64,000 nucleotides of DNA from Closterium sp. NIES-65. Lineage: Eukaryota > Streptophyta > Zygnematophyceae > Desmidiales > Closteriaceae. Position numbers and translations under genes: made by a program. Below, in pieces: positions 1-64,000 of this stretch (the stretch's first letter is position 1; every line of letters begins with the position of its first letter). The stretch is taken from NCBI GenBank assembly GCA_948144175.1, contig CANXME010002307.1, forward strand, positions 687,501-751,500, in the 5' to 3' direction. The notes beneath the pieces were generated by a model that was given only the letters and a program-made list of their open reading frames with translations, did not search any database and had not been told where the DNA came from.

Positions 1-2
1 GT

Positions 3-908
3 TGGGAACGGGACGGGCTGGACCCGGCAGAGTTCTTCCGGCGAATGGTGGTAACGTTGCCCGGCAAAGCGGAGACCTTTTACCGCATGACGCGGGACGA
101 AGTGCTCGAAGAGCTGGCTTGTGGAGAGGTTGAAAACCCAACAGCGCGGTTTGTCGAGCTGCTGAAGAAGGATTTTCTGGGGCAAACTAAATCGAGAGTG
201 GAGGAATTCCGCGAGTTCTGCCGAGGAAAAGACGAGTCCCTACTAGCCTACTACTGCCGACTGAGGGAGCTTGTGGACGATTTGGAGAGCCGTGATGAAC
301 GGCTACTAGTTCGCAAGTTCATCCGAGGCTTAGACAAAGATCTGCCGAATGTGGTGCGAAACACGGTGTACGCCGTGGGTGCAGATATTACTCTGAAGGA
401 AGTAGACGGATTGGCTAAACGGACGGAGCACACGCAGAGGATGTTGGACCTGGAAGACGGGGAAGTGCGTCCCAAAGCGAAGTCGTCGTGGGCGGCGGCT
501 GCTCTGGTGGAGGCGCCTCTCGGTGGACCACCGCGGGCGGACGCACGGCGGTGTCACGAATGTGGGGAATTGGGCCATTTGAAACGCGAGTGCCCTAAGC
601 TGCCAGTGTGTGGAAACTGCGGACGGAAAGGGCACAAGGACGACGCATGTTATGGCCGGCGCCGCTCCAAGGAGACCCCCAGCAAAGAAGAGCTACAGGC
701 GGAGATTAATAGGTTACAACTGCGATTGGAGGCGAAGCCTAAAGTGGAGCCGAAAGCCCGAGCTATGCTTGCGTACGAGGAGGTCGAAGGGGAGGAAGAA
801 AGTGAAGGCGAGTATCTGCAGGCAAGCGGCTTTATGGCGTTACCACGGGAGAGAGAGAGGACCTCGACCTCCGGCTCCGAGGGAGCCAGTCGTCCGAAAG
901 TCGCGTGA
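3..908 (+). CDS. gag: Gyp-A gag (5' partial), capsid and two CCHC zinc knuckles
   Basis: The frame is already open at base 3 (before the first ATG at 45), so the true start is probably upstream of the window. The middle part, from about the ATG to residue 140, has the helical retrotransposon-gag look (residues such as FVELLKKDF and LRELVDDLE). Two knuckles of type C-x2-C-x4-H-x4-C lie at residues 170-183 and 189-202 counted from the ATG at 45, and should bind the genomic RNA. A Glu-rich tail follows. The frame ends at TGA 906-908, overlapping the downstream protease frame in the -1 phase, so pol may be made by -1 frameshifting; no classical slippery heptamer was seen. Confidence 0.85.
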   Translation, partial: WERDGLDPAEFFRRMVVTLPGKAETFYRMTRDEVLEELACGEVENPTARFVELLKKDFLGQTKSRVEEFREFCRGKDESLLAYYCRLRELVDDLESRDERLLVRKFIRGLDKDLPNVVRNTVYAVGADITLKEVDGLAKRTEHTQRMLDLEDGEVRPKAKSSWAAAALVEAPLGGPPRADARRCHECGELGHLKRECPKLPVCGNCGRKGHKDDACYGRRRSKETPSKEELQAEINRLQLRLEAKPKVEPKARAMLAYEEVEGEEESEGEYLQASGFMALPRERERTSTSGSEGASRPKVA

Positions 909-1384
909 GCAGTGTGAGAGAGCCACGAGGCAACGTGCATGAGGGGAGTAGTACCTCCGAACTGAGGCGCCACCCCAACGAGAGACTCGTGTGCCAGGCC
1001 TCCGTCTTGATAGCCGAAAAGGGGAGCATGACCGTGGGTGGGCTGCCAGTGGGGCAAGCAATCATTGACACCGGTGCTCACCACGTGTTGATCGGGAAGG
1101 GACTGGCGCGGCATCTGAAGCTGGACATGCCTGGGAGGCTCATGCAGAGAGGTATCCTACTCATGACCGCCGAGGGAGGGGAGCCAAAATGGATGCCGCG
1201 GACGGTACGGCCCATCGAGATTATACTGCTCCCCGGCACGGACAAAGAATGCTGCATCCGCGTGACATGTGGCGTCTCAGAGTCCGAAGATTATGATACG
1301 CTGGTCGGCATGGATATGCTTTACCGGGTTGGCGCCACCATTTTTACCTGGCAGGAGAAGGTGTTGTACCGCGTGCACTACTAG
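905..1384 (+). CDS. Gyp-A retropepsin-type aspartic protease
   Basis: The signature IIDTGAHHVLIG (D-T-G active site) follows a short N-terminal stretch, and a second conserved block, LVGMDML, lies near the end, as expected for a gypsy protease that cleaves the polyprotein. There is no ATG at the frame opening (a GTG at 905 overlaps the gag stop), so it is presumably expressed as a gag-pol fusion. The frame closes at TAG 1382-1384 but continues in the same phase through the linker and the methyltransferase, so the TAG is probably a decayed CAG rather than a true end. Confidence 0.8.
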   Translation: MSSVREPRGNVHEGSSTSELRRHPNERLVCQASVLIAEKGSMTVGGLPVGQAIIDTGAHHVLIGKGLARHLKLDMPGRLMQRGILLMTAEGGEPKWMPRTVRPIEIILLPGTDKECCIRVTCGVSESEDYDTLVGMDMLYRVGATIFTWQEKVLYRVHY

Positions 1385-1606
1385 GACGCAGAAAGTTCCG
1401 TGGGTACTCTGCCTGTGAAGTTCGTTAAGCAAGAGCCGCGGGAGGCCTACGGGGCTCGGGCAGCAGACCTGGGACCAGTGCTGGACGACTGGAGCTGGGA
1501 GAGATACGCGGAGGAGTACAAACGGCGAATAGAAAGGAGGAGGCAGGGGCGAGAACCGACCTCGCTGAAAGAAAGAGTGACCCGGCTCTGGACCTAGGAA
1601 GGAGCG
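1385..1606 (+). other. Gyp-A pol linker between protease and methyltransferase
   Basis: This stretch is open in the same frame as the protease and methyltransferase, bounded by TAG at 1382-1384 and 1595-1597. It encodes about 70 residues rich in Arg, Glu and Trp with no recognisable domain. Both stops are TAG, consistent with single C-to-T changes from CAG. If both are repaired, protease, linker, methyltransferase and RT form one polyprotein. Confidence 0.6.
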
Positions 1607-3943
1607 GTGTGCATCATTGAGCTGTACGGTGGCATAGGCACGGGACTGGCAGCGGTGTTGCGGGCGGGTTGCAGGGTGCGGAAGTGGATTCACGTCAAGA
1701 GAGATCCAGTGGTGCGCCGGATGGCCCAGCATCACGCCCGGCTGCTGCTAGCCGAATATCCCGATCAGCTAGCCGAGTCCGCCCTACCCGCTAAAGACGA
1801 GGAGGGGGTGGACGATGTAAGGGATATCACGGAGGAGACACTGGAGAAGTGGGGGAAAATTGATGTCATCATTGCTGGATGGGAATGTCAGTGTTATTCT
1901 CGGGCAGGAGAGGGGATGGGAATGGAAGAAATCTGCGGTGCCTCCTTCAGGGATTTAAAGCGGGTACTGGGGATGGTTCAGGCGAAGCAGGGAGAAGTGT
2001 TATACATCCTAGAGAATGTGGATTCTGCAGACGATCGCAGGGAGCACGTGCGAAGGGCGTTCGCTGAAGTAGAAACCGCCGTCGGCCGGGGGCAAGCGGT
2101 TGACGCGTTGCAGCTGGGTTCCAGAGTGCACCGGCCCAGGAGGTATTGGCAGAACGGGATCTCAGAAGCAAGTTTACAGCACTCTCTGGCTCAGATGCAG
2201 CGGCCGGAACCAAGGCTGGTCAGTGACATTCTGGGCCCCAACCGTCTGCCAGCGCCTATCTCAGTGCCGGATCACCCATCCCAGTACCAATGTAATGTGC
2301 CGGGGAAGCCGAGACAGGCGCTACTGACACTCGTGTCATACGTGGACGCCTACGGATTCGTGATGGAGGGAGACCTGCCTGGGCCCGGGATGATCTACGA
2401 CGTCATCGGAAAGAGGTGGGAGCAACCAACGGCAGAGGAGCGGGAGTTAGCCATGAGACATCTGCTGGGAGGTACCGCGCACCCCCGAGTGACGGAGCCT
2501 CAAAGGAGGGCGGCGCTGGGTAGGGCCGTGGATCTGAACGTCATGGCGTGGCTAGTGGAGACCATTCGCATGCATCTAAAGCGGAAGGAGCTCCAACGCG
2601 GCATAGAAGTCAGCCAGCTGTACCAGGAGGAGGAGGAGGCGGAGCAGCAGAAGCGCCAACAGAGAGCCATAGAGGAGCAACAAGAAGCCCGCATCCTGGA
2701 AGGATGGGCCTACATGGCAGTGGAAGCGGGGAGCGGGTCTGCCGACCAAGAGATACTGCCGCCAGACGGGGAGAATAGTGTTACGGTGGAGAAGCCAAGC
2801 CAGGAGAGGGGACCAGAGGACGCTTGGCCCATAGGCTCCGGAATGGGGGCAGAGGCGGCACAGGCATTACAGGAAGTGCTGAAGCAGCACCGCAAGATGT
2901 TCGCCTACACGTTAGCCGAGCTAGGGCAATGCAACTCTCACCAAATGCAGGTGAAGCTGAATACCGAGATGCCTAAATACCAGAGGAAACGGAGAATGAG
3001 CCCAGGCGACTTGGACATCTGCAGGGAGAAATGCGCGGAGCTGTTAGCGGCAGGCCTCATTCAGCTTTCTGACATTGTTTACGCAGCGGCGGCAGTGGTA
3101 GTTGCGCGGAAGGATCTCACTGGGGAAGTGTCGGCAAGGAGAATGTGTGGGGACTACCGAGGGCTTAATAGAGTGACAGTGGCAGACAGGTATCCCATGC
3201 AATCGGCGGAAGAGATATTCGATCGGCTGCAAGGAGCAGTGGTGTTCAGTACGCTGGACCTCCGGCAGGGGTTTAATCAAATACCGATCAAGGAGGAGGA
3301 CCGGAAGAAGACGGCCTTTCACGGGCCCGATGGGCTATACGAGTGGAATTTCATGCCCTTCGGCATGAAGAACGCGCCAGCACTATTCCAACGGGTGATG
3401 GACTCTGTGCTGAGGAATGTACCAGCGGCAGCCTGCTACATCTATGATGTAGTCGTGTTCAGTGCATCAGCTGAGCAACACGTGAAGGACGTGAGCGACA
3501 TGTTGGACGCCATTCAAGCAGCCGGGCTGACATGCCACCCGAAGAAATGCAGCTTCGGGAACAGCAGGGTGAAGTACCTGGGCTTTGAAGTACAAGGGGG
3601 GCAGCTGAGCATCCAGCAGGCTAAGGTAGAGGTGCTGGATCGAGTCCCCGCTCTTAAGGACCGCAGCACACTGAGGGCAGTATTGGGCTTCCTGAACTAC
3701 TACAGGAAGTTCGTACCCAACTTCAGCCGCACCGCCTCAGTTCTGAACAGGTTGTTGCGAGAGGATCAGGCGTGGCAATGGGGAGAGGAAGAACAAGGGG
3801 CATTCAAGGCCCTCCTCAAGGCGGTGAAGACTGAGACCGTCCTTACCTTGCCCAGTAAGGAGAACCCGCTGATTCCCGTCTCCTCCCATCATCGTCTCGT
3901 CCTGTCCTTGCGTTGCTCTGACTACTTCTACCAACCGTCCTGA
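1607..3943 (+). CDS. Gyp-A pol: DNMT3-like C5-cytosine methyltransferase fused to reverse transcriptase
   Basis: Residues are counted from the GTG at 1607. The methyltransferase covers about 1-325: motif I ELYGGIGTG (5-13), motif IV GWECQCYS with the catalytic Cys at 94, motif VI ENV (136-138), motif VIII SRVHRPRRYW (172-181), and a C-terminal block around 285-320 (LGRAVDLNVM) resembling motifs IX-X. GIxTGL and the R-x-RYW block point to the DNMT3 type. Deviations: Glu instead of Pro before the catalytic Cys, and Lys where motif II usually has an acidic residue. A Glu/Gln-rich probable coiled coil (about 325-370) leads to RT (about 420-755), with the LDLRQGFNQI and MPFGMKNAPALFQ blocks. The YxDD box reads YIYD (611-614), so the first catalytic Asp is lost. 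There is no ATG at the start, so the enzyme must come from a polyprotein. The last 20 or so residues after about 3875 are foreign sequence. Confidence 0.9.
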   Translation: MCIIELYGGIGTGLAAVLRAGCRVRKWIHVKRDPVVRRMAQHHARLLLAEYPDQLAESALPAKDEEGVDDVRDITEETLEKWGKIDVIIAGWECQCYSRAGEGMGMEEICGASFRDLKRVLGMVQAKQGEVLYILENVDSADDRREHVRRAFAEVETAVGRGQAVDALQLGSRVHRPRRYWQNGISEASLQHSLAQMQRPEPRLVSDILGPNRLPAPISVPDHPSQYQCNVPGKPRQALLTLVSYVDAYGFVMEGDLPGPGMIYDVIGKRWEQPTAEERELAMRHLLGGTAHPRVTEPQRRAALGRAVDLNVMAWLVETIRMHLKRKELQRGIEVSQLYQEEEEAEQQKRQQRAIEEQQEARILEGWAYMAVEAGSGSADQEILPPDGENSVTVEKPSQERGPEDAWPIGSGMGAEAAQALQEVLKQHRKMFAYTLAELGQCNSHQMQVKLNTEMPKYQRKRRMSPGDLDICREKCAELLAAGLIQLSDIVYAAAAVVVARKDLTGEVSARRMCGDYRGLNRVTVADRYPMQSAEEIFDRLQGAVVFSTLDLRQGFNQIPIKEEDRKKTAFHGPDGLYEWNFMPFGMKNAPALFQRVMDSVLRNVPAAACYIYDVVVFSASAEQHVKDVSDMLDAIQAAGLTCHPKKCSFGNSRVKYLGFEVQGGQLSIQQAKVEVLDRVPALKDRSTLRAVLGFLNYYRKFVPNFSRTASVLNRLLREDQAWQWGEEEQGAFKALLKAVKTETVLTLPSKENPLIPVSSHHRLVLSLRCSDYFYQPS

Positions 3944-4524
3944 CTGCAATCGCATTCGGACTGCGTGTTTGTGCTAAGTTCCCTCCCTAACCCATCTAGA
4001 CTGCGGAAATGGCTTCACTATGAGACTGCTTATCTTGAGAAGAAATCACAGTATATTGCGAAAACAAACACGCAGTAGCAGTCCCATGGCCCAGGAACCT
4101 CTATTATTGCACCCACCCTTCTCTAGCTAAGCATGGCTACCAACAGATTAGTGCTAGCAGCCGAGCTTCGCCACCCTTGCAGTTATCCTGCCTTCCTCCA
4201 GCTGGCGGGTGTGACTTCCAGCTCCCCTGGACTCGGTGTCTGCACACAAGCAAGAAACAAACACATGCATCCCAGCAAACCCCATTCACCCCCACTTCCG
4301 CCACGTAAGCTCGCCATCCCTTCTCCAGGCCCGCCACAGGTTCGTCCCAGACTTAACCCGCTGCCTGCCAATGCCGAGCTGCCCACCCCTTCCTGCTGTC
4401 GCTTCTGCACCCCGTTAACCGCCTCCTCGACTAAATACAAATGTACACCTTGTTTCCTCCTTGCCTCTCTACAGCCTCCCCTTTTTTGTCAGTGATCTTT
4501 AGGATTACCCTCAAGAACTCTGAC
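3876..4524. other. Unassigned 0.65-kb stretch between Gyp-A and Cop-H
   Basis: No conserved domain, LTR pair or clear exon was recognised. It is pyrimidine-rich on the + strand between about 4130 and 4480. Small open frames here resemble nothing known. It may be host DNA or an eroded repeat trapped between two truncated retrotransposons. Confidence 0.4.
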
Positions 4525-5640
4525 AAGAGCAGCGGGGGGGGGGAGAGGGGCAGTGCGGTAGGGGAAGAGACAGTAAAAGGGAACCGACTCGTCGAACGTG
4601 ACGTCCTGAGAGGGGAAGACACAGGGCGAGGTGGGGTGGTAAAACTGCCAAACAGGCGCGTCAAGGACAAAGACACAGGGAACAGCGCGGGCGAAGAGCT
4701 TGTCCGCGGTGGTATCGTGGACAAAGGCACGAGCACCCCAGACCCAGAAACGCGACGCATCGCCAACCTTCCCCGTCCACAGCAGTGTGGGCGAGGTCTC
4801 CGGCAAGGACACACGGGGCAGAGGTTGAGCTGATGCGCGGCGTACCGAACCGCAAACAGCCACAGAAAATGGGGGGCAGTCGCACGGATCATGGAGGTAC
4901 GAGCAACCTCCATGACTAAGCCAATGCAGCATTCAGCAACCCCATTCTGCTGCAGAGAGGCCGGAAGCGTGAACGTCTGGCGGATGCCGTGCTCCGCACA
5001 GAAGGCTGCAAAGAGGTCTGAGAAGAACTCACCACCTCTCTCAGAGTGCAAACGCAGGACGGGAAAGTCGGACTTGAACTGCTCGGGGAGTAGGAGACAA
5101 ACAGCGCGGATTTAGGGGATCAAAATACCAAGGACATCTCCCTTGCAATGCAATGGGAAGACCGTGGTGTAACGCGTGTAGTCGTCGACGACCAGCAGGA
5201 AGTACCGCTTGTGGCCCGGTCCACGGACGCGGGCTGGGCCCCACACGTCCAGGTGGAGAGTCTGCAGGGGAGCCTCTGTGGGAGGGAACGAGGAGGAGTG
5301 AGGAGCGGCACGCTGCCGCCCCTCGACACAGGGAAGACAGGGAGGAGCAGGCGAGGGCTGGAGGGGAGGAAGAACCCTGGGAAGACCAGAGATAAGGACA
5401 CTGCGGTGCATGCTGCGAAGACGCTGCACCGAGGGGTGACCAAGGCGGTGGTGCCAAAGGAGGGTCTGGTGCGACCAGGCGCGACACGAGCAGGGGCCTG
5501 ACAACTGACCTGACGTAGACGCAGACGCAGCTACCTGAGGGGACTCAGTGGTCAGTGTGTACCGGCCCGACCCCGGTTGCCGACTGAAGGTAGCCAGGTA
5601 ACGACCCGTCTGAGCACACGTGCAGTGTGTCACACGCTCG
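4525..5640 (-). pseudogene. Cop-H pre-integrase and integrase (broken)
   Basis: Reading leftwards: a pre-integrase segment with HHRLGHPSVQRL and a CLPCVEGRQ zinc-binding part, then the integrase core beginning LQTLHLDVWGPARV (first catalytic Asp) with YFLLVVDDYTRYTTVF, then HSERGGEFF (second Asp) and the QQNGVAE block. Two or more frame changes split it, near 5110 and 4850. The C-terminal domain keeps VPCVF and HPTSPCVFPSQDVTFDES before the truncation. It is a decayed copy of the copia integrase that inserts cDNA into the chromosome. Confidence 0.8.
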
Positions 5641-6118
5641 TAGGCAGGGGTGAACTAGTGAAAACCCGCATCTGGAGCACTGAACACGCCACCAAGTTGC
5701 ACGAACAGCTAGCCTCACCAGCACCGAGAGCAGCAGGCTCTATACCTGGGTCAGGCGGTACGCACAGGTAAAAGGCACGGTCAGCACTAGTAGGCAATGC
5801 ATACATGGCAGTGAGAATAGCATCATAGTCAAGAGCAAATATATCTACCCTGTGCCCAAGCAGCTCCACCCAGTTGGGGAGCTCAGCCTCATCGCCAAAC
5901 TCGGTACGCGAGGCGTCGCTCAGACAAGCGAAGCAGCAGGACTGTGTGTGACTAAGCATCCCGCAAGCCTGACCAGTCCGATCACATGTGCGAATGACGT
6001 ACGGGCAGCGAACGATACTCAAAGACCCTCTACTCTGAGCGTACCACTCACGAAGCTGCTGGGGCGCAAGTGTCTCATGCGGACGCCGCTGCAGCTGCAG
6101 CTGGCCACTGCCAGACAC
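5630..6118 (-). pseudogene. Cop-H gag C-terminal region with stretched zinc knuckle
   Basis: The segment contains the APQQLREWYAQ peptide and then a cysteine-histidine motif of the form C-x13-C-x4-H-x4-C (about 5933-6010), followed by a FALDYDAILTAMYALP segment. The same arrangement recurs in Cop-C, E and G. By position it is probably the nucleocapsid of gag, directly before the protease. The protease motif that should follow is not intact in this copy. No UBN2-type capsid region was found upstream. Confidence 0.7.
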
Positions 6119-6255
6119 TCCCGACCGACCAGCTCCAGGGCGCCAGTCACGACGGCTACCGGCACAAACCCAACTAGCGTACCACTCACGAAGCTGCTGG
6201 GGCGTGAGAGACTCGCGCGGACGTCGCTGGAGCTACATCTAGCCACCGCCAATAG
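6037..6255. repeat. Direct duplication of the PQQLREWY-coding segment in Cop-H
   Basis: Two related copies, about 6037-6110 and 6176-6250, each carry the + strand run CACGAAGCTGCTGGGGCG. Read on the - strand this encodes a PQQLREWY-type peptide, followed in each copy by a GC-rich remainder. Cop-G holds three copies of the same unit at the same place. Confidence 0.75.
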
Positions 6256-6304
6256 CAGCAGTAGCAGTGGTAGTGGCAGTAGTAGCAATAGTAGTGCGGG
6301 TAGG

Positions 6305-6410
6305 GCAGGCACGGTAAGCAGGTAGGCAGGCAGGCAGGCACGCAGGCAGAAAGGCAGGCAGGCTGGCAGGTAGGCAGGCAGGCTGGCAGGCAGGCAGTGC
6401 GCTAACAAGG
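6305..6410. repeat. CAGG-type short tandem repeat in the Cop-H leader
   Basis: A run of degenerate GGCA/CAGG units spans roughly 6325-6400 within the leader of Cop-H. It has no coding sense of its own; long runs of Leu/Pro/Ala on the - strand are by-products. Confidence 0.8.
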
Positions 6411-6673
6411 CAGGTGCTCACCAATGGCGGGAAGAGCAGACGCTCGCCGGGCGAGCAAGGCCGGCGCTCGGCGGGCACCTGCACGAGGTCCAGGGGCGGC
6501 GCGCTGGCCTAGGGCAGCAAGAGGCAGCGCGAGGGCTGCAGGACGGCGCGCGCAGCGCAGCACGTCACAAGGCAGGGCAGGCAGGCAGGCAAGCAGGTGC
6601 AGTACAACACATGGGGTAGCGCGGTAACTGCAACGGTAGGTGGGCCCGAAAAAAAGACGGTCCTACGGACCTA

Positions 6674-6687
6674 GTGCTCTGATACCA
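6674..6687 (-). promoter_or_regulatory. Cop-H primer binding site (initiator tRNA-Met type)
   Basis: Read on the - strand the sequence is TGGTATCAGAGCAC, directly after the LTR end ...AACA. This is the classic plant-type PBS complementary to the 3' end of initiator tRNA-Met, which primes minus-strand DNA synthesis. Confidence 0.85.
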
Positions 6688-6821
6688 TGTTAGAATCTAG
6701 TAGTAGGAATGATTGAACTATGAAAGAGTTGGGTACAAATATGAAACCCTAAAGTGGGCTGTACCCCATATTGGCTACCCCACTATAGCCTAAACATATA
6801 TAGCAGATATAACATTTGATA
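6688..6821 (-). repeat. Cop-H 5' LTR (about 134 bp)
   Basis: It lies directly outside the PBS and is alignable with the Cop-E LTR at 16185-16317, sharing the block GTACCCCATATTGGCTACCC. On the - strand it ends in CA; the opening dinucleotide has decayed from TG to TA. No partner copy is present because the element is truncated. Confidence 0.8.
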
Positions 6822-7275
6822 GGAGGAGGAGGAGGAGGAGGAGGAGAAGGAGGAGGAGGAGGGGGGGGGGGGGAGGACAAGGAGGAGGATGAGGAGGAAG
6901 AGGAGGAGGAGGAGGAGGAGGAGGAGGAGGAAGCAGAGGAGGAGGAGGAGGAGGAGGAGGAGGAGGAGGAGGAGGAGGAGGAGGAGGAGGAGGAGGAGGA
7001 GGAGGAGGAGGGGGGGGTGGAGGACGAGGAGGAGGATGAGGAGGATGAGGAGGAGGAGGAGGAGGAGGAGGAGGAGGAGGAGGAGGAGGAGGAGGAGGAG
7101 GTGGAGGAGGAGGAGGAGGAGGAGGAGGAGGCCGAGAAGGAGGAGGAGGAGGAGGAGGAGGAGGAGGAGGAGGAGGAGGAGGAGGAGGAGGAGGAGGAGG
7201 CAGAGGAGGAGGAGAAGGAGGAGGAGGAGGAGGAGGAGGAGGAGGAGGAGGAGGAGGAGGAGGAGGAGGAGGATG
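6822..7275 (+). repeat. GGA trinucleotide repeat tract (about 450 bp)
   Basis: The tract is almost pure GGA/GAG with small G-runs and a few GAA, GAT and GTG variants. In one + frame it reads as a poly-Glu run of well over 100 residues, open into the K/R/G-rich sequence that follows. Either it is a plain microsatellite next to Cop-H, or it is the acidic N-terminal part of the candidate host gene. Confidence 0.85.
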
Positions 7276-8376
7276 TGGCGGCAATGAAGGGACGGGGTGG
7301 GCGAGGCAGACGGGTGAGTGGTACAGGGAAGGTGGGGGGCCGGACTCGCCATTCCCGAAAACGCGGGGCAGTTAACGCCCCGCGCGGCAAAGCAGCGGGC
7401 AAATCAAAGGCGCGTAAGGTGAAGGGCGAAAGTGAAGGGGGTGGTAAAAAGCAAGGGAGCTAGGGAGCAAAAGGGGATGGAGAAGGAAAGGGTGGCCGTG
7501 TCAAAGGAGTTCCAGTGGGTACCGGCAAGAAAGAACCCGTCGGTAAACGTCGCAGCGGCCGCCAAAGCACCCCGCGGAAAGGTGGCAACAACAAGGTGCA
7601 GGCAACAAAAAAACCAAAGGGACAGCAGAAAGGTGAGCACTGTGGCCAATACACATGGCTTGGTGGTTGTTCTCTCTGCTCAACCGTGCCAAATAACACC
7701 ATTCTCCACATTGTTTCTTCCCTGCAGGGAAGGAGAAGGTCGACGAATCTTGTAATCAAGGTAAAGCATCTTGTTACAAAACATTACCCTGCTAAACCCG
7801 ATTTAGACTCAAATCGTTGATCTTACGTATGCATGTGTACCCCTGTATTGAAACTAATCGACTCTAATTTTTTTATCCTGCTCCCCCTAAATCTCAGCCC
7901 CTCGCGTTACAGACATTGGGCCGCCGGTAAGTGTGCAACGGATGCAGCTAACGAAGGGGGCTGGGAGAGCGAGTGTTACACTGCTATCCACAGAAGCCCC
8001 ACGGTTCTACACGCCAGCGTGATAGTGTAAGGGCACATAGGACGGCTGCAGAAGACGTTGATCCCCTTGGCCAGAGGGGGGATTATTCACACCCTTTTCC
8101 TCCGCTCATGGGTGCCCTATGTAAAAGTGCGGAGCACGAGCAGTTTGTTACACGGGAGGAGTTCTAGGTGCTGCGGTCGGAGATGTACACCATGTTTGTT
8201 CAGCTCGGCTTGCGTCGTGGAGTACCTGCCAGTTATGCCGGGGGTTCCGCAGCCGTGCCTATGGCTGGTACCCCGCCGCTGATGAGTGCAGTGGACAAGG
8301 CACGAGTGCTAGTGTTGCAGGAGACAAACCCATTCCCGGTATGTGGCGGGCTAGATGGGGCGGCTTGGGGTTGCCG
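7276..8376 (+). CDS. Candidate multi-exon cellular gene of unknown function, cut by Cop-J
   Basis: Three GT-AG introns can be placed so that the frame stays open: 7633-7727, 7761-7897 and 7927-7993. The exons before and between them encode a Lys/Arg/Gly-rich chain (with GKRRSGRQSTPRKGG), then KEKVDESCNQ and RVTDIGPP, and exon 4 continues from 7994. In-frame TAGs at 7461-7463 and 8165-8167 interrupt the same frame, but the downstream part stays open to 8376, where Cop-J begins. The upstream frame merges with the poly-Glu tract. No domain was recognised. Splicing is inferred from sequence only; this could be a pseudogene or chance. Confidence 0.35.
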
Positions 8377-8983
8377 TGGCAACCACTATAGTCTTAAAAC
8401 ACAAGATAGGAAGAGTTAGGAAGAGTTATGAGTTGGGAATGACTCCCAGCTCCTACAAACCCCAAGAGCTGAGGTACAGTGATGTGCAATAGTGCCACAC
8501 TGTCCCCAACCTCGAAGGGTCTCAAAACTACTCTTCACTAGGGCCTACACCAAGTGAAATGTTACACTACACAAAGTAATGTAACTATCTTCAATATCTT
8601 GAGGCGTACCCTTTTTGGCGAGCTTCGAAATCACTTGAGGCTTAACACCAAGGCTCGGGCTCTTCATTACAAACTCATCCTTGAGTTCTTGATGGGTCTG
8701 CTGCACACACCTGCGACACACCGAACGTTCGACACAGGACAAAATAGAAACCGCACACGACAAAATAGAAACCGCGTGCGAAACACAAACGACCGCGTAA
8801 CACGCGTCTAGCGATTACTCGCTATTGACTCGACACATACACTCGACATCATGACTCAACATTCACATACAATTATAAGCATGAAATATGTATTATCCCA
8901 TGCCCTCATACCATTCCATACACACACACACATGCACGCACACGGACAACAAGCCGAGTGCAAACCATAGGGTTGCACCAACA
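8377..8983 (-). repeat. Cop-J 3' LTR, lacking its terminal ~225 bp
   Basis: It matches 14126-14730 almost base for base, including the CACACACAC microsatellite and the - strand start TGTTGGTGCAACCC. The part corresponding to 13901-14125 of the other LTR is absent, so the outer end is deleted or truncated. A purine-rich tract (- strand GAGGGAGAGTT) immediately inside fits the polypurine tract. Confidence 0.85.
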
Positions 8984-9024
8984 AACTCTCCCTCGGATTG
9001 TTGGCCTTAGGATATGTTGCTCTC

Positions 9025-10490
9025 TCAGTTCAGAGCCATCCCAGCCAGCTTGCAACACTTCCAATGCTGCTGCTTCATCAGCCTCTTGGTCATCATGTCA
9101 GCCGGTTGCCCCGTGGTCTTCACGTAGCGCAACTCAACTTCACCCGCGGTTACCATGCTCCTCGTCCAATGCCACTTCACCCTCATGTGCTTCGTGAGTC
9201 CATGCAACACAGGGTTCTTAGCAAGCGAAATGGCACCCTGGCTGTCGCAATACAGTGGGGTAGGTCCTTGATGCTCCTCCCCCAATTCAGCCAACAAACG
9301 CCGCTGCCACACAATCTCCCGTACGGCACGGAAGAGTGCCATGTACTCGGACTCCACCGAGCTCAAAGCTTGGTCAACCTGCTTCTTGCTCTCCTAAGCA
9401 GTTGGGCCTCCACCAACACAGCATATGAAGCCTCCCACACTTGTCATGTCCTCTGGTTCTGGTGCATATGAAGCATCCGAGTAGGCGGTGAGGAACAAAC
9501 GCCCGGGCTCAACACCATCCGCGCCCTTTTGGCGCCTTTGTGCCGCCGCCGAGTATTGCAGCCCAACGGTCAGTGTTTGGCCAAGATACTTGGTCACCCT
9601 CATTCCAGCTGCTACCTGCTCCTCATTAGGGCATTGCACAACCCTAGCTAGCTGCCCGGCAGCAAACACGACGTCCGGTCGGGTGTTTACCGCCGCATAC
9701 ATGAGGTTGCCCACCAACGAGTGAAATTGGCGCCTCTCCTCTTCTCCAACGCTCTCCTCCTCTGGCCCCTTCACACACTTGAACCCAGAGGGAAAGGGAG
9801 TAGCCACATGACCTTCACTCTGGCCGAAGTTGGCAGCCAATGCCTCCAGGTACTTCCGTTGGTGCACTCGCATGCTCCGCTTCTCCACGACTCGCTCGAT
9901 GTGGAGCCCAAGGTAGAAGTTCACGTCACCAAGGGACTTGCACTTGAACTTGTCTTGCAGCTTCAGCATCACCTCCTTCACAAGGTCAGGAGAGGGTGAG
10001 AAGATCAGGATGTCGTCCACGTACACCACCATGAAGCTCCTCTGCTCCCCCTCGCCAAGCATGAACAAGGAGTGATCGGCTGTTGAGGGAGTGAAGCCGA
10101 TCTCCTCCAACACTTCGCGCAGCTTCATATACCATTGCCTAGGGGCCTGCTTCAGCCCATAGAGGGCCTTTTTCAGCTTCCACACTCTGCCACTATCATC
10201 ATCAAACCCCTCTGGCTGCGCCATAAAAATCTCCTCCTCAAGGATGCCGTTACGATGTCCATTTGTTTTACTACCCATCCTTTGATGGCGGCTCCCGCGA
10301 ATAGGGTTCGCAGCGTCGTCGGCTTCACTACAGGGGCAAACAGCTCCTTGAAGTCAACTTTCTCCTTCTGCTGGTACCCCTTGGCTACAAGCCTAGACTT
10401 GTAGCGCTCGATCTTGCCGTCGGCATCCGACTTGATTTTGAAGAGCCACTTGGACGTTATCGCCGTACGCCCCTCCGGTAGCTCCACCAA
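9025..10490 (-). pseudogene. Cop-J reverse transcriptase and RNase H
   Basis: Reading leftwards: the start of RT (ITSKWLFKIK, RLVAKGYQQ), the LKKALYGLKQAPRQWY block, an intact VVYVDDILIFS active site, the VHQRKYLEAL connection, and RNase H with LTAYSDASYAP, VESEYMAL and LYCDSQGAISLA, ending at 9025. A frameshift lies near 10250 and stops near 9394. Apart from these breaks it retains the residues expected for copia RT and RNase H, which copy the RNA genome into DNA. Confidence 0.85.
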
Positions 10491-10565
10491 TTCAATGCTT
10501 GATTTTGAAGAGCCACTTGGACGTTATCGTCGTACGCCCCTCCGGATGCTCGCACCAATTCGATG
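10433..10565. repeat. Local ~65-bp tandem duplication in Cop-J pol
   Basis: The + strand run beginning TTGATTTTGAAGAGCCACTT occurs at about 10434 and again at about 10500, followed in both by near-identical sequence into CGCCCCTCCGG. It lies at the start of RT and breaks the reading frame, so it arose after or during loss of function. Confidence 0.8.
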
Positions 10566-11962
10566 CTCGATGCCGTTATCGCCATACGCCCCTTCTCCTC
10601 GATGCTCTTCAGCTCACTCTCCATGGCCTTCTTCCACTCCTCAGCATCACTACTCTCCAAAGCCTCCTTGAGAGTTGCTGGTTCTCCCGGCATCTCCATC
10701 GGAGAGAAGAACGCGAAGGCACACTCCTCGTAGTCACTCTCCTCGTCGTCTCCGACCATCATTGCCGCTCCGGCCAGGGCTGCCTTGCCTTGCTTTCCCA
10801 GCGCATCATAGGTCAGCCTATTAGGGGGTTGAACTCTCCTCTTCCCCCTTCCTTCCTCCTCAGCTGCAGGGACTTGAAGGCCTTGGCATTGCTGCGGTGT
10901 GGCTCGAATCCGTGGAGCACTCGTAGTACGGAAAGGGAGTGACGGTGCACGCTCGCTCACTTGCTGCACCTCCTCCTCTTCTTGCTCTGCATCATTGGCC
11001 TCCTCTCCCGCATTCACAAGGGAGGATTGCCTTGTGGTGGTGCTGCCGCTGCTCAGCTCCAAAGGCAGCTCCACATGCTCCAAACCGGAACTCTTCACCT
11101 CCCCAAACCGCACGCCTATCTCCTCATTCTCCGCCTTCCAATCCTTGTACATAAAGTTCTCCATGAACTTGCAGTCCCTGCTCACCAAGAACTTCTTGGT
11201 GAATGGGTCCCAAAGAAGCCATCCCTTGCTGTTTTGAGCCCTGCCCAAGTGCACGGCCCACACCACCTTTGCACCAAGCTTGTTGTGCCGAAGATGCTTA
11301 GGCACGAGCGCCATGCACATGCACCCGAACACCCGAAGCATATCCACCTTTGGCCTCCTTCCTAGCCACTCCACATAGGGCACCCATTTGTCTGCTCCCA
11401 CATGAGTCAAGGCTCTGTTCTTGGCCACACATGCGCTCCGCACCGCATCAGGCCAGAAATAGTCGGGTAGCCCATCTTCAATGAGCAACCCGCGTGCCGC
11501 CTCCGTGATTGTGCGGTTCGCTCGCTCAGCGATGCCGTTCATTGCAGGGGAGTATGGCATGGTGAGGGAGTGCCGAATACCATTCTTCTTCAGCCACAAC
11601 CCAAACTCCTTGCTCAGGAACTCTCCCCCTCGATCGGTGCGGATTGACTTGACTAGACGGTCTTGTTGCCGCTCCACCATCGGGAACCAATCTGCCTTCA
11701 ACGTTTCAGCCACGTCGCTCTTCTTGGCCAGCAAGTACACCCAAGTCATACGTGTGTAGACGTCCACAATAGTGAGGAATTACTCAGCTCCAGTTGCTCC
11801 AAGCTTCAGGGGGCCCACCACGTCCATCACCACCTCATCAAGTGGTGCCTTAGCCGTTGCCTCCGAACTAGAGAGCGGGAATCGGGTGAACTTGGCTTGC
11901 ATGCACGTCGGGCAGCTAAGTACCTCATCAGGCTCCCCCTTCACACGTATGCCAGCAACCAT
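10457..11962 (-). pseudogene. Cop-J integrase and IN-RT linker
   Basis: Starting near 11962: a zinc-binding CPTCMQAKF stretch, first catalytic Asp in VVMDVVGPLKL, a TAA at about 11780, VDVYTRMTWVYLL, IRTDRGGEFLS (second Asp), and NGIAERANRTITE with the catalytic Glu. It continues into the C-terminal GCMCMAL and LVSRDCKFMEN blocks, then a Glu/Ser-rich linker with the FSPMEMPGEPATLKEAL approach to RT. This is the enzyme that joins cDNA to target DNA. Breaks: the TAA, a TAG near 11960 and the duplication at 10433-10565. Confidence 0.85.
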
Positions 11963-13171
11963 CTAAATCTTCACTAGCTGCTGCAAGATGGGCAGGGCCA
12001 CATGCCCCATGCGCCGATGCAAGGTGAGCCAATCACACTCCCCCGTAGCCGAAGTTGGATTGGAGAATGCCGCGCTCGCAATAGCGCCCCACCTACTCTC
12101 TCCGTAGTCCTCCTCCGCTGCTGCCTCGGGGTTCTCCTCACCCTTTTGCTGCTCCTTGGCTGCTGCACCTCTCTCCATAGGTTCACCAAGCTTGCTGGTC
12201 CCTCCAAGATTGCACTTCTTGGACTCCTTCTCCTTAGCGCGACCGTCCGCGCAATCGCCGCTACCAACCGCTCCACCTTTAGTGCTGATGCTTGCTGCCA
12301 CTTGCCTCTCCTTAGGTATTGAGACCACAGGGATCTGCCACATCTCGTTGTGGACATCTCTGTCCTCATGAAGGTCCCAAAGAATCCGATCGTCAAGCCT
12401 TGCGGTGTAGGTCTTGGCTCCCTTCGAGTTAGTGTCCATGCCAGCCTTTGCCAACCGCCGCACGGAAATCAGGTTTGCAGCAAGGCTGGGCACCCAAAGC
12501 ACGTTCTTGAGGCCCACCATCTTCCCATCAGCACCCTTGAACATGGCCTTCCCCATGCCTTTCACCTCTGCTCGCTGCCCCAAAGCCGATGTGACATGCT
12601 TCACCGGTGACGGCTCGAGTTCGGTAAGCAAGTCTGGGTGAGGTGTCATGCTATAGGTAGCGCCACTATCAATCACCCAATAGTCCAGGGGGTGTACGGT
12701 CACCTTCCCCACAGCTGCTGGCTCCTCAAAGCCTTCATCCTTCTCTGGACCAGTCGGTACTTGCGTCGACACGAAGTAGAATAGACCCGGGTATCGATCG
12801 TCGCTCGGGTCCTTATCGTTGTCTCCATTCTTCATGTTTGCAGCTCCGCCACCGCGACCGCCACGGCCTCCACGGCCTCGTCCTCTCCCTCCTCCTGCTC
12901 CTCTTCCCTCTTGGCCTTGAGCAGGGGTCCAACCATCAGGGAGTTTGTAGCAGTCGCACCACATGTGTCCGCTCTTGTGGCAATAGTGACACTCGCCGTC
13001 GAATCGGCCGCGACCGCGTCCGTAGCTCTTGTCGTCGCTGCCGTAACCGCCACTCCCGCGGCCTCCGCCAAAGTTGCTGCCACCAAACCTTCCTCCCCCT
13101 CGTCCTCTGCCTCTTCCTCGACCATATCCACAGCCGATGCTCGCTGCCCCAGCGCCATCCGCACTCGCCAA
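11963..13171 (-). CDS. Cop-J gag tail, CCHC knuckle and aspartic protease
   Basis: A continuous 402-residue open stretch. Residues about 10-60 are Arg/Gly-rich (RGRGRGRGGGRFGG), followed by the knuckle CHYCHKSGHMWCDC, another Arg/Gly tract, then WVIDSGATYSMTP, the copia-type protease active site (D-S-G). The later part holds LKNVLWVPSLAANLISVRRL and the WLTLHRRMGHVALPIL pre-integrase block. The ATG at the opening is not necessarily used; gag continues upstream after frame changes. Confidence 0.85.
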   Translation of the reverse strand: MASADGAGAASIGCGYGRGRGRGRGGGRFGGSNFGGGRGSGGYGSDDKSYGRGRGRFDGECHYCHKSGHMWCDCYKLPDGWTPAQGQEGRGAGGGRGRGRGGRGGRGGGAANMKNGDNDKDPSDDRYPGLFYFVSTQVPTGPEKDEGFEEPAAVGKVTVHPLDYWVIDSGATYSMTPHPDLLTELEPSPVKHVTSALGQRAEVKGMGKAMFKGADGKMVGLKNVLWVPSLAANLISVRRLAKAGMDTNSKGAKTYTARLDDRILWDLHEDRDVHNEMWQIPVVSIPKERQVAASISTKGGAVGSGDCADGRAKEKESKKCNLGGTSKLGEPMERGAAAKEQQKGEENPEAAAEEDYGESRWGAIASAAFSNPTSATGECDWLTLHRRMGHVALPILQQLVKI

Positions 13172-13884
13172 CTCACGGCGGCGGAAATCCTCTTAAAGGA
13201 TAGCTCGCTTCACGTCTTCGAGCGAGAGGCGGGGCAAGTCACGATTCAGGTCAATGATGAGCGAGGACCATGATTCGGGGAGTAGGGCCAGCAACTTGGT
13301 CTTCTTTTGGAGCTCACTTTAGTTCAAATCCGCTCCCTCAAGCCGCGTCAACAAGTCAAAGAATTTTTGCACCCCTTCTTCAACCGCTTCATCCTCTTCA
13401 ATTCGTAACGTCGCCATTTGCCGTTCCAACACCACAGCTACCGCCACTGTTGCAGGAGCGTGTACACCCTTGAGAGCAGCCCATGCTTTTGGTCCCTTCT
13501 CTGGTTCACGCTGGAAAGGCTTGATGTGACGGATTTGGCTGCTCCCCAACGCTTGCCCAAGTAGGAGGTAGCTTGTGCGCTCTTCCGCACCCACGGGCTC
13601 TTCTCCGGGTCGTTCTCGGGACGCTTCTCCGTTCCTTCCATCACCTCCAGCAGGTCATAGTGGTCAAATATGTTCTCCATTCTGAAGGACCACTCAGCAA
13701 AGTTGTCACCATTGAACTTGTCAAGGCCAAACACTCAAGGCTCATCCCTAGATGGGCCAACACTTGGTTGCACGGGCGCCATGGCTGAGTCACGGGGCTG
13801 GCCTTGAGCTTGGGCTTCTCCTCTGCCACCAGCACCTCTGCCACCCCTTTCCTCAGGTCCAGCCATTGTCGAAACTGCTCCAAG
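13172..13884 (-). pseudogene. Cop-J gag capsid (UBN2 type), frameshifted
   Basis: The piece at 13438-13734 reads FNGDNFAEWSFRMENIFDHYDLLEVMEG, the usual start of a copia gag polypeptide, where a substrate-like W-x-x-R segment is conserved. It is followed by fragments in other frames toward the Arg/Gly tract. The extreme N-terminus near 13750-13880 is also in a shifted frame. It encoded the capsid that packages the element RNA. Confidence 0.7.
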
Positions 13885-13898
13885 GGGCTCTGATACCA
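13885..13898 (-). promoter_or_regulatory. Cop-J primer binding site (initiator tRNA-Met type)
   Basis: On the - strand the sequence is TGGTATCAGAGCCC, two bases inside the LTR end ...ATAACA. This fixes the inner border of the 5' LTR at 13901, further left than the part shared with the 3' LTR. Confidence 0.85.
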
Positions 13899-13900
13899 CT

Positions 13901-14730
13901 TGTTATGGTCACAGTAGGCTCCAATGTGCCTAAAACGAAAGATAGAGTGCACAGTCGGATTTCTGCACAGCAGCTTCAAACGTTTATATCGTTATGGTCA
14001 CAGCTTCAAATCACTTGATTCAACTTGGATCTGGAGCGTATCATTGTCACCTACAATACGCAATTTAGATCGCACGATTTGACCAAGTATTGACGACACA
14101 ACGTTGGTTTGAACGAACGGCACTATGGCAGCCACTATAGTCTTAGAACACAAGATAGGAAGAGTTAGGAAGAGTTATGAGTTGGGAATGACTCCCAGCT
14201 CCTACAAACCCCAAGAGCCGAGGTACAGTGATGTGCAACAGTGCCACGCTGTCCCCAACCTCGAAGGGTCTCGAAACTACCCTTCACTAGGGCCTACACC
14301 AAGTGAAATGTTACACTACACAAAGTAATGTAACTATCTTCAATACATTGAGGTGTACCCTTTTTGGCGAGCTTCGAAATCACTTGAGGCTTGACACCAA
14401 GGCTCGGGCTCTTCATCACAAACACATCCTTGAGTTCTTGATGGGTCTGCTGCACACACTTGCGACACACCGAACGTTCGACACAGGACAAAATAGAAAC
14501 CGCGCACGACAAAAGAGAAACCGCGCGCGAGACACAAACGACCGCGTAACACGCGTCTAGCGATAACTCGCTATTGACTCGACACATACACTCGACATCA
14601 TGACTCAACATTCACACACAATTAAAAGCATGAAATATATATTTTCCCATGCCCTCATACCATTCCATACACACACACATGCACGCACACGGACAACAAG
14701 CCGAGTGCAAACCATAGGGTTGCACCAACA
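13901..14730 (-). repeat. Cop-J 5' LTR (about 830 bp)
   Basis: On the - strand it starts TGTTGGTGCAACCC and ends ATAACA next to the PBS. Its right 605 bp match 8377-8983; the left ~225 bp (13901-14125) have no counterpart in the other LTR and contain a short internal repeat of TTATGGTCACAG at about 13903 and 13991. Confidence 0.8.
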
Positions 14731-15239
14731 CGAAATGGTCAAGCAGATGATCCACTTTGCTGTCGTGGAGCAAAGGATACCCCACGATCCGGCACAGGGT
14801 GCGTTCGTCTTCCCGAACAAGTTCCTCATCGACGATGGCGACCTTTGAGAGGTCGTCCTTGCCCCCCGGGCGCTTGCAAGGCCGACAATGCGTAGGCTAT
14901 GTGACCTGGTGCTAAGACTGCTTGTTGCTAGATTGCTGAATCATGGTTGATGTAAACCGGGATAATAAATGAAATAAAAAAATCCCCAATATCCAAAATG
15001 AACAAAACCAGAACGTACTTTTGAATAATTTGGTCATGAATTTGCAACAAAATGGATTGCACCCGAATGTCATCTGGAAAAGCTCGCATGCCAAATTGGA
15101 ACTTGAGCCAAGCCAAACCTTGTCGCGAGATGTGTCTCCAAGCTCCTATCAAATGACTCCAACCGTCGGTCCAAATTGGCTCCGGATTTTTTTACGCGAA
15201 GTCAATCGAAATCAAAATTCGTCCAAACTTGGCATAGGG
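14731..15239. other. Unassigned sequence between Cop-J and Cop-I
   Basis: A short open + frame at about 14733-14848 reads MVKQMIHFAVVEQRIPHD and ends in a TGA; it could be an exon of the gene interrupted by Cop-J but cannot be joined convincingly to it. The remainder (about 14930-15239) is AT-rich and resembles no feature recognised here. Confidence 0.35.
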
Positions 15240-16184
15240 TTTTTGTGATGAAGCCGGTCCTTGAAAAGATCAAGGACACCTATGCGAGGATGGCAGCGGC
15301 GGGCAGCAATGTGTCGCATATGCAGCAGTGCACCAAGATCATCTCGGTGCTCAAGAAATCATGGGACAACCTCATCCCCACCCTCAACACTCAGCAGGAC
15401 CAGTGGACACCAGAGTGGCTACGGCAGTAGATTTTGCAGGAGAACTTCCGCAGACGCCACACGGGCGGTGGTGCTGCCGAAAAGACTGCTAAGGGGTATG
15501 GAGCTGCAGGAGGCAGCAGAGGAAGAGGGGGTGGAAGAGGCTTTGGCAGAGGGAGAGGCCGAGGTGACTATAAAGAGGGTCATAGTAGCTCTGGTGGCAG
15601 GGGGAGAACCCGAATGGAGAGAGCGTGCTGGTACTGCAAAAAGGCTGGACACCCATCGTTCAAGTGTTTCAGCCAACCTGAGGGATGGGCGCCTCCAGGC
15701 ATGAAGCCGCCAAGTGATGAACGTGCACGAGGTGGCGCTGTGCAAGGTTCACGTGCACAGGGTGATGGTGCACAAGGAAAAGCCGACCCTGGGATGTTCC
15801 TCATGGTTGAGGATGTGAAAGGGAGTGAGGGTGATGTGGGCTCGGTTGGGAAGGTTGTGATGCACCCCCTCACTCACTAGGTGATCCATTCAGGTTGCAC
15901 AAGTCACATGACCCCACGGGCAGATTTGCTTGACAAGGTAAAACCCCCTGGGGAGATCAAGTTTGTGGCTACCGCTTCATGTGCTTTGCTCCCTGTGATT
16001 GGTGTGGGGAATGCCAAGGTAATGGGAGCTAAAGGGGAGCTTGTGGGGCTGATGAATGTGTTGCTGGTTGAAGTTTTGTCCGCTAACCTCCTCTTTGTGC
16101 GCCGGCTGCAGAAAAGCAAGGCCAAAGTCACGTTCGGCCCAACCAGCTGCCGTGCAAAGCTTGGGAAGCTATTGCTGTGGGATT
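15240..16184 (+). mobile_element. Cop-I, left piece: gag end and protease of a copia element
   Basis: The 5' LTR and the first part of gag are missing; similarity begins abruptly near 15240. The right border is the Cop-E insertion. The frame resumes at 56302, where WDL at the end of this piece is followed by EEK, matching the WDLHED register of Cop-J, so no Cop-I codon was lost at the junction. Confidence 0.8.
15246..16184 (+). pseudogene. Cop-I gag C-terminus, CCHC knuckle and protease
   Basis: One frame throughout, interrupted only by TAG at 15428-15430 and 15878-15880, both where relatives have Gln or a sense codon. Blocks in order: the gag end (SWDNLIPTLNTQQDQW), an Arg/Gly tract, the knuckle CWYCKKAGHPSFKC, and a protease with VIHSGCTSHMTP, in which the usual D-S-G has become H-S-G, so the catalytic Asp is lost. 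The NVLLVEVLSANLLFVRRL block follows. Confidence 0.8.
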
Positions 16185-16317
16185 TGTTTCATAAGTATAG
16201 GTAGGAATGGATGAACTATGGAAGAGTTGGGTACAAATATCAAACCCTAGATGGGGTTGTACCCCATATTGGCTACCCCACTACATCCGAAACCTATATA
16301 GCATACATAATCTGACA
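16185..16317 (-). repeat. Cop-E 3' LTR (133 bp)
   Basis: On the - strand it begins TGTCAGATTATG and ends GAAACA. It is alignable with the Cop-H LTR. The - strand tract CCTATGGGGGTA directly before it is the polypurine tract. The 5' LTR that should lie near 56301 is missing. Confidence 0.8.
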
Positions 16318-16599
16318 TACCCCCATAGGCAAAGTGGGGGAGACCAAGGGGTCACAAGACCAGTCAAGAGAGGCAAAGCAAGCTCAGGGTGGATCACAAC
16401 GTCACCACACACTCTGAGCACAAGCAAATGGCCACAAGGCCAGTTCGCATGCAGAGATATATATGCAACAACAGCAGTACAGTGATCTCTACCTAGCAGA
16501 GCAAGCAAGCAGGTATATATATATAGATCACAGTACAAGCAGAGTCTACAGCAAGTCAGGAAACGTGGGCACAAGGCCCAGCAAGGTACAAAAGCGCTG

Positions 16600-17037
16600 A
16601 TAATCACCAGGCGGAAGTGCCTTGGTGAATATATCAGCAGTGTTGGCTCGAGTGGCCACGTAGGCAAGACGAAGCTAACCACGCTGCTGCAACTCTCGAG
16701 CCAGGAAGTAACGTAGAGCGATGTGCTTCGTTCTGTGCTCCTGTCTGTGCTCATGACACAAGGCAATGGCGGCCTTGTTGTCGACGTACAGCACTGGACA
16801 AAAACGAGGCCACTCTCCCAGGTCGGTCAGCAGGTCGGTGAGCCACCGTAACTCCTGTGCAGCCATGGCTGTGGCATAGATCTCAGCCTCACAACTGGAG
16901 CTGAGAACAGAAGACGAGCGTGTAGAACGCCGTGAAACTGAACCAGAGCCAAGGCTGAAGGTGTAACCCTGTGACGTCCACTGAATAGCCTGGTCGTCAG
17001 CCCAAGAAGCGTCCGAGTGACCAGTGAGGACAACCTC
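16600..17037 (-). pseudogene. Cop-E RNase H, C-terminal part
   Basis: Blocks read leftwards from Gyp-B: a frameshifted stretch corresponding to SWADDQA and GSVSRRSTRSSS, then MAAQELRWLTDLLTDL, VLYVDNKAAIALCHEHR, KHIALRYFLARELQQRG, and a terminal part up to about 16600 that resembles ADIFTKALPP. It completes the RNase H begun at 38177. A TAG follows QQRG. Confidence 0.75.
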
Positions 17038-17403
17038 TGTGAGAGTACGAAGGCTTATTCCAGCTATGCTTGCTTGCCTTTACTTTATTATGCTGTTTAT
17101 AGCATAGGAAAATTATATGCATGCATGAATTGCTTGATTTCCTAGGCTAGGGGCTTTCCTATACTTAATTATTGTTATAGCACCGAGCTAGGTTGCGTGC
17201 ACCAAATTCTGGCTTTTCGGTTGCCACCGAATTGCCTTTTACCAAATTCGGGAAGGATCTGTTCGGGACGCTTCGCGACCCGCGGAACCTTCGCGTAACA
17301 CCTGGTTACGGGGCCATGTGTCAAGCCTATATAGCCTCGTGTTGTACCCAGGTGATCATTGAATTCACATTCTCTTTTCTGAGCTCGATCCTAGATCCTC
17401 ACA
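17038..17403 (+). repeat. Gyp-B 5' LTR
   Basis: Starts TGTGAGAGTACG and ends ATCCTCACA. It pairs with 37805-38172 over its full length with scattered substitutions. Promoter and transcript start should lie inside, but no individual box is assigned. Confidence 0.95.
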
Positions 17404-17404
17404 C

Positions 17405-17421
17405 TTGGTAATCAGAGCCCG
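17405..17421 (+). promoter_or_regulatory. Gyp-B primer binding site
   Basis: TTGGTAATCAGAGCCCG lies one base after the LTR. It equals the initiator tRNA-Met site TGGTATCAGAGCC with one extra A, so the primer is probably tRNA-iMet. Confidence 0.8.
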
Positions 17422-17562
17422 TTTACACACGAAGTTTTTTCGACCGCTACAGACCAGCCTTCAAAAAACCGCGGGGGCGACGCGGTTAAACATCGATTTC
17501 GGGTACGTAAAACCGGTTCCGTGTTTTTTGCTCCCCCTCGATTCGGTTTTTCGGACACGTTG

Positions 17563-18526
17563 ATGTCAGGCATGGAAGGCCAAGGTGACAACTACGCGAC
17601 CACGAGCGACATCGTGAGCCTCCGCACCAACATGGAGCAGACGCAGGCGACACTTCGTCAACTCGAGGCTTTTCTGACAAGCCAGCCGGGGTTCGCCACC
17701 GTAGCAGCAGCGACTGCAGCGACTGTAGCAGCGACAACTCCAGCTGCAGTGGCGACACTGACATTTCACGGACCGATGGCACCACTGTCGCCAAACCTCG
17801 AAGTAGCACGACCGAGGCTCCCTAAGGTTCCATCCAAGCGTGAAGGGATCCGACGTCCGGCGATTTGTGGCCACCCTCGAAATTTACTTTGAGGCCATTG
17901 GCTGTTTGACCCCGCAACACGACGCAGCAAGGATTCGGCTTGCAGCGACATTGTTATGTGGACCGGCTATCGAATGGATTTACTACACCGACGTAGCCCG
18001 CGGGGAGAAAACGTGGCAGTAGTTTCAGGCATATTTAATCAAGCGTTTTGAACCAATTAATACGACCTACATGGCGCGGCAGCAGATACACCGACACAAG
18101 CAATATATTAGTGTAGCGCAGTACACGCAGCAAATGGAGTCACTGTTCAACTGCATCACCAAGGTGACCGAAGGCAAAAAAATCCAGGCGTACACCGAAG
18201 GATTAAAAATGGAGATTCGGCGGCAGGTGATTGCGGCGAATTACAACAGCTACAGGGACATCTTGCGTGCTGCCGAGCGATACAACGTGCTGACTCGAGG
18301 TCAACCCAAAACACGACGCTTCACGCCGAATCGTACATTCGGCACGGAGCGATCGGCACCCCCCACGCTCGCCGAACCGATGGATATCGACAAATACGAC
18401 GCGAAGCAGCAACCGGCAAAATGTGAATTTTGCGGCGCAGCAGGGCATCAGTTTTTGTTGTGCTACAAAATGAAGAAAGCACGTGCCGCACGCCGGGACG
18501 GAAACAGTGGAGCACCTCCGAAGTAA
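17563..18526 (+). pseudogene. gag: Gyp-B gag
   Basis: The probable start is the ATG at 17563 (MSGMEGQGDNY). A frameshift near 17840 leads to the main capsid frame with GSDVRRFVATLEIYF, then TWQ followed by TAG 18020-18022, then FQAYLIKRFEPIN, the usual gypsy gag core. The zinc knuckle CEFCGAAGHQFLLC lies near 18420-18465. The frame ends at TAA 18524-18526. Relatives in the TWQ position have Gln, so the TAG is a CAG-to-TAG change. It formed the virus-like particle. Confidence 0.85.
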
Positions 18527-19143
18527 AAAAACGGGAATCGCCAATAGCCGAGGATCGACCTGGCGATCGCGTAAAGATCCAAAAAGCAGGAACAGGCGAC
18601 GACGTGGCGACTTCGGAGCGGGTGAAAAAAGGAGAAATTGATGGCGCGAATCAAAAACGTCACGACCGGCCGGCATCAGGGGAAATCGCCGAGGCGAATG
18701 GAGGCTCCGCGAAAAAAGACTCTGCACCGACCGGGAAACTCCAGCCGAACACCCACACAAGTAAGAATTTGTTAAAAGTATCCTATAAAGATACTCTAAC
18801 GAAGAATATTGCTTCTCGTGGTTTTCAAGCCTTTGAAAAAATCAGGGGAGGTTTAGAGGCTAGGAAAAAGCCTTTAGAAATCATTCAGGTACCTGAAAAG
18901 TTGGGCAAAGTACTACAGAGCGTAGAAAAAGGTCGTGCATTCCGTGGAGTTAATATTCTCTCCCCGCAGCACAGTGTTAAGGCTCCCCGTTGCCCACAGG
19001 TGAAGCCTACACAGCTGCCAAGGCTTAGAGGAGGCATCCAGGCTCAGGAGAAAATATACAAGCCTTGGAAAAATCCTCTCACCCCCCAGGTGAAGTTGGA
19101 AAGTGGTGAGTCGAGTATAGGAAAAAGGGAAAGTATTAAGTTT
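18430..19143 (+). CDS. Gyp-B start of pol (pre-protease region)
   Basis: This frame overlaps the end of gag in the -1 phase and runs open to the Cop-C insertion. It is Lys/Glu-rich with no recognised domain. When Cop-C and one AGTTT copy are removed, the frame runs straight from ESIKF here into DVPYNP at 34408 and on to the protease, which shows it is the true beginning of pol. Confidence 0.75.
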
Positions 19144-19501
19144 TGTCAAACTTATGTGCTTTAGTCTGTGTATGTCAAGAAACTAGCGTGACTTAGAAGC
19201 CATGGCTAGTGAGGTAGGAGAAGATCGAGTTGAAGAAAAGTATCGAGCAAGTTTGAGAAGGAGAATGAGGGTTTCACTATGGAAAGTTGTACAGGATATA
19301 GTGAAGGAAAAGGGTGCACCACCTAACATGAAAGTTATATAACTACACTAAGTCTACACTACAAGCAGTTATAGTAATGTATACAATTATATTCTGACAG
19401 TGTAGGCTGTAGTGGGGTAGCTCATATGGGGTACAACACTTTAGGGTTTCCTACTTGTACTCCTCATGCTGCTCAATGCAATCATTCCCTAATTTCTCAC
19501 A
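19144..19501 (+). repeat. Cop-C 5' LTR, interrupted by a 226-bp insert
   Basis: Without the insert and one GTGTA copy it is 127 bp and matches 34277-34402. It starts TGTCAAACTTAT and ends TTTCTCACA. Confidence 0.9.
19173..19398. mobile_element. 226-bp LTR-like insert (solo LTR or MITE-like)
   Basis: Begins TGTCA and ends TGACA, with TSD GTGTA at 19168-19172 and 19399-19403. TG...CA ends and a 5-bp TSD suit a solo LTR of an element not otherwise present in the window. There is no coding potential. It is not similar to the LTRs of the other elements seen here. Confidence 0.85.
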
Positions 19502-19515
19502 TGGTATAGAGTAGG
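19502..19515 (+). promoter_or_regulatory. Cop-C primer binding site variant
   Basis: TGGTATAGAGTAGG follows the LTR directly. It resembles the iMet site TGGTATCAGAG with one C deleted; Cop-F and Cop-G carry the same shortened form. Confidence 0.7.
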
Positions 19516-19623
19516 TTCCCTAGTGGGAACGCTTACTAAGCGCCCACCACTAAATTTCCTGCCCGGAGTGCGCTTCTCTCCTGCCAGAGTCGCACCCCGT
19601 GTGCCCTCCCTCCCGTCAAGTCC

Positions 19624-20410
19624 CTAGCCCTTAGCGGCCCGTCGTGCCCTCCTCAGGACCCTAGCGGCCCCTTTCACGGCCCCTCATGACCCCTCTCACC
19701 GCCCCGTCGTCGCGCCTCTAGGCCCGTCGCGGCCCCTTTGCAGCCCCGTTGCCGCCCCTAGCGGCCCCGTCGCCGCCCCTCCAGGCCCCTCGCGGCCCCT
19801 TCGCGGCCCCGTCGCCGCCTCTCTAGGACCCGTCGCCGCCCCTCTAGGCCCCTCGCGGCCCCTTCGCGGCCCCGTCACGCCCCTTGCGGCCCCGTCGTTG
19901 CCTCCTCTAGGCCCCTTACGGCCCCTCTACGACCCGGTCGCCGCCCCTAGCGGCCCCGTCGCCGCCCCTGGACGCCCCGTCGCCGCCCTTCGCGGCCACC
20001 TCGCCGCCCTTAGTGGCCCCGTTGCCGCCCTACCGGCCCCGTCGCCGACCCTAGCGGCCCCGTCGCCGCCCTACCGGCCCCGTCGCGGACCCTAGCGGCC
20101 CCGTCGCCGCCCTACCAGCCCCGCCGCTGACCCTTCGCAGCCCCGTCGCCGCCCTTCGCGGCCCCGTCGCCGCCCCTAGCGGCTGCGTCGACGCTCTTCA
20201 CGACCCCGTCGCCGCCTCTACCGGCCCCTTCAACGCCGCCAGCAGCCCAACAGCCGAGGCGCCCGACACCCGAGCCGCCGAGCCGCCCAGCAGCCGAGCC
20301 GCCAAGCCGCCCAGCAGCCGAGCCGCCAAGCCAGCCTTGCCGCCTAGCAGCTGAGCCATCGAGCTGCCCAGCAGCCGAGCCACCGAGCCGCCCTGCCGCC
20401 AAGCCGCTAT
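19624..20410. repeat. GC-rich minisatellite in the Cop-C leader
   Basis: Degenerate units of the type CGGCCCCGTCGCCGCCC recur about every 20 bases up to about 20220, followed by GCCGAGCCGCC-type units to about 20400. It lies between the PBS and gag. Related GC-rich arrays sit at the same place in Cop-G (48740-49040) and Cop-K (60830-61080). Confidence 0.85.
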
Positions 20411-20482
20411 TGTTCCTTCCGGCGCGCCCCGGCCCCACTTCCTTGGACAAGTGAGCTCACTCCCTCCTAGACCACTGCAGTC

Positions 20483-21723
20483 ATGGCTACCCCCAGTGTC
20501 CTTACCTTTGATACTGAGGGTCGTGCTATTGACTTTGAGGTCTGGGTCGATGACCTTCAGCTGTTCTTACAGTGCGATAGGGAAGACGGACTCTCCCTGT
20601 TCGATCTCACCTCTGGTGTCTTTCCTGCCCCACCTACTACTGCTGATAGCACTGCTCGCTCACAGTGGGCCATGCGCGATGCTGCTGCACGTCTTGCTGT
20701 GCGTCGCCACTTACCGACCACTGAGCGTGCGCACTTTAGACAGTACAAGAGTGCTAAGACCTTGTACGACGCTGTAATTGCACGCTACTCTTCCCCTACC
20801 ACTGCTGCGCTTAGCTGCCTCATGCTGCCGTACCTATTCCCTGACCTTGGTGCCTTTCCCACAGTCGCTGACCTCATTACGCACCTTCGCACTAGTGACA
20901 CTCGCTACCGCGCTGCCCTTTGTGCTGATATCTGTGCCAAGAACCCCCCCCCCCAATGTACATCACCCTCTACTACATAGTCACCCGGCTCCCTGACTCC
21001 CTTCGCTTAGTCAGGGACCACTTCCTCTCAGTTTGTCCCACCACACTTACCGTCGACCTCCTCGAGGAGCGCCTCCTAGCAGCAGAGAAGAGCATAGTTG
21101 CTGTAGGAGCCTCTCATGGTGACCCTCGCACCCCCGTCTTTGAGGGGTGTTCTCCCTCCCCCCTCTTGCCCTCTGTTGCTTCTGCTGCTGCGGCCGGCCT
21201 CGTTGGCTTTGAGTCGCTCGGCAGTGCGTTTGCCCCTAGCGGGAAGCGCCGCACCGGCAAGGGCAAGGGGGGCAAGGGCGCTGGGGGGGGCAATGGGGGC
21301 GGTGGAGGTGGTGGTGGAGGCAGTGGAGGGGGTGGGGGTGGTGGTGGGAGTGGTGGCGGTGGTGGAGGTGTCGGTGGCAGCAATGGAGGCGGAGGAGGCG
21401 GCGGTGGTGGCGGAGGGAGTGGAGGCGGCGGCGGGGGTGGAGGCGGCGGAGGTGGCGGAGGCGGCGGAGGTGGCGGTGGAGCTGGTCGCGGCTCTGCGCA
21501 GAGGAGTGGCTCCGGTGGTGGTCCGCGCCAGCTGCAGCAGCGCGGTCGTGAGACCCTGTCCCCTCAGCAGCTTCGTGGGTGGTATGCTGGGAATCAACGG
21601 GGTGGGGGTACTGGTCCCTGCACCTACGTCCTCCGTACAGGCAACCGCGCAGGTGAGCAGTGCGGGGGCACACACTCCACCCAGCGCTGCTTCAGCCGCC
21701 TGACGGACGCTTGGCGTCATTAG
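20483..21723 (+). pseudogene. gag: Cop-C gag with Gly-rich tract and stretched zinc knuckle
   Basis: Starts at ATG 20483 (MATPSVLTFDTEGRAIDF). The capsid resembles the UBN2/copia gag family (FEVWVDDLQLFL, LYDAVIARYSS, LITHLRTSDTRYRAAL). A frameshift at the C-run near 20946 moves it into the frame 20956-21723. Then comes a poly-Gly tract (about 21280-21485), LSPQQLRGWYAG, and the Cys-His motif C-x13-C-x3-H-x4-C at 21619-21693. The frame closes at TAG 21721-21723, where relatives continue (WR-x-EF or WRHQF). This is the only short-LTR copia element here that keeps a recognisable capsid. Confidence 0.85.
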
Positions 21724-22644
21724 TTCCCTGACGCCACTCAGATCCCTCGCTGGGGAGAGTTGTCTAGGGCGGGGGTAGCTATCTTTGATCTTGACTATGA
21801 TGCTATTCTTGCTGCCATGTATGCTGTGTCTACTAGTGATGAGGGTGACTGTTACCCGTTTGTTCTGCCTGACCCGAGCATTGAGGCTGCTGCTCTAGGT
21901 GCTGGTGAGACTGCTGCTCCAAGTGCTAGTGCGTCTGCTGCCTCAGGTGCTGGTGAGTCTGCTCTCTTAGGTACCACGTTGGCTCAGGCCTTGCACACCT
22001 TCACCCTTGACTCGAGTGCTTCCCGCCCCTTCTTTTGAGACCGCACCACGCTTACGCCGCTTAGTCGGCCGGTTGCGGTCTCCCTGGCGAACCCCTCTGG
22101 GGGTCCTGACCTTGCTAGCTTGTCCACTGTCTTACCGTGTCCGGCAGCCCCCTCTGGCACCCTGTCAGGTCTCTACCTCCCCTCGTTGTCTACGAAATTG
22201 GTGAGTGGAGCTGATCTACAGGATCGGGGGGTTGACTAGTCACATGTTCGAGTCTGCGGGTGACCCACTCTACGTGTGCTCGGACAGGCCGACACTTGGC
22301 CACGTTTACCCGTCAGCCAGGGTCAAGCCTGTACACACTCACCACTGAGTCTCCTCCTGTTAGAGCGTCTGGTCAGGTAGCTGAGTCAGGTGTTTGCTGC
22401 AGCGTCCACGTGTGGTCCTGAGTCTGCGCCCTGCTCGTGTCGTCTCCTGTCCCACCAGACTCTCCTTTGGGACCACCGCCTTGGTCACCCCTCCCTGCCT
22501 CGTCTCCGAGGCATGGCCTCCCATATCCTTGTCTCTGGTCTCCCTCGGTCCCTCCCTCCCTTGCCTACCTGCGTCCCCTGCGTCGAGGGGCGGCAGCGCA
22601 CCGCTCCTCACTCCTCCGAGTTTCCTCCGACAGAGGCTCCCCTG
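21724..22644 (+). pseudogene. Cop-C protease and pre-integrase
   Basis: FDLDYDAILAAMYAV is followed by an Ala/Gly linker with repeated GAGE-type units, then FTLDSSASRPFF, where relatives have LDSGASRSFF, so the D-S-G has become D-S-S. TGA at 22036-22038 replaces a CGA Arg codon. Further frame breaks lie between 22200 and 22390. The pre-integrase part has DHRLGHPSLPRLRGM and CVPCVEGRQR. Confidence 0.75.
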
Positions 22645-23937
22645 TAGACTCTTCACATGGACGTATGGGGCCCCGCCCGCGTCCGTGGCCAGGGTCACGA
22701 GCGTTACTTCCTATTGGTGGCTGACGACTACTCGCGTTACACCACGGTGTTCCCCTTGCGCAGTAAGGGTGACGTCACTAAGGTGTTGATCGAATGGATC
22801 CGCGCAGCTCGTCTCCAGCTCAGAGAGAGTTTCGGCTCGGACTTTCCTGTTTTGCGTCTGCACTCTGAGAAAGGCGGGGAGTTTTCCTCTGCCCGTCTGG
22901 GAGCCTTCTGTCGTGCACAGGGCATCCGCCAGACCTTCACGCTTCCGGCCTCTCCACAGCAAAATGGGATTGCTGAGCGCCACATTGGCATGGTCATGGA
23001 CGTCGCTCGTACGTCCATGATCCATGCGGCTGCTCCCCATTTTCTGTGGCCGTTTGCGGTTCAGTACGCGGCGCATCAGCTCAACCTTCAGCCCCGGGTC
23101 TCCTTGCCAGAGACCTCCCCCACCTTGCGGTGGATGGGGAAGGTTGGCGATGCGTCTACGTTTCGGGTCTGGGGATCTCGGGCGTTTGTCCGCGACTTGT
23201 CTGCCGACAAGCTGTCCACCCGTGCTGTTCCCTGCGTCTTACTTGGCTTCCCCCCCTACGCGCCTCGTTGGCAGTTCTACCACCCCACCTCGCGCCGTGT
23301 TCTGTACTCCCAGGACGTCACCCTTGACGAGTCGGTGCCTTACTACCGTCTCTTCCCCTACCGCACTGCGCCCCTCCCCCCGCCGCCGCTCTTCCTTGCG
23401 CCAGGTCCTCCCCCGGTAGACCCCCTCCCCCCTCAGGGTACTGCCCCCTCAGGTGTGTCCCACGTAGACGCAGTTGAGCTTGTCAAGGTAGCTGTTGACT
23501 CTGGTGCTGCTAAGGGCGCTGCACCTTCGGGTGCCGGGTCTGGGGGTGCGGAGCTTGGGAGTGCCAAGTCTCGTGGTGCTGAGCCTGGGGGTGCTGAGTC
23601 TTGGGGTGCTGAGCCTGGGGGTGCTGCGTCTGGGGGTGCTGATCCTGTGGGTGCTGCGTCTGGGGGTGGTGAGCCTAGAGGTGCGGAGCCTGGGGGTGCT
23701 GAGCCTGGGGGCGCGGAGCCTGGGGGTGCTAGGTCTATTCGTGTGGCCTTTGGCGGTGCTTCGTCGAGGCGGGAGCTACTCTCTTCGCAGGAGCTGCGCA
23801 AGTGGTTTGCCCGGCGTTGGAGCCGTGCTGCTGGAGCTGGAGGTACTACTGTTGCTGCTGGTCTTGGAGGTGCTCGTCCTGGCGGTTTCCGGAGCTGCTG
23901 GGACTGGGAGTCCTGCTGGAGGTGCTACTGGAGCTAG
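22645..23937 (+). pseudogene. Cop-C integrase and start of IN-RT linker
   Basis: A TAG at 22645-22647 stands where Cop-H and Cop-E have CAG (LQTLHxDVWG). From there the frame is open: HMDVWGPARV (first Asp), LHSEKGGEFS (the second-Asp position has Glu-Lys instead of Asp-Arg), QQNGIAERHIGM (catalytic Glu), and the C-terminal blocks FRVWGSRAFV and SQDVTLDESVPYY. The tail is a Pro-rich, then (GGAEP)n-type linker (about 23500-23740) and LSSQELRKWFARRW near 23800. Confidence 0.85.
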
Positions 23938-24410
23938 AGCTGCCGAGGGTGTTGGCGCTGGTGGTTTTGCTGGCGCTGGTGCTTCTGAGGGTGCTGGAGT
24001 TGGCGCTGTTGGAGCTGGAGGTGCTTCTGGCGCTGGTGCTGCCCCTGGGGGTACCGGTGCTGTTCTTGCTGGTTCTGGAGGCGCTGCGCGGCCGAGGCCG
24101 TACTTCGCTATGCTCCTTGAGCAGTTTCTTGGTCTCCCGCACTCTACTAGTCCTACTCCTCCCTTAGCGTGTCCACAGCCTGTCCAGTCCCGGTCACAGT
24201 TACAGCCCGCCTCCCCCCTGCCTGCTCCTTCTCCCTACACTGGTCCTACTGGAGGTCTTGCTGAGCGTCGTGAGCCTGCGTCTCGTCCTGCGTCGCCTGT
24301 TCGTGCTGCTCGCACTAGTGGTCGTGCTCCGCGTCCGCGTCCTCCTGCGGTCCCCAGCACACACCAGATGGCACTGCGTCCTTCCACTGCTCCTCTGCAT
24401 GTCTCGTTGC

Positions 24411-25546
24411 TGCGGAGATAACTACAGCAACAGGAGCTAGGCTACGGGCTAGGCACATGTGCTCGTGTAATCTCTGCGCTCGTTAGTCCTTAGTCGTTTT
24501 CCTTGTGCACACACTACTTGCTAGTTCACGGGGAAAATTGGCAAGAGTTTCACCAGGAAAAGTTCAGAACAATGGTTACAATGAAGTTGGCATAGCAAGA
24601 CTACATCAGAGCAAGCATTCAGGTCGGCCAACTGCCAGCGCAGCTTGGTCGACCGCGTTCCAGCACGACTTCGTCGACCGCGCTCCAGAAAGGCAAGGTC
24701 GGCGGCATGCCAACGTCGCAGGTTGACGGCGTGACTGCGTTGCTCACGCAGGACAGCAGTGCACCCTGCTTCGCAGTTGTGCGCAGATGATTGGCGCGCA
24801 GAGTCTTGTCACCTGCACAGCGCACACACCACGTCAACCTCCAGCTGACGACTGCCTCTGATCCGCCACGACGACCTCGGGATACCACCACTGAGGTCGG
24901 GCTCGCCAACTTCGCCTGGGCGACCGTCGCACTCCTCCGCAGCACTTCGTCACCCAGGAAACCTGGTCGACCAGGCAACCACGTCGACCAGCAGCTCCCG
25001 TACGTGCCCGTCGACCTCCCAAGTCGACGACCACCTCCACGTCAACCTCACCAGGTCGACGACACCATCGGTCGACCTCCTCCAGGTTGACATCCCCTCC
25101 GGTCGACCAGCTCCCTGTCGACCAGCACAGTCGTCGGCCGACCACCCACGTCAGCCACCCGAAGTTGGCGTCATGAAGTTGAGGTCAAGTCGACGCCCAA
25201 CTGCTCGGCGTCCTGAGTCGAGGTCGACGTCGGCCCCTCCTTCGTCGACCACCAGGTCCATGCGACCACTAACAGGTCGACCAGCAGTACGTTAGCCGAC
25301 TGCCGAAGTCGGCTTCCCCAAGTTGACGTCACCAAGTTGACGTCCTCCGTAGGTCGACACCCAAGTCGACCTCCCTGAAGTCGGCACCACCCTGAAGTTG
25401 GCGCCCGTGTAGTGGTCCCCCGTGCAGGTCGACCTCCTCGTCGACCAGCTCACCCACTGCTGAAGGCCGTCTACTCCCCTCACACCCGACCACGAAGTCG
25501 GCTCCGCCCAAGCGAGGACGAGGCCAATACCCAACTCCCGTTGACA
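24411..25546 (-). repeat. Cop-D 3' LTR
   Basis: 1136 bp; nearly identical to 30963-32096. It is studded with GTCGAC and AAGTTGACG-type motifs. Next to it at 25547 onward, the - strand GGCAGGGGAG is the polypurine tract. Confidence 0.95.
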
Positions 25547-25676
25547 CTCCCCTGCCGCATTCACGCTTGGGCCCCCAGCCCACACGGCAGTACAGCTCCG
25601 GGAATAGCCCGCGACGTGCACCCAACACACAGCACACCGGTCACCGCACCTGCCATGCAAGAGGGCATGGCACCTA

Positions 25677-26705
25677 CTGCTGCACGTCGTTGTCGCCGTT
25701 GCTCACATCGGCCAAGCACACCTGACCGATTGCGACGGAGCACCGGTTGAAGGCCGGATAGTGCAGCGCCTTCGTCAGGAAATCGGCCGGCTGCTCAGCG
25801 GTTGAGATGTACTGCAGCGAGTACTTCCCGCGCTTCACCATGTGCTACAGCCAGGCCTGTCGCCGCTCCATGTGCTTGAGGTTGCCCGTCAACCCCATGC
25901 CCTTGGCGACCGTGATGGCCGACTTGTTGTCCACTCGCAGGACGGTCGGCTTCCCGGCATCCAGCTGCCGGAATTCTGCGAGGAGGAAGCGAAGGCGGCG
26001 TCCCTCCTTGCTAGCTTCAGTGGCCGCCACGTACTCCGACTCGGTCGACGACAACGTTGCGCACTTGATGCGCTGGCTCGACCAGGAGACTGCGGCCCCT
26101 CCATAGACGAACACATAGCCATCCGTGCTCGTCCTGTTCTGCTTGTCATCGGCGTCGTCGGCGTCCACGGAGCCGACCAGCTCCAGCGACTCAGGTCCAC
26201 CGCCGAACTCCAGTGCGGTGTCGCGCGTATTGGCGAGGTAGGCGAGGCAGCGGTCGACCTCGCGCCAGTGCTGGTCGCTCCTCACCGTGAGGCCGCTCCC
26301 CAGCTTGCTGCAGGCGAAGGCGATGTCCGGGCTCGTCGTCGTCGCCGCGAACTGCAGCGAGCCAACCTTCTGCCGGTACTCCTCTTCCTGCAGCTCCTGT
26401 GCCTCCTCGTCATCGAACGTGAGCTCGGCGTAGGCATCGACTGAGACCGGCGTCTTCGGGGTGCGCCCGGTCTGCTCCTCGTCGATGAAGCGCCTACGAA
26501 GCTTGTTGGCGTAGCCCTGCTGGTGCAGCCACAGCTTCCCCGCCGACCTGTCGCGGACGATCTCTAGCCCGAGGTACTTCTGTACCGGCGAGATCTCACG
26601 CAGCTCGAAGGCGGCTTCCAGAAGCTCCTTTAGCTCCTTCAACATCGCGGCGCTACTGCTGGCGGCAAGTAGGTCATCGACGTAGACCAGCACCCAGCAG
26701 GCCAC
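25677..26705 (-). pseudogene. Cop-D RT C-terminal half and RNase H
   Basis: Opens with WVLVYVDDLLAAS (intact YVDD), then VQKYLGLEIVRD, PDIAFACSKLG, and RNase H with SVDADDADD, LSSTESEYVAATEA and VLRVDNKSAITVA. A TAG at 25845-25847 falls in RQAWL-stop-HMVK, where Gln is expected; the same frame continues with YISTAEQPADFLTKALH to a stop near 25677. The RT half upstream is in another frame (frameshift near 26700-26790). Confidence 0.85.
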
Positions 26706-27634
26706 TCCATCCTCGCCAACCTTGAATTAGAGAGCCTCGTCGACCTGGCTCTTCTTCCACCCGCGCCGACCAGCACATCGTTGAGCGCCAAGTACCACAA
26801 CAGCGGCGACTGCTTCAGCCCGTACAGGCTCTTCAGCAGCTTACATACCCGACCGGTTCCATCGTTGAAGTAGTCCGGCTGAGACATGTACAGCACCCAG
26901 TCGAGCTTGCTCTGCAAGAAGGCGTTCTTCATGTCGAGCTGCATCAGGTTGAGGTTGCGGACGGCGACGATGCTGAGGAAGATCCTCAGCGTGACGTAGC
27001 TGCCCACCGGCGCGAACGTCTCGTCGTAGTCGGCGCCGTACACCTGCGTGAAGCCCTTCACAACCAGCCTCGCCTTCTCGCGCTCGACAGTGTCGTCGAC
27101 GTGGTACTTCGTCGTCAACACCCACCGGCACTTCATGACGTTCACTCCCGGCGGACTTTCGACCAACTCCCACGTTCCCATGTTGAGGAGGCTGCAAATC
27201 TCCTCCTCCATGGCGGCCTTCACCGCCGGGCCCTTCCAGCTTGCCAACGCCTCCTTCACCGTCATCGTCGAGATGTCCCAACGGTGCTCGGGGTCGGCTA
27301 GCATGTCGGGGTCGAGCTCCGGAAACTCCTCATCCTCCTCGGCGTCGTCGTACAGCAGGTCGTCGTCATTGTCCACGTCATACACCGTGGTGAAGGCAGC
27401 GGGGACGAAGAATTCAGGCCGCCTCTGAAGTCGGCCTGAACGCCGTGGTCCCTGCTGGACCTCCTCGGCGTCCCTTCCATCGTCGCTGTCGTCGCTGCCC
27501 TTGGCGTCCTGCTGTTCCTCAGTCGGCGTCTCAGCCGACTGTTCTACTGCGGCCGGTTTCCCAGCCGACTTCTCCCCTGTGGCCGGCTCCCCTGCCGACG
27601 GCCCGGTCGCGGACTGCTCCGTGGTCCGCTTCAC
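26639..27634 (-). CDS. Cop-D IN-RT linker and RT N-terminal half
   Basis: The Pro/Ala/Glu-rich linker includes the basic RRSGRLQRRPEFFVP. RT begins around WKGPAVKAAMEEEI and MGTWELVESPPG, followed by RWVLTTKYHVDD, VKGFTQVYGADYDETFAPV, LMQLDMKNAFLQ (catalytic Asp) and LLKSLYGLKQSPLLWY. The frame then shifts before YVDD. TAG 27660-27662 separates it from the integrase frame. Confidence 0.85.
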   Translation of the reverse strand: MKRTTEQSATGPSAGEPATGEKSAGKPAAVEQSAETPTEEQQDAKGSDDSDDGRDAEEVQQGPRRSGRLQRRPEFFVPAAFTTVYDVDNDDDLLYDDAEEDEEFPELDPDMLADPEHRWDISTMTVKEALASWKGPAVKAAMEEEICSLLNMGTWELVESPPGVNVMKCRWVLTTKYHVDDTVEREKARLVVKGFTQVYGADYDETFAPVGSYVTLRIFLSIVAVRNLNLMQLDMKNAFLQSKLDWVLYMSQPDYFNDGTGRVCKLLKSLYGLKQSPLLWYLALNDVLVGAGGRRARSTRLSNSRLARMEWPAGCWSTSMTYLPPAVAPRC

Positions 27635-27658
27635 GGCAGCCGGCTCACTTGTCGGCTG

Positions 27659-29404
27659 CTACTCCTCGACCTGCTCCTCGACCTGCTCCTCCCCTGTCAA
27701 CGTTGACCGCAATCCCACGTTGACCTGCCGCTCGTCACATCGGCCACCGGCGATGCACTTGGCCGAAGGCGATGTCCCACTACTCCCCCGATCGCCGGAG
27801 GCCGACACCGAGGTCAGCCCACGCAGGTCGGCCACGAGGGGAGGGGCAGGGGTCGGAGGGGGAGGGGTACGGGGGCGGACGTCCTCGACGTCCGTAATAG
27901 CAAGCTCACCGACCTCGACAAGTAGTGGCAGCGACGCCGACGAGGTGTCAGAGGGCGGGGTGGGCGACGAGCGGCCGGACACGGATCCGTACTCCGTCTT
28001 CCACTCGACCAGCGACAGCTCCTCGTAGAACACCACATCCGACGTGGTGACCACACGGTCGGCGTCGACGTCGAGGAGCTCCCAGCCCTTGCTCGCCGCC
28101 GACACGCCAGGGTGCAGGCCCCACCTGGCCTTCGGCTGCAGCTTCCCACCACGCTGCTGCTTGGTGACTAAGAACTGCACCATGCAGCCCCACACCCTCG
28201 CCAGCGACAAGTCGGGCTTCTTCTCGGTCAGCAGTTGGTACGGCGTCGTCCCCGGTGGCAGCGCCGACCTCTCAAAGCAGTTGCGGACCCAGACGGCCTG
28301 CCGGAGAGCGAGGTGCCACCAGTGGTGCTGCACGCCCATGTGCAGCAGCATTGTCCGCACCGACTCCACCACCGTCCTCATCTCCCGCTCCGCCATGCCG
28401 TTCTACTGCGGGGTGTATGGGCTGGTCAGGTCATGGACGATCCCCTTGCCGTTCACGAAGTCGGTGAACTGCTTCCCGAGGAACTCCCCTCCCCTGTCTG
28501 AGCGCAGCATCAATACCGACTTCTTCGTCTGCCGCTCAGCCACTGCCAGCCACTGCACGAAGGCTTGCAACGCATCTGACTTCTTGGCGACCGCCTTCAC
28601 CCACACATAGCGGGTCTTGCGGTCCTTCAGCAGCAAGAAGTACGGGCTACCATCCTTGGCAGCCACGCAGAACGGCCCGCACAAGTCGATGTGCACAACG
28701 GCCAGCACGTCGTCGGCGTCGGAGCCTTGGTCGGGGAAGGTGTGCCGCGCTAGTTTCCCGCCGACGCACGAGACACACGGGGAGTCGGCGTCCGTCGCCG
28801 ACTTGAGGTCCAGCCCAATGGCGACCTTGTTCTTCGCCGAGCTCCGTATGGTGTCCATGCCGACATGCGCAAGCCTCGCATGCATCCGGTCCGGCGTCGA
28901 CTTCGTCTTCGAGACGATCGCCCGCAGAGCCACCACCTCCGTCGTGGGCGGCGTCGACCTCGTCGCGCAGGGACGCAGGTCGGTGCAGAGGACTCGCCCG
29001 GAGTACGTCGCCCGCCCGAGCACCTCCCCTGCTGGCGAGACGAGCAACATTCCGTCGTCGTCCTCCTGCAGCTTCACGTCGTGCTCCTTCAGCTGGCCAG
29101 GCGACAGCAGGTTGGCCCGCACACTTGGGACGTACAGCACGTCGGGGATGAGCACCTCCTTCCCGGCCTCTCGTTGCAGGGAGACGGTGCCACGGCCCTG
29201 AACGTCCTGCAGCACCCCATTAAAGCCGCGCACGTGCTTGATGGAGCCACTCAGCTGCAGGTCGACGAAGGCTTCCTTCATTCCCATCAGGTGGTGGGAG
29301 CAACCGCTGTCGAGCAGGACCACCGCCGGGTTCGCCTGCACAGCTGCCGCCACCGCCTGGAAGTCCTCTCCGGCCGCCGGCGCCAGAGAGATGGTCGGCT
29401 CCAC
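27659..29404 (-). pseudogene. Cop-D protease, pre-integrase and integrase
   Basis: Protease: VVLLDSGCSHHLMG (D-S-G) near 29310. Then VLYVPSVRANLLSPGQL, pre-integrase HARLAHVGMDTIRSS with CVSCVGGKL, integrase VVHIDLCGPF (Asp), LRSDRGGEFLG (Asp), and PQ-stop-NGMAEREMR with the Glu. The stop is TAG at 28403-28405 in the invariant PQQNG block, a CAG-to-TAG change. The C-terminal part has RVWGCMVQFLV and VVTTSDVVFYEEL. Confidence 0.9.
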
Positions 29405-30487
29405 GACGCCGACCAGCGAGCACGACGCCGTCTTGTCGTCGCGCCCCTTTCCGCAAGCAGAGGAGTCGGCGTTCTTCGCCGAAGTCGATGTCTTGGTCGA
29501 CTGCTTCTCCTTGCGCGGCTAGTTTCCTCCACGACGAGGACGACGGCTGCCAGACCTCCCACGGCCTCCCTTAGCATCGTCGTCGTCGGAGTCGCTACGG
29601 TTAGGACACTCGAAGGAGAGATGGTCGGGGTCGCCGCACAGCCAGCATTCCCGACGTCAACCTCCTCCTCCTCGACCGCCGTCCTTGGTCGACTTCTTCT
29701 CGACCTCCTTGGTCGACTTCCAGCCACCGCTCCCGCCGCCACCAGGCTGTCCGCGCTGTCCTGGTCGGCCTCCTTGCTTCGACGGGGCAACAAAGTTGGC
29801 CTGCGCTAAGAGCTTCTGCGATCGCTTAGCCTCCTGCATCGCCTCGTCCTGCAGGATATACGAAGTCAGGTTGTCCTCGTTGAGCATCGCCCTTGTGCTC
29901 GGCGCCATAGACAGCCGCTTCAGCAGGTTATAGGTGCTAGACAGACCCTGCATGACATGGGTGATGTACGACGCCGTGGAGTACTGCGCGCCGGCCATCC
30001 TGATGGTGGCGAGAATTCGCCTGGCTCGGTTGCAGTAGTCGGTCGCACTCTCCTCGTCGCCCATACGCAGCTGCGTCAGCTGTCCCTCCAGCTGGGCAAT
30101 GAACAGGTCGTCGGTGACCTGGTACGTCGACTCAATGAAGTGCCACGCCCGGTGGCCAGCGTCGATGTACTCTCGGCACCACTTTAAGGCGATCTGCACG
30201 CCCGGTGAGCAGCATCGCGAGATGACCGTGAAGGTCAACAGCTGCACGGCACGAAATTCCGCACGCAGGTCGGGGTGGTGCTCCCCCGGCGTCGCCACGG
30301 TCCCTCAGGCGAAGCCGATCAGCCCGGCCATCTCCAGCTGGGGCTCGATGGCTTCCTTCCAGGTGAGAATGTCGGGTCGACCGACCAGCGGAGGGGTGAC
30401 CGAGATCCTGTCCGGCGTAAACTTGAAGTAGCCGTAGCTCGGCGCAATCCCACCTGCCGTCACCTGGGACGCCGACATCGGCGACAC
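29405..30487 (-). pseudogene. gag: Cop-D gag with CCHC knuckle
   Basis: Starts near 30487 (MSPMSASQVTAGG). A TGA at about 30305, where CGA is likely, separates it from the main frame 30298-29657, which holds a capsid with YIDAGHRAWHFIEST, LRMGDEESATDYCNRARR and VMQGLSSTYNLLKRL. After a Gly/Lys-rich part the knuckle CWLCGDPDHLSFEC lies near 29615-29655, past a TGA. Another TAG near 29521 precedes the protease. Confidence 0.8.
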
Positions 30488-30962
30488 CCCACTCCGTCGA
30501 CCTCCGACGTCACCCCGCGAAGAGCCTGCAGTCGCCGACGACTACATCCCTCGCGCCTGAACGCCGCCGACTTCACCGGCGTGTATCACACCTCTCTGCC
30601 TCAACGTGCCTCCAGCACTGCTGCCGACTTGACCACCACCAACGTTGACGCCCACGTCGACGCCGCCTTCGTTGTTCACCGGACGAGGAGAGGCAGGTCA
30701 AGACGGGTGCTCCGTCGCCCACATGGAGCGGAGTCCAGCCTCGACGACCGGCCAGGGCAAGTCGCCATACTCATTGGCCTCGTGCTTCCTCCTCGCGTTC
30801 TCCAACCGTGCCTCTAGGGTGTCCACCACCCCCGCGTCACCTACGGCTCCTACCATAGTGACTACAGCACAGTTGCCGGACTACAACTACGAAATAGGTA
30901 AGTGGTGTCTACGTCGACCTGACTGAAAGGTAAGTCGTGTGCCGTCCACGCTCACCGCACCA
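30488..30962 (-). other. Cop-D 5' leader
   Basis: Between the 5' LTR and gag. The - strand begins TGGTGCGGTGAGCG directly after the LTR; TGG start and position suggest a PBS, but the tRNA was not identified. No other structure was recognised. Confidence 0.5.
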
Positions 30963-32096
30963 TGCGGAGATAACTACAGCAACGGGAGCTAGGCTACGGG
31001 CTAGGCACGTGTGCTCGTGTGATCTCTGCGTTCGTTAGTCCTTAGTCGTTTTCCTTGTGCACACACTACTTGCTAGTTTACGGGGAAAATTGGCAAGAGT
31101 TTCACTAGGAAAAGTTCATAACAATGGTTAAAATGAAGTTGGCATAGCAAGACTACATCAGAGCAAGCATTCAGGTCGGCCAACTGCCAGCGCAGCTTGG
31201 TCGACCGCGTTCCAGCACGACTTCGTCGACCGCGCTCCAGAAAGGCAAGGTCGACGGCGTGCCAACGTCGCAGGTTGACGGCGTGACAGCGTTGCTCACG
31301 CAGGACAGCACTGCACCCTGCTTCGCACTTGTGCGCAGATGATTGGCGCGCAGAGACTTGTCACCTGCACAGCGCACACACCACGTCAACCTCGAGCTGA
31401 CGACTCCCTCAAATCCGCCACGACGACCTTGGGATACCACCACCGAGGTCGGGCTTGCCAACTTCGCCTGGGCGACCGTCGCACTCCTCCGCAGCACTTC
31501 GTCACCCAGGAAACCTGGTCGACAAGGCAACCACGTCGACCAGCAGCTCCCGTACGTGCCCGTCGACCTCCCAAGTCGACGACCACCTCGACCTCACCAG
31601 GTCGACGACACCATCGGTCGACCTCCTCTAGGTCGACATCCCCTCTGGTCGACCAGCTCCACGTCGACCAGCACAGTCGTCGGCCGACCACCCACGCCGG
31701 CCACCCGAAGTTGGCGTCACAAAGTTGACGCCCCGCTACTCGACGCCCAACTGCTCGGCGTCCTGAGTCGAGGTCGACGTCGGCCCCTCCTTTGTCGACC
31801 ACCAAGTCCAGTCGACCACTAACAAGTCGACCAGCAGTACGTTAGCCGACTACCGAAGTCAGCTTCCCCAAGTTGACGTCACCAAGTTGACGTCCTCCAT
31901 AGGTCGACACCCAAGTCGACCTCCCTGAAGTCGGCGCCACCCTGAAGTCGGCGCCCGTGCAGTGGTCCCCCGTGCAGGTCGACCTCCTCGTTGACCAGCT
32001 CACCCACTGCTGAAGGTCGGCTGCTCCCCTCACACCCGACCACGAAGTCGGCTCCGCCCAAGCGAGGACGGGGCCAATACCCAACTCCCGTTGACA
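30963..32096 (-). repeat. Cop-D 5' LTR
   Basis: 1134 bp, pair of 24411-25546. A related LTR fragment lies at 62023-62295. Confidence 0.95.
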
Positions 32097-34044
32097 GTTT
32101 CCGCCTCCTCCAGATTCCTGTCTTCCTACTCTTGCTGACCCTGAGTCTGACTCTCTTCGTGCAGCCAGTCCTACTGTCACGCATGTCCTGGCTATTGTTG
32201 TAACTAACCCTTCTTTTGAGTCCACTGTTGCGTCTGCCTTAGTTGCTAAGCTTGTCGACTTTGCTGCTCGCTGTCGTCTAGACTATGCCACTAGTCTCGT
32301 TGCTGAGTCTGAGTGTGTCTGTCCTCCGTCCGTCGGGGGTGAGTGTGCTCTTAGCACAGACGTCCTTGAGGACAGGCAGGACGAGTTCCAGTGTTTTGCT
32401 GCTGCTTTGCCTCATCTCGTATCCACGCTGATTGCCCCTGAGGGAGACCCGGATGCACCAGACATTCCGACTCCTCGATCGTACGCTGAGGCGATCGATG
32501 GTCCCTACTCCTCATAGTGGCAGTCAGCCATGGACGCAGAGATGACTTCTTGGAAGTCTACAGGCACCTACATCGACGAGGTTCCCCCACCTGGGGCGAA
32601 CATCGTCAGTGGCATGTGGATTTTCAGGGTGAAGTGGCCGCCGAGTTCTCCGCCTGTCTTCAAGGCGCGTTATGTGGCTCGAGGCTTCACTCAGCGGTAG
32701 GGAATTGACTACTTTCAGACCTTCTCCCCCACCTCGAAGATGACCACTCTTCGGGTGCTGCTGCAGATAGCCGCTCAGCGTGACTACGAGCTTCACTCTC
32801 TTGAATTCAACACAGCTTTCTTGCAGGGCAGCTTGCACGAGGAGATCTGGCTGCGTCGCCCATCTGGCTTTACTGGGTCGTTTCCTCCTGGTACCCAGTG
32901 GAGCCTCCGGCGGCTAGTCTACGGTCTCCGCCAGGCTCCCCGTGAGTGGCACGACACACTGAGGACTACACTTGCGGCTCTTGGGTTTGCCCCTTCTCCT
33001 GCCGACCCGTCGCTGTTTCTGCGCACCGACACCTCTCTGCCGCCATTCTACATCCTCGTGTACGTCAATGACTTGGTCTTTGCCACTGCTGACACTGCTT
33101 TACTCGCCCACGTGAAGTTCGAGCTGCAGAAGAGACACACGTGCACAGACCTGGGTGGATTGCGCAGCTACCTTGGCATGCAGATCACCCGCGATAGAGC
33201 ACAGCGCACCATTACCCTGACTCAGTCACACATGGTGCAGCAGGTCCTTCAGCGCTTCGACTTCACGTACTCCTCGCCTCAGGCCACTCCTCTGTCTACT
33301 CGCCACTCTCTCTCAGCTCTGCTTTCGGATGAGTCCGTAGAGCCGAGTGGCCCATACCCAGAGCTTGTTGGCTTCCTCATGTACCTTATAACCTGCAGAC
33401 GACTTGACCTTGCATACCCTCTTAGCATCTTGGCACGCTATGTTGCTCCTGGGAGACACCGACCAGAGCACATGGATGCAGGGAAGAGGGTGTTGCGCTA
33501 CTTGTGCAGTACGTCGGGCATGGGGCTAGTGCTTGGAGGGCGACGTCCAGTGGTCCTCACAGGTCACGCAGATGCTTCTTGGGCTGACGACCAGGCTACG
33601 CAGCGATCGTCACAGGGTTACCCCTTCAGCCTTGGCTCCGGCTCTGTTTTTTGGCGGTCTACCCGCTCGTCTTCTGTTCTAGGCTCCAGCTGTGAGGCCG
33701 AGATCTACGCGGGGTCCATGGCTGCACAGGAGCTACGCTTGCTCACCTACCTGCTGACTGACCTAGGAGAGCCGCCTCGTTCTCCTCCAGTTCTGTGTTT
33801 AGACAACAAGGCCATGCTGGCCTTGTGTTGGGAGCACAGACTGGAGCACATAACGAAGCACATTGCTCTTCGCTACTTCCTTGCTCTTGAGCTGCAGCAG
33901 CGCGGTCATCTGCGCCTTGCTTACGTGGCATCTGAGGCCAACACTGCTGATATCTTTACCAAGGCACTTTCGCCTTGTGATCATCAGCGCTTTTGTACTT
34001 TGCTAGGTCTTGTGCCTACTTGGCCTCACTTGCTCACTTCTTGA
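32097..34044 (+). pseudogene. Cop-C linker end, reverse transcriptase and RNase H
   Basis: The first 400 bp complete the IN-RT linker (FAARCRLDYATSLVAESE, DPDAPDIPTPRSYAEAI). TAG 32515-32517 falls in SS-stop-WQSAMDAE, where Cop-E has CAG; TAG 32698-32700 falls in TQR-stop-GIDYFQTF. From 32740 the frame is open: LHSLEFNTAFLQG, VYGLRQAPREWHD, ILVYVNDLVFAT (YVDD changed to YVND), and RNase H with GHADASWADD, SSCEAEIYAGS and LCLDNKAMLAL, ending ADIFTKALSP and a TGA. Confidence 0.9.
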
Positions 34045-34276
34045 CTTTGCTTGTACTGTGATTTATATATACCTGCACTTGCATGCTTACCCTTGCTAGG
34101 TTGAGATTATTGCCTTGTTTGTTCATCTTGATGTATAGCTCTGCATGTGATCTGGCCTTGCGGCCTTGTGCTTGTGCTCAGATTGTGTGGTGACGTTGTG
34201 ATCCACCCTGAGCTTGCCTTGCTTCTCTTGACTGGTCTTGTGACCTCTTGTTCTCCCCCACTTTGCCTATGGGGTG
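34045..34276 (+). other. Cop-C 3' untranslated region with polypurine tract
   Basis: Non-coding stretch between the RNase H stop and the 3' LTR. It ends with ATGGGGTG, the polypurine tract; the same CCTATGGGG(G)TG block precedes the 3' LTR of Cop-E, F and G. Confidence 0.75.
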
Positions 34277-34402
34277 TGTCAAACTTATATTCTATAGTCT
34301 GTGTAGGCTGTAGTGGGGTAGCTCATATGGGGTACAATACTTTTGGGTTTCCGACTTGTACTCCTCATGCTGCTCAATGCAATCATTCCCTCATTTCTCA
34401 CA
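34277..34402 (+). repeat. Cop-C 3' LTR (126 bp)
   Basis: TGTCAAACTTAT...TTTCTCACA, followed by the TSD AGTTT. Confidence 0.95.
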
Positions 34403-36231
34403 AGTTTGATGTACCCTATAATCCTATTAATGAGACCCTCTTTGGCTACTCAGCACAGCAGAAACCACTACTCCTCGAGATGTTATGCAATGGACGAGGC
34501 CTCCAGGCACTGGTGGACAGCGGTGCATCTCACTCGGTGTGTGACCGCGGAGCATTGGAGAAAATTGGAGAGAAGGCGGAGGGGACCCGGTTTTCAGCAA
34601 CCATGGTGGACGGTACGAAACTTCCTATCCTCGGCAAAGCATCACCGCAGCTGCATATAGGTGCGTTGAGGTGGAAGCCGAAGCTACCAGTCACCAACAT
34701 CAAAGGGTTAGATTTTTTCTTGGGGCGAGATTTTCTGAAGCGGTTCAACCCCGAGATCGATTGGATCAACAGCAAGGTGTGCATCTACAACAACGGGAAG
34801 CGGATAGCACTACGAACCTGGACAGATACAGGGGACGTACCTGAGACAACACTGGCACGGTTTGAACAGACAGTGAACGAGAGTAACACGGGTTACCTAG
34901 CACTGGTCATGGCAGCAGCAGAGGAGGAGAAGACGAGTTTCGAGCTCCCTGTAGCAGTGAAGGAGGTCTTGGAGCAGTACAAAGATATAATGCCCGACAA
35001 CCTACCTGCAGGCGTACCTCCAGCACGCACCCACGAGCATGAGATCATGGAGGAACCAGGTGCGAAACCCGTCTCACTTGCACCATACCGACTGAGTCCG
35101 ACCGAACTAACAGACATGAAGAAATAGATAGAGTATCTACTAGATAGACAACTGATCTGCCCATCCACCTCTCCATACGGTGCACCAGTTCTCTTCACTT
35201 CAAAACCAAACGGCAGCTTACGGATGTGCATCGACCACCGCGCACTGAACAAACAGACAGTTAAAAACAAATACCCCATACTGCGCATCGACGACTTACT
35301 GGACCAACTGCGTGGTGCAACAGTCTTCTCGAAGCTGGACCTACGGTCGGGTTACTGGCAGATCAAGATGGCGGACAACTCGATCCACAAGACGGCGTTC
35401 CGTACTCGATACGGCTCCTACGAATACTTTGTGATGCAGTTAGGACTCTACAACGCACCAGCGACGTTCCAGGCGGAAATGAACCATATTCTATGGCCCC
35501 TGCTGGACGAGTGCGTACTGGTGTACATGGACGATGTCCTCATCTACTCCAAGAACATGAAGGAGCACGTGGAGCATCTGCGGAAGGTGTTCAAGATCCC
35601 GGGGAAAAACAAGTTCTACGTGAAGCTGTCGAAGAGCGACTTCGCCCTGAAGAAGGTGCAGTTTCTCGGGCACATGATGAGTGCCGAGGGCATACACGCG
35701 GACCCGCGGAAGATCGAAGCCGTCAAGAAGTGGAAAGTTCCAGAGAACGTGAAGGAGTTGTAGCAGTTCCTAGGATTCGCCAACTACTACAATAGGTTCG
35801 TGCCATAGTACGCTAAGATTGCAGCGCCACTGACCGACCTACTGAAAAAGGATACGCCCTTCATTTGGGATACTCCGCATCAGCAAGCCATGGAACAGCC
35901 TCAGACAGCACTAACCACAGCCCAAGTACTCATCCTTCTAGACCTCGAGAAGGACTACATAGTTGAAGCAGATGCTAGTGACCAGGCAATCGGAGCAGTA
36001 CTGATGCAGGATCACGGGAACAGTTTACACCCTATCGCCTACCTCAGTAAGAAACTGCACAGAGCAGACCTAAACTACCCCATCCACGACAAGGAAGCCC
36101 TAGCTATAGTCGTAGCCTTCAAGTCGTGGAGGTGTTACCTTGAGGGAGCCAAGACGACAGTCTATACTCACCACTGCAGCCTCAAATACCTGAAGTCGCA
36201 GCCTACGCTCTCATGACGACAGGTACGGTGG
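34403..36231 (+). pseudogene. Gyp-B protease, reverse transcriptase and RNase H
   Basis: Protease: QALVDSGASHSVCD (D-S-G). RT: RMCIDHRALNKQT, FSKLDLRSGYWQI, intact LVYMDDVLIYS, QFLGHMMSAEGI. RNase H: VEADASDQAIGAVL and YPIHDKEALAIV. Four stops break one frame: TAG 35125-35127 (MKK-stop-IEYL), TAG 35761-35763 (VKEL-stop-QFLG), TAG 35806-35808 (VP-stop-YAK) and TGA 36214-36216 (LS-stop-RQ). The first three fit CAG-to-TAG and the last CGA-to-TGA. VTDH of RNase H reads VYTHH. Confidence 0.9.
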
Positions 36232-37794
36232 GTGGATTTCTTGGAGACCCACTTCCACTACGACATCATCTACAAGCCCGGGCCACACAACAAAGCAGAC
36301 GTGTTGAGTCACCCAGGTCATGTAACAGGCATCCAACTCGACGGGATGAACCCTCTGCTTAAAGGTCTATTCCAACATGGGTACTCCGTGGACGGCGAGA
36401 TAGCAACGGCAAAGAAACAGAAACTGTTACAGTCGGAGAAAGACCTAGCGGTAAGAAAGGGTTCAGGAAAGATTTGGGTACCGAATTACGCCCCGCTACG
36501 GCAGATCCTATTGGAGGAGTTCTACGACGTACCATACGCGGGACATTTTGGGAGCAACAAGACGTTAGCGGGAATAGCGAAGTATGAATACTGGCCCCAG
36601 ATGGCAGCAGATGTACAGCAGTTCGTCACCTCCTACGACAGGTGCCAGCGGATGAAGAGCAGCAAGCAGAAGAAAGCAGGGTTACTTCAGCCTCTACCCG
36701 TACCGGAGCAGCCATGGCAGGTCGTTAGTCTCGACTTCATCACAGGACTTCCCTCGACCTCACGGGGACATGATTCCATCCTCGTAGTCATTGATAAGTT
36801 CTCCAAAATGGGGCACTTCCTACCGACCAACGCCACCGCCACAGCAGAAGCAACTGCTCGCCTCTTCTTCGACCGCATCATCACCATCCACGGCATCCCC
36901 GCTACACTCATCTCAGACAAAGACCCAAAATTCACCAATAAGTTTTGGAAGGAGCTCATGGGATTATTGGGGACTAAACTTGCGATGTCCTCAGCATACC
37001 ACCCCCAGACTGACGGACAGACAAAGCGACTCAATCAAGTGGTTGAACAGTTACTACGCACAGCTTGCAAGGACGACGTCAGCCACTGGGACACACAGTT
37101 ACCGACCCTAGAGTTCGCTTACAACAACGCATCACATGCGGCCACAGGGAAAACTCCTTTCTTCCTGTGTTACGGACGGGAACCACTCACACCACAGCAG
37201 CATACCACACCGGCACACGTCCAAGCCGCACATGACTTCGTCACCACCATGAAGCAGCTATGGGAGAAGACTCAGCGAAGACTCACCACGATGCAGACCT
37301 CCCAGAAGCAATATGCCGATCGTCAGCGACGTGATCACTCAGTAGCAGTCGGGGATCAGGTGCTTCTTGACACGCGCAACTTGAATCTGTCTCACCTCCC
37401 ATCCAAACTCCGGCCTCGCTTCTGTGGTCCTTTTCTCGTTGAGGCACAGGTGACACCAGTTACATTCCGCTTGCGCTTACTAGATATGTGGAAGCTTCAC
37501 AATGCTTTCCATGTGCAGCTACTGAAACCCTACAAGGACCCCAACCAACAGTTCCAGGGACGGCAGCTACCGCCACCTCCACCTGTTCTTGTGCAGGACG
37601 AAACCGAGTACGAGATTGAGCGCGTCCTCTCTCATCGGCGCCGCGGTGGCAGGACCCTCGAGTTCCTGATACGCTGGAAGGGATACGACCCCACTGAGGA
37701 CAGTTGGGTTGCAGAAGCTGATATGGGCAATGCACGCTGTGCTCTCAAGGACTATCTTGTCAAGCAGGATGTATCTCACGCCACCCAGCTTTGA
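36232..37794 (+). CDS. Gyp-B integrase with C-terminal chromodomain
   Basis: An open 520-residue stretch. The zinc-binding part is damaged (GHFGSNKTLAGI retains His; the CxxC reads DRCQRM). The core has VSLDFITGLP and LISDKDPKF (both Asp), but the third block reads SSAYHPQTDGQTKRLNQ: Lys replaces the catalytic Glu of the usual QTER. A GPF/Y-like block (RPRFCGPFLV) follows. The last 55 residues, YEIERVLSHRRRGGRTLEF to WKGYDPTEDSWV, form a chromodomain, which in chromoviruses steers integration to marked histones. It ends right before the PPT and 3' LTR. Confidence 0.92.
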   Translation: MDFLETHFHYDIIYKPGPHNKADVLSHPGHVTGIQLDGMNPLLKGLFQHGYSVDGEIATAKKQKLLQSEKDLAVRKGSGKIWVPNYAPLRQILLEEFYDVPYAGHFGSNKTLAGIAKYEYWPQMAADVQQFVTSYDRCQRMKSSKQKKAGLLQPLPVPEQPWQVVSLDFITGLPSTSRGHDSILVVIDKFSKMGHFLPTNATATAEATARLFFDRIITIHGIPATLISDKDPKFTNKFWKELMGLLGTKLAMSSAYHPQTDGQTKRLNQVVEQLLRTACKDDVSHWDTQLPTLEFAYNNASHAATGKTPFFLCYGREPLTPQQHTTPAHVQAAHDFVTTMKQLWEKTQRRLTTMQTSQKQYADRQRRDHSVAVGDQVLLDTRNLNLSHLPSKLRPRFCGPFLVEAQVTPVTFRLRLLDMWKLHNAFHVQLLKPYKDPNQQFQGRQLPPPPPVLVQDETEYEIERVLSHRRRGGRTLEFLIRWKGYDPTEDSWVAEADMGNARCALKDYLVKQDVSHATQL

Positions 37795-37804
37795 GGGGGG
37801 GACG
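37793..37804 (+). promoter_or_regulatory. Gyp-B polypurine tract
   Basis: GAGGGGGGGACG directly precedes the 3' LTR and serves as plus-strand primer. It overlaps the stop codon of integrase. Confidence 0.85.
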
Positions 37805-38172
37805 TGTGAGAGTACGACGGCTTATGCCAGCTAAGCTTGCTTGCCTTTACATTATTATACTATTTCTAGCATAGGAAAACTATATGCATGCATGAATTGC
37901 TTGATTTCCTAGGCTAGGTTCTTTCCTATATTTTATTATAGTTATAGCACTGAGCTAGGTTGCGTGCACCGAATTCTGGCTTTTCGGTTGCCACCGAATT
38001 GCCTTCTACTGAATTCGGGAAGGATTTGTTCGGGAGGCTTCGCAACCCGCGGAACCTTCGCGTAACACCTGGTTACGGGGCCTTGTGTCGAGCCTATGTA
38101 TAGCCTCATGTTGTACCCAGGTGATCATTGAATTCACATTCTCTTTTCTGAGCTCGATCCTAGATCCTCACA
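37805..38172 (+). repeat. Gyp-B 3' LTR
   Basis: 368 bp, TGTGAGAGTACG...ATCCTCACA, followed by the TSD ACCTC. Confidence 0.95.
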
Positions 38173-39230
38173 ACCTCACTCCGCCCTCCAAACACGAGAC
38201 CCATGCCTGATGTTCTGAACAAGTAACGCAGTACCCTCTTCGCAGCATCCATGTGCACCTTTAGGTGTTGACGAGGAGCCACGTAGCGAGCCAGAAGGCC
38301 AAGAGGGTACGCGAGGTCAGGACGAGTGCAGGTCATCAGGTACATGAGGCAGCCAACTAGCTCTGGGTAAAGACTACTCGGTTCTACGGACTCGTCCGAA
38401 GGTGGAGCTGAGAGCGAGTGACCTCTAGCTAGAGGAGTGGCCTATGCCGAGGACCAGGTGAAGCCGAAGCGCTGAAGGACCTGCTGCACCATGTGTGATT
38501 GAGTCAGGGTGATGGTGCGGCGTGCTCTGTCCCGGGTGAACTGCAAGCCAAGGTAATTGCGCAGCTCACCCAGGTCTGTGTACGTGTGTCTCTTCTGCAG
38601 CTCCGATCTCACCAGGGCGAGAGCCTCAGTTTCAGCAGTGGCAAAGACCAAGTCGTCAACGTACACGAGGATGTATAATGGCGGCAGCGAAGTGTCGGTG
38701 CGAAGAAAAAGCGACGCTTCAGCAGTCGACGGAGCAAACACAAGAGCCGCTAGTGTCGTCCTCAGTGTGTCGTGCCACTCACGCGGCGCCTGGCGGAGAC
38801 CGTAGACCGGCCGCCGAAGACTCCACTGGGTACCAGGAGGGAACGACCAGTGAAGCCAGGCGGGCGGCGCAATCACATCTCCTCATGGAGGATGCCCTGC
38901 AAGAAAGCTGTGGTGAAGTCAAGAGAGTGAAGCTCGTAGTCACGCTGAGCAGCAACGTGCAGCAGCACCCGAAGAGTGGTCATCTTCACGGTGGGGGAGA
39001 AGGTCTGGAAGAAGTCAACTCCCTCTCGCTGACTGAAGCCTCGAGCAACGTAACGAGCCTTGAAGACAGGCGGGGAATCAGGCGGCCGCTTCACCTGAAA
39101 ATCCACATGCCACTGACGATGTTCGCCCCGGGAGGGGGAACCTCGTCGACGTAGGTGCATGTGGACTTCTATGCTGCCATCTCTGCATCCATGGATGTCT
39201 GCCACTGAGAGGAGTACTCACCCGCGATCG
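38173..39230 (-). pseudogene. Cop-E reverse transcriptase and RNase H start
   Basis: Reading leftwards: SSQWQTSMDAEM at the start (CAG intact here), VDFFQTFSPTVKM, LHSLDFTTAFLQG, a frame change near 38875, VYGLRQAPREWHD, ILVYVDDLVFATAE (intact YVDD), LRNYLGLQFTRD, then YLMTCTRPDLAYPLGLLARYVAP and GMGLVFGG, where Gyp-B interrupts. RNase H continues at 17037 leftwards. It is one of the better preserved RTs of the short-LTR family. Confidence 0.85.
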
Positions 39231-40870
39231 CAGCATAAGAGCGCGGGGTCGGGATGTTTGGAGCATCCAGGTCTCCCTCAGGGGCAAGCAGCATGGACAC
39301 GAGATGAGGCGCAGCGGCTGCAAGACACTCAAGGTCCTCCTACCTATCCTCAAGGACGTCCATGCCAAGAGCACACTCACCCCCGACGGACGGAGGATAG
39401 ACAGACTCAGACTCAGTCACAAGACTAGCGGCCTAGTCTAGACGACAGACAGCAGCAAAGTCAACCAGCTCAGCGACCAAGGCAGACGCAGCAGCAGACT
39501 CAAACGATGGGTCAGTGACAACAGTGGCTAGTAGACGTGTGACAGTAGAGTGAGCAGCAGAGGTGCGGTTAGACTCAGGCTCAGGGACGGTAGGCAGAGA
39601 AGACGCACGAGGAGAAGGCAGGGGAACACGCTGCGGAGGAGAGGAAGGACGACAGATGACAAGGCGAGTGTTGGTGACAGCCGGCTGACGCGAACGAGGG
39701 ACACTACGACTGGAACGACCAGACCGGACACGCAAAAAAGAACGCGACGCAGGCTCACGACGCTCAGGAGACCCCCTGACTTCTCAGTGTAAGGAAAAGG
39801 AGCACGTAGCGGTGAGCCAGGCTGTAACGGAAGACCAGTAGACGAAGGGAGACTAAGAACCTGGTGAAGCACAGAGTCACGCGGTGGCTGAGACGACAGA
39901 GCAAAGAACTGGCGCAGCTGGGAAGTGTCACCAGCACCAGCAGCTCGAGTACCTCCAGCAGCTTCAGAACCCTCAGCTCCAGCTCCTCCAGGACCAGCTC
40001 CACCAGCAGCAGCACCCACAGAACCGGCAACTCCAGTCTCAGGGTCTCCAGCCTCAGTGTCTCCAGCAGCAGCACCCCCAGCTCCAGGGTTGCCAGCAGT
40101 AGTAGCCTCCGACTCAGCAGCACCTCCAGCCCCACCAGCTCCAGTACCTCCAGTACGAACACCTCCGGGACCAGCACCACTCCCAGCTCCAGTGACAGCA
40201 GCAGAAGTACCTCGAGCGGCAAAGCCCCGAGCTCCAGGATCGCGACCCTGACGGGGACCGTACCAGTCGTGCAGCTGCTATGAGGTGAGAGGCACACGCG
40301 TACGAAGGCGGCTACTCCAAGGAGACCGCACAACAGCAGACGCAGAACCCTCAGCGCCAGCACCCGCAGCAGCTCCAGAACCTCCAGCGCCAGCACCATC
40401 AGCAGCTCCAGAACCTCCCGCGCCAGCACTCGCAGCAGCTCCAGAACCTCCAGTAGAAACGACTCCAGTAGTAGAGTCACCAGCGCCAGCGCCTCTTGCA
40501 GCAGGGCCCCTAGCTCCAGCAGCGCGACCCTGATGGCCAGTGTACCACTCACGCAGCTGCTGTGGGGAGAGAGGGGGTCGACGACTAGAGTGCAGCGGCG
40601 AGGCACCAGCGGAGCGACTGCGGAGACGGCCGCTCCAGGGAGACTGCTCACCAGACTCCTCAGTGCCCCCAGGCGCAGCACCCCCAGACCCAGTACCCCC
40701 AGGCTCAGCACCCCCAGACTCCTCACACTCAGGCTCAGCACCTCTAGGCTCCGCACCCCCAGGCTCAGCACCCCCAGGCTCAGCACCCCCAGAAGCACCA
40801 CCCCAAGCAGGACCTGAGTCACCACTGACTTCAACCGGCGTAGGCAAGGGAGGAGGGTCTACCTGAGACA
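39231..40870 (-). pseudogene. Cop-E IN-RT linker, low complexity
   Basis: Encodes long Gly/Ala/Ser/Pro stretches, including (GGAEP)n-type pentapeptides near 40640-40800, alternating with GSGAA-type runs near 40330-40470. LSPQQLREWYTG occurs at about 40545-40572, and a second, decayed QLHDWYG near 40270 follows a stop. The right-hand end toward RT has a Ser-rich stretch. Frameshifts are frequent. The role of the linker is unknown. Confidence 0.7.
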
Positions 40871-41588
40871 CACCTGAAGGAGCAGGACCGGGAGCGGGGA
40901 GGGGGTCTACCTGGGTAGCACCTGGAGCTAGGAAGAGCAGCGGGGGGGGGAGAGGGGCAGTGCGGTAGGGGAAGAGACGTTAAAAGGGAACCGACTCGTC
41001 AAACATGACGTCCTGAGAGGGGAAGACACGGCACGAGGTGGGGTCGTAAAACTGCCAACCAGGCGCGTCAGGGACAAAGCCAAGGAAGACACAGGGAACA
41101 ACGCAAACGGAGAGCTTGTCCGCGGTGGTATCGTGGACAAAGGCACGAGAACCCCAGACCCGGAAAAGCGACGCATCGCCAACCTTCCCCGTCCACAGCA
41201 GTGTGGGCGAGGTCTCCGGCAAAGGAGACACGGGGCCAGAGGTTGAGCTGATGCACGGCGTACCGAACCGCAAACGGGCACAGAAAATGGGGGGCAGCCG
41301 CATGGACCATGGAGGTACGAGCGACCTCCATAACCAAGCCAATGCGGCGCTCAGCAACCCCATTCTGCTGCGGAGAGGCCGAAAGCGTGAACGATTGGGT
41401 GATGCCGTGCTCCTCACAGAAGGCTGCCAAGAGGTCGGAGGAAAACTCATCACCTCTGTCAGAGTGCAGACGAAGAACGGGAAACTCCGTCCCGAACCGC
41501 TCGCGGTGCTGGAGACGAGCACCGCAGATCCAAGGGATCAAAACATCACGGACCTCACCCTTGGTGCGCAAGGGGAAGACCGTGGTGT
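40871..41588 (-). pseudogene. Cop-E integrase core and C-terminal part
   Basis: From the Cop-F junction: VFPLRTKGEVRDVLIPWI, LRLHSDRGDEFSSD (second Asp), SPQQNGVAERRIGLVMEVARTSM (Glu), then, after a frame change, ETSPTLLWTGKVGDAS, FRVWGSRAFVHD and SQDVMFDESVPF. The first part of integrase lies at 55063 onward. Confidence 0.85.
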
Positions 41589-41726
41589 TATCACAATGTA
41601 AAATTGACTAAAACCAGAAAGTACAAACAAGATATATGCAAAACCTAACCCTCGTGCAAGTACAAAATAACACAAGGGACAACACCTAGACGAGAACTAC
41701 ATAAGCTATAGAAATATAGTTTGACA
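41589..41726 (-). repeat. Cop-F 3' LTR (138 bp)
   Basis: - strand TGTCAAACTATATTTC...CATTGTGATA; the closing CA has become TA. The polypurine tract CTATGGGGGTG lies just inside. Confidence 0.9.
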
Positions 41727-41939
41727 CACCCCCATAGTCTAGGTGACGGTAGTCCTGTAGAAACAACTAGAGCAAGCAACAGTCACAAGACCAATCCACA
41801 AGAACAAGTCAAATCTCAGGGTGGAGCTCAAAGTCACTACACACTCCGAGAGCAAGCAAGAGGCCACAAGGCCGGTCCACATGCAGGTATATAGCAAATA
41901 TATATAGATGCAAGAGTACAAGACATGCAGGACAAGGCA

Positions 41940-42527
41940 TCTCTACGTAAGCAGGTGAGGACGGGCAGGCACAAGGCCAAGCTGGGTGCAGAAACGCTGG
42001 TGGTCACAAGGCGGCAACGCCTTGGTGAAGATATCTGCAGTGTTGGCCTCACAGACCACACAGATGACGCGGGCCTGGCCACACTGCTGCAACTCACGCA
42101 GAAGGAAGTAACGAAGCTGGATGTGTTTTGCCTTCCCAACCAATCGAGGCTCCTCAGAGAACAGGACGGCAGACCTGCTGTCGGCGAAGAAGACTGGGGG
42201 AGAGTGAGGCCGCTCACCAAGGTCGGTGAGAAGGAAAGACAGCCAGCAAAGCTCCTGAGCGGCCATGGCCGCAGCGTACACCTCGGCCTCACAGCTGGAA
42301 CCGGCGACAGACAACGGCCGAGTCGACCGCCACGAAACAGCACCTGCTCCGAGGCTAAAGGAGTACCCCTGTGTAGACCGGCGCGTCTCCGCGTTGTCGG
42401 CCCACGACGAGTCCGAGTAACCTGTAAGTGTAACTGGCTGCTTTCCTCCAAGGACAAGTCCCATGCCTGATGTACTCGCCACATACTTCGCCACCCTCTT
42501 AGCCGCGTACCAGTGGGACGGTCGGTG
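41940..42527 (-). CDS. Cop-F RNase H
   Basis: Begins at the Cop-G junction: AAKRVAKYVASTSGMGLV, GYSDSSWADNAETRR, GSSCEAEVYAAAMAAQEL, VFFADSRSAVLFS, KHIQLRYFLLRELQQ, ADIFTKALPPCDHQRF, then a stop. Its residues carry on from LARFVAPGRHR at 49319 once Cop-G is removed. It degrades RNA in the RNA-DNA hybrid. No stop breaks it. Confidence 0.9.
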
Positions 42528-42654
42528 TGTGAGAATAACGAGGAATGAATGCACTAGGAAATAGGTGGGTACATGTAGGAAAACCTAAAAATTTTGTACC
42601 CTATATTGTCAACCCCACTACAGCCTATACTGACTATAGCATATAAGTTTGACA
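42528..42654 (-). repeat. Cop-G 3' LTR (127 bp)
   Basis: - strand TGTCAAACTTATATGC...TTATTCTCACA. The polypurine tract CCTATGGGGGTG lies just inside. Confidence 0.95.
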
Positions 42655-42859
42655 CACCCCCATAGGCAAAGTGGGGGAGAACAAGATGTCACAAGACCAG
42701 TCAAGCACAGCACAGTAAGCTCAGGGTGAATCACAACGTCACCACATATTCTGAGCACAAGTTCAAGGCCACAAGGCCATTTCACATGCAAGATTATATA
42801 TAAAGGTAAACAAGCAAGTGCATGTATCGATGGATCACAGTACAAGCAAGGTCAAGAAG

Positions 42860-44368
42860 TGAGCAAGTGAGGCCAAGTAGGCACAAGACCTAGCATCGTA
42901 CAAAAGCGCTGATGATCACAAGGCGGAAGTGCCTTGGTAATGATATCAACAATGTTGGTCTGAGAGGCCACGTAAGCAAGGTGCAGCTGACCACGCTGCT
43001 GCAGCTCACGAGCAAGGAACTAGCAAAGAGCAATGTGCTTCGTTCTGTGCTCTACTCTGTGCTCCCGACACAAGGCCAGCATGGCCTTGTTGTCTATGTA
43101 CAGAACTAGAGGAGAACGAGGCAGCTCTCCTAGGTCAGTAAGCAGGTAGGTGAGCCAGCGTAGATCCTGTGCAGCCATGGCCCCTGCGTAGATCTCAGCC
43201 TCACAGCTGGAGCCGAGAACAGAAGACGAGCGGGTAGACCGCCATGAAACAGAGCCGGAACCAAGGCTGAAGGTGTAACCTTGTGACGACCGCTACATAG
43301 CCCGGTCGTCAGCCCAAGATGCGTCTGCGTGACCTGTGAGGACCACTGAACGCCGCCCTCCCAAGCACTGGCCCCATGCCCGACGTACTGCACAAGTAGC
43401 GCAACACCGTCTTTGCTGCAGCCATGTGCTCTGGTCGTGTCTCCCAGGAGCAACATAGCGTGCAAAGATGCTAAGAGGGTATGCAAGGTCAGGTCGAGTG
43501 CAAGTCATCAGGTACATGAGGCAGCCAACAAGCTCTGGGTACGGGCCACTCGGCTCTACGGACTCATCCGAAGGCAGAGCTGAGAGCGAGTGGCGAGTAG
43601 GCAGAGGAGTGGCCTGAGGCGAGGAGTACGTGAAGTCGAAGCGCTGAAGGACCTGCTGCACCATGTGTGACTGAGTAAGGGTAATGGTGCGCTGTGCTCT
43701 GTCCTGGGTGATCTGCAAGCCAAGGTAGCTGTGCATTTCACCCAGGTCTGTGCAGGTGTGTCTCTTCTGCAGCTCGGACTTCACGTGGGCAAGTCCAGCA
43801 GTGTCAGTAGTGGCAAAGACCAAGTCGTCGACCAGAACGGCGACAAAGAGGTGTCGGTGCGTATTAACAGCGACGGGTCGGCAGTAGAAGGAGCAAAGCC
43901 AAGAGCCGCAAGTGTAGTCCTCAGTGTGTCGTGTCACTCACGCGGCGCCTGGCGGAGACTGTAGACTGGCCGCCGGAGGCTCCACTGGGTACCAGGAGGA
44001 AACGACCGAGTGAAGCCAGGTGGGCGGCGCAGCCAGATCTCCTCGTGCAGGCTGCCCTGCAAGAAAGGTGTGCTGAAGTCAAGAGAGTGAAGCTTGTAGT
44101 CGCACTGAGCGGCTATGTGTAGCAGCACCCAAAGAGTGGTCATCTTTGGGGTGGGAGAGAAGGTCTGAAAGTAGCCAACTCCCTGCCGCTGACTGAAGCC
44201 TCGACCCACGTAACACACCTTGAAGACAGGCGGAGAACCCGGCGACCGCTTCACCCTGAAAATCCACATGCCACTGAAGATGTTCGCCCCAGGTGGGGGA
44301 ACCTCGTCGACGTAGGTGCCTGTGGACTTCCAGGAAGCCTTCTCTGCGTCCAAGGCTGACTGCCACTA
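42860..44368 (-). pseudogene. Cop-G reverse transcriptase and RNase H
   Basis: Starts with SS-stop-WQSALDAEKASW (TAG 44366-44368 where Cop-E has CAG). Then GYFQTFSPTPKM, LHSLDFSTPFLQG and VYSLRQAPRE followed by TGA where relatives have TGG (Trp). A frameshift near 43830 removes the YV of YVDD, leaving VDDLVFATTD in the next frame. Later blocks: CLMYLMTCTRPDLAYPLSIF, then RNase H in shifted frames with GHADASWADD, SSCEAEIYAGAMAAQ and VLYIDNKAMLALC, ending near 42860. Confidence 0.85.
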
Positions 44369-45793
44369 TGAGGAGTAGAGACCCTCGATCGCCTCAGCGT
44401 ACGATCGAGGAGTCCGGATGTCTGGTGCATCCGGGTCTCCCTCAGGGGCAATCAACATGGACAAGAGATGAGGCAAAGCAGCAGCAAAACACTGGAACTC
44501 CTCCTGCCTGTCCTCAAGTGCGTCCGTGCTAAGAGCACACTCACCCCCGACGGACGGAGGATAGACTAACTCAGACTCAGCAACAAGACTAGCAGCGTAG
44601 TCTAGACGACAGCGAGCAGCCAAGTCGACAAGCTCAGCAACTAAGGCAGACGCAGCAGTGGACTCAAAGGAAAGGCAAGTGACAGCAGTTACAAGAAGAC
44701 GCGTGACAGTAGGACTGGCAGCACGAAGGGAGTCATACTCCGAGTCAGCAAGAGCAGGAAGAGAGGACTCCGGAGGAGACGGCAAAGGGACACGCAGTGG
44801 AGCAGTGGAAGGACGCAACGCTATCTGGTGCATGCTTGGGACCGCAGGAGGACGCGGACGCGAAACACGACGACTAGTGCAAGCAGCACGAACAGGCGAC
44901 GCAGAACGAGACGCAGGCTCACGACGCTCAGCAAGACCTTCAGTAGGACTAGTGTAGGGAGAAGGAGCAGGCAGTGGGGGGGCGGGCTGTAACTGCGACT
45001 CAGACTGGACGGGCGGCGGCCACTCTAAGGAAGGAGCAGGACCAGTTGAAGGCGGGAGACTAAGAACCTGCTCAAGGAGCGGAACGAAGTACGGCCGCGA
45101 CCGCGCAGTGCCTCCAGAGCTAGCAGGGACAGCACCAGCACCCCCAGTGGCAGCACCAGCACCAGTAGCACCCCCAGCTGCAGCACCGCCAACTCCAGCA
45201 ACCTCAGAAGCAACAGCGCCAGCAGTACCTCCAGTGCCAACACCCACAGCAGCTCCAGCTCCAGCTGAACCACTGGAAGCCTCAGCAGCCACAACTCCAG
45301 GCCCACCAGCTCCAGCACCTCCGGGACCCGTGGCACCAACACCGTCAGTAGCAGCAGAACCTCCAGCTCGAGTAGCACCTCCAGCTCCAGCAGCACGGCT
45401 CTAGTGCCGAGCAAACCACTTGCGCAGCTCCTATGGTGAGGGCAGCTCCTGCCGGGACGAAGCACCCGAGGGACCTCCAGACCCAGTACCGCCAGACTCC
45501 ACGCGACCAGGTCCAGCACCCTCAGGCTCCGCACCCCCAGGCTCAGCACTCCCAGACTCAGCACCCCCAGACTCAGGACCCCTAGGCTCAGCACCCCCAG
45601 ACCCCGCACCCACAGGCTCAGCACCCCTAGCAGCACCAGAGTCAACAGCTACCTCGACAGGCTCGACTGCATCTACCTGAGACACACCTGAGGGGGAAGG
45701 GGGTCTACCGGGGGGGGGACCTGGCACGAGGAAGAGCGGCGGCGGGGGGAGGGGTGCTGTGCGGTAGGGGAAGAGACGGTAGTAAGGAACCAA
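44369..45793 (-). pseudogene. Cop-G IN-RT linker
   Basis: Gly/Ala/Pro-rich with GGAEP- and GGAES-like pentapeptides (about 45480-45640), SPQELRKWFAR-type peptide near 45410-45435, then GVGTGGTAGAVASEVAG-type runs. The RT-proximal part is more conserved between Cop-C, E and G (DLAARCRLDYAASLVAESE, DPDAPDIRTPRSYAEAI), which suggests a function for that end. Confidence 0.7.
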
Positions 45794-46441
45794 CTCGTCA
45801 AACGTGACGTCCTAGGAGGACAGAACACGGCGCAAGGTGGGGTGGTAAAACTGCCAACCAGGCGCGTAGGGGGGGAAGCCAAGGAAGACGCAGGGAACAG
45901 CACGGGGGGAGAGCTTGTCCGCAGACAGGTCGCGGACAAAAGCCCGAGATCCCCATACACAAAACGCAGACGCATCGCCAACCTTCCCCGTCCACCGCAT
46001 AGTAGGGGAGGTCTCCGGCAAGGAGACTCGGGGTGGAAGGTTGATCTGATGCGCCGCGTACTGAACCGCGAACGGCTACAGAAAATGGGGAGCAGCCGCA
46101 TGAATCGTGGACGTACGAGTGACGTCCATGACCATGACAATGCGGCGCTCAGCAATCCCATTTTGTTGTGGGGAGGCTGGAAGCGTGAACGTCTGGCGGA
46201 TGCCCTGTGCTCGATAGAAGGCTCCTAGAAGGCCAGAGGAAAACTCTCTGCCTCTGTCCGAGTGCAGACGCAGAACAGGAAAGTCCGAACTGGAGACAAG
46301 CTCAACACCTCAGTGACCTCACCCTTGCAACGCAAGGGGAAGACTATGGCGTAATGCGAGTAGTCGTCAATGACCAGCAGGAAGTAACGCTCGTGACCCT
46401 GTCCACGGACGCGGGCGGGGCCCCACACCTCCAGGTGAAGT
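45673..46441 (-). pseudogene. Cop-G integrase
   Basis: TAG near 46443 stands where LQTLHxDVWG has Gln. Blocks: VWGPARVRGQGHERYFLLVIDDYSHYAIVF, a deletion/frameshift after VTEV, CVCTRTEAESFPLAF (shifted HSDRGREFSS), then in other frames PASPQQNGIAERRIVMVMDVTRTS, PETSPTMRWTGKVGDAS and SQDVTFDELVPYY. At least three breaks. Confidence 0.75.
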
Positions 46442-46443
46442 GT

Positions 46444-47405
46444 CTAGAGCGGAGCCTCTGTCGGAGGAAACTCGGAGGAGTGAGGATCGGCGCGCTGCAG
46501 CCCCTCGACGCAGGGAACGCAGGTAGGTGCAAGCCCCGGAGGAAGAGGAGGGAGGGACCGGGGGAGACCAGAGACAAGGACACGGGAGGCCATGCCTCGG
46601 AGACAAGGCAGGGAGGGGTGACCAAGGCGGTGGTGCCAGAGGAGACGACACGAGCAGGGGGCAGACTCAGGACCAGACCTGGACGCTGCAGAAAACACCT
46701 GACCCGACGCAGCTACCTGACCAGACGCAGCAACCGGAGGACACTCAGTAGTCAGTGTGTACAGGCTCGACCCCGGCTGACGGGTAAACGTGGCGAAGTG
46801 TTGGCCCGTCCAAGCGCACGTGCACTGGGTCACTCGCTGACTCGCAGGAGTGAACTTGTCAACCCCCCCATCCTCTAGATCAGCACCACTCATCAAGTTC
46901 GTAGAGAACGAGGGGAGGTAAAGACCTGACAGGGTGCCAGAAGGGGCCGCCGGACACGGTAAGACAATGGAGAAGTGGGCAAGGACAGAACCCCCAGAGG
47001 GGTCTGCCAGGGAGACCGCAACTGGCCGACTAAGCGACGTGAGTGTGGTGCGGTCTCGAAAGAAGGAGCGGGAAGCACCCGAGTCAAGGGTGAAGGTGTG
47101 TAAGACCTGAGCCGACGTGGTACTTGAGAGAGCAGACTCACCAGCACCTCGAGCAGTAGCCTCACCAGTACCTAGAGCAGGAGACACACTAGACCCACAG
47201 ACGCACCAGCAAGCGGAGCAGCAGACGCCCTAGCACCTAGAGCAGTAGCCTCACCAGCACCTAGAGCAGCAGTCTCAATGCCTGGGTCAGGCGGAACACA
47301 CAGGTAACAGTCACCCTCATCACGAGTAGGCAATGCATACATGGCACTGAGGATAGCATCATAGTCAAGAGTATAGATATCTACCCTCAGCCTAAGTAGC
47401 TCCAC
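46444..47405 (-). pseudogene. Cop-G protease and pre-integrase
   Basis: 47405-47172 holds IYTLDYDAILSAMYALPT and the GAGEA repeats. The longer frame 47187-46444 has HTFTLDSGASRSFFRD (intact D-S-G), VSLADPSGGSVL, LPCPAAPSGTLSGLYLPSFSTNLM, the pre-integrase LWHHRLGHPSLPCLRGM and CVPCVEGLQR. This protease is the best preserved of the short-LTR family here. Confidence 0.85.
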
Positions 47406-47945
47406 CCAGTCGGGGAGCTCAGCCGCATTGCCAAACTCCGTACGCCAGGCGTTGCTCAGACGCGCGAAGCAGTGGGACTCTGCGTGACCAAACGTCCCGC
47501 AAGGCTGACCAGTCCGAGCACCAGTGCGAATGACGTACGGACAGCGAGCAGTACCCCGTGACCCGTCACGCTGATCGTACCACTCACGAAGCTGCTGGGG
47601 CGAAAGGACCGCGTACGGACGACGCTGCAGCTACACGTGGCCACTACAAGCAGCTGCCAAACTACTCACTCCAGGACGACTCCCACTACAGCCACCCCGA
47701 CAACCCCAAGTAGCATACCACTCACGAAGCTGCTGGGGCATGAGGGACTCACGCGGACGTCGCTGGAGCTGCATCTGGCCACCGCCAGGAGCAGCAGGAG
47801 CAGTGGTAGCCGCAGTAGCAGCAGCAGTGGCAATAGCAGTAGTCGCAGCACGGCCACCCCTACAACCCCAACTAGCGTACCACTCACGAAGCTGTTGGGG
47901 GGCGAGGAACTCACGCGGACGGCGCTAGAAATGCATCTGGCCACT
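47406..47945 (-). pseudogene. Cop-G nucleocapsid region with three PQQLREWY units
   Basis: The Cys-His motif C-x13-C-x4-H-x4-C (CPYVIRTGARTGQPC, then GTFGHAESHC) lies at about 47466-47546. Upstream of it in - strand sense are three related units coding PQQLREWY at about 47582-47606, 47719-47745 and 47881-47905, each followed by a short spacer. The units are in different frames, so only part can be translated today. Confidence 0.7.
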
Positions 47946-48079
47946 CCAAGAGTAGCAGTAGCAGTAGAAAGAGCAGTAGCAGCAAGAGCAGCAGTAACAG
48001 TAGTACGGGCAGGGCTGTGCTCACCAGTGGCGAGAAGGGCAGGCGTATGACGGCGGCAATGGCGAGGCCGCTACCACTG

Positions 48080-48560
48080 TAGGGCGAGGGCTCTGCGGCT
48101 GCTCCATGGGCGGCTGCTGCAGGGGCGGCTGCTGCAGGGGCTGCTGATCCTGGGGCGGCTGCTCCAGGGGCGGCTGTTGTAGTGGCGGACGCTCCAGGGG
48201 CGGCTGCTGCAGGGGCGGCTGCTCCAGGGGCGGCTGTTGCAGGGGCGGCTGCTCCAAGGGCGGCTGCTGCGGGGGCGGCTGCTCTAGGGACGGCTGCTGC
48301 AGTGGCGGCTGCTCCAGGGGCGGCTGCTGCAGGGGCGATTGCTCCAGGGGCGGCTGCTGCAGGGGTGGCTACTCCAGGGGCGGCTGCTGCATGGGTGGCT
48401 GCTCTAGGGGCGGCTACTGCAGTGGCGGCTGCTCTAGGGGCGGCTGCTTCAGATGCGGCTACTGTAGGGGCGGCTGCTCCAGGGGCGGCTGCTACAGTGG
48501 CGGCTGCTCCAGGAGTAGCTGCTGCAGGGGCGACTGCTCCAGGGGCGGCTGCTCCAGGGC
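48080..48560. repeat. 15-bp tandem repeats (GGGGCGGCTGCTCCA type) in Cop-G
   Basis: About thirty degenerate copies of GGGGCGGCTGCTCCA. In one - frame this reads as repeated AAAPG/AAP peptides in an open frame of about 230 residues (48603-47911). It sits where the capsid should be. Confidence 0.85.
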
Positions 48561-48739
48561 GCGGGTTAGGGCAGGGCGCTGCGGCAGGCAGGTGTGACGC
48601 CACGCGTGTCCCGAAGGGGCGTCGCGACGAGGCGAGGGCGACGCGCAGGTCCCGTTGAGGTGTCGCGACGAGGCAGGGGCAACGGGGCGGGGCCGCGACT
48701 GGCGACGGGGCGGGGCCGCGACTAGCGACAGGTCGGGGC

Positions 48740-49040
48740 CGCTACTAGCAGCGGGGCGGGGCCACGAAGGGGCCGCGAAGGGAGCCGCGAGGGGGCCGCA
48801 AAGGGGCCGTGAAGGGGCCGCGAAGGGGCTGCGAAGGGGCTGTGAAGGGGCCGCAAAGGGGCCGCGAAGGGGCCGCGAAGGGGCCGCTAAGGGGCCGTGA
48901 AGGGGCCGCGAAGGGGCCGCAAAGGGGCCAATAAGGGGCCGTGAAGGGGCTGCGAAGGGGCCGCTAAGGGGCCGCCAAGGGGCCGCCAAGGGGCCGCCAA
49001 GGGGCCGCGAAGGGGCCGCTAAGGGGCCGAGACGGGCCTC
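48740..49040. repeat. GC-rich minisatellite (GGGGCCGCGAA type) in Cop-G leader
   Basis: Units of about 11 bp, GGGGCCGCGAA with variants, repeat over about 300 bp next to the PBS. Same position and composition as the leader array of Cop-C (19624-20240) in opposite orientation. Confidence 0.85.
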
Positions 49041-49173
49041 AGGAGCAGGGCAGGCCACTAAGATGCTGCGAAAGGGTAGGGCAGGTCAGAGCGCGAGGCG
49101 CGCTTCGGGCAGGTTAGGAAAAAAAACTTTTTTTAATGGTGGGCCCTTAGGAAGAAACGGTCCCACTAGGGAA

Positions 49174-49187
49174 CCTGCTCTATACCA
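49174..49187 (-). promoter_or_regulatory. Cop-G primer binding site variant
   Basis: - strand TGGTATAGAGCAGG, adjoining the LTR end TCACA. One base shorter than the iMet site, as in Cop-C and Cop-F. Confidence 0.75.
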
Positions 49188-49314
49188 TGTGAGAATAACG
49201 AGGAATGAATGCACTAGGAAATAGGTGGGTACAAGTAGGAAAACCTAAAATTGTTGTACCCTATATTGTCAACCCCACTACAGCCTATAAAGACTAAAGC
49301 ATATAAGTTTGACA
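49188..49314 (-). repeat. Cop-G 5' LTR (127 bp)
   Basis: Pair of 42528-42654; followed by the TSD CGGTG. Confidence 0.95.
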
Positions 49315-50160
49315 CGGTGTCTCCCAGGCGCAACAAAGCGCGCAAGGATGCTAAGAGGGTAAGCTAGGTCTGGGCGAGTGCAGGTCATCAGGTACATGAG
49401 ACAACCCACCAGCTCAGGTGATGGACCGCTGGACTCAAATGGCTCGTCCGAAGGTGGAGCCGTGAGCCCATGATCCACACCAAGAGGGGTGAGCTGTACC
49501 TTGGAGAACGGGAAGCGAAACCGCTTGAGGATCTGCTCGACCATATGCGACTCAGTTAGCGTAATGGTGCGAGCTGCCCTGTCCCTGGTGATCTGCAGGC
49601 CAAGGTAGTGCTGTAGCTCACCAAGGTCAGTGCAAGTGTGTCTCCTCAGCAGTTCCTCCTTCACGGAGGCCAGCGCGTGTCGGTCGGGAGTGGCGAACAC
49701 CAGGTCGTCGACGTAGACCAGGACAAAGAACGGGGTCGAGCCACGGCGAACGAACAGTGACGGGTCAGCAGACGACGGAAAGAAGTCAAGAGCTGCAAGG
49801 GTCAAGCGAAGTGTGTCGTGCCACTCACGTGGAGCCTTACGCAGGCGGGCGACGCAGCCAAATCTGCTCGTGCAGGCTTCCCTGAAGGAACGCGGTGGAA
49901 AATTCCAAGGAGTGCAACTCATAGTCGCGCGGGGCTGCAATATGCAGCAACACCCGAAGGGTACTCATCTTCGGCGTGGGAGCGAAGGTCTAGAAGAAGT
50001 CCACCCCCTCTCGCTGACTGAAGACTCTCGCAACATAGCGCGCCTTGAACACAGGTGGTGATCCAGGCGGCCGCTTCACCTTGTAGAGCCATCGGCCACT
50101 AACGACGTTCGTCCCAGGTGGTGGGATTGCGTCGACGTAAGTGCCTGTGGACCTATAAGA
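49315..50160 (-). pseudogene. Cop-F reverse transcriptase
   Basis: Reading leftwards: a decayed start with SRWLYKVKRPPGSPPVF and EGVDFF-type blocks (50100-49980), a TTAFLQGSLHEQIW-like segment, then LRKAPREWHDTLRLTL, FFVLVYVDDLVFATPD (intact YVDD), LQHYLGLQITRD and YLMTCTRPDLAYPLSILARFVAPGRH, ending at the Cop-G insertion. A short deletion near 49850 removes the YGLRQAP region. Confidence 0.85.
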
Positions 50161-51250
50161 TGCCATCTCTCCCTCCTCAGCTGCTATCTAGTACGAGGCC
50201 CAAGGTCCCGAGAACGCCTCGGCGTGAGTGCGAGAGATCGGGATGTCAAGGGCGTCTGGATCCCCCTCAGGGGCAAGTAGCATGGTGCAGAGATGAGGAA
50301 CAGCGGCCGCAAGGAAACCAAGCTCGAACTGCCTATCCTTCAGGACCTCCACGGGAAAGACAGGAGCACCCCTAGAGAACGGAGAACGAGCAGGGCCACT
50401 CACCAAGTGAGCGGCGTAGTCAAGGCGGTAGCATGGCGCAGAGATGAGGAACTGCAGCCGCAAGGAAACCAAGCTCGAACTGCCTGTCCTTGAGGACCTC
50501 CAGGGGAAAGACATAAGCACCCCCAGAGAACGGAGAACGAGCAGGGCCACTCACCAAGTGAGCGGCGTAGTCAAACCGGTGGGAAGAGGCAAAGTCAACG
50601 ACAGTGGTAACCAGTGCTGAAACAGACAACAGGGGTGCAGTCGGGTGAGTGACCAACGCGGACAAAACACGGGAGACGACACGACGGGAGGCACGAAGGT
50701 AGTCGGACAACGGGACGTGAAGTATAGTGAGGGACGACTCAGGAGGCTGTGGAAGGACAGGAGGAGGTGGAACACGAGAGCGAAGAACAAGGTGGAACGG
50801 ACCGTCTGCACGGTAACGGGACCGACGACGCTCTGGGGACACAGCACAACTGAGGGGAGAACAACGAGTCCACTGGGACGAGGACAGGGACTCAACAGGG
50901 GGAATGGGAGGGGACGGTAGGGGACCGCGAACAAAGCATGCATGTGCTGGGTCGGGGAGGTCGCGTAGTCGCAGTCGCTTTTGCTCCGCCTCCTTTGGCG
51001 TCTGCTGCGACGGTACCTGCCCCTGCTGCTACTCCTGTGGCTCCGCCTCTGCCCTCTCCTGCTACGACTGCAGCTGCACCCGCTGCTGTGGCCGGGACTC
51101 CTGTGGTACCCTCTCCTGCTGCGGCCGTGACTCCTCCTCTACTCTCTCCTGCTGTGTCTGTAATTGCACCTGCTGCTGCGGGCGGGACTCCTGCTCTACC
51201 CTCTCCTGGTGCGGTCGTGACTCCTCCTCTACCATCTCCTGCTGTTGCTG
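50161..51250 (-). pseudogene. Cop-F IN-RT linker with 152-bp tandem duplication
   Basis: 50279-50430 and 50431-50582 are near-identical tandem copies that encode a segment ending GDPDALDIP-like upstream of RT. Further right, 50930-51250 is a CTCCTG/CTGCTG-rich stretch without clear protein. 50551-50943 reads Ser/Pro/Leu-rich in one frame. Confidence 0.7.
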
Positions 51251-51259
51251 CTGCTGCTG

Positions 51260-52610
51260 CTACTCCTGCTGCTGTTCCCTCTCAAACCGCCCACGCTCCT
51301 CTCTCTCCAACCTGAGGAGACGCTGCTCACGGGTCAGGAAACATACAGTGCGCGGTGTAGGTGCCACAGTGCCAGTGCCTCCAGCTCCAGTACCCCCTGA
51401 ACCAGCACCTCCACCACCAACACCCCCGGGGCCTCCAGTACCTCCCAAATGAACACCCCCAAGCTCCGCAGCAACCGGCCGCAGAGAAGCAGGAGGAGGA
51501 AACTGCGGGACGGACAAGAAGCCAGGGGGTGAGGCGGGGCGAGGCCGCCGAGTCGAGGCTGCCGTGTCCTCCACAGGAGTGACCTCCACGCCCACAACCC
51601 CTGCACCCCCAGAGCCGACACCACTAGCTTCTGCAGCCCCAGTACCCTCACCCTCCGCAACTGCACCTCCCGCACCCTCAGACACGACAGGGACTGGACG
51701 CTGCGGGGGGGAGGACTGTAGAGTGACGTGCGACACACATGATGGGGCGGGACGCGAGGGCGGGGGGGCTACCGGGGCGACTGGTGGCGGCTCAAGGGTG
51801 AGGAACAGCGGGGGGGGAAAGGCCTCAATACCTCGGTGGGGGCAACTCGTGTAGTAACAGACAGACTCGTCGAACGTGACGTCATGAGAAGTGAAGAACT
51901 GGTAGGTGCCCGGGTCGTAGAACACCCAGCTGGAGGCGTCCAAAGGGAAGCCAAGAAAGATGCAGGTACGAGTGCGCGGAGACAACTTGTTTGCGCCAAG
52001 GGCGCGAACGTTAGCCAGACAACCCCAGATACAGAAGTCAGCTGCTACGCCCGGAGAACCTGTCCAAATGGAGACCGGTGTCATCCGTGGCTGTGCGTCA
52101 CTGGGCCACAGGTTCAGCTGGTGTGCAGCGTAGCGGACTGCCTGAGGCCATAAGAACTGGGGGGCACCAGCATGGCACATGGAGGTCCACGCAACCTCCA
52201 TGACCTGGCCGATGCGTTGCTCGGCTACCCCGTTCTGCTGCGGTGAGGCTGGTAGCGTGTAAGACTGGATGATCCCTCAACCCTGACAGAACGTCTCCAC
52301 GCGAGTGGAAGAAAACTCACCACCGCGGTCCAAGTGTAGGCGAAGCCCACACAGGCCTTGGGCGCCACCCCACGCTAGTAGCCACGGCTCGAGGACGGTA
52401 GCACGTCGGCCTTCTGACGCAAGGGGAAAACCGTGGTGTAGCGGGAGTAGTCGTCCACCACAATCAGGAAGTAGCGCTCCTGACGTGGCCCAAGGACCGT
52501 GGAGGGGCCCGAGACGTCCAAGTGCAGGGTCTAGAAAGGAGCCGTGGTGGGGGAGAACGAGGAGGAGTGAGGGGCAGCGCGCTGCCGACCCTCGACGCAA
52601 GGAGTGCACA
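51260..52610 (-). pseudogene. Cop-F integrase
   Basis: Decayed core: LHLDVSGPS-type start after TAG near 52532, HLDRGGEFSSTRVETFC (second Asp), PQQNGVAEQRIGQ-type block, then an open frame 52201-51260 with MEVAWTSMCHAGAPQFLWPQAVRYAAHQLNLW, DFCIWGCLANVRALGANKLSPRTRTCIFLGFP and SHDVTFDESVCYY, followed by a Pro/Gly-rich tail and a Glu/Arg-rich end (REQRLLRLEREERGRFEREQ) likely to be helical. Confidence 0.8.
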
Positions 52611-52737
52611 GCGGCGTAGGCGAGCGGGGAAGCGGTGCAAGCGACTCTGGGAGACCTGAGACCAGGCGGTAACGTGCCATCCTATTGAGACGCGGGAACG
52701 ACGGGTGACCTAGACGGTGGTGCCAGAGGACCGACAG

Positions 52738-53634
52738 TCACACGACACAGCAGCTACCTGACCTGACCTGACCTGACCAAGTGTGGTGGGACCTAGTGTG
52801 TAGTGAGTACAGACCAGAGCCCGGCTCCCTGTGAAAAGTGGCCAGAGGGACCCCAGTGGTACCGACTGTGCACGAGGCAACAGGCTCGTCGACTCGTAAA
52901 GTAGTGACTACACCTAGGTCGTGGAGGTGACTGACACCCACCAGGTTCCTGGAGAACGAGGGGGTGTAGTAACGTGTGAGAAAACCTGAGGGAGCCGCCG
53001 AACACGGGAGAGTGGTGGTGCTGCGAGCAACTACACGTCCCACAGAGGGGTTTGCCAAGGCGACAGTGATTGGAGTGCGCAGTGGTGTGAGGTCAGTACA
53101 GTCGCGAAAGAAACAGCTTGACGCTCCAGAATCTAGGGTGAAGGAAAGCCGTGCAGTCTGTGGGGTTGCACCCGAACTAGCTACAAAGGCAGGTGCTAGA
53201 CTAGTGGTAGCTACAGCTCCTACACAAAGACCCTCAGTGGCGCCTGGACTGGAAACAACACACGCACCAAGACTGGAAACACATGTCTCTACTAGTGCAG
53301 CCGGGAACGGTCCTAGACCAGGTAGGTGAGACTCAACTGGTGCAGCAGTGCGCTGGCGAAGTCGCGAGGGCCAGTGCGGTGTAATAGCGTGAGGACCAAA
53401 ACGCTCACGTTGGAGGTCGTCGAGTCGACGGTAGCAGCTGGACAAAGAGTGGGCAGGACTCCAACAGGTGGTGCCAGCACCAGGGCCTGTCAGGGCCCGG
53501 TACCCGCAGGGGCCGACGTCTCGCCCACCGCTAGCTGAGCCATTGCTGGGGGCTTCACCCTTTGGACCCGCAGGTCCCCACTGCCGGGAGTGCTGCGGCT
53601 GGCCCTGCTGTTGTAGAACTCGAGTAAACGCCAT
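52738..53634 (-). CDS. Cop-F gag end with stretched knuckle, and protease
   Basis: A 298-residue open stretch. Near the start is the Cys-His motif C-x13-C-x4-H-x4-C (about 53432-53512; CGYRALTGPGAGTTC then WSPAHSLSSC), followed by RRLDDLQRERFG. The protease LSFTLDSGASSCFFRD (D-S-G) is near 53130, then LPCSAAPSGFLTRYYTPSFSRNLV. There is no PQQLREWY peptide next to the knuckle here, unlike Cop-C, E, G and H. Confidence 0.85.
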   Translation of the reverse strand: MAFTRVLQQQGQPQHSRQWGPAGPKGEAPSNGSASGGRDVGPCGYRALTGPGAGTTCWSPAHSLSSCYRRLDDLQRERFGPHAITPHWPSRLRQRTAAPVESHLPGLGPFPAALVETCVSSLGACVVSSPGATEGLCVGAVATTSLAPAFVASSGATPQTARLSFTLDSGASSCFFRDCTDLTPLRTPITVALANPSVGRVVARSTTTLPCSAAPSGFLTRYYTPSFSRNLVGVSHLHDLGVVTTLRVDEPVASCTVGTTGVPLATFHREPGSGLYSLHTRSHHTWSGQVRSGSCCVV

Positions 53635-53639
53635 GTGAG

Positions 53640-54420
53640 CCTATGCTGCTGCTGGTTCTGCTGAGGGCAGCCTAAGCTGCTACTGGTGTGCTGGGGGCAG
53701 CCTAAGCTACTGATGATGCGCTGGCGGTAGCCTAAGCTGCTGCTCGAGCGCTGGGGCAGCCTATGCTGCTTCTGGTTTTGCGGGGGGGCAGCCTAAACTG
53801 CTGCTACTGGTGCTGTTGGTGGCGGGTTTCAGCTCTTGAGGCGGAGGATTCAGGGCATGGGGGCTCTGAATGGTACAGATGAGACAACAGGTGCGGTTCG
53901 GTGCGGTTCTGTGCAATTCAGTGCGGTTCTGCGCAGTTCTGTGCGGTTCTGTGCGATTCTGCGGGTTGGAGAGTAACGGGTGGGGCGGCTGATTCCGGGT
54001 GAGGTGACTAGAACGGGTGGGGCAGCAGATCTGGCTGGAACGGGTGGGGCAGCGGGTGCGGTTCTGTGCGGTTCTGTGCAGTTCAGTGCAATTCTATGCG
54101 GTTCTGTGCGGTTTTGTGCGGTTTTGTGGGGTGGAGAGTAACGGGTGGGGCGGCTGATTCCGGGTGAGGTGACTAGAACGGGTGGGGCAGTAGTTCTGGC
54201 TGGAACGGGTGGGGCAGCGGGTGCGGTTCTGTTCAGTTCTGTGCAGTTCAATGCGGTTCTGCGCGGTTCTGTGCGGTTCTGCAGGGTGGAGAGTACCGGG
54301 TGGGGCGGCTGATTCCAGATGAGGTGATTGGAACTGGTGGGGCAGCAGCTCTGGCTTGAACGGGTGGGGCAGCGGGTGCGGTTCTGTGCAGTTCAGTCCG
54401 ATTTCTAGTGTGGCGGCGGA
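53640..54420. repeat. Cop-F leader repeats (GGTTCTGTGC type and larger units)
   Basis: 10-bp units of GTGCGGTTCT type form blocks at about 53890-53965, 54057-54125 and 54227-54285, separated by a repeated segment with GAGAGTAACGGGTGGGGCGG. So a roughly 170-bp unit occurs about three times. 53640-53800 has a second, CAGCCTAAGCTGCT-type repeat. Confidence 0.8.
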
Positions 54421-54914
54421 TTTCTGCTCGTGGGGTGGCAGATCGCGGGTGAGGCGATGGCTAAAAGGCTGGGGGCAGGTAAGGCAGCGGGTAGGGCCGT
54501 GTCTAAAGGGTGGGGCGGCGGTTATGACGATGGGAAACAGGTGGAGCGACGCGTCGCTCGTGCGCGCGGCTGCTGCTGTGCGTGCGTGCAACTAACGACG
54601 AGGCCGCGGGGCCCGCTAGCGAAGGAGCCTCAGGGCCCACGAACGAAGGGCTGCGGGGCCGGCTAATGAAGGGCCGCGGGGCCCGCTAACGAACAACCGC
54701 GACGGATGACGGGCGACAGGAAAAATAAGGGAAATGGCCGCGATCGACGGGGGGAAACGGGCGACGGGCGACTGGCGACGGCAGGGGGGAGGGGGTGTCT
54801 ACAGGCGACGAGGCTAAGGTAAGCGCGCTACGGGCGGTCTAGGACGAGGCGCGACTAGGTGGGCCCTTGATGGTCGAGTGATTTTTCCTAAGGGGAAAAT
54901 CTCGCTAAGGTTAA

Positions 54915-54929
54915 CCTAGCTCTATACCA
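54915..54929 (-). promoter_or_regulatory. Cop-F primer binding site variant
   Basis: - strand TGGTATAGAGCTAGG directly after the LTR end TGTGACA. Confidence 0.75.
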
Positions 54930-55062
54930 TGTCACAATGTAAAATTGACTAAAACCAGTCAAACAAGATATATGCAAAACCTAACCCTAGTGCAAGTACA
55001 AAATAACACAAGAAGCAACACCTAGACTAGAACTACACAAGCTATAGAAATATAGTTTGACA
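54930..55062 (-). repeat. Cop-F 5' LTR (133 bp)
   Basis: Pair of 41589-41726; followed by the TSD GGTGT. Confidence 0.95.
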
Positions 55063-56292
55063 GGTGTAACGCGTGTAATCGTCCACAACCAGCAGGAAGT
55101 ACCGCTCGTGGCCCTGTCCACGGACACTGGCTAGGCCCCACACGTCCTGGTGGAGAGTCTGTAGGGGAGCCTCTGTGGGAGGGAACGAGGAGGAGTGAGG
55201 AGCGGCGCGCTGCCACCCCTTGACACAGGGAAGACAGGGAGGAGCAGGCGAGGGTGGGAGGGGAGGGAGAACCCTGGGAAGACCAGAGACAAGGACACGG
55301 CGGTGCATGCTGCGAAGGCGCTGCACCGAGGGGTGACCAAGGCGGTGGTGCCAAAGGAGGGTCTGGTGCGACAAGGCGCGACATGAGCAGGGGGGCGACA
55401 ACTGACCTAACGCAGACGCAGACGCAGCTACCTGAGGGGACTCAGTGGTCAGTGTGTACAGGCCCGACCCCGGCTGCCGAGTGAAGGTAGCCAGGTGACG
55501 ACCCGTCTGAGCACACGTGCAGTGGGTCACACGCTCGTAGGCTGGGGTGAACTGGTGAACACCCGCGTCCTTGAGCGCAGAACCCGCCACCAAGTTCGTA
55601 GAGAACGAGGGGAGGTAAGGACCCGACAGTGTGCCGGACTGGACAGCAGGACAAGGGAGGACAGTGGAGGAGGTCGCACGGTCTGGACCCCCAGAGGGGT
55701 CTGCCAGGGAGACTACAACCGGCCGACTGAGCGGCGTGAGGGTGGTGCTGTTGCGAAAGAAGGAGCGAGAAGCACCTGAGTCAAGTGTGAAGGTGTACGA
55801 GGCCTCAGCAGGCGCAGTACCAGAGAGAGCAGACTCACCAGCACCTGGAGCAGCAGCCTCGCCAACACCTAGAGCAGGAGACGCACTAGCACCTAGAGCA
55901 GCAGCCTCACCAGCACCTAGAGCAGCAGGCTCTATACTTGGGTCAGGCGGTATGCACAGGTAACAGGCACGGTCAGCACTAGTAGGCAATGCATACATGG
56001 CAGTGAGAATAGCATCATAGTCAAGAGCAAATGTATCTACCCTCTGCCCAAGCAGCTCCACCCAGTCGGGGAGCTCAGCCTCGTCGCCAAACTCGGTACG
56101 CCAGGCGTCGCTCAGAAAGGCGAAGCAGCGGGACTGTGTGTGACTAAGCGTCCCACAAGCTTGACCAATCCAAGCACTAGTGCGAATGACGTAAGGGCAG
56201 CGAACTGTACTGAGAGACCCTCTACTCTGAGCGTACCACCCACTAAGCTGCTGGGGCGTGCGGGACTCGTGTGGACGTCGCAGGAGCTGCAT
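55063..56292 (-). CDS. Cop-E nucleocapsid, protease, pre-integrase and integrase start
   Basis: One open frame of about 410 residues: TPQQLSGWYAQ, the Cys-His motif C-x13-C-x4-H-x4-C (about 56124-56200), FGDEAELPDWVELL, FALDYDAILTAMYALP, GAGEA repeats, YTFTLDSGASRSFFRN (protease D-S-G), VSLADPSGGPD, LPCPAVQSGTLSGPYLPSFSTNLV, pre-integrase LWHHRLGHPSVQRL with CLPCVKGWQR, and LQTLHQDVWGLASV with YFLLVVDDYTRY at the Cop-F junction. The best record of this family's gag-protease arrangement. Confidence 0.88.
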
Positions 56293-56301
56293 CTGGCCAC
56301 C
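55063..56301 (-). mobile_element. Cop-E, right piece: gag end to integrase start; 5' end deleted
   Basis: It ends abruptly at about 56301 within gag, next to Cop-I sequence ATTTGGAGG. The Cop-E capsid, PBS and 5' LTR are gone, so a deletion removed the 5' end up to the target site. Confidence 0.8.
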
Positions 56302-57593
56302 ATTTGGAGGAGAAGAGCAGCTGCATCAAGGACCTATGGCAGCTGCCCATTATCCCTTGGAATGGGAAACCACCAGCAACGGCAGCAGCAGCGACAACAA
56401 CTAAAACAACTGAGGAAGGAGAGGAGACTGCACTAACTGATGGGGCCCTGGATGCGGTCAAGAAGGTGCAGCAGCCACAGCAGCCACATGGTGAGGTATT
56501 TGCCCGTGTGGATGCGACAGCTGCATGGGCAAAGGCTTCATCTGGGAGAGGTGAGGCTGATTGGGAGACGTGGCACGAGAGGTTGTGTCACATCAACGTT
56601 CCTATGCTATAGAAGTTGGTGAATGATGGGAGTTTGAAGGGGCTAGAGGTGAAGGGGGCAGCAAAGGAGATTGGGAGCTGCCCCACATGCCTTGAGACGA
56701 AATTCACCAAGTTCACCTTCAGCAGCAGTACGGGACCAGCCAAGGCTCCAACTGCACTTGTGCACATGGATGTGGTGGGCCCCACAAGGGCCCTTTCTCT
56801 CTCGGGCAGCCGCTACTTCTTGACGATTGTGGAAGACCACACGCGAGCGGTGTGGGTCTACCCTCTGAAGACTAAGGGGGTGGTGGTAGCGGCTGTTCTC
56901 AAGTGATGGATGCCGTGAGCACAAAGGGAGGGCGGACACAAGGTGAAGGTGATTCGCACTGACAATGGGGGAGAGTTCATCAGCACTTACTTTGAGGGGA
57001 AGCTAAAGCGGAAGGGGATCTAGCATCTGCTCACAGTGCCCTACAACCCTCAGTAGAACGGCGTGGCTGAGCGGTTCAACCGGACCCTGCACGAAGGTGC
57101 TCGCACTCTCCTTGGGCGTGTAGGGCTGCCGGATCCGTTTTGTGTGACTGCACTGCGGCAGGTCGCCCTTGTGAAGAATAGGGTGCTGGCAACTGTGGGG
57201 GACAAGCAGTGGGTCCCCTACACCAAGTGGTATAGGAGTGAACCAGCAGTCAACATGTTGAGAGCCTACGGCTGCATGGTGGTGTTTCACGTGCCGAAGG
57301 AGAAAAGAAGAAAGTTGGAACCTTCTGGGAGATGGGGTGTGCACTTGGGGCTTGCTAAGGATCACAAAGGCTGGTTGATATGGGACTTGACCAGCCAGTA
57401 GCTGATTGTGTCAAGGGATGTGAAGTTCCTTGAGTCCTTGTACTACAAGGAGTGGAAGCAACAGCACCAGAAGCTTCCTACTACACCACTGATCGTTGAG
57501 GTCGATGAGGTTCAGCAGCCTTCGAGGTAGGTGGAGGTTTCTGTCCCTGAGGAGGAGATCTCTGGGGTGACTGAGGATGGGGGAGAACCTGAG
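56302..57593 (+). pseudogene. Cop-I pre-integrase and integrase
   Basis: DWETWHERLCHINVPML then TAG 56610-56612; CPTCLETKFTKF; LVHMDVVGPTRAL (first Asp); two TGA where Trp is likely around 56904; IRTDNGGEFIS (second Asp); TAG at about 57021 (GI-stop-H) and 57054 (PQ-stop-NGVAER, Glu present); GCMVVFHVPKEKRRKLEPSGRWG; TAG near 57400; VSRDVKFLESLYYKEW. Most stops fit single C-to-T or G-to-A changes. Confidence 0.85.
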
Positions 57594-57899
<306 letters not shown>

Positions 57900-57900
<1 letters not shown>

Positions 57901-58866
57901 CGCCTGAGCGTCCCAAGAGGGATGTGCGCCCACCTGTCAGGCTGAGCTATAATCGCAGTGGCTCACGAAATGTTGAGCATGCTGGAACTGTGGCCAAGCA
58001 GTGTGATAAGGAGGAGATATCACACTACTACTGGGCAGCCGTCCCTGAGCCCAAGACACTACCTGAGGTATTGAGCGGGCCTGATGCTAAAAGTGGAAGC
58101 AAAGTGTGAAGGAGGAGTATGACTATCTGCTGGAGAATCAGACTTGGGAGTTGTGTGAGTTGCCTCCTGGGAAGAAGGCAATCTCTTCAAAGTTAATCTT
58201 GAGGCACAAGTATGGACCTGAAGGGGAGTTGACCCGCTACAAGTCGAGGCTTGTGGCTGTTTTAGCAAACAAAAGGATAGGACTTCAACGAGCTCTATGC
58301 TCCTGTGGGAAAGGCACAACACTGAGAGTGTCATTGGCAATGGCAGCAAACCGTGGATGGCAGGTGAAGCAGATGGACATCACCACCGCCTTCCTCAATG
58401 GGATCATTCTGGAGGAGTTGTATATGTTACCGCCTGATGGATTGGATGATGGGAGCGGCAAGGTGTGCAGGCTGAAGAAGGCCATCTATGGCTTGAAGCA
58501 GGCTCCTCGCACATGGTACCACAAGCTGGAGGAGACACTGCTGGCTGGGGGGTTCAAGAAGATTGAGTGCGACCTCAGCCTCCTTTTGAGAAGAAGCAGT
58601 TTCTCATGCTCCTGGTGTGTGTGAACGACATTCTGCTCTTCTCCGAGTTGTCTGCAATGATTGACCGCGTGGAGGAGATGCTGAAGATGCAGATCAAGTG
58701 TTCCAAGATGGGAGATGTGAAGTATTACTTGGGGATGCATGTGGAGAGGGACCTTGACAAAGGAATGTTGAGGTTGCACTAGAGGAAGTATTGTGAGGGG
58801 CTGGCTGAGAAGTAAGGGCTGCAAGATAGAGGAAAGCCAGCAACCCCACTGCCTTCAGGGTTCACT
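57900..58866 (+). pseudogene. Cop-I reverse transcriptase
   Basis: Blocks in three frames: PERPKRDVRPPVRLSYN before RT, then MKEEYDYLLENQTWELCELPPGKKAI, RYKSRLVA, KQMDITTAFLNG (Asp), LKKAIYGLKQAPRTWYHKL, then MLLVCVNDILLFSE, in which YVDD has become CVND, and KYYLGMHVERDLDKGMLRLH-stop-RKYCEG (TAG where Gln is expected). Not functional. Confidence 0.85.
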
Positions 58867-59616
58867 GTGGAGCCCTGTGTTGATGAGGAGGTGGTGGGTG
58901 AGAGTGACAGGAAGTTGTTTCATTCTATGGTGGGGGCACTCAACTATGCGGCTAACCACGCGCGGCCTGACATTGCCTTTGCTACATCCAGGCTTGCCAG
59001 TGTGGTTTCACGCCCCAGTCATGAGCAGTTGGAAGCGGCCAAGAGGCTGGTCCGCTATGTGAACGCTACGACATCAGTGGGCTTGGAGTACAGTGCTGTA
59101 CGACAGAGGCTGCAGAGGGGTGCAGCTGATTTGAGCAAACGGGAGATGCTCTTGACCTGCTACACTGACGCTAGCTTCAACTCCGTGAAGGCGGATGGCA
59201 CAAGCAGTGGAGCCTATGTGTGCCTATTTGGAGGTGGTGCAGCGAGCTGGTGCAGCAAGAAGTTGAACGAGGTGGGGTTGTCCTTGTATGAGACAGAGTA
59301 CATGGCTCTACATCATGGGGCTAAGGAGGTGGTGTGGCTGAGGCGATTGTTGGAGGAGATTGGAGTTGGTCAGGGGGAGCCGACTGTGATGTTCAGTGAC
59401 AATGAGTCGGCAGTGAAGTTAGCCAAGAATGCTTGTCTTCATGGGCTGACCAAACACATCAGGCAGAAGAGACATTGGGTGAGAAGGCTCCTAGACAAGG
59501 AGGTGCGGCTGGAGATAGTGAAAACCCACCAGCAGGCGGCTTACACTCTCACCAAGCGCCTGGCAGAACCTGAGCATTGGAAGGGCATGAAGCTTGCTGG
59601 GATGAGTGTGCATTGA
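58867..59616 (+). CDS. Cop-I RT connection and RNase H
   Basis: Open 249-residue stretch: FHSMVGALNYAANHARPDIAFATSRLA, LTCYTDASFNSVKADGTSSGAYV, LYETEYMALHHGAKEVVWLRRLLEEIG, VMFSDNESAVKLAKNACLHGLTKHIRQKRHW, ending LAEPEHWKGMKLAGMSVH with TGA. Catalytic Asp/Glu/Asp positions are present. Confidence 0.88.
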   Translation: MEPCVDEEVVGESDRKLFHSMVGALNYAANHARPDIAFATSRLASVVSRPSHEQLEAAKRLVRYVNATTSVGLEYSAVRQRLQRGAADLSKREMLLTCYTDASFNSVKADGTSSGAYVCLFGGGAASWCSKKLNEVGLSLYETEYMALHHGAKEVVWLRRLLEEIGVGQGEPTVMFSDNESAVKLAKNACLHGLTKHIRQKRHWVRRLLDKEVRLEIVKTHQQAAYTLTKRLAEPEHWKGMKLAGMSVH

Positions 59617-59673
59617 GGGTGCATGCTTGAGCTATGGCATGTGGGATGATGGTAGGCAACCAAAAGGGGAGTT

Positions 59674-59961
59674 TGTTATGTGATGCTATCATTTGCATTC
59701 ATGTCTATCTGCCTCCCATCATATGTTTGTGCATTGCATGCGTGGTGTGAGCGTGCGCAAGAATTGTGTTTGGTGTGGTTTGGATTTTATGAGTGTCTGT
59801 GAATATCATTTAGCTTGGGCAGATATCCGAAGTGACTTCTCTTTTTAAGAGCTTCTCGACGAATCAAGAATCGTTGCGATCGGAGCAAGAACGACGAAGT
59901 TATAATCGTTTGAAGTTTTGATTGAGATGCGACGACTTTGGGAAGTTTGTTGAGTGACTCA
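59674..59961 (+). repeat. Cop-I 3' LTR (start)
   Basis: The purine tract CCAAAAGGGGAG ends just before TGTTATGTGATG at 59674, which marks the LTR start. It is non-coding. Cop-K interrupts at 59961, and the LTR may go on at 61455; the 5' partner is not in the window, so its end cannot be fixed. Confidence 0.65.
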
Positions 59962-60092
59962 TGACAAAAGTTAGAAGAAGAAAGAGGGATGAACTAGCAG
60001 AAATGGGGATACAAATAGCAAAACCCTAGAAGGGTTGTACTCGCTATAGAGCACCCCACTACATGCTAGAACATAAGAATAATATTCTGACA
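59962..60092 (-). repeat. Cop-K 3' LTR (131 bp)
   Basis: - strand TGTCAGAATATTATTC...CTTTTGTCA; pair of 61320-61449 with few differences. Confidence 0.92.
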
Positions 60093-60760
60093 CACCCCCA
60101 TAGCCAAAGTCGGGTGTAATCAGCAGAGCAGGCAAAGTAGTACAAGCTCAGGGTGGATCACAATGTCACCACACATTCTAAGCACAAGTTCAAGAAGAGA
60201 TAGTTTAGAGTTCACAATTATGAGCAGAGGTAGTGGTAGTCACAACGGGCAAGTGAGGAGGAGGAGAGAGAGTGAGGGGAGAGGAGATAGGAGGCGACGG
60301 CTGAAGCTGCAGGCACACGGGCAACAGGAGGCAGACTGGCACAGCGGCTACCGGACAGCGCCCGGACTATAGGAGTAACAGGCCCCGCGGCTCAAATAGC
60401 GGCGGACGGGCAACGGACCCACGGGCGGCTGGCACAGCTGGCTACGACTGGGCTACCGGGACAGCGCCCCGGACTACAGGTGCTGCGAACGACAAACTGA
60501 CAACCTCCACTCAACCTCCCGCACACAGTCCCACCCCCCTGATGCACACCCACTGCTACACCGCTAGCTGCACTCCCACGCACCCCCCTTAAACCCTAAA
60601 CCCGAGTCTCCCACACAACCACCCCCCTCAGCGACAGCTGCAGTAGTGGGAGACAAAGGAGGAGGAGGAGCAAAGGGAGGAAGGCACACCGAGCACCCCC
60701 ATACCCGCCACCCCACAGCTCGCCCCTCAGGTCGCCTCGACGGGCGACGAGAAATGGCAG
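60093..60760. other. Cop-K internal region, non-coding part
   Basis: Contains the polypurine tract region and GC-rich sequence with no protein domain on either strand. Confidence 0.6.
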
Positions 60761-60762
60761 GG

Positions 60763-60765
<3 letters not shown>

Positions 60766-60793
<28 letters not shown>
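60766..60793 (+). repeat. Homopolymer run of 28 G
   Basis: Uninterrupted G run preceded by GGGGGA, inside Cop-K. Length may be unreliable in the assembly. Confidence 0.85.
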
Positions 60794-60829
60794 AGGCGTT
60801 GTGGTGAAAGGGGGCCCACCACGGGCCTG

Positions 60830-61250
60830 GTTGGAGGGCGGGGCCGCGACAAGGGGCGCGGCCGCGACGAGGGGCGGGGCCGCGACGAGGGGCGGGGCCG
60901 CGACGGTCGGGCAGGGCCGCTTCGAGGGGCGGGGCCGCGACACAGGGCGGGGCCGCGACGTAGGGCGGGGCCGCGACGGTCGGGGCGGGGCCGCGACGTA
61001 GGGCAGGGCCGCTTCAAGGGGCGGGGCCGCGACGCAGGGCGGGGCCGCGACGTAGGGCGGGGTCGCGACGTAGGGCGGACGCCCGCGAAGGTAGGGCAGA
61101 CGCCCGCCGCGCGCCTCGGGGCGCACAGCGGGCAAAGAACCGCCGCGCGCCCCGGGGCGCACGGCGGGCAGAAAACCGCCGCGCGCCTCGGGGCGCACGG
61201 TGGGAAGGAAAACCGCCGCGCGCCTCGGGGCGCACGGCGGGAAGGAAAGG
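60830..61250. repeat. GC-rich tandem repeats in Cop-K leader
   Basis: 60830-61080 holds units of about 15-20 bp of GGGGCGGGGCCGCGACG type. 61095-61250 holds about four copies of a 35-40-bp unit containing CGCCGCGCGCCTCGGGGCGC. Confidence 0.85.
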
Positions 61251-61319
61251 TAGCAGCGGAAGCGAGGTGGAAACCCACCCACAGGATCGATCCAAGGGGA
61301 TCGACCTGCTCTGATAGCA

Positions 61320-61449
61320 TGACAAAAGTTAGAAGAAGAAAGAGGGATGAACTAACAGAAATGGGGATACAAATAGCAAACCCTAGAAGGGTTGTACTCG
61401 CTATAGAGCACCCCACTACAGGCTAGAACATAAGAATAATATTATGACA
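61320..61449 (-). repeat. Cop-K 5' LTR (130 bp)
   Basis: Pair of 59962-60092; followed by the TSD ACTCA. Confidence 0.92.
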
Positions 61450-61454
61450 ACTCA

Positions 61455-61647
61455 ATATGGGGTATGAACTTTTAGGGGTTGGGAAATTCGTCCCCATCAC
61501 TGTAGCTGATGCCAAACTGGTTGGGAGAAGCCAAACCAGGTTGGCAAATGTGGCCAAGTTGGGTGAGATGGATGGCATGGGTTGGGAAAGTGACAAAGGT
61601 CAAAGTTGGGGTGCCTAGAGGGAGGGAAATTGTGTGGTATGGGGTTT
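61455..61647. other. Unassigned sequence between Cop-K and the inverted repeat
   Basis: About 190 bp, starting ATATGGGGTATGAAC after the second ACTCA. May be the remainder of the Cop-I 3' LTR or the outer part of the left inverted-repeat arm. Confidence 0.4.
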
Positions 61648-62022
61648 CCTTAGTTGGGGACTCTCTTGGGACCTTCCCACTCGTCCTCCTTATCCCCTCC
61701 TACATGGTTTCTAGCTACTCCAACTTTCTTGTGTGAACTTGTAAGTTAATTGTGATTGACTTAAGTTTATGTGGCAACTTATCCCCTAGTACGCCGAAAT
61801 CCATAATTCAAGTTTTACTTCACCTTTTGGTACGATTCAAATTGGGAATTGTAGCCACGGAATACAGCTACAAAATATCTAAAATTGGTGAAGTTTCAAC
61901 AGTGCAATGTTTGTTGACGGCGTTTCTTGTGAAGTCGAGAGTTTTGTCCAGAACTCTGAGCCAACGATTTTTGAGAGATTTAGGCCCCTAATCTTCGTAG
62001 ACCTCGTCCTTAGTCTCTAACA
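61648..62022 (+). repeat. Left arm of a long imperfect inverted repeat
   Basis: Inverted match of 63635-64000, from GTTAGAGACTAAGG (- strand of 62022) outwards; by eye about three-quarters identical with small indels. The arm probably extends further left, because the right arm runs off the window. No coding sense was recognised. Confidence 0.75.
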
Positions 62023-62295
62023 CTGGACGCCCTCCAGCTCGACGTCCCCAGTCTCCCCTGTCAAGGTCGACGTCGGCCCCTCGTTCATCGACCACCTGGT
62101 CAGGCCGACCACCTGGTCGACCACCCCAAAATCGGCGCCCTGAAGTCGGCGCCAGAGCAGTGGCCCCCGCGCAGGTCGACCACCTCGTCGACCAGCTCGC
62201 CCACTGCTCCAGATCAGCTGCACTCCCCGGTACACCCGACCACGAGGTCAGCTCTGCCCAAGCGAGGACGGGGCCTAACACAACTCTCGTTGACA
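62023..62295 (-). repeat. Fragment of a Cop-D-type LTR
   Basis: - strand starts TGTCAACGAGAG and follows the Cop-D LTR (32096 leftwards) for about 270 bp, then stops at the inverted-repeat arm. It sits in the integrase of Gyp-A2 right after the codons for YHPQSDG. Either an LTR of an insertion whose rest was lost, or a truncated solo LTR. Confidence 0.75.
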
Positions 62296-63634
62296 AACCG
62301 TCACTCTGCGGATGATACTGTATCGTGAAGTCCTTCGGTGGGTGATGCCTGTGGCCTGTAGCAACTAATCCAATTCTCCCATGAACTCCATCCCTTGATC
62401 AATCAGCACCTCCCCACACGCCCCAAACCTTGTGAGTACTTGCTCTTCGAATGCTTCAGCTATCCTGACTGAGTTTTTGTTGGGTAGGGCCCTTACTTCC
62501 TCCCACTTGTTACCATGCTCGATCATGACTAGAATGTATCTCTCTCCCCTCCGGCTCAGTGGCATTTCTCCTGCTAAGTCTAAGGACCATTTGAACCCAA
62601 TCCCATGTATGGGCAGCAACTGTAGCTCCTTCCTACCTCTCTCCAGCTCTGCTCTATTCCTACTACAGAGCTCGCATCCCTCCACCCACTCTCTGATATC
62701 CTTCCTCATCCCTTCCCACCACCAGCCAGTTTGCACCAGTTGTGCGGTTCTCAAGCTCCCATAGTGCCCCAGTTGCCGATGGACGCTCTGTATAATCTGA
62801 TCCCGCTCAGTCTTCCATAGTACCAGCTTCCACCCGTTGCATGTATTATTCTGAAGCTGCTCTTGGTGCCAGCGGTAATGGGCCATCGCGCTCTGGCTCA
62901 CTCGCTCACTGGAGTTGTCTCTGTTGTCTTTCCTTGCACCCATTCCATGACCTCTTAATCATCCCAGACGTCCTCGGGCCCCTTCCTCCGCACCCGACTG
63001 GCTCCTTCCTCGTCTATTTCCCTCACCAATGCTACTAGGCACGTAGTAGGCCTGTCCTCCGGGGGGTTCCGTGAGAGCCCGTCAACGTGCTGCATGGTCT
63101 TGCCCGCCCTTTGCTGAATCAAGAAGTCATATTTTTGTAGCCGCATTGCCTTTCGAGCATTCATCCTTGTTAGCGCCTGTTTTGTCATCAGCCAGGTTAA
63201 CTGCTGGGGATCTGTCACTAGCTCAAAAAATCTCCCTTGCAGGTACACCCGGAAGTGAGTAATCGCTCACACCGCCGCCAGCCCCTCACCTTCGTATGAG
63301 CTGTAATTGGCCTCGGCGGGGTTGCAGTTCCGACTGGCGAATGTCACCACCTTCTCTTCGCCCTCTCGCTTGTGGCACAGGATTGCCCCAATCCCCGCGC
63401 TGCTCCCGTCCGTATAGAGCATGAACGAGTCCTCCTTGTTGGGCAGCATCAGCACTGTAGCGGTCTTCACCACTCTCAGCAGAGCTTTCAAAGCTTCCTG
63501 TCCCACTTCCTCCCACTGCCACTTCTAGTCCTCCCTCAGAAATCGGTTCAGGACTGCTGATGTCTTACTGAAATTTGGTATGAACTTCCGGTAGTAGTTA
63601 AGGAACCCCGGCACCGCCCGCAGGTTTCTCCTTG
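62296..63634 (-). mobile_element. Gyp-A2: fragment of the methyltransferase-type gypsy family
   Basis: - strand fragment from the end of RT to mid integrase. FLNYYRKFIPNFSKTSAVLNRFLRED and the following residues match the end of Gyp-A RT closely, so this is the same or a sister family. It does not reach the methyltransferase region. Bounded by an LTR fragment on one side and an inverted-repeat arm on the other. Confidence 0.85.
62296..63634 (-). pseudogene. Gyp-A2 RT end, RNase H and integrase
   Basis: RT tail, then TAG 63525-63527 in RED-stop-KWQW (Gln in Gyp-A). RNase H: MLYTDGSSAGIGAIL, NYSSYEGEGLAAV; a stop near 63265; ELVTDPQQLTWLMTKQAL, HVDGLSRNP. After a stop near 62955, integrase: zinc-binding HRQLGHYGSLRT with CELCSRNR, WSLDLAGEMPLSRRGERYILVMIEH (first Asp), VLIDQGMEFMGEL (second Asp), then past a TAG to YHPQSDG, where the LTR fragment begins. 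The segment with the catalytic Glu is missing. Confidence 0.85.
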
Positions 63635-64000
63635 TTAGAGACTAAGGACGGAGTCTATGAAGATTGAGGGTCGAAATATCACAAAACGTTGGCCCTAATT
63701 TCTGGACAGAAATGTTGACTTCACAAGAAACGTCGTCGACAAGAATTGCCTTGTCAAACATTCACGAATTTCAGACATGTTGTAGTTCTAGTTTGTGGCT
63801 ACGATTCCCAAATCGAATCGTATCAAAACGTGAAGTATTTCTTGAGATATTAATTTTGGCGCACTAGGGGGTATGCTGCTACATAAACTTAACTCTATCA
63901 CAAGCTCTCACAATTGCCACACAAGTTAGAGTAGGTAGAAACCAGGTAGGAGGGAAGAGGAGGATGAGGGGGAAGGTCCAAAAGGAGTCCCCAACCAAGG
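63635..64000 (-). repeat. Right arm of the long inverted repeat
   Basis: Reverse complement matches 61648-62022, including TTAAGTTTATGT(A/G)GCA, CCCCTAGT(A/G)CGCC and TTTCTTGTGAAGTC. Continues past the window edge. Confidence 0.75.

Follow-up and report, generated by a model that had tools for sequence, protein, structure and literature searches.

Organization of the element and its surroundings

The element occupies the first 3.9 kb, on the + strand, of a 64,000-nt stretch of Closterium DNA, referred to as the window. It contains gag, an aspartic protease (PR), a C5-cytosine methyltransferase (MTase) and a reverse transcriptase (RT) in this order, which a first-pass annotation had read from the sequence and which the domain matches bear out. 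The element is almost certainly a Ty3/gypsy LTR retrotransposon that carries the MTase between PR and RT in Pol. Its features are as follows, with motif numbers assigned by eye.

3–908, + strand: gag with a CCHC zinc knuckle (Retrotrans_gag, 7.3e-5; zf-CCHC, 2.3e-5), in a frame different from that of PR
905–1384, + strand: aspartic protease with D-T-G-A (gag-asp_proteas, 3.2e-6), ending at an in-frame stop at 1382
1385–1606, + strand: connector between PR and MTase, keeping the frame of PR and interrupted by another in-frame stop at 1595
1607–2638, + strand: C5-cytosine methyltransferase domain with motifs I, IV (E-C-Q), VI, VIII, IX-like and X-like
1619–1645, + strand: motif I, ELYGGIGTG
1880–1891, + strand: motif IV, WECQ, holding the catalytic Cys codon, with Glu at the usual Pro position of C5-MTases
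2006–2023, + strand: motif VI, ILENVD
2129–2155, + strand: motif VIII, HRPRRYWQN
2438–2455, + strand: IX-like block, ERELAM
2519–2539, + strand: X-like block, GRAVDLN
2639–2880 (end approximate), + strand: MTase–RT linker of low conservation (window residues 331–425; 11–45% identity in 21 pairs)
2881–3868 (start approximate), + strand: Ty3/gypsy RT region (RVT_1 match at 3140–3592)
3437–3448, + strand: RT catalytic box, altered to YIYD
63420–63632, − strand: RT fragment of the same family (tblastn, 66% identity over 71 residues)

The MTase and RT share a 778-codon frame (1607–3943), which matches PF00145 (E = 2.1e-5, residues 68–145) and then RVT_1 (E = 5.2e-32). The gag is 64% identical to that of homologue P0007 over 257 aligned positions, and its 5′ end, together with any 5′ LTR, lies beyond the window edge. 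The Retrotrans_gag match to gag and the gag-asp_proteas match to PR score slightly below cut-off, and the Asp_protease_2 match to PR slightly above. The arrangement that marks Ty3/gypsy elements, Gag-PR-RT with RVT_1 ahead of RNase H, is seen as gag, PR and RVT_1 in the window and as RVT_1 followed by RT_RNaseH in relatives such as P0045.

The window copy is a dead element, with stops, a frame change, an altered RT box and a truncation. It is unable to work as an element because gag and PR are frame-shifted, stops interrupt the sequence at 1382 and 1595, one Asp of the RT box is lost, and similarity to relatives stops near 3868, where RNase H starts. The RT box is unaltered in eight of the nine relatives in which it was located, and the counterpart of the PR-MTase connector is uninterrupted in gene models, for example P0001. 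The MTase frame of the window copy is open. A common reading frame had been claimed for PR, MTase and RT; the three do lie in one frame, but the two stops split PR from MTase and gag occupies another frame. The MTase end, placed at 2620 in the first pass, was about right, and model residues 1–326 (nt 1607–2584) align to DNMT3. No second MTase match was found within the window by tblastn (E 1e-3).

Beyond the point where the gypsy element breaks off lies a decayed copia element (4431–6687, − strand; gag_pre-integrs and SH3_retrovirus). Beside this remnant, GCTCTGATACCA at 6676–6687 (− strand) adjoins TGTTAG at 6688, and we take it to be a Met-tRNA primer site on the − strand. No partner LTR starting like TGTTAG was found within the window. 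At ~6820–7272 there follow ~450 bp that consist almost entirely of GGA repeats, with a few interruptions. Between 8000 and 64000, many of the 27 frames of at least 220 codons resemble, as judged by eye, parts of copia- or gypsy-type retrotransposons, so that the window appears to consist of nested elements. One of these, a second gypsy element of the chromodomain kind (34147–37794, + strand), contains PR, integrase and a chromodomain by Pfam and RT by tblastn. No MTase was seen in it by Pfam and tblastn, its middle part (35128–36231) being covered by tblastn only.

Relatives and their linkage to the retrotransposon

Three protein searches, each scoring only the 7,992–7,998 candidates with the most shared words, returned homologues in at least 52 distinct clusters. 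Nineteen clusters come from Closterium sp. NIES-53, 27 from NIES-54, and one each from NIES-65, NIES-67 and Naga37s-1; the others are P0030, P0034 and P0044. The total is a lower bound, because only the best ~8,000 candidates were scored per search. The best match of the window MTase is P0001, with 70% identity.

The window gag, PR or linker-RT was also matched by 15 of the first 16 homologues (blastp, E 1e-3, some matches being short), the exception being P0003. P0041 from NIES-65 combines PF00145 and RVT_1 in a single protein, P0042 from NIES-54 contains CCHC, PR and MTase in one protein, and P0032 from NIES-67 has PR sequence ahead of the MTase. Three gene models (P0010, P0014 and P0022) include copia pieces, which were probably stitched in by the gene predictor. 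Because some models carry such pieces, the linkage is based on models such as P0041 and P0042. Many copies in four strains (NIES-53, -54, -65 and -67) thus have the MTase linked to gag/PR or RT. The proposal of a gypsy element with its own C5-MTase is upheld by this recurrence, and the homologues do not have the appearance of an isolated host fragment detached from PR and RT.

P0034 (529 aa) contains a related E-C-Q MTase that sits after RNase H and not between PR and RT, perhaps as a separate insertion. Scans for carriers of the W-E-C motif in viral contigs (15 pattern stretches) and genome contigs (22) yielded no relative, each scan being a weak probe with one short pattern.

Protein identity was compared between domains within the same molecules. 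Eleven sequences were aligned, and pairs sharing at least 150 MTase and at least 120 RT columns were kept, giving 21 pairs from seven proteins. MTase identity is higher than that of the linker and lower than that of RT in all 21 pairs, with means of 0.50 for the MTase, 0.27 for the linker and 0.69 for RT. The likeness of the MTase rises with that of RT (rho 0.64), a value reached in 17 of 5040 permutations of the seven proteins, whose pairs are not independent. The identity pattern fits constraint and a long history of joint inheritance. Evidence of this type is weaker than Ka/Ks because gene models favour open frames.

Motif IV and affinities of the methyltransferase

The domain is assigned as a C5-MTase by its profile match, a class I MTase fold, motifs I, VIII and X, the motif IV Cys and the motif VI Glu. 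All blocks named in the first pass (I, the motif IV Cys, the ENV of motif VI, VIII and IX–X) could be placed within 1619–2539, and the PF00145 match it anticipated is significant. In a phmmer search of the PDB, the window MTase matches DNMT3B and DNMT3A with E from 8.4e-7 and HhaI with 4.3e-4. A seven-member family profile matches DNMT3B with an E of 6.6e-11, and all seven members match both PF00145 and TIGR00675 (dcm). A chance match was rejected on the basis of the PF00145 and RVT_1 matches in one frame, the DNMT3 and HhaI matches in the PDB, and the linked homologues.

Residue retention was counted over 53 rows, many of them close copies, each site being scored in those rows that reach it. 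Directly before the catalytic Cys, 40 of 41 rows, including the window, have Glu, and only P0044 has Pro; the family as a whole thus lacks the Pro-Cys pair. In contrast, Pro occupies this position in all ten reference MTases (human DNMT3A, HhaI and eight phage enzymes). To our knowledge, the motif IV Pro is near-universal in C5-MTases and Pro-Cys is their usual signature. The Cys noted earlier in motif IV is indeed present, but its setting of E-C-Q instead of P-C-Q had gone unremarked. Since the Pro is absent, catalysis may be changed or lost.

The catalytic residues themselves are retained. The motif IV Cys is found in 41 of 42 rows, with Ser in P0045, and all 41 rows that extend over motif VI have its Glu. 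Conservation is looser at other positions: the Asn next to this Glu is present in 29 of 41 (His in nine), and motif VIII has its Arg in 27 of 31 rows and a further Arg three residues on in 20 of 29. The second Gly of motif I is kept in 43 of 46 rows and the Gly of motif X in 26 of 26.

P0044 (287 aa) is the sole family member seen with canonical P-C-Q and may represent the ancestral state of motif IV. P0030 and P0034 also have Glu, yet are grouped with P0044 (support 93/88). These few rows are compatible with a motif IV Glu that predates Closterium, with repeated gains of the Glu, or with its loss in P0044.

The first pass had called the enzyme DNMT3-like. This is accurate for the fold, as DNMT3 is the closest to the window MTase among solved structures; the best 50 structure matches listed comprise DNMT3, a CpG-specific MTase (4dkj), HhaI and DNMT1. 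Sequence identity to the catalytic domains of DNMT3A and DNMT3B is ~16–20%, with E-C-Q in the window and P-C-N in DNMT3, and neither an ADD nor a PWWP match was found. Descent from DNMT3 is neither established nor rejected by the tree, which was built from 11 family rows, human DNMT3A, HhaI and eight phage MTases (phage proteins cut to 350 residues). A branch with support 100/100, whose very long stem measures 1.93 changes per column, has the family rows on one side. Constraining the family to group with human DNMT3A lowers the log-likelihood by 0.42 units, and the grouping is not rejected (p-AU 0.378), in a tree whose comparison set is a single DNMT3, a single bacterial MTase and eight phage MTases.

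The MTase might instead have been taken from a phage-, giant-virus- or bacterium-like C5-MTase and not from a host DNMT3, an origin that we consider possible while leaning against it. All eight fetched phage MTases score above human DNMT3A with a Closterium-only profile (40.3–71.5 versus 38.8 bits), as do six of eight with a wider family profile. The window domain also resembles the phage families phrog_116 and phrog_363. The phrog_116 match covers window residues 1–329 and spans motifs I–X (E 3.7e-8; up to 1.3e-17 among the seven members), and the S-R-A-G after motif IV appears Dcm-like by eye. The eight fetched phage enzymes differ from the family in having P-C-Q and in being separate genes in their records. 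However, these eight were selected out of a large collection for matching well, and DNMT3A is closer to them than to the family; "DNMT3-like" is therefore fair for the fold, and for descent DNMT3 is one candidate.

Comparison with known elements and proposed function

Capture of MTases by retrotransposons in charophyte algae and dinoflagellates, the precedent invoked by the first-pass annotation, has been published: de Mendoza et al. 2018 (PMC5890265) describe KnitGypsy-Dnmt3 from Klebsormidium nitens and elements from Symbiodinium. According to that paper, KnitGypsy-Dnmt3 is a gypsy element of the LTR type from a streptophyte alga; its Pol frame includes a Dnmt3-related MTase that retains the key residues, and purifying selection is reported. 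The window element and its relatives likewise have a gypsy Pol frame that includes a DNMT. The two differ in algal class, the Closterium element belonging to Zygnematophyceae. The repeats of KnitGypsy-Dnmt3 are described there as arranged as in DIRS; neither end of the Closterium copy lies in the window. No Klebsormidium-named match occurs among the at least 52 homologue clusters.

SymbioDIRS-Dnmt3 and SymbioLINE-Dnmt of Symbiodinium are also described in that paper as retrotransposons with C5-MTases, but they are DIRS and LINE elements whereas the Closterium element is gypsy. Two SymbioDIRS-Dnmt3 enzymes produced CG methylation in yeast, and the authors proposed cDNA methylation for DIRS elements; in the same host, no methylation was obtained from the Klebsormidium gypsy DNMT, a test the authors call inconclusive (PMC5890265). 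Among the matches listed from the open-licence literature, nothing was found on a Closterium element that bears an MTase, and the main text of a Closterium genome-size paper (PMC10407611) has no word starting with "methyl" or "gypsy". The kind itself is thus already published; the Closterium lineage and the family-wide E-C-Q of motif IV look new, as far as searched.

On balance we favour, as the whole explanation, a decayed Closterium gypsy copy whose Pol-borne MTase served to methylate cDNA or chromatin. In the proposed mechanism, the MTase would be made as part of Gag-Pol and packed with RT into the particle. It would then methylate cytosines in cDNA newly made from the element, or in chromatin where the element lands. 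A methylated copy could pass as host DNA or escape attack on unmethylated foreign DNA; alternatively, it could stay silenced until conditions are different, with little burden on the host. The mechanism as a whole is tentative, and we would place it a little short of an even chance. The SymbioDIRS-Dnmt3 results lend it indirect published support, while the E-C-Q of motif IV, the looser conservation of other blocks, RT identity above MTase identity in all 21 pairs and the CpG values speak against it. CpG depletion as a sign of self-methylation was not seen in the window copy (one copy, O/E 0.84). By part, CpG O/E is 0.98 in gag-PR, 0.81 in the MTase and 0.68 in RT, and 0.67–0.92 in six other window stretches, two of them overlapping.

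Other explanations concern what the domain does and whether it belongs to the element at all. Green-algal gypsy elements may have long kept a separate E-C-Q C5-MTase lineage in two different Pol positions, one between PR and RT (Closterium) and one after RNase H (P0034), with altered chemistry or a substrate such as nascent cDNA or an RNA/DNA hybrid; we regard this as unlikely. Slightly less likely still is that the captured MTase, with Pro changed to Glu in motif IV, transfers no methyl group and persists as a module for binding DNA or RNA or for assembling the particle. The near-constant Glu, the Ser that replaces Cys in P0045 and the incomplete conservation of the motif VI Asn would agree with such a role, but a mere binding module would not need the motif IV Cys, the motif VI Glu and the Gly residues of motifs I and X, which are retained as counted above. 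The broken state of the window copy, at the gag/PR and PR/MTase junctions, the RT box and the 3′ end, might suggest that a single dead element picked up a host MTase pseudogene or exon in one chance event. This is very improbable given the linked copies in four strains, and a lone host MTase fragment was rejected as contradicted by the linked relatives.

It is puzzling that a retrotransposon should bear an enzyme of the kind that serves to silence it, and examples are few. Closterium, from the class most closely related to land plants, adds a second lineage among streptophytes and has dozens of copies. These copies permit tests of ancient versus repeated capture, of selection on the MTase, and of an element methylating its own cDNA. 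The replacement of Pro by Glu in motif IV, kept among copies that are partly only 40–50% identical, is a natural test of how strict the Pro-Cys pair is.
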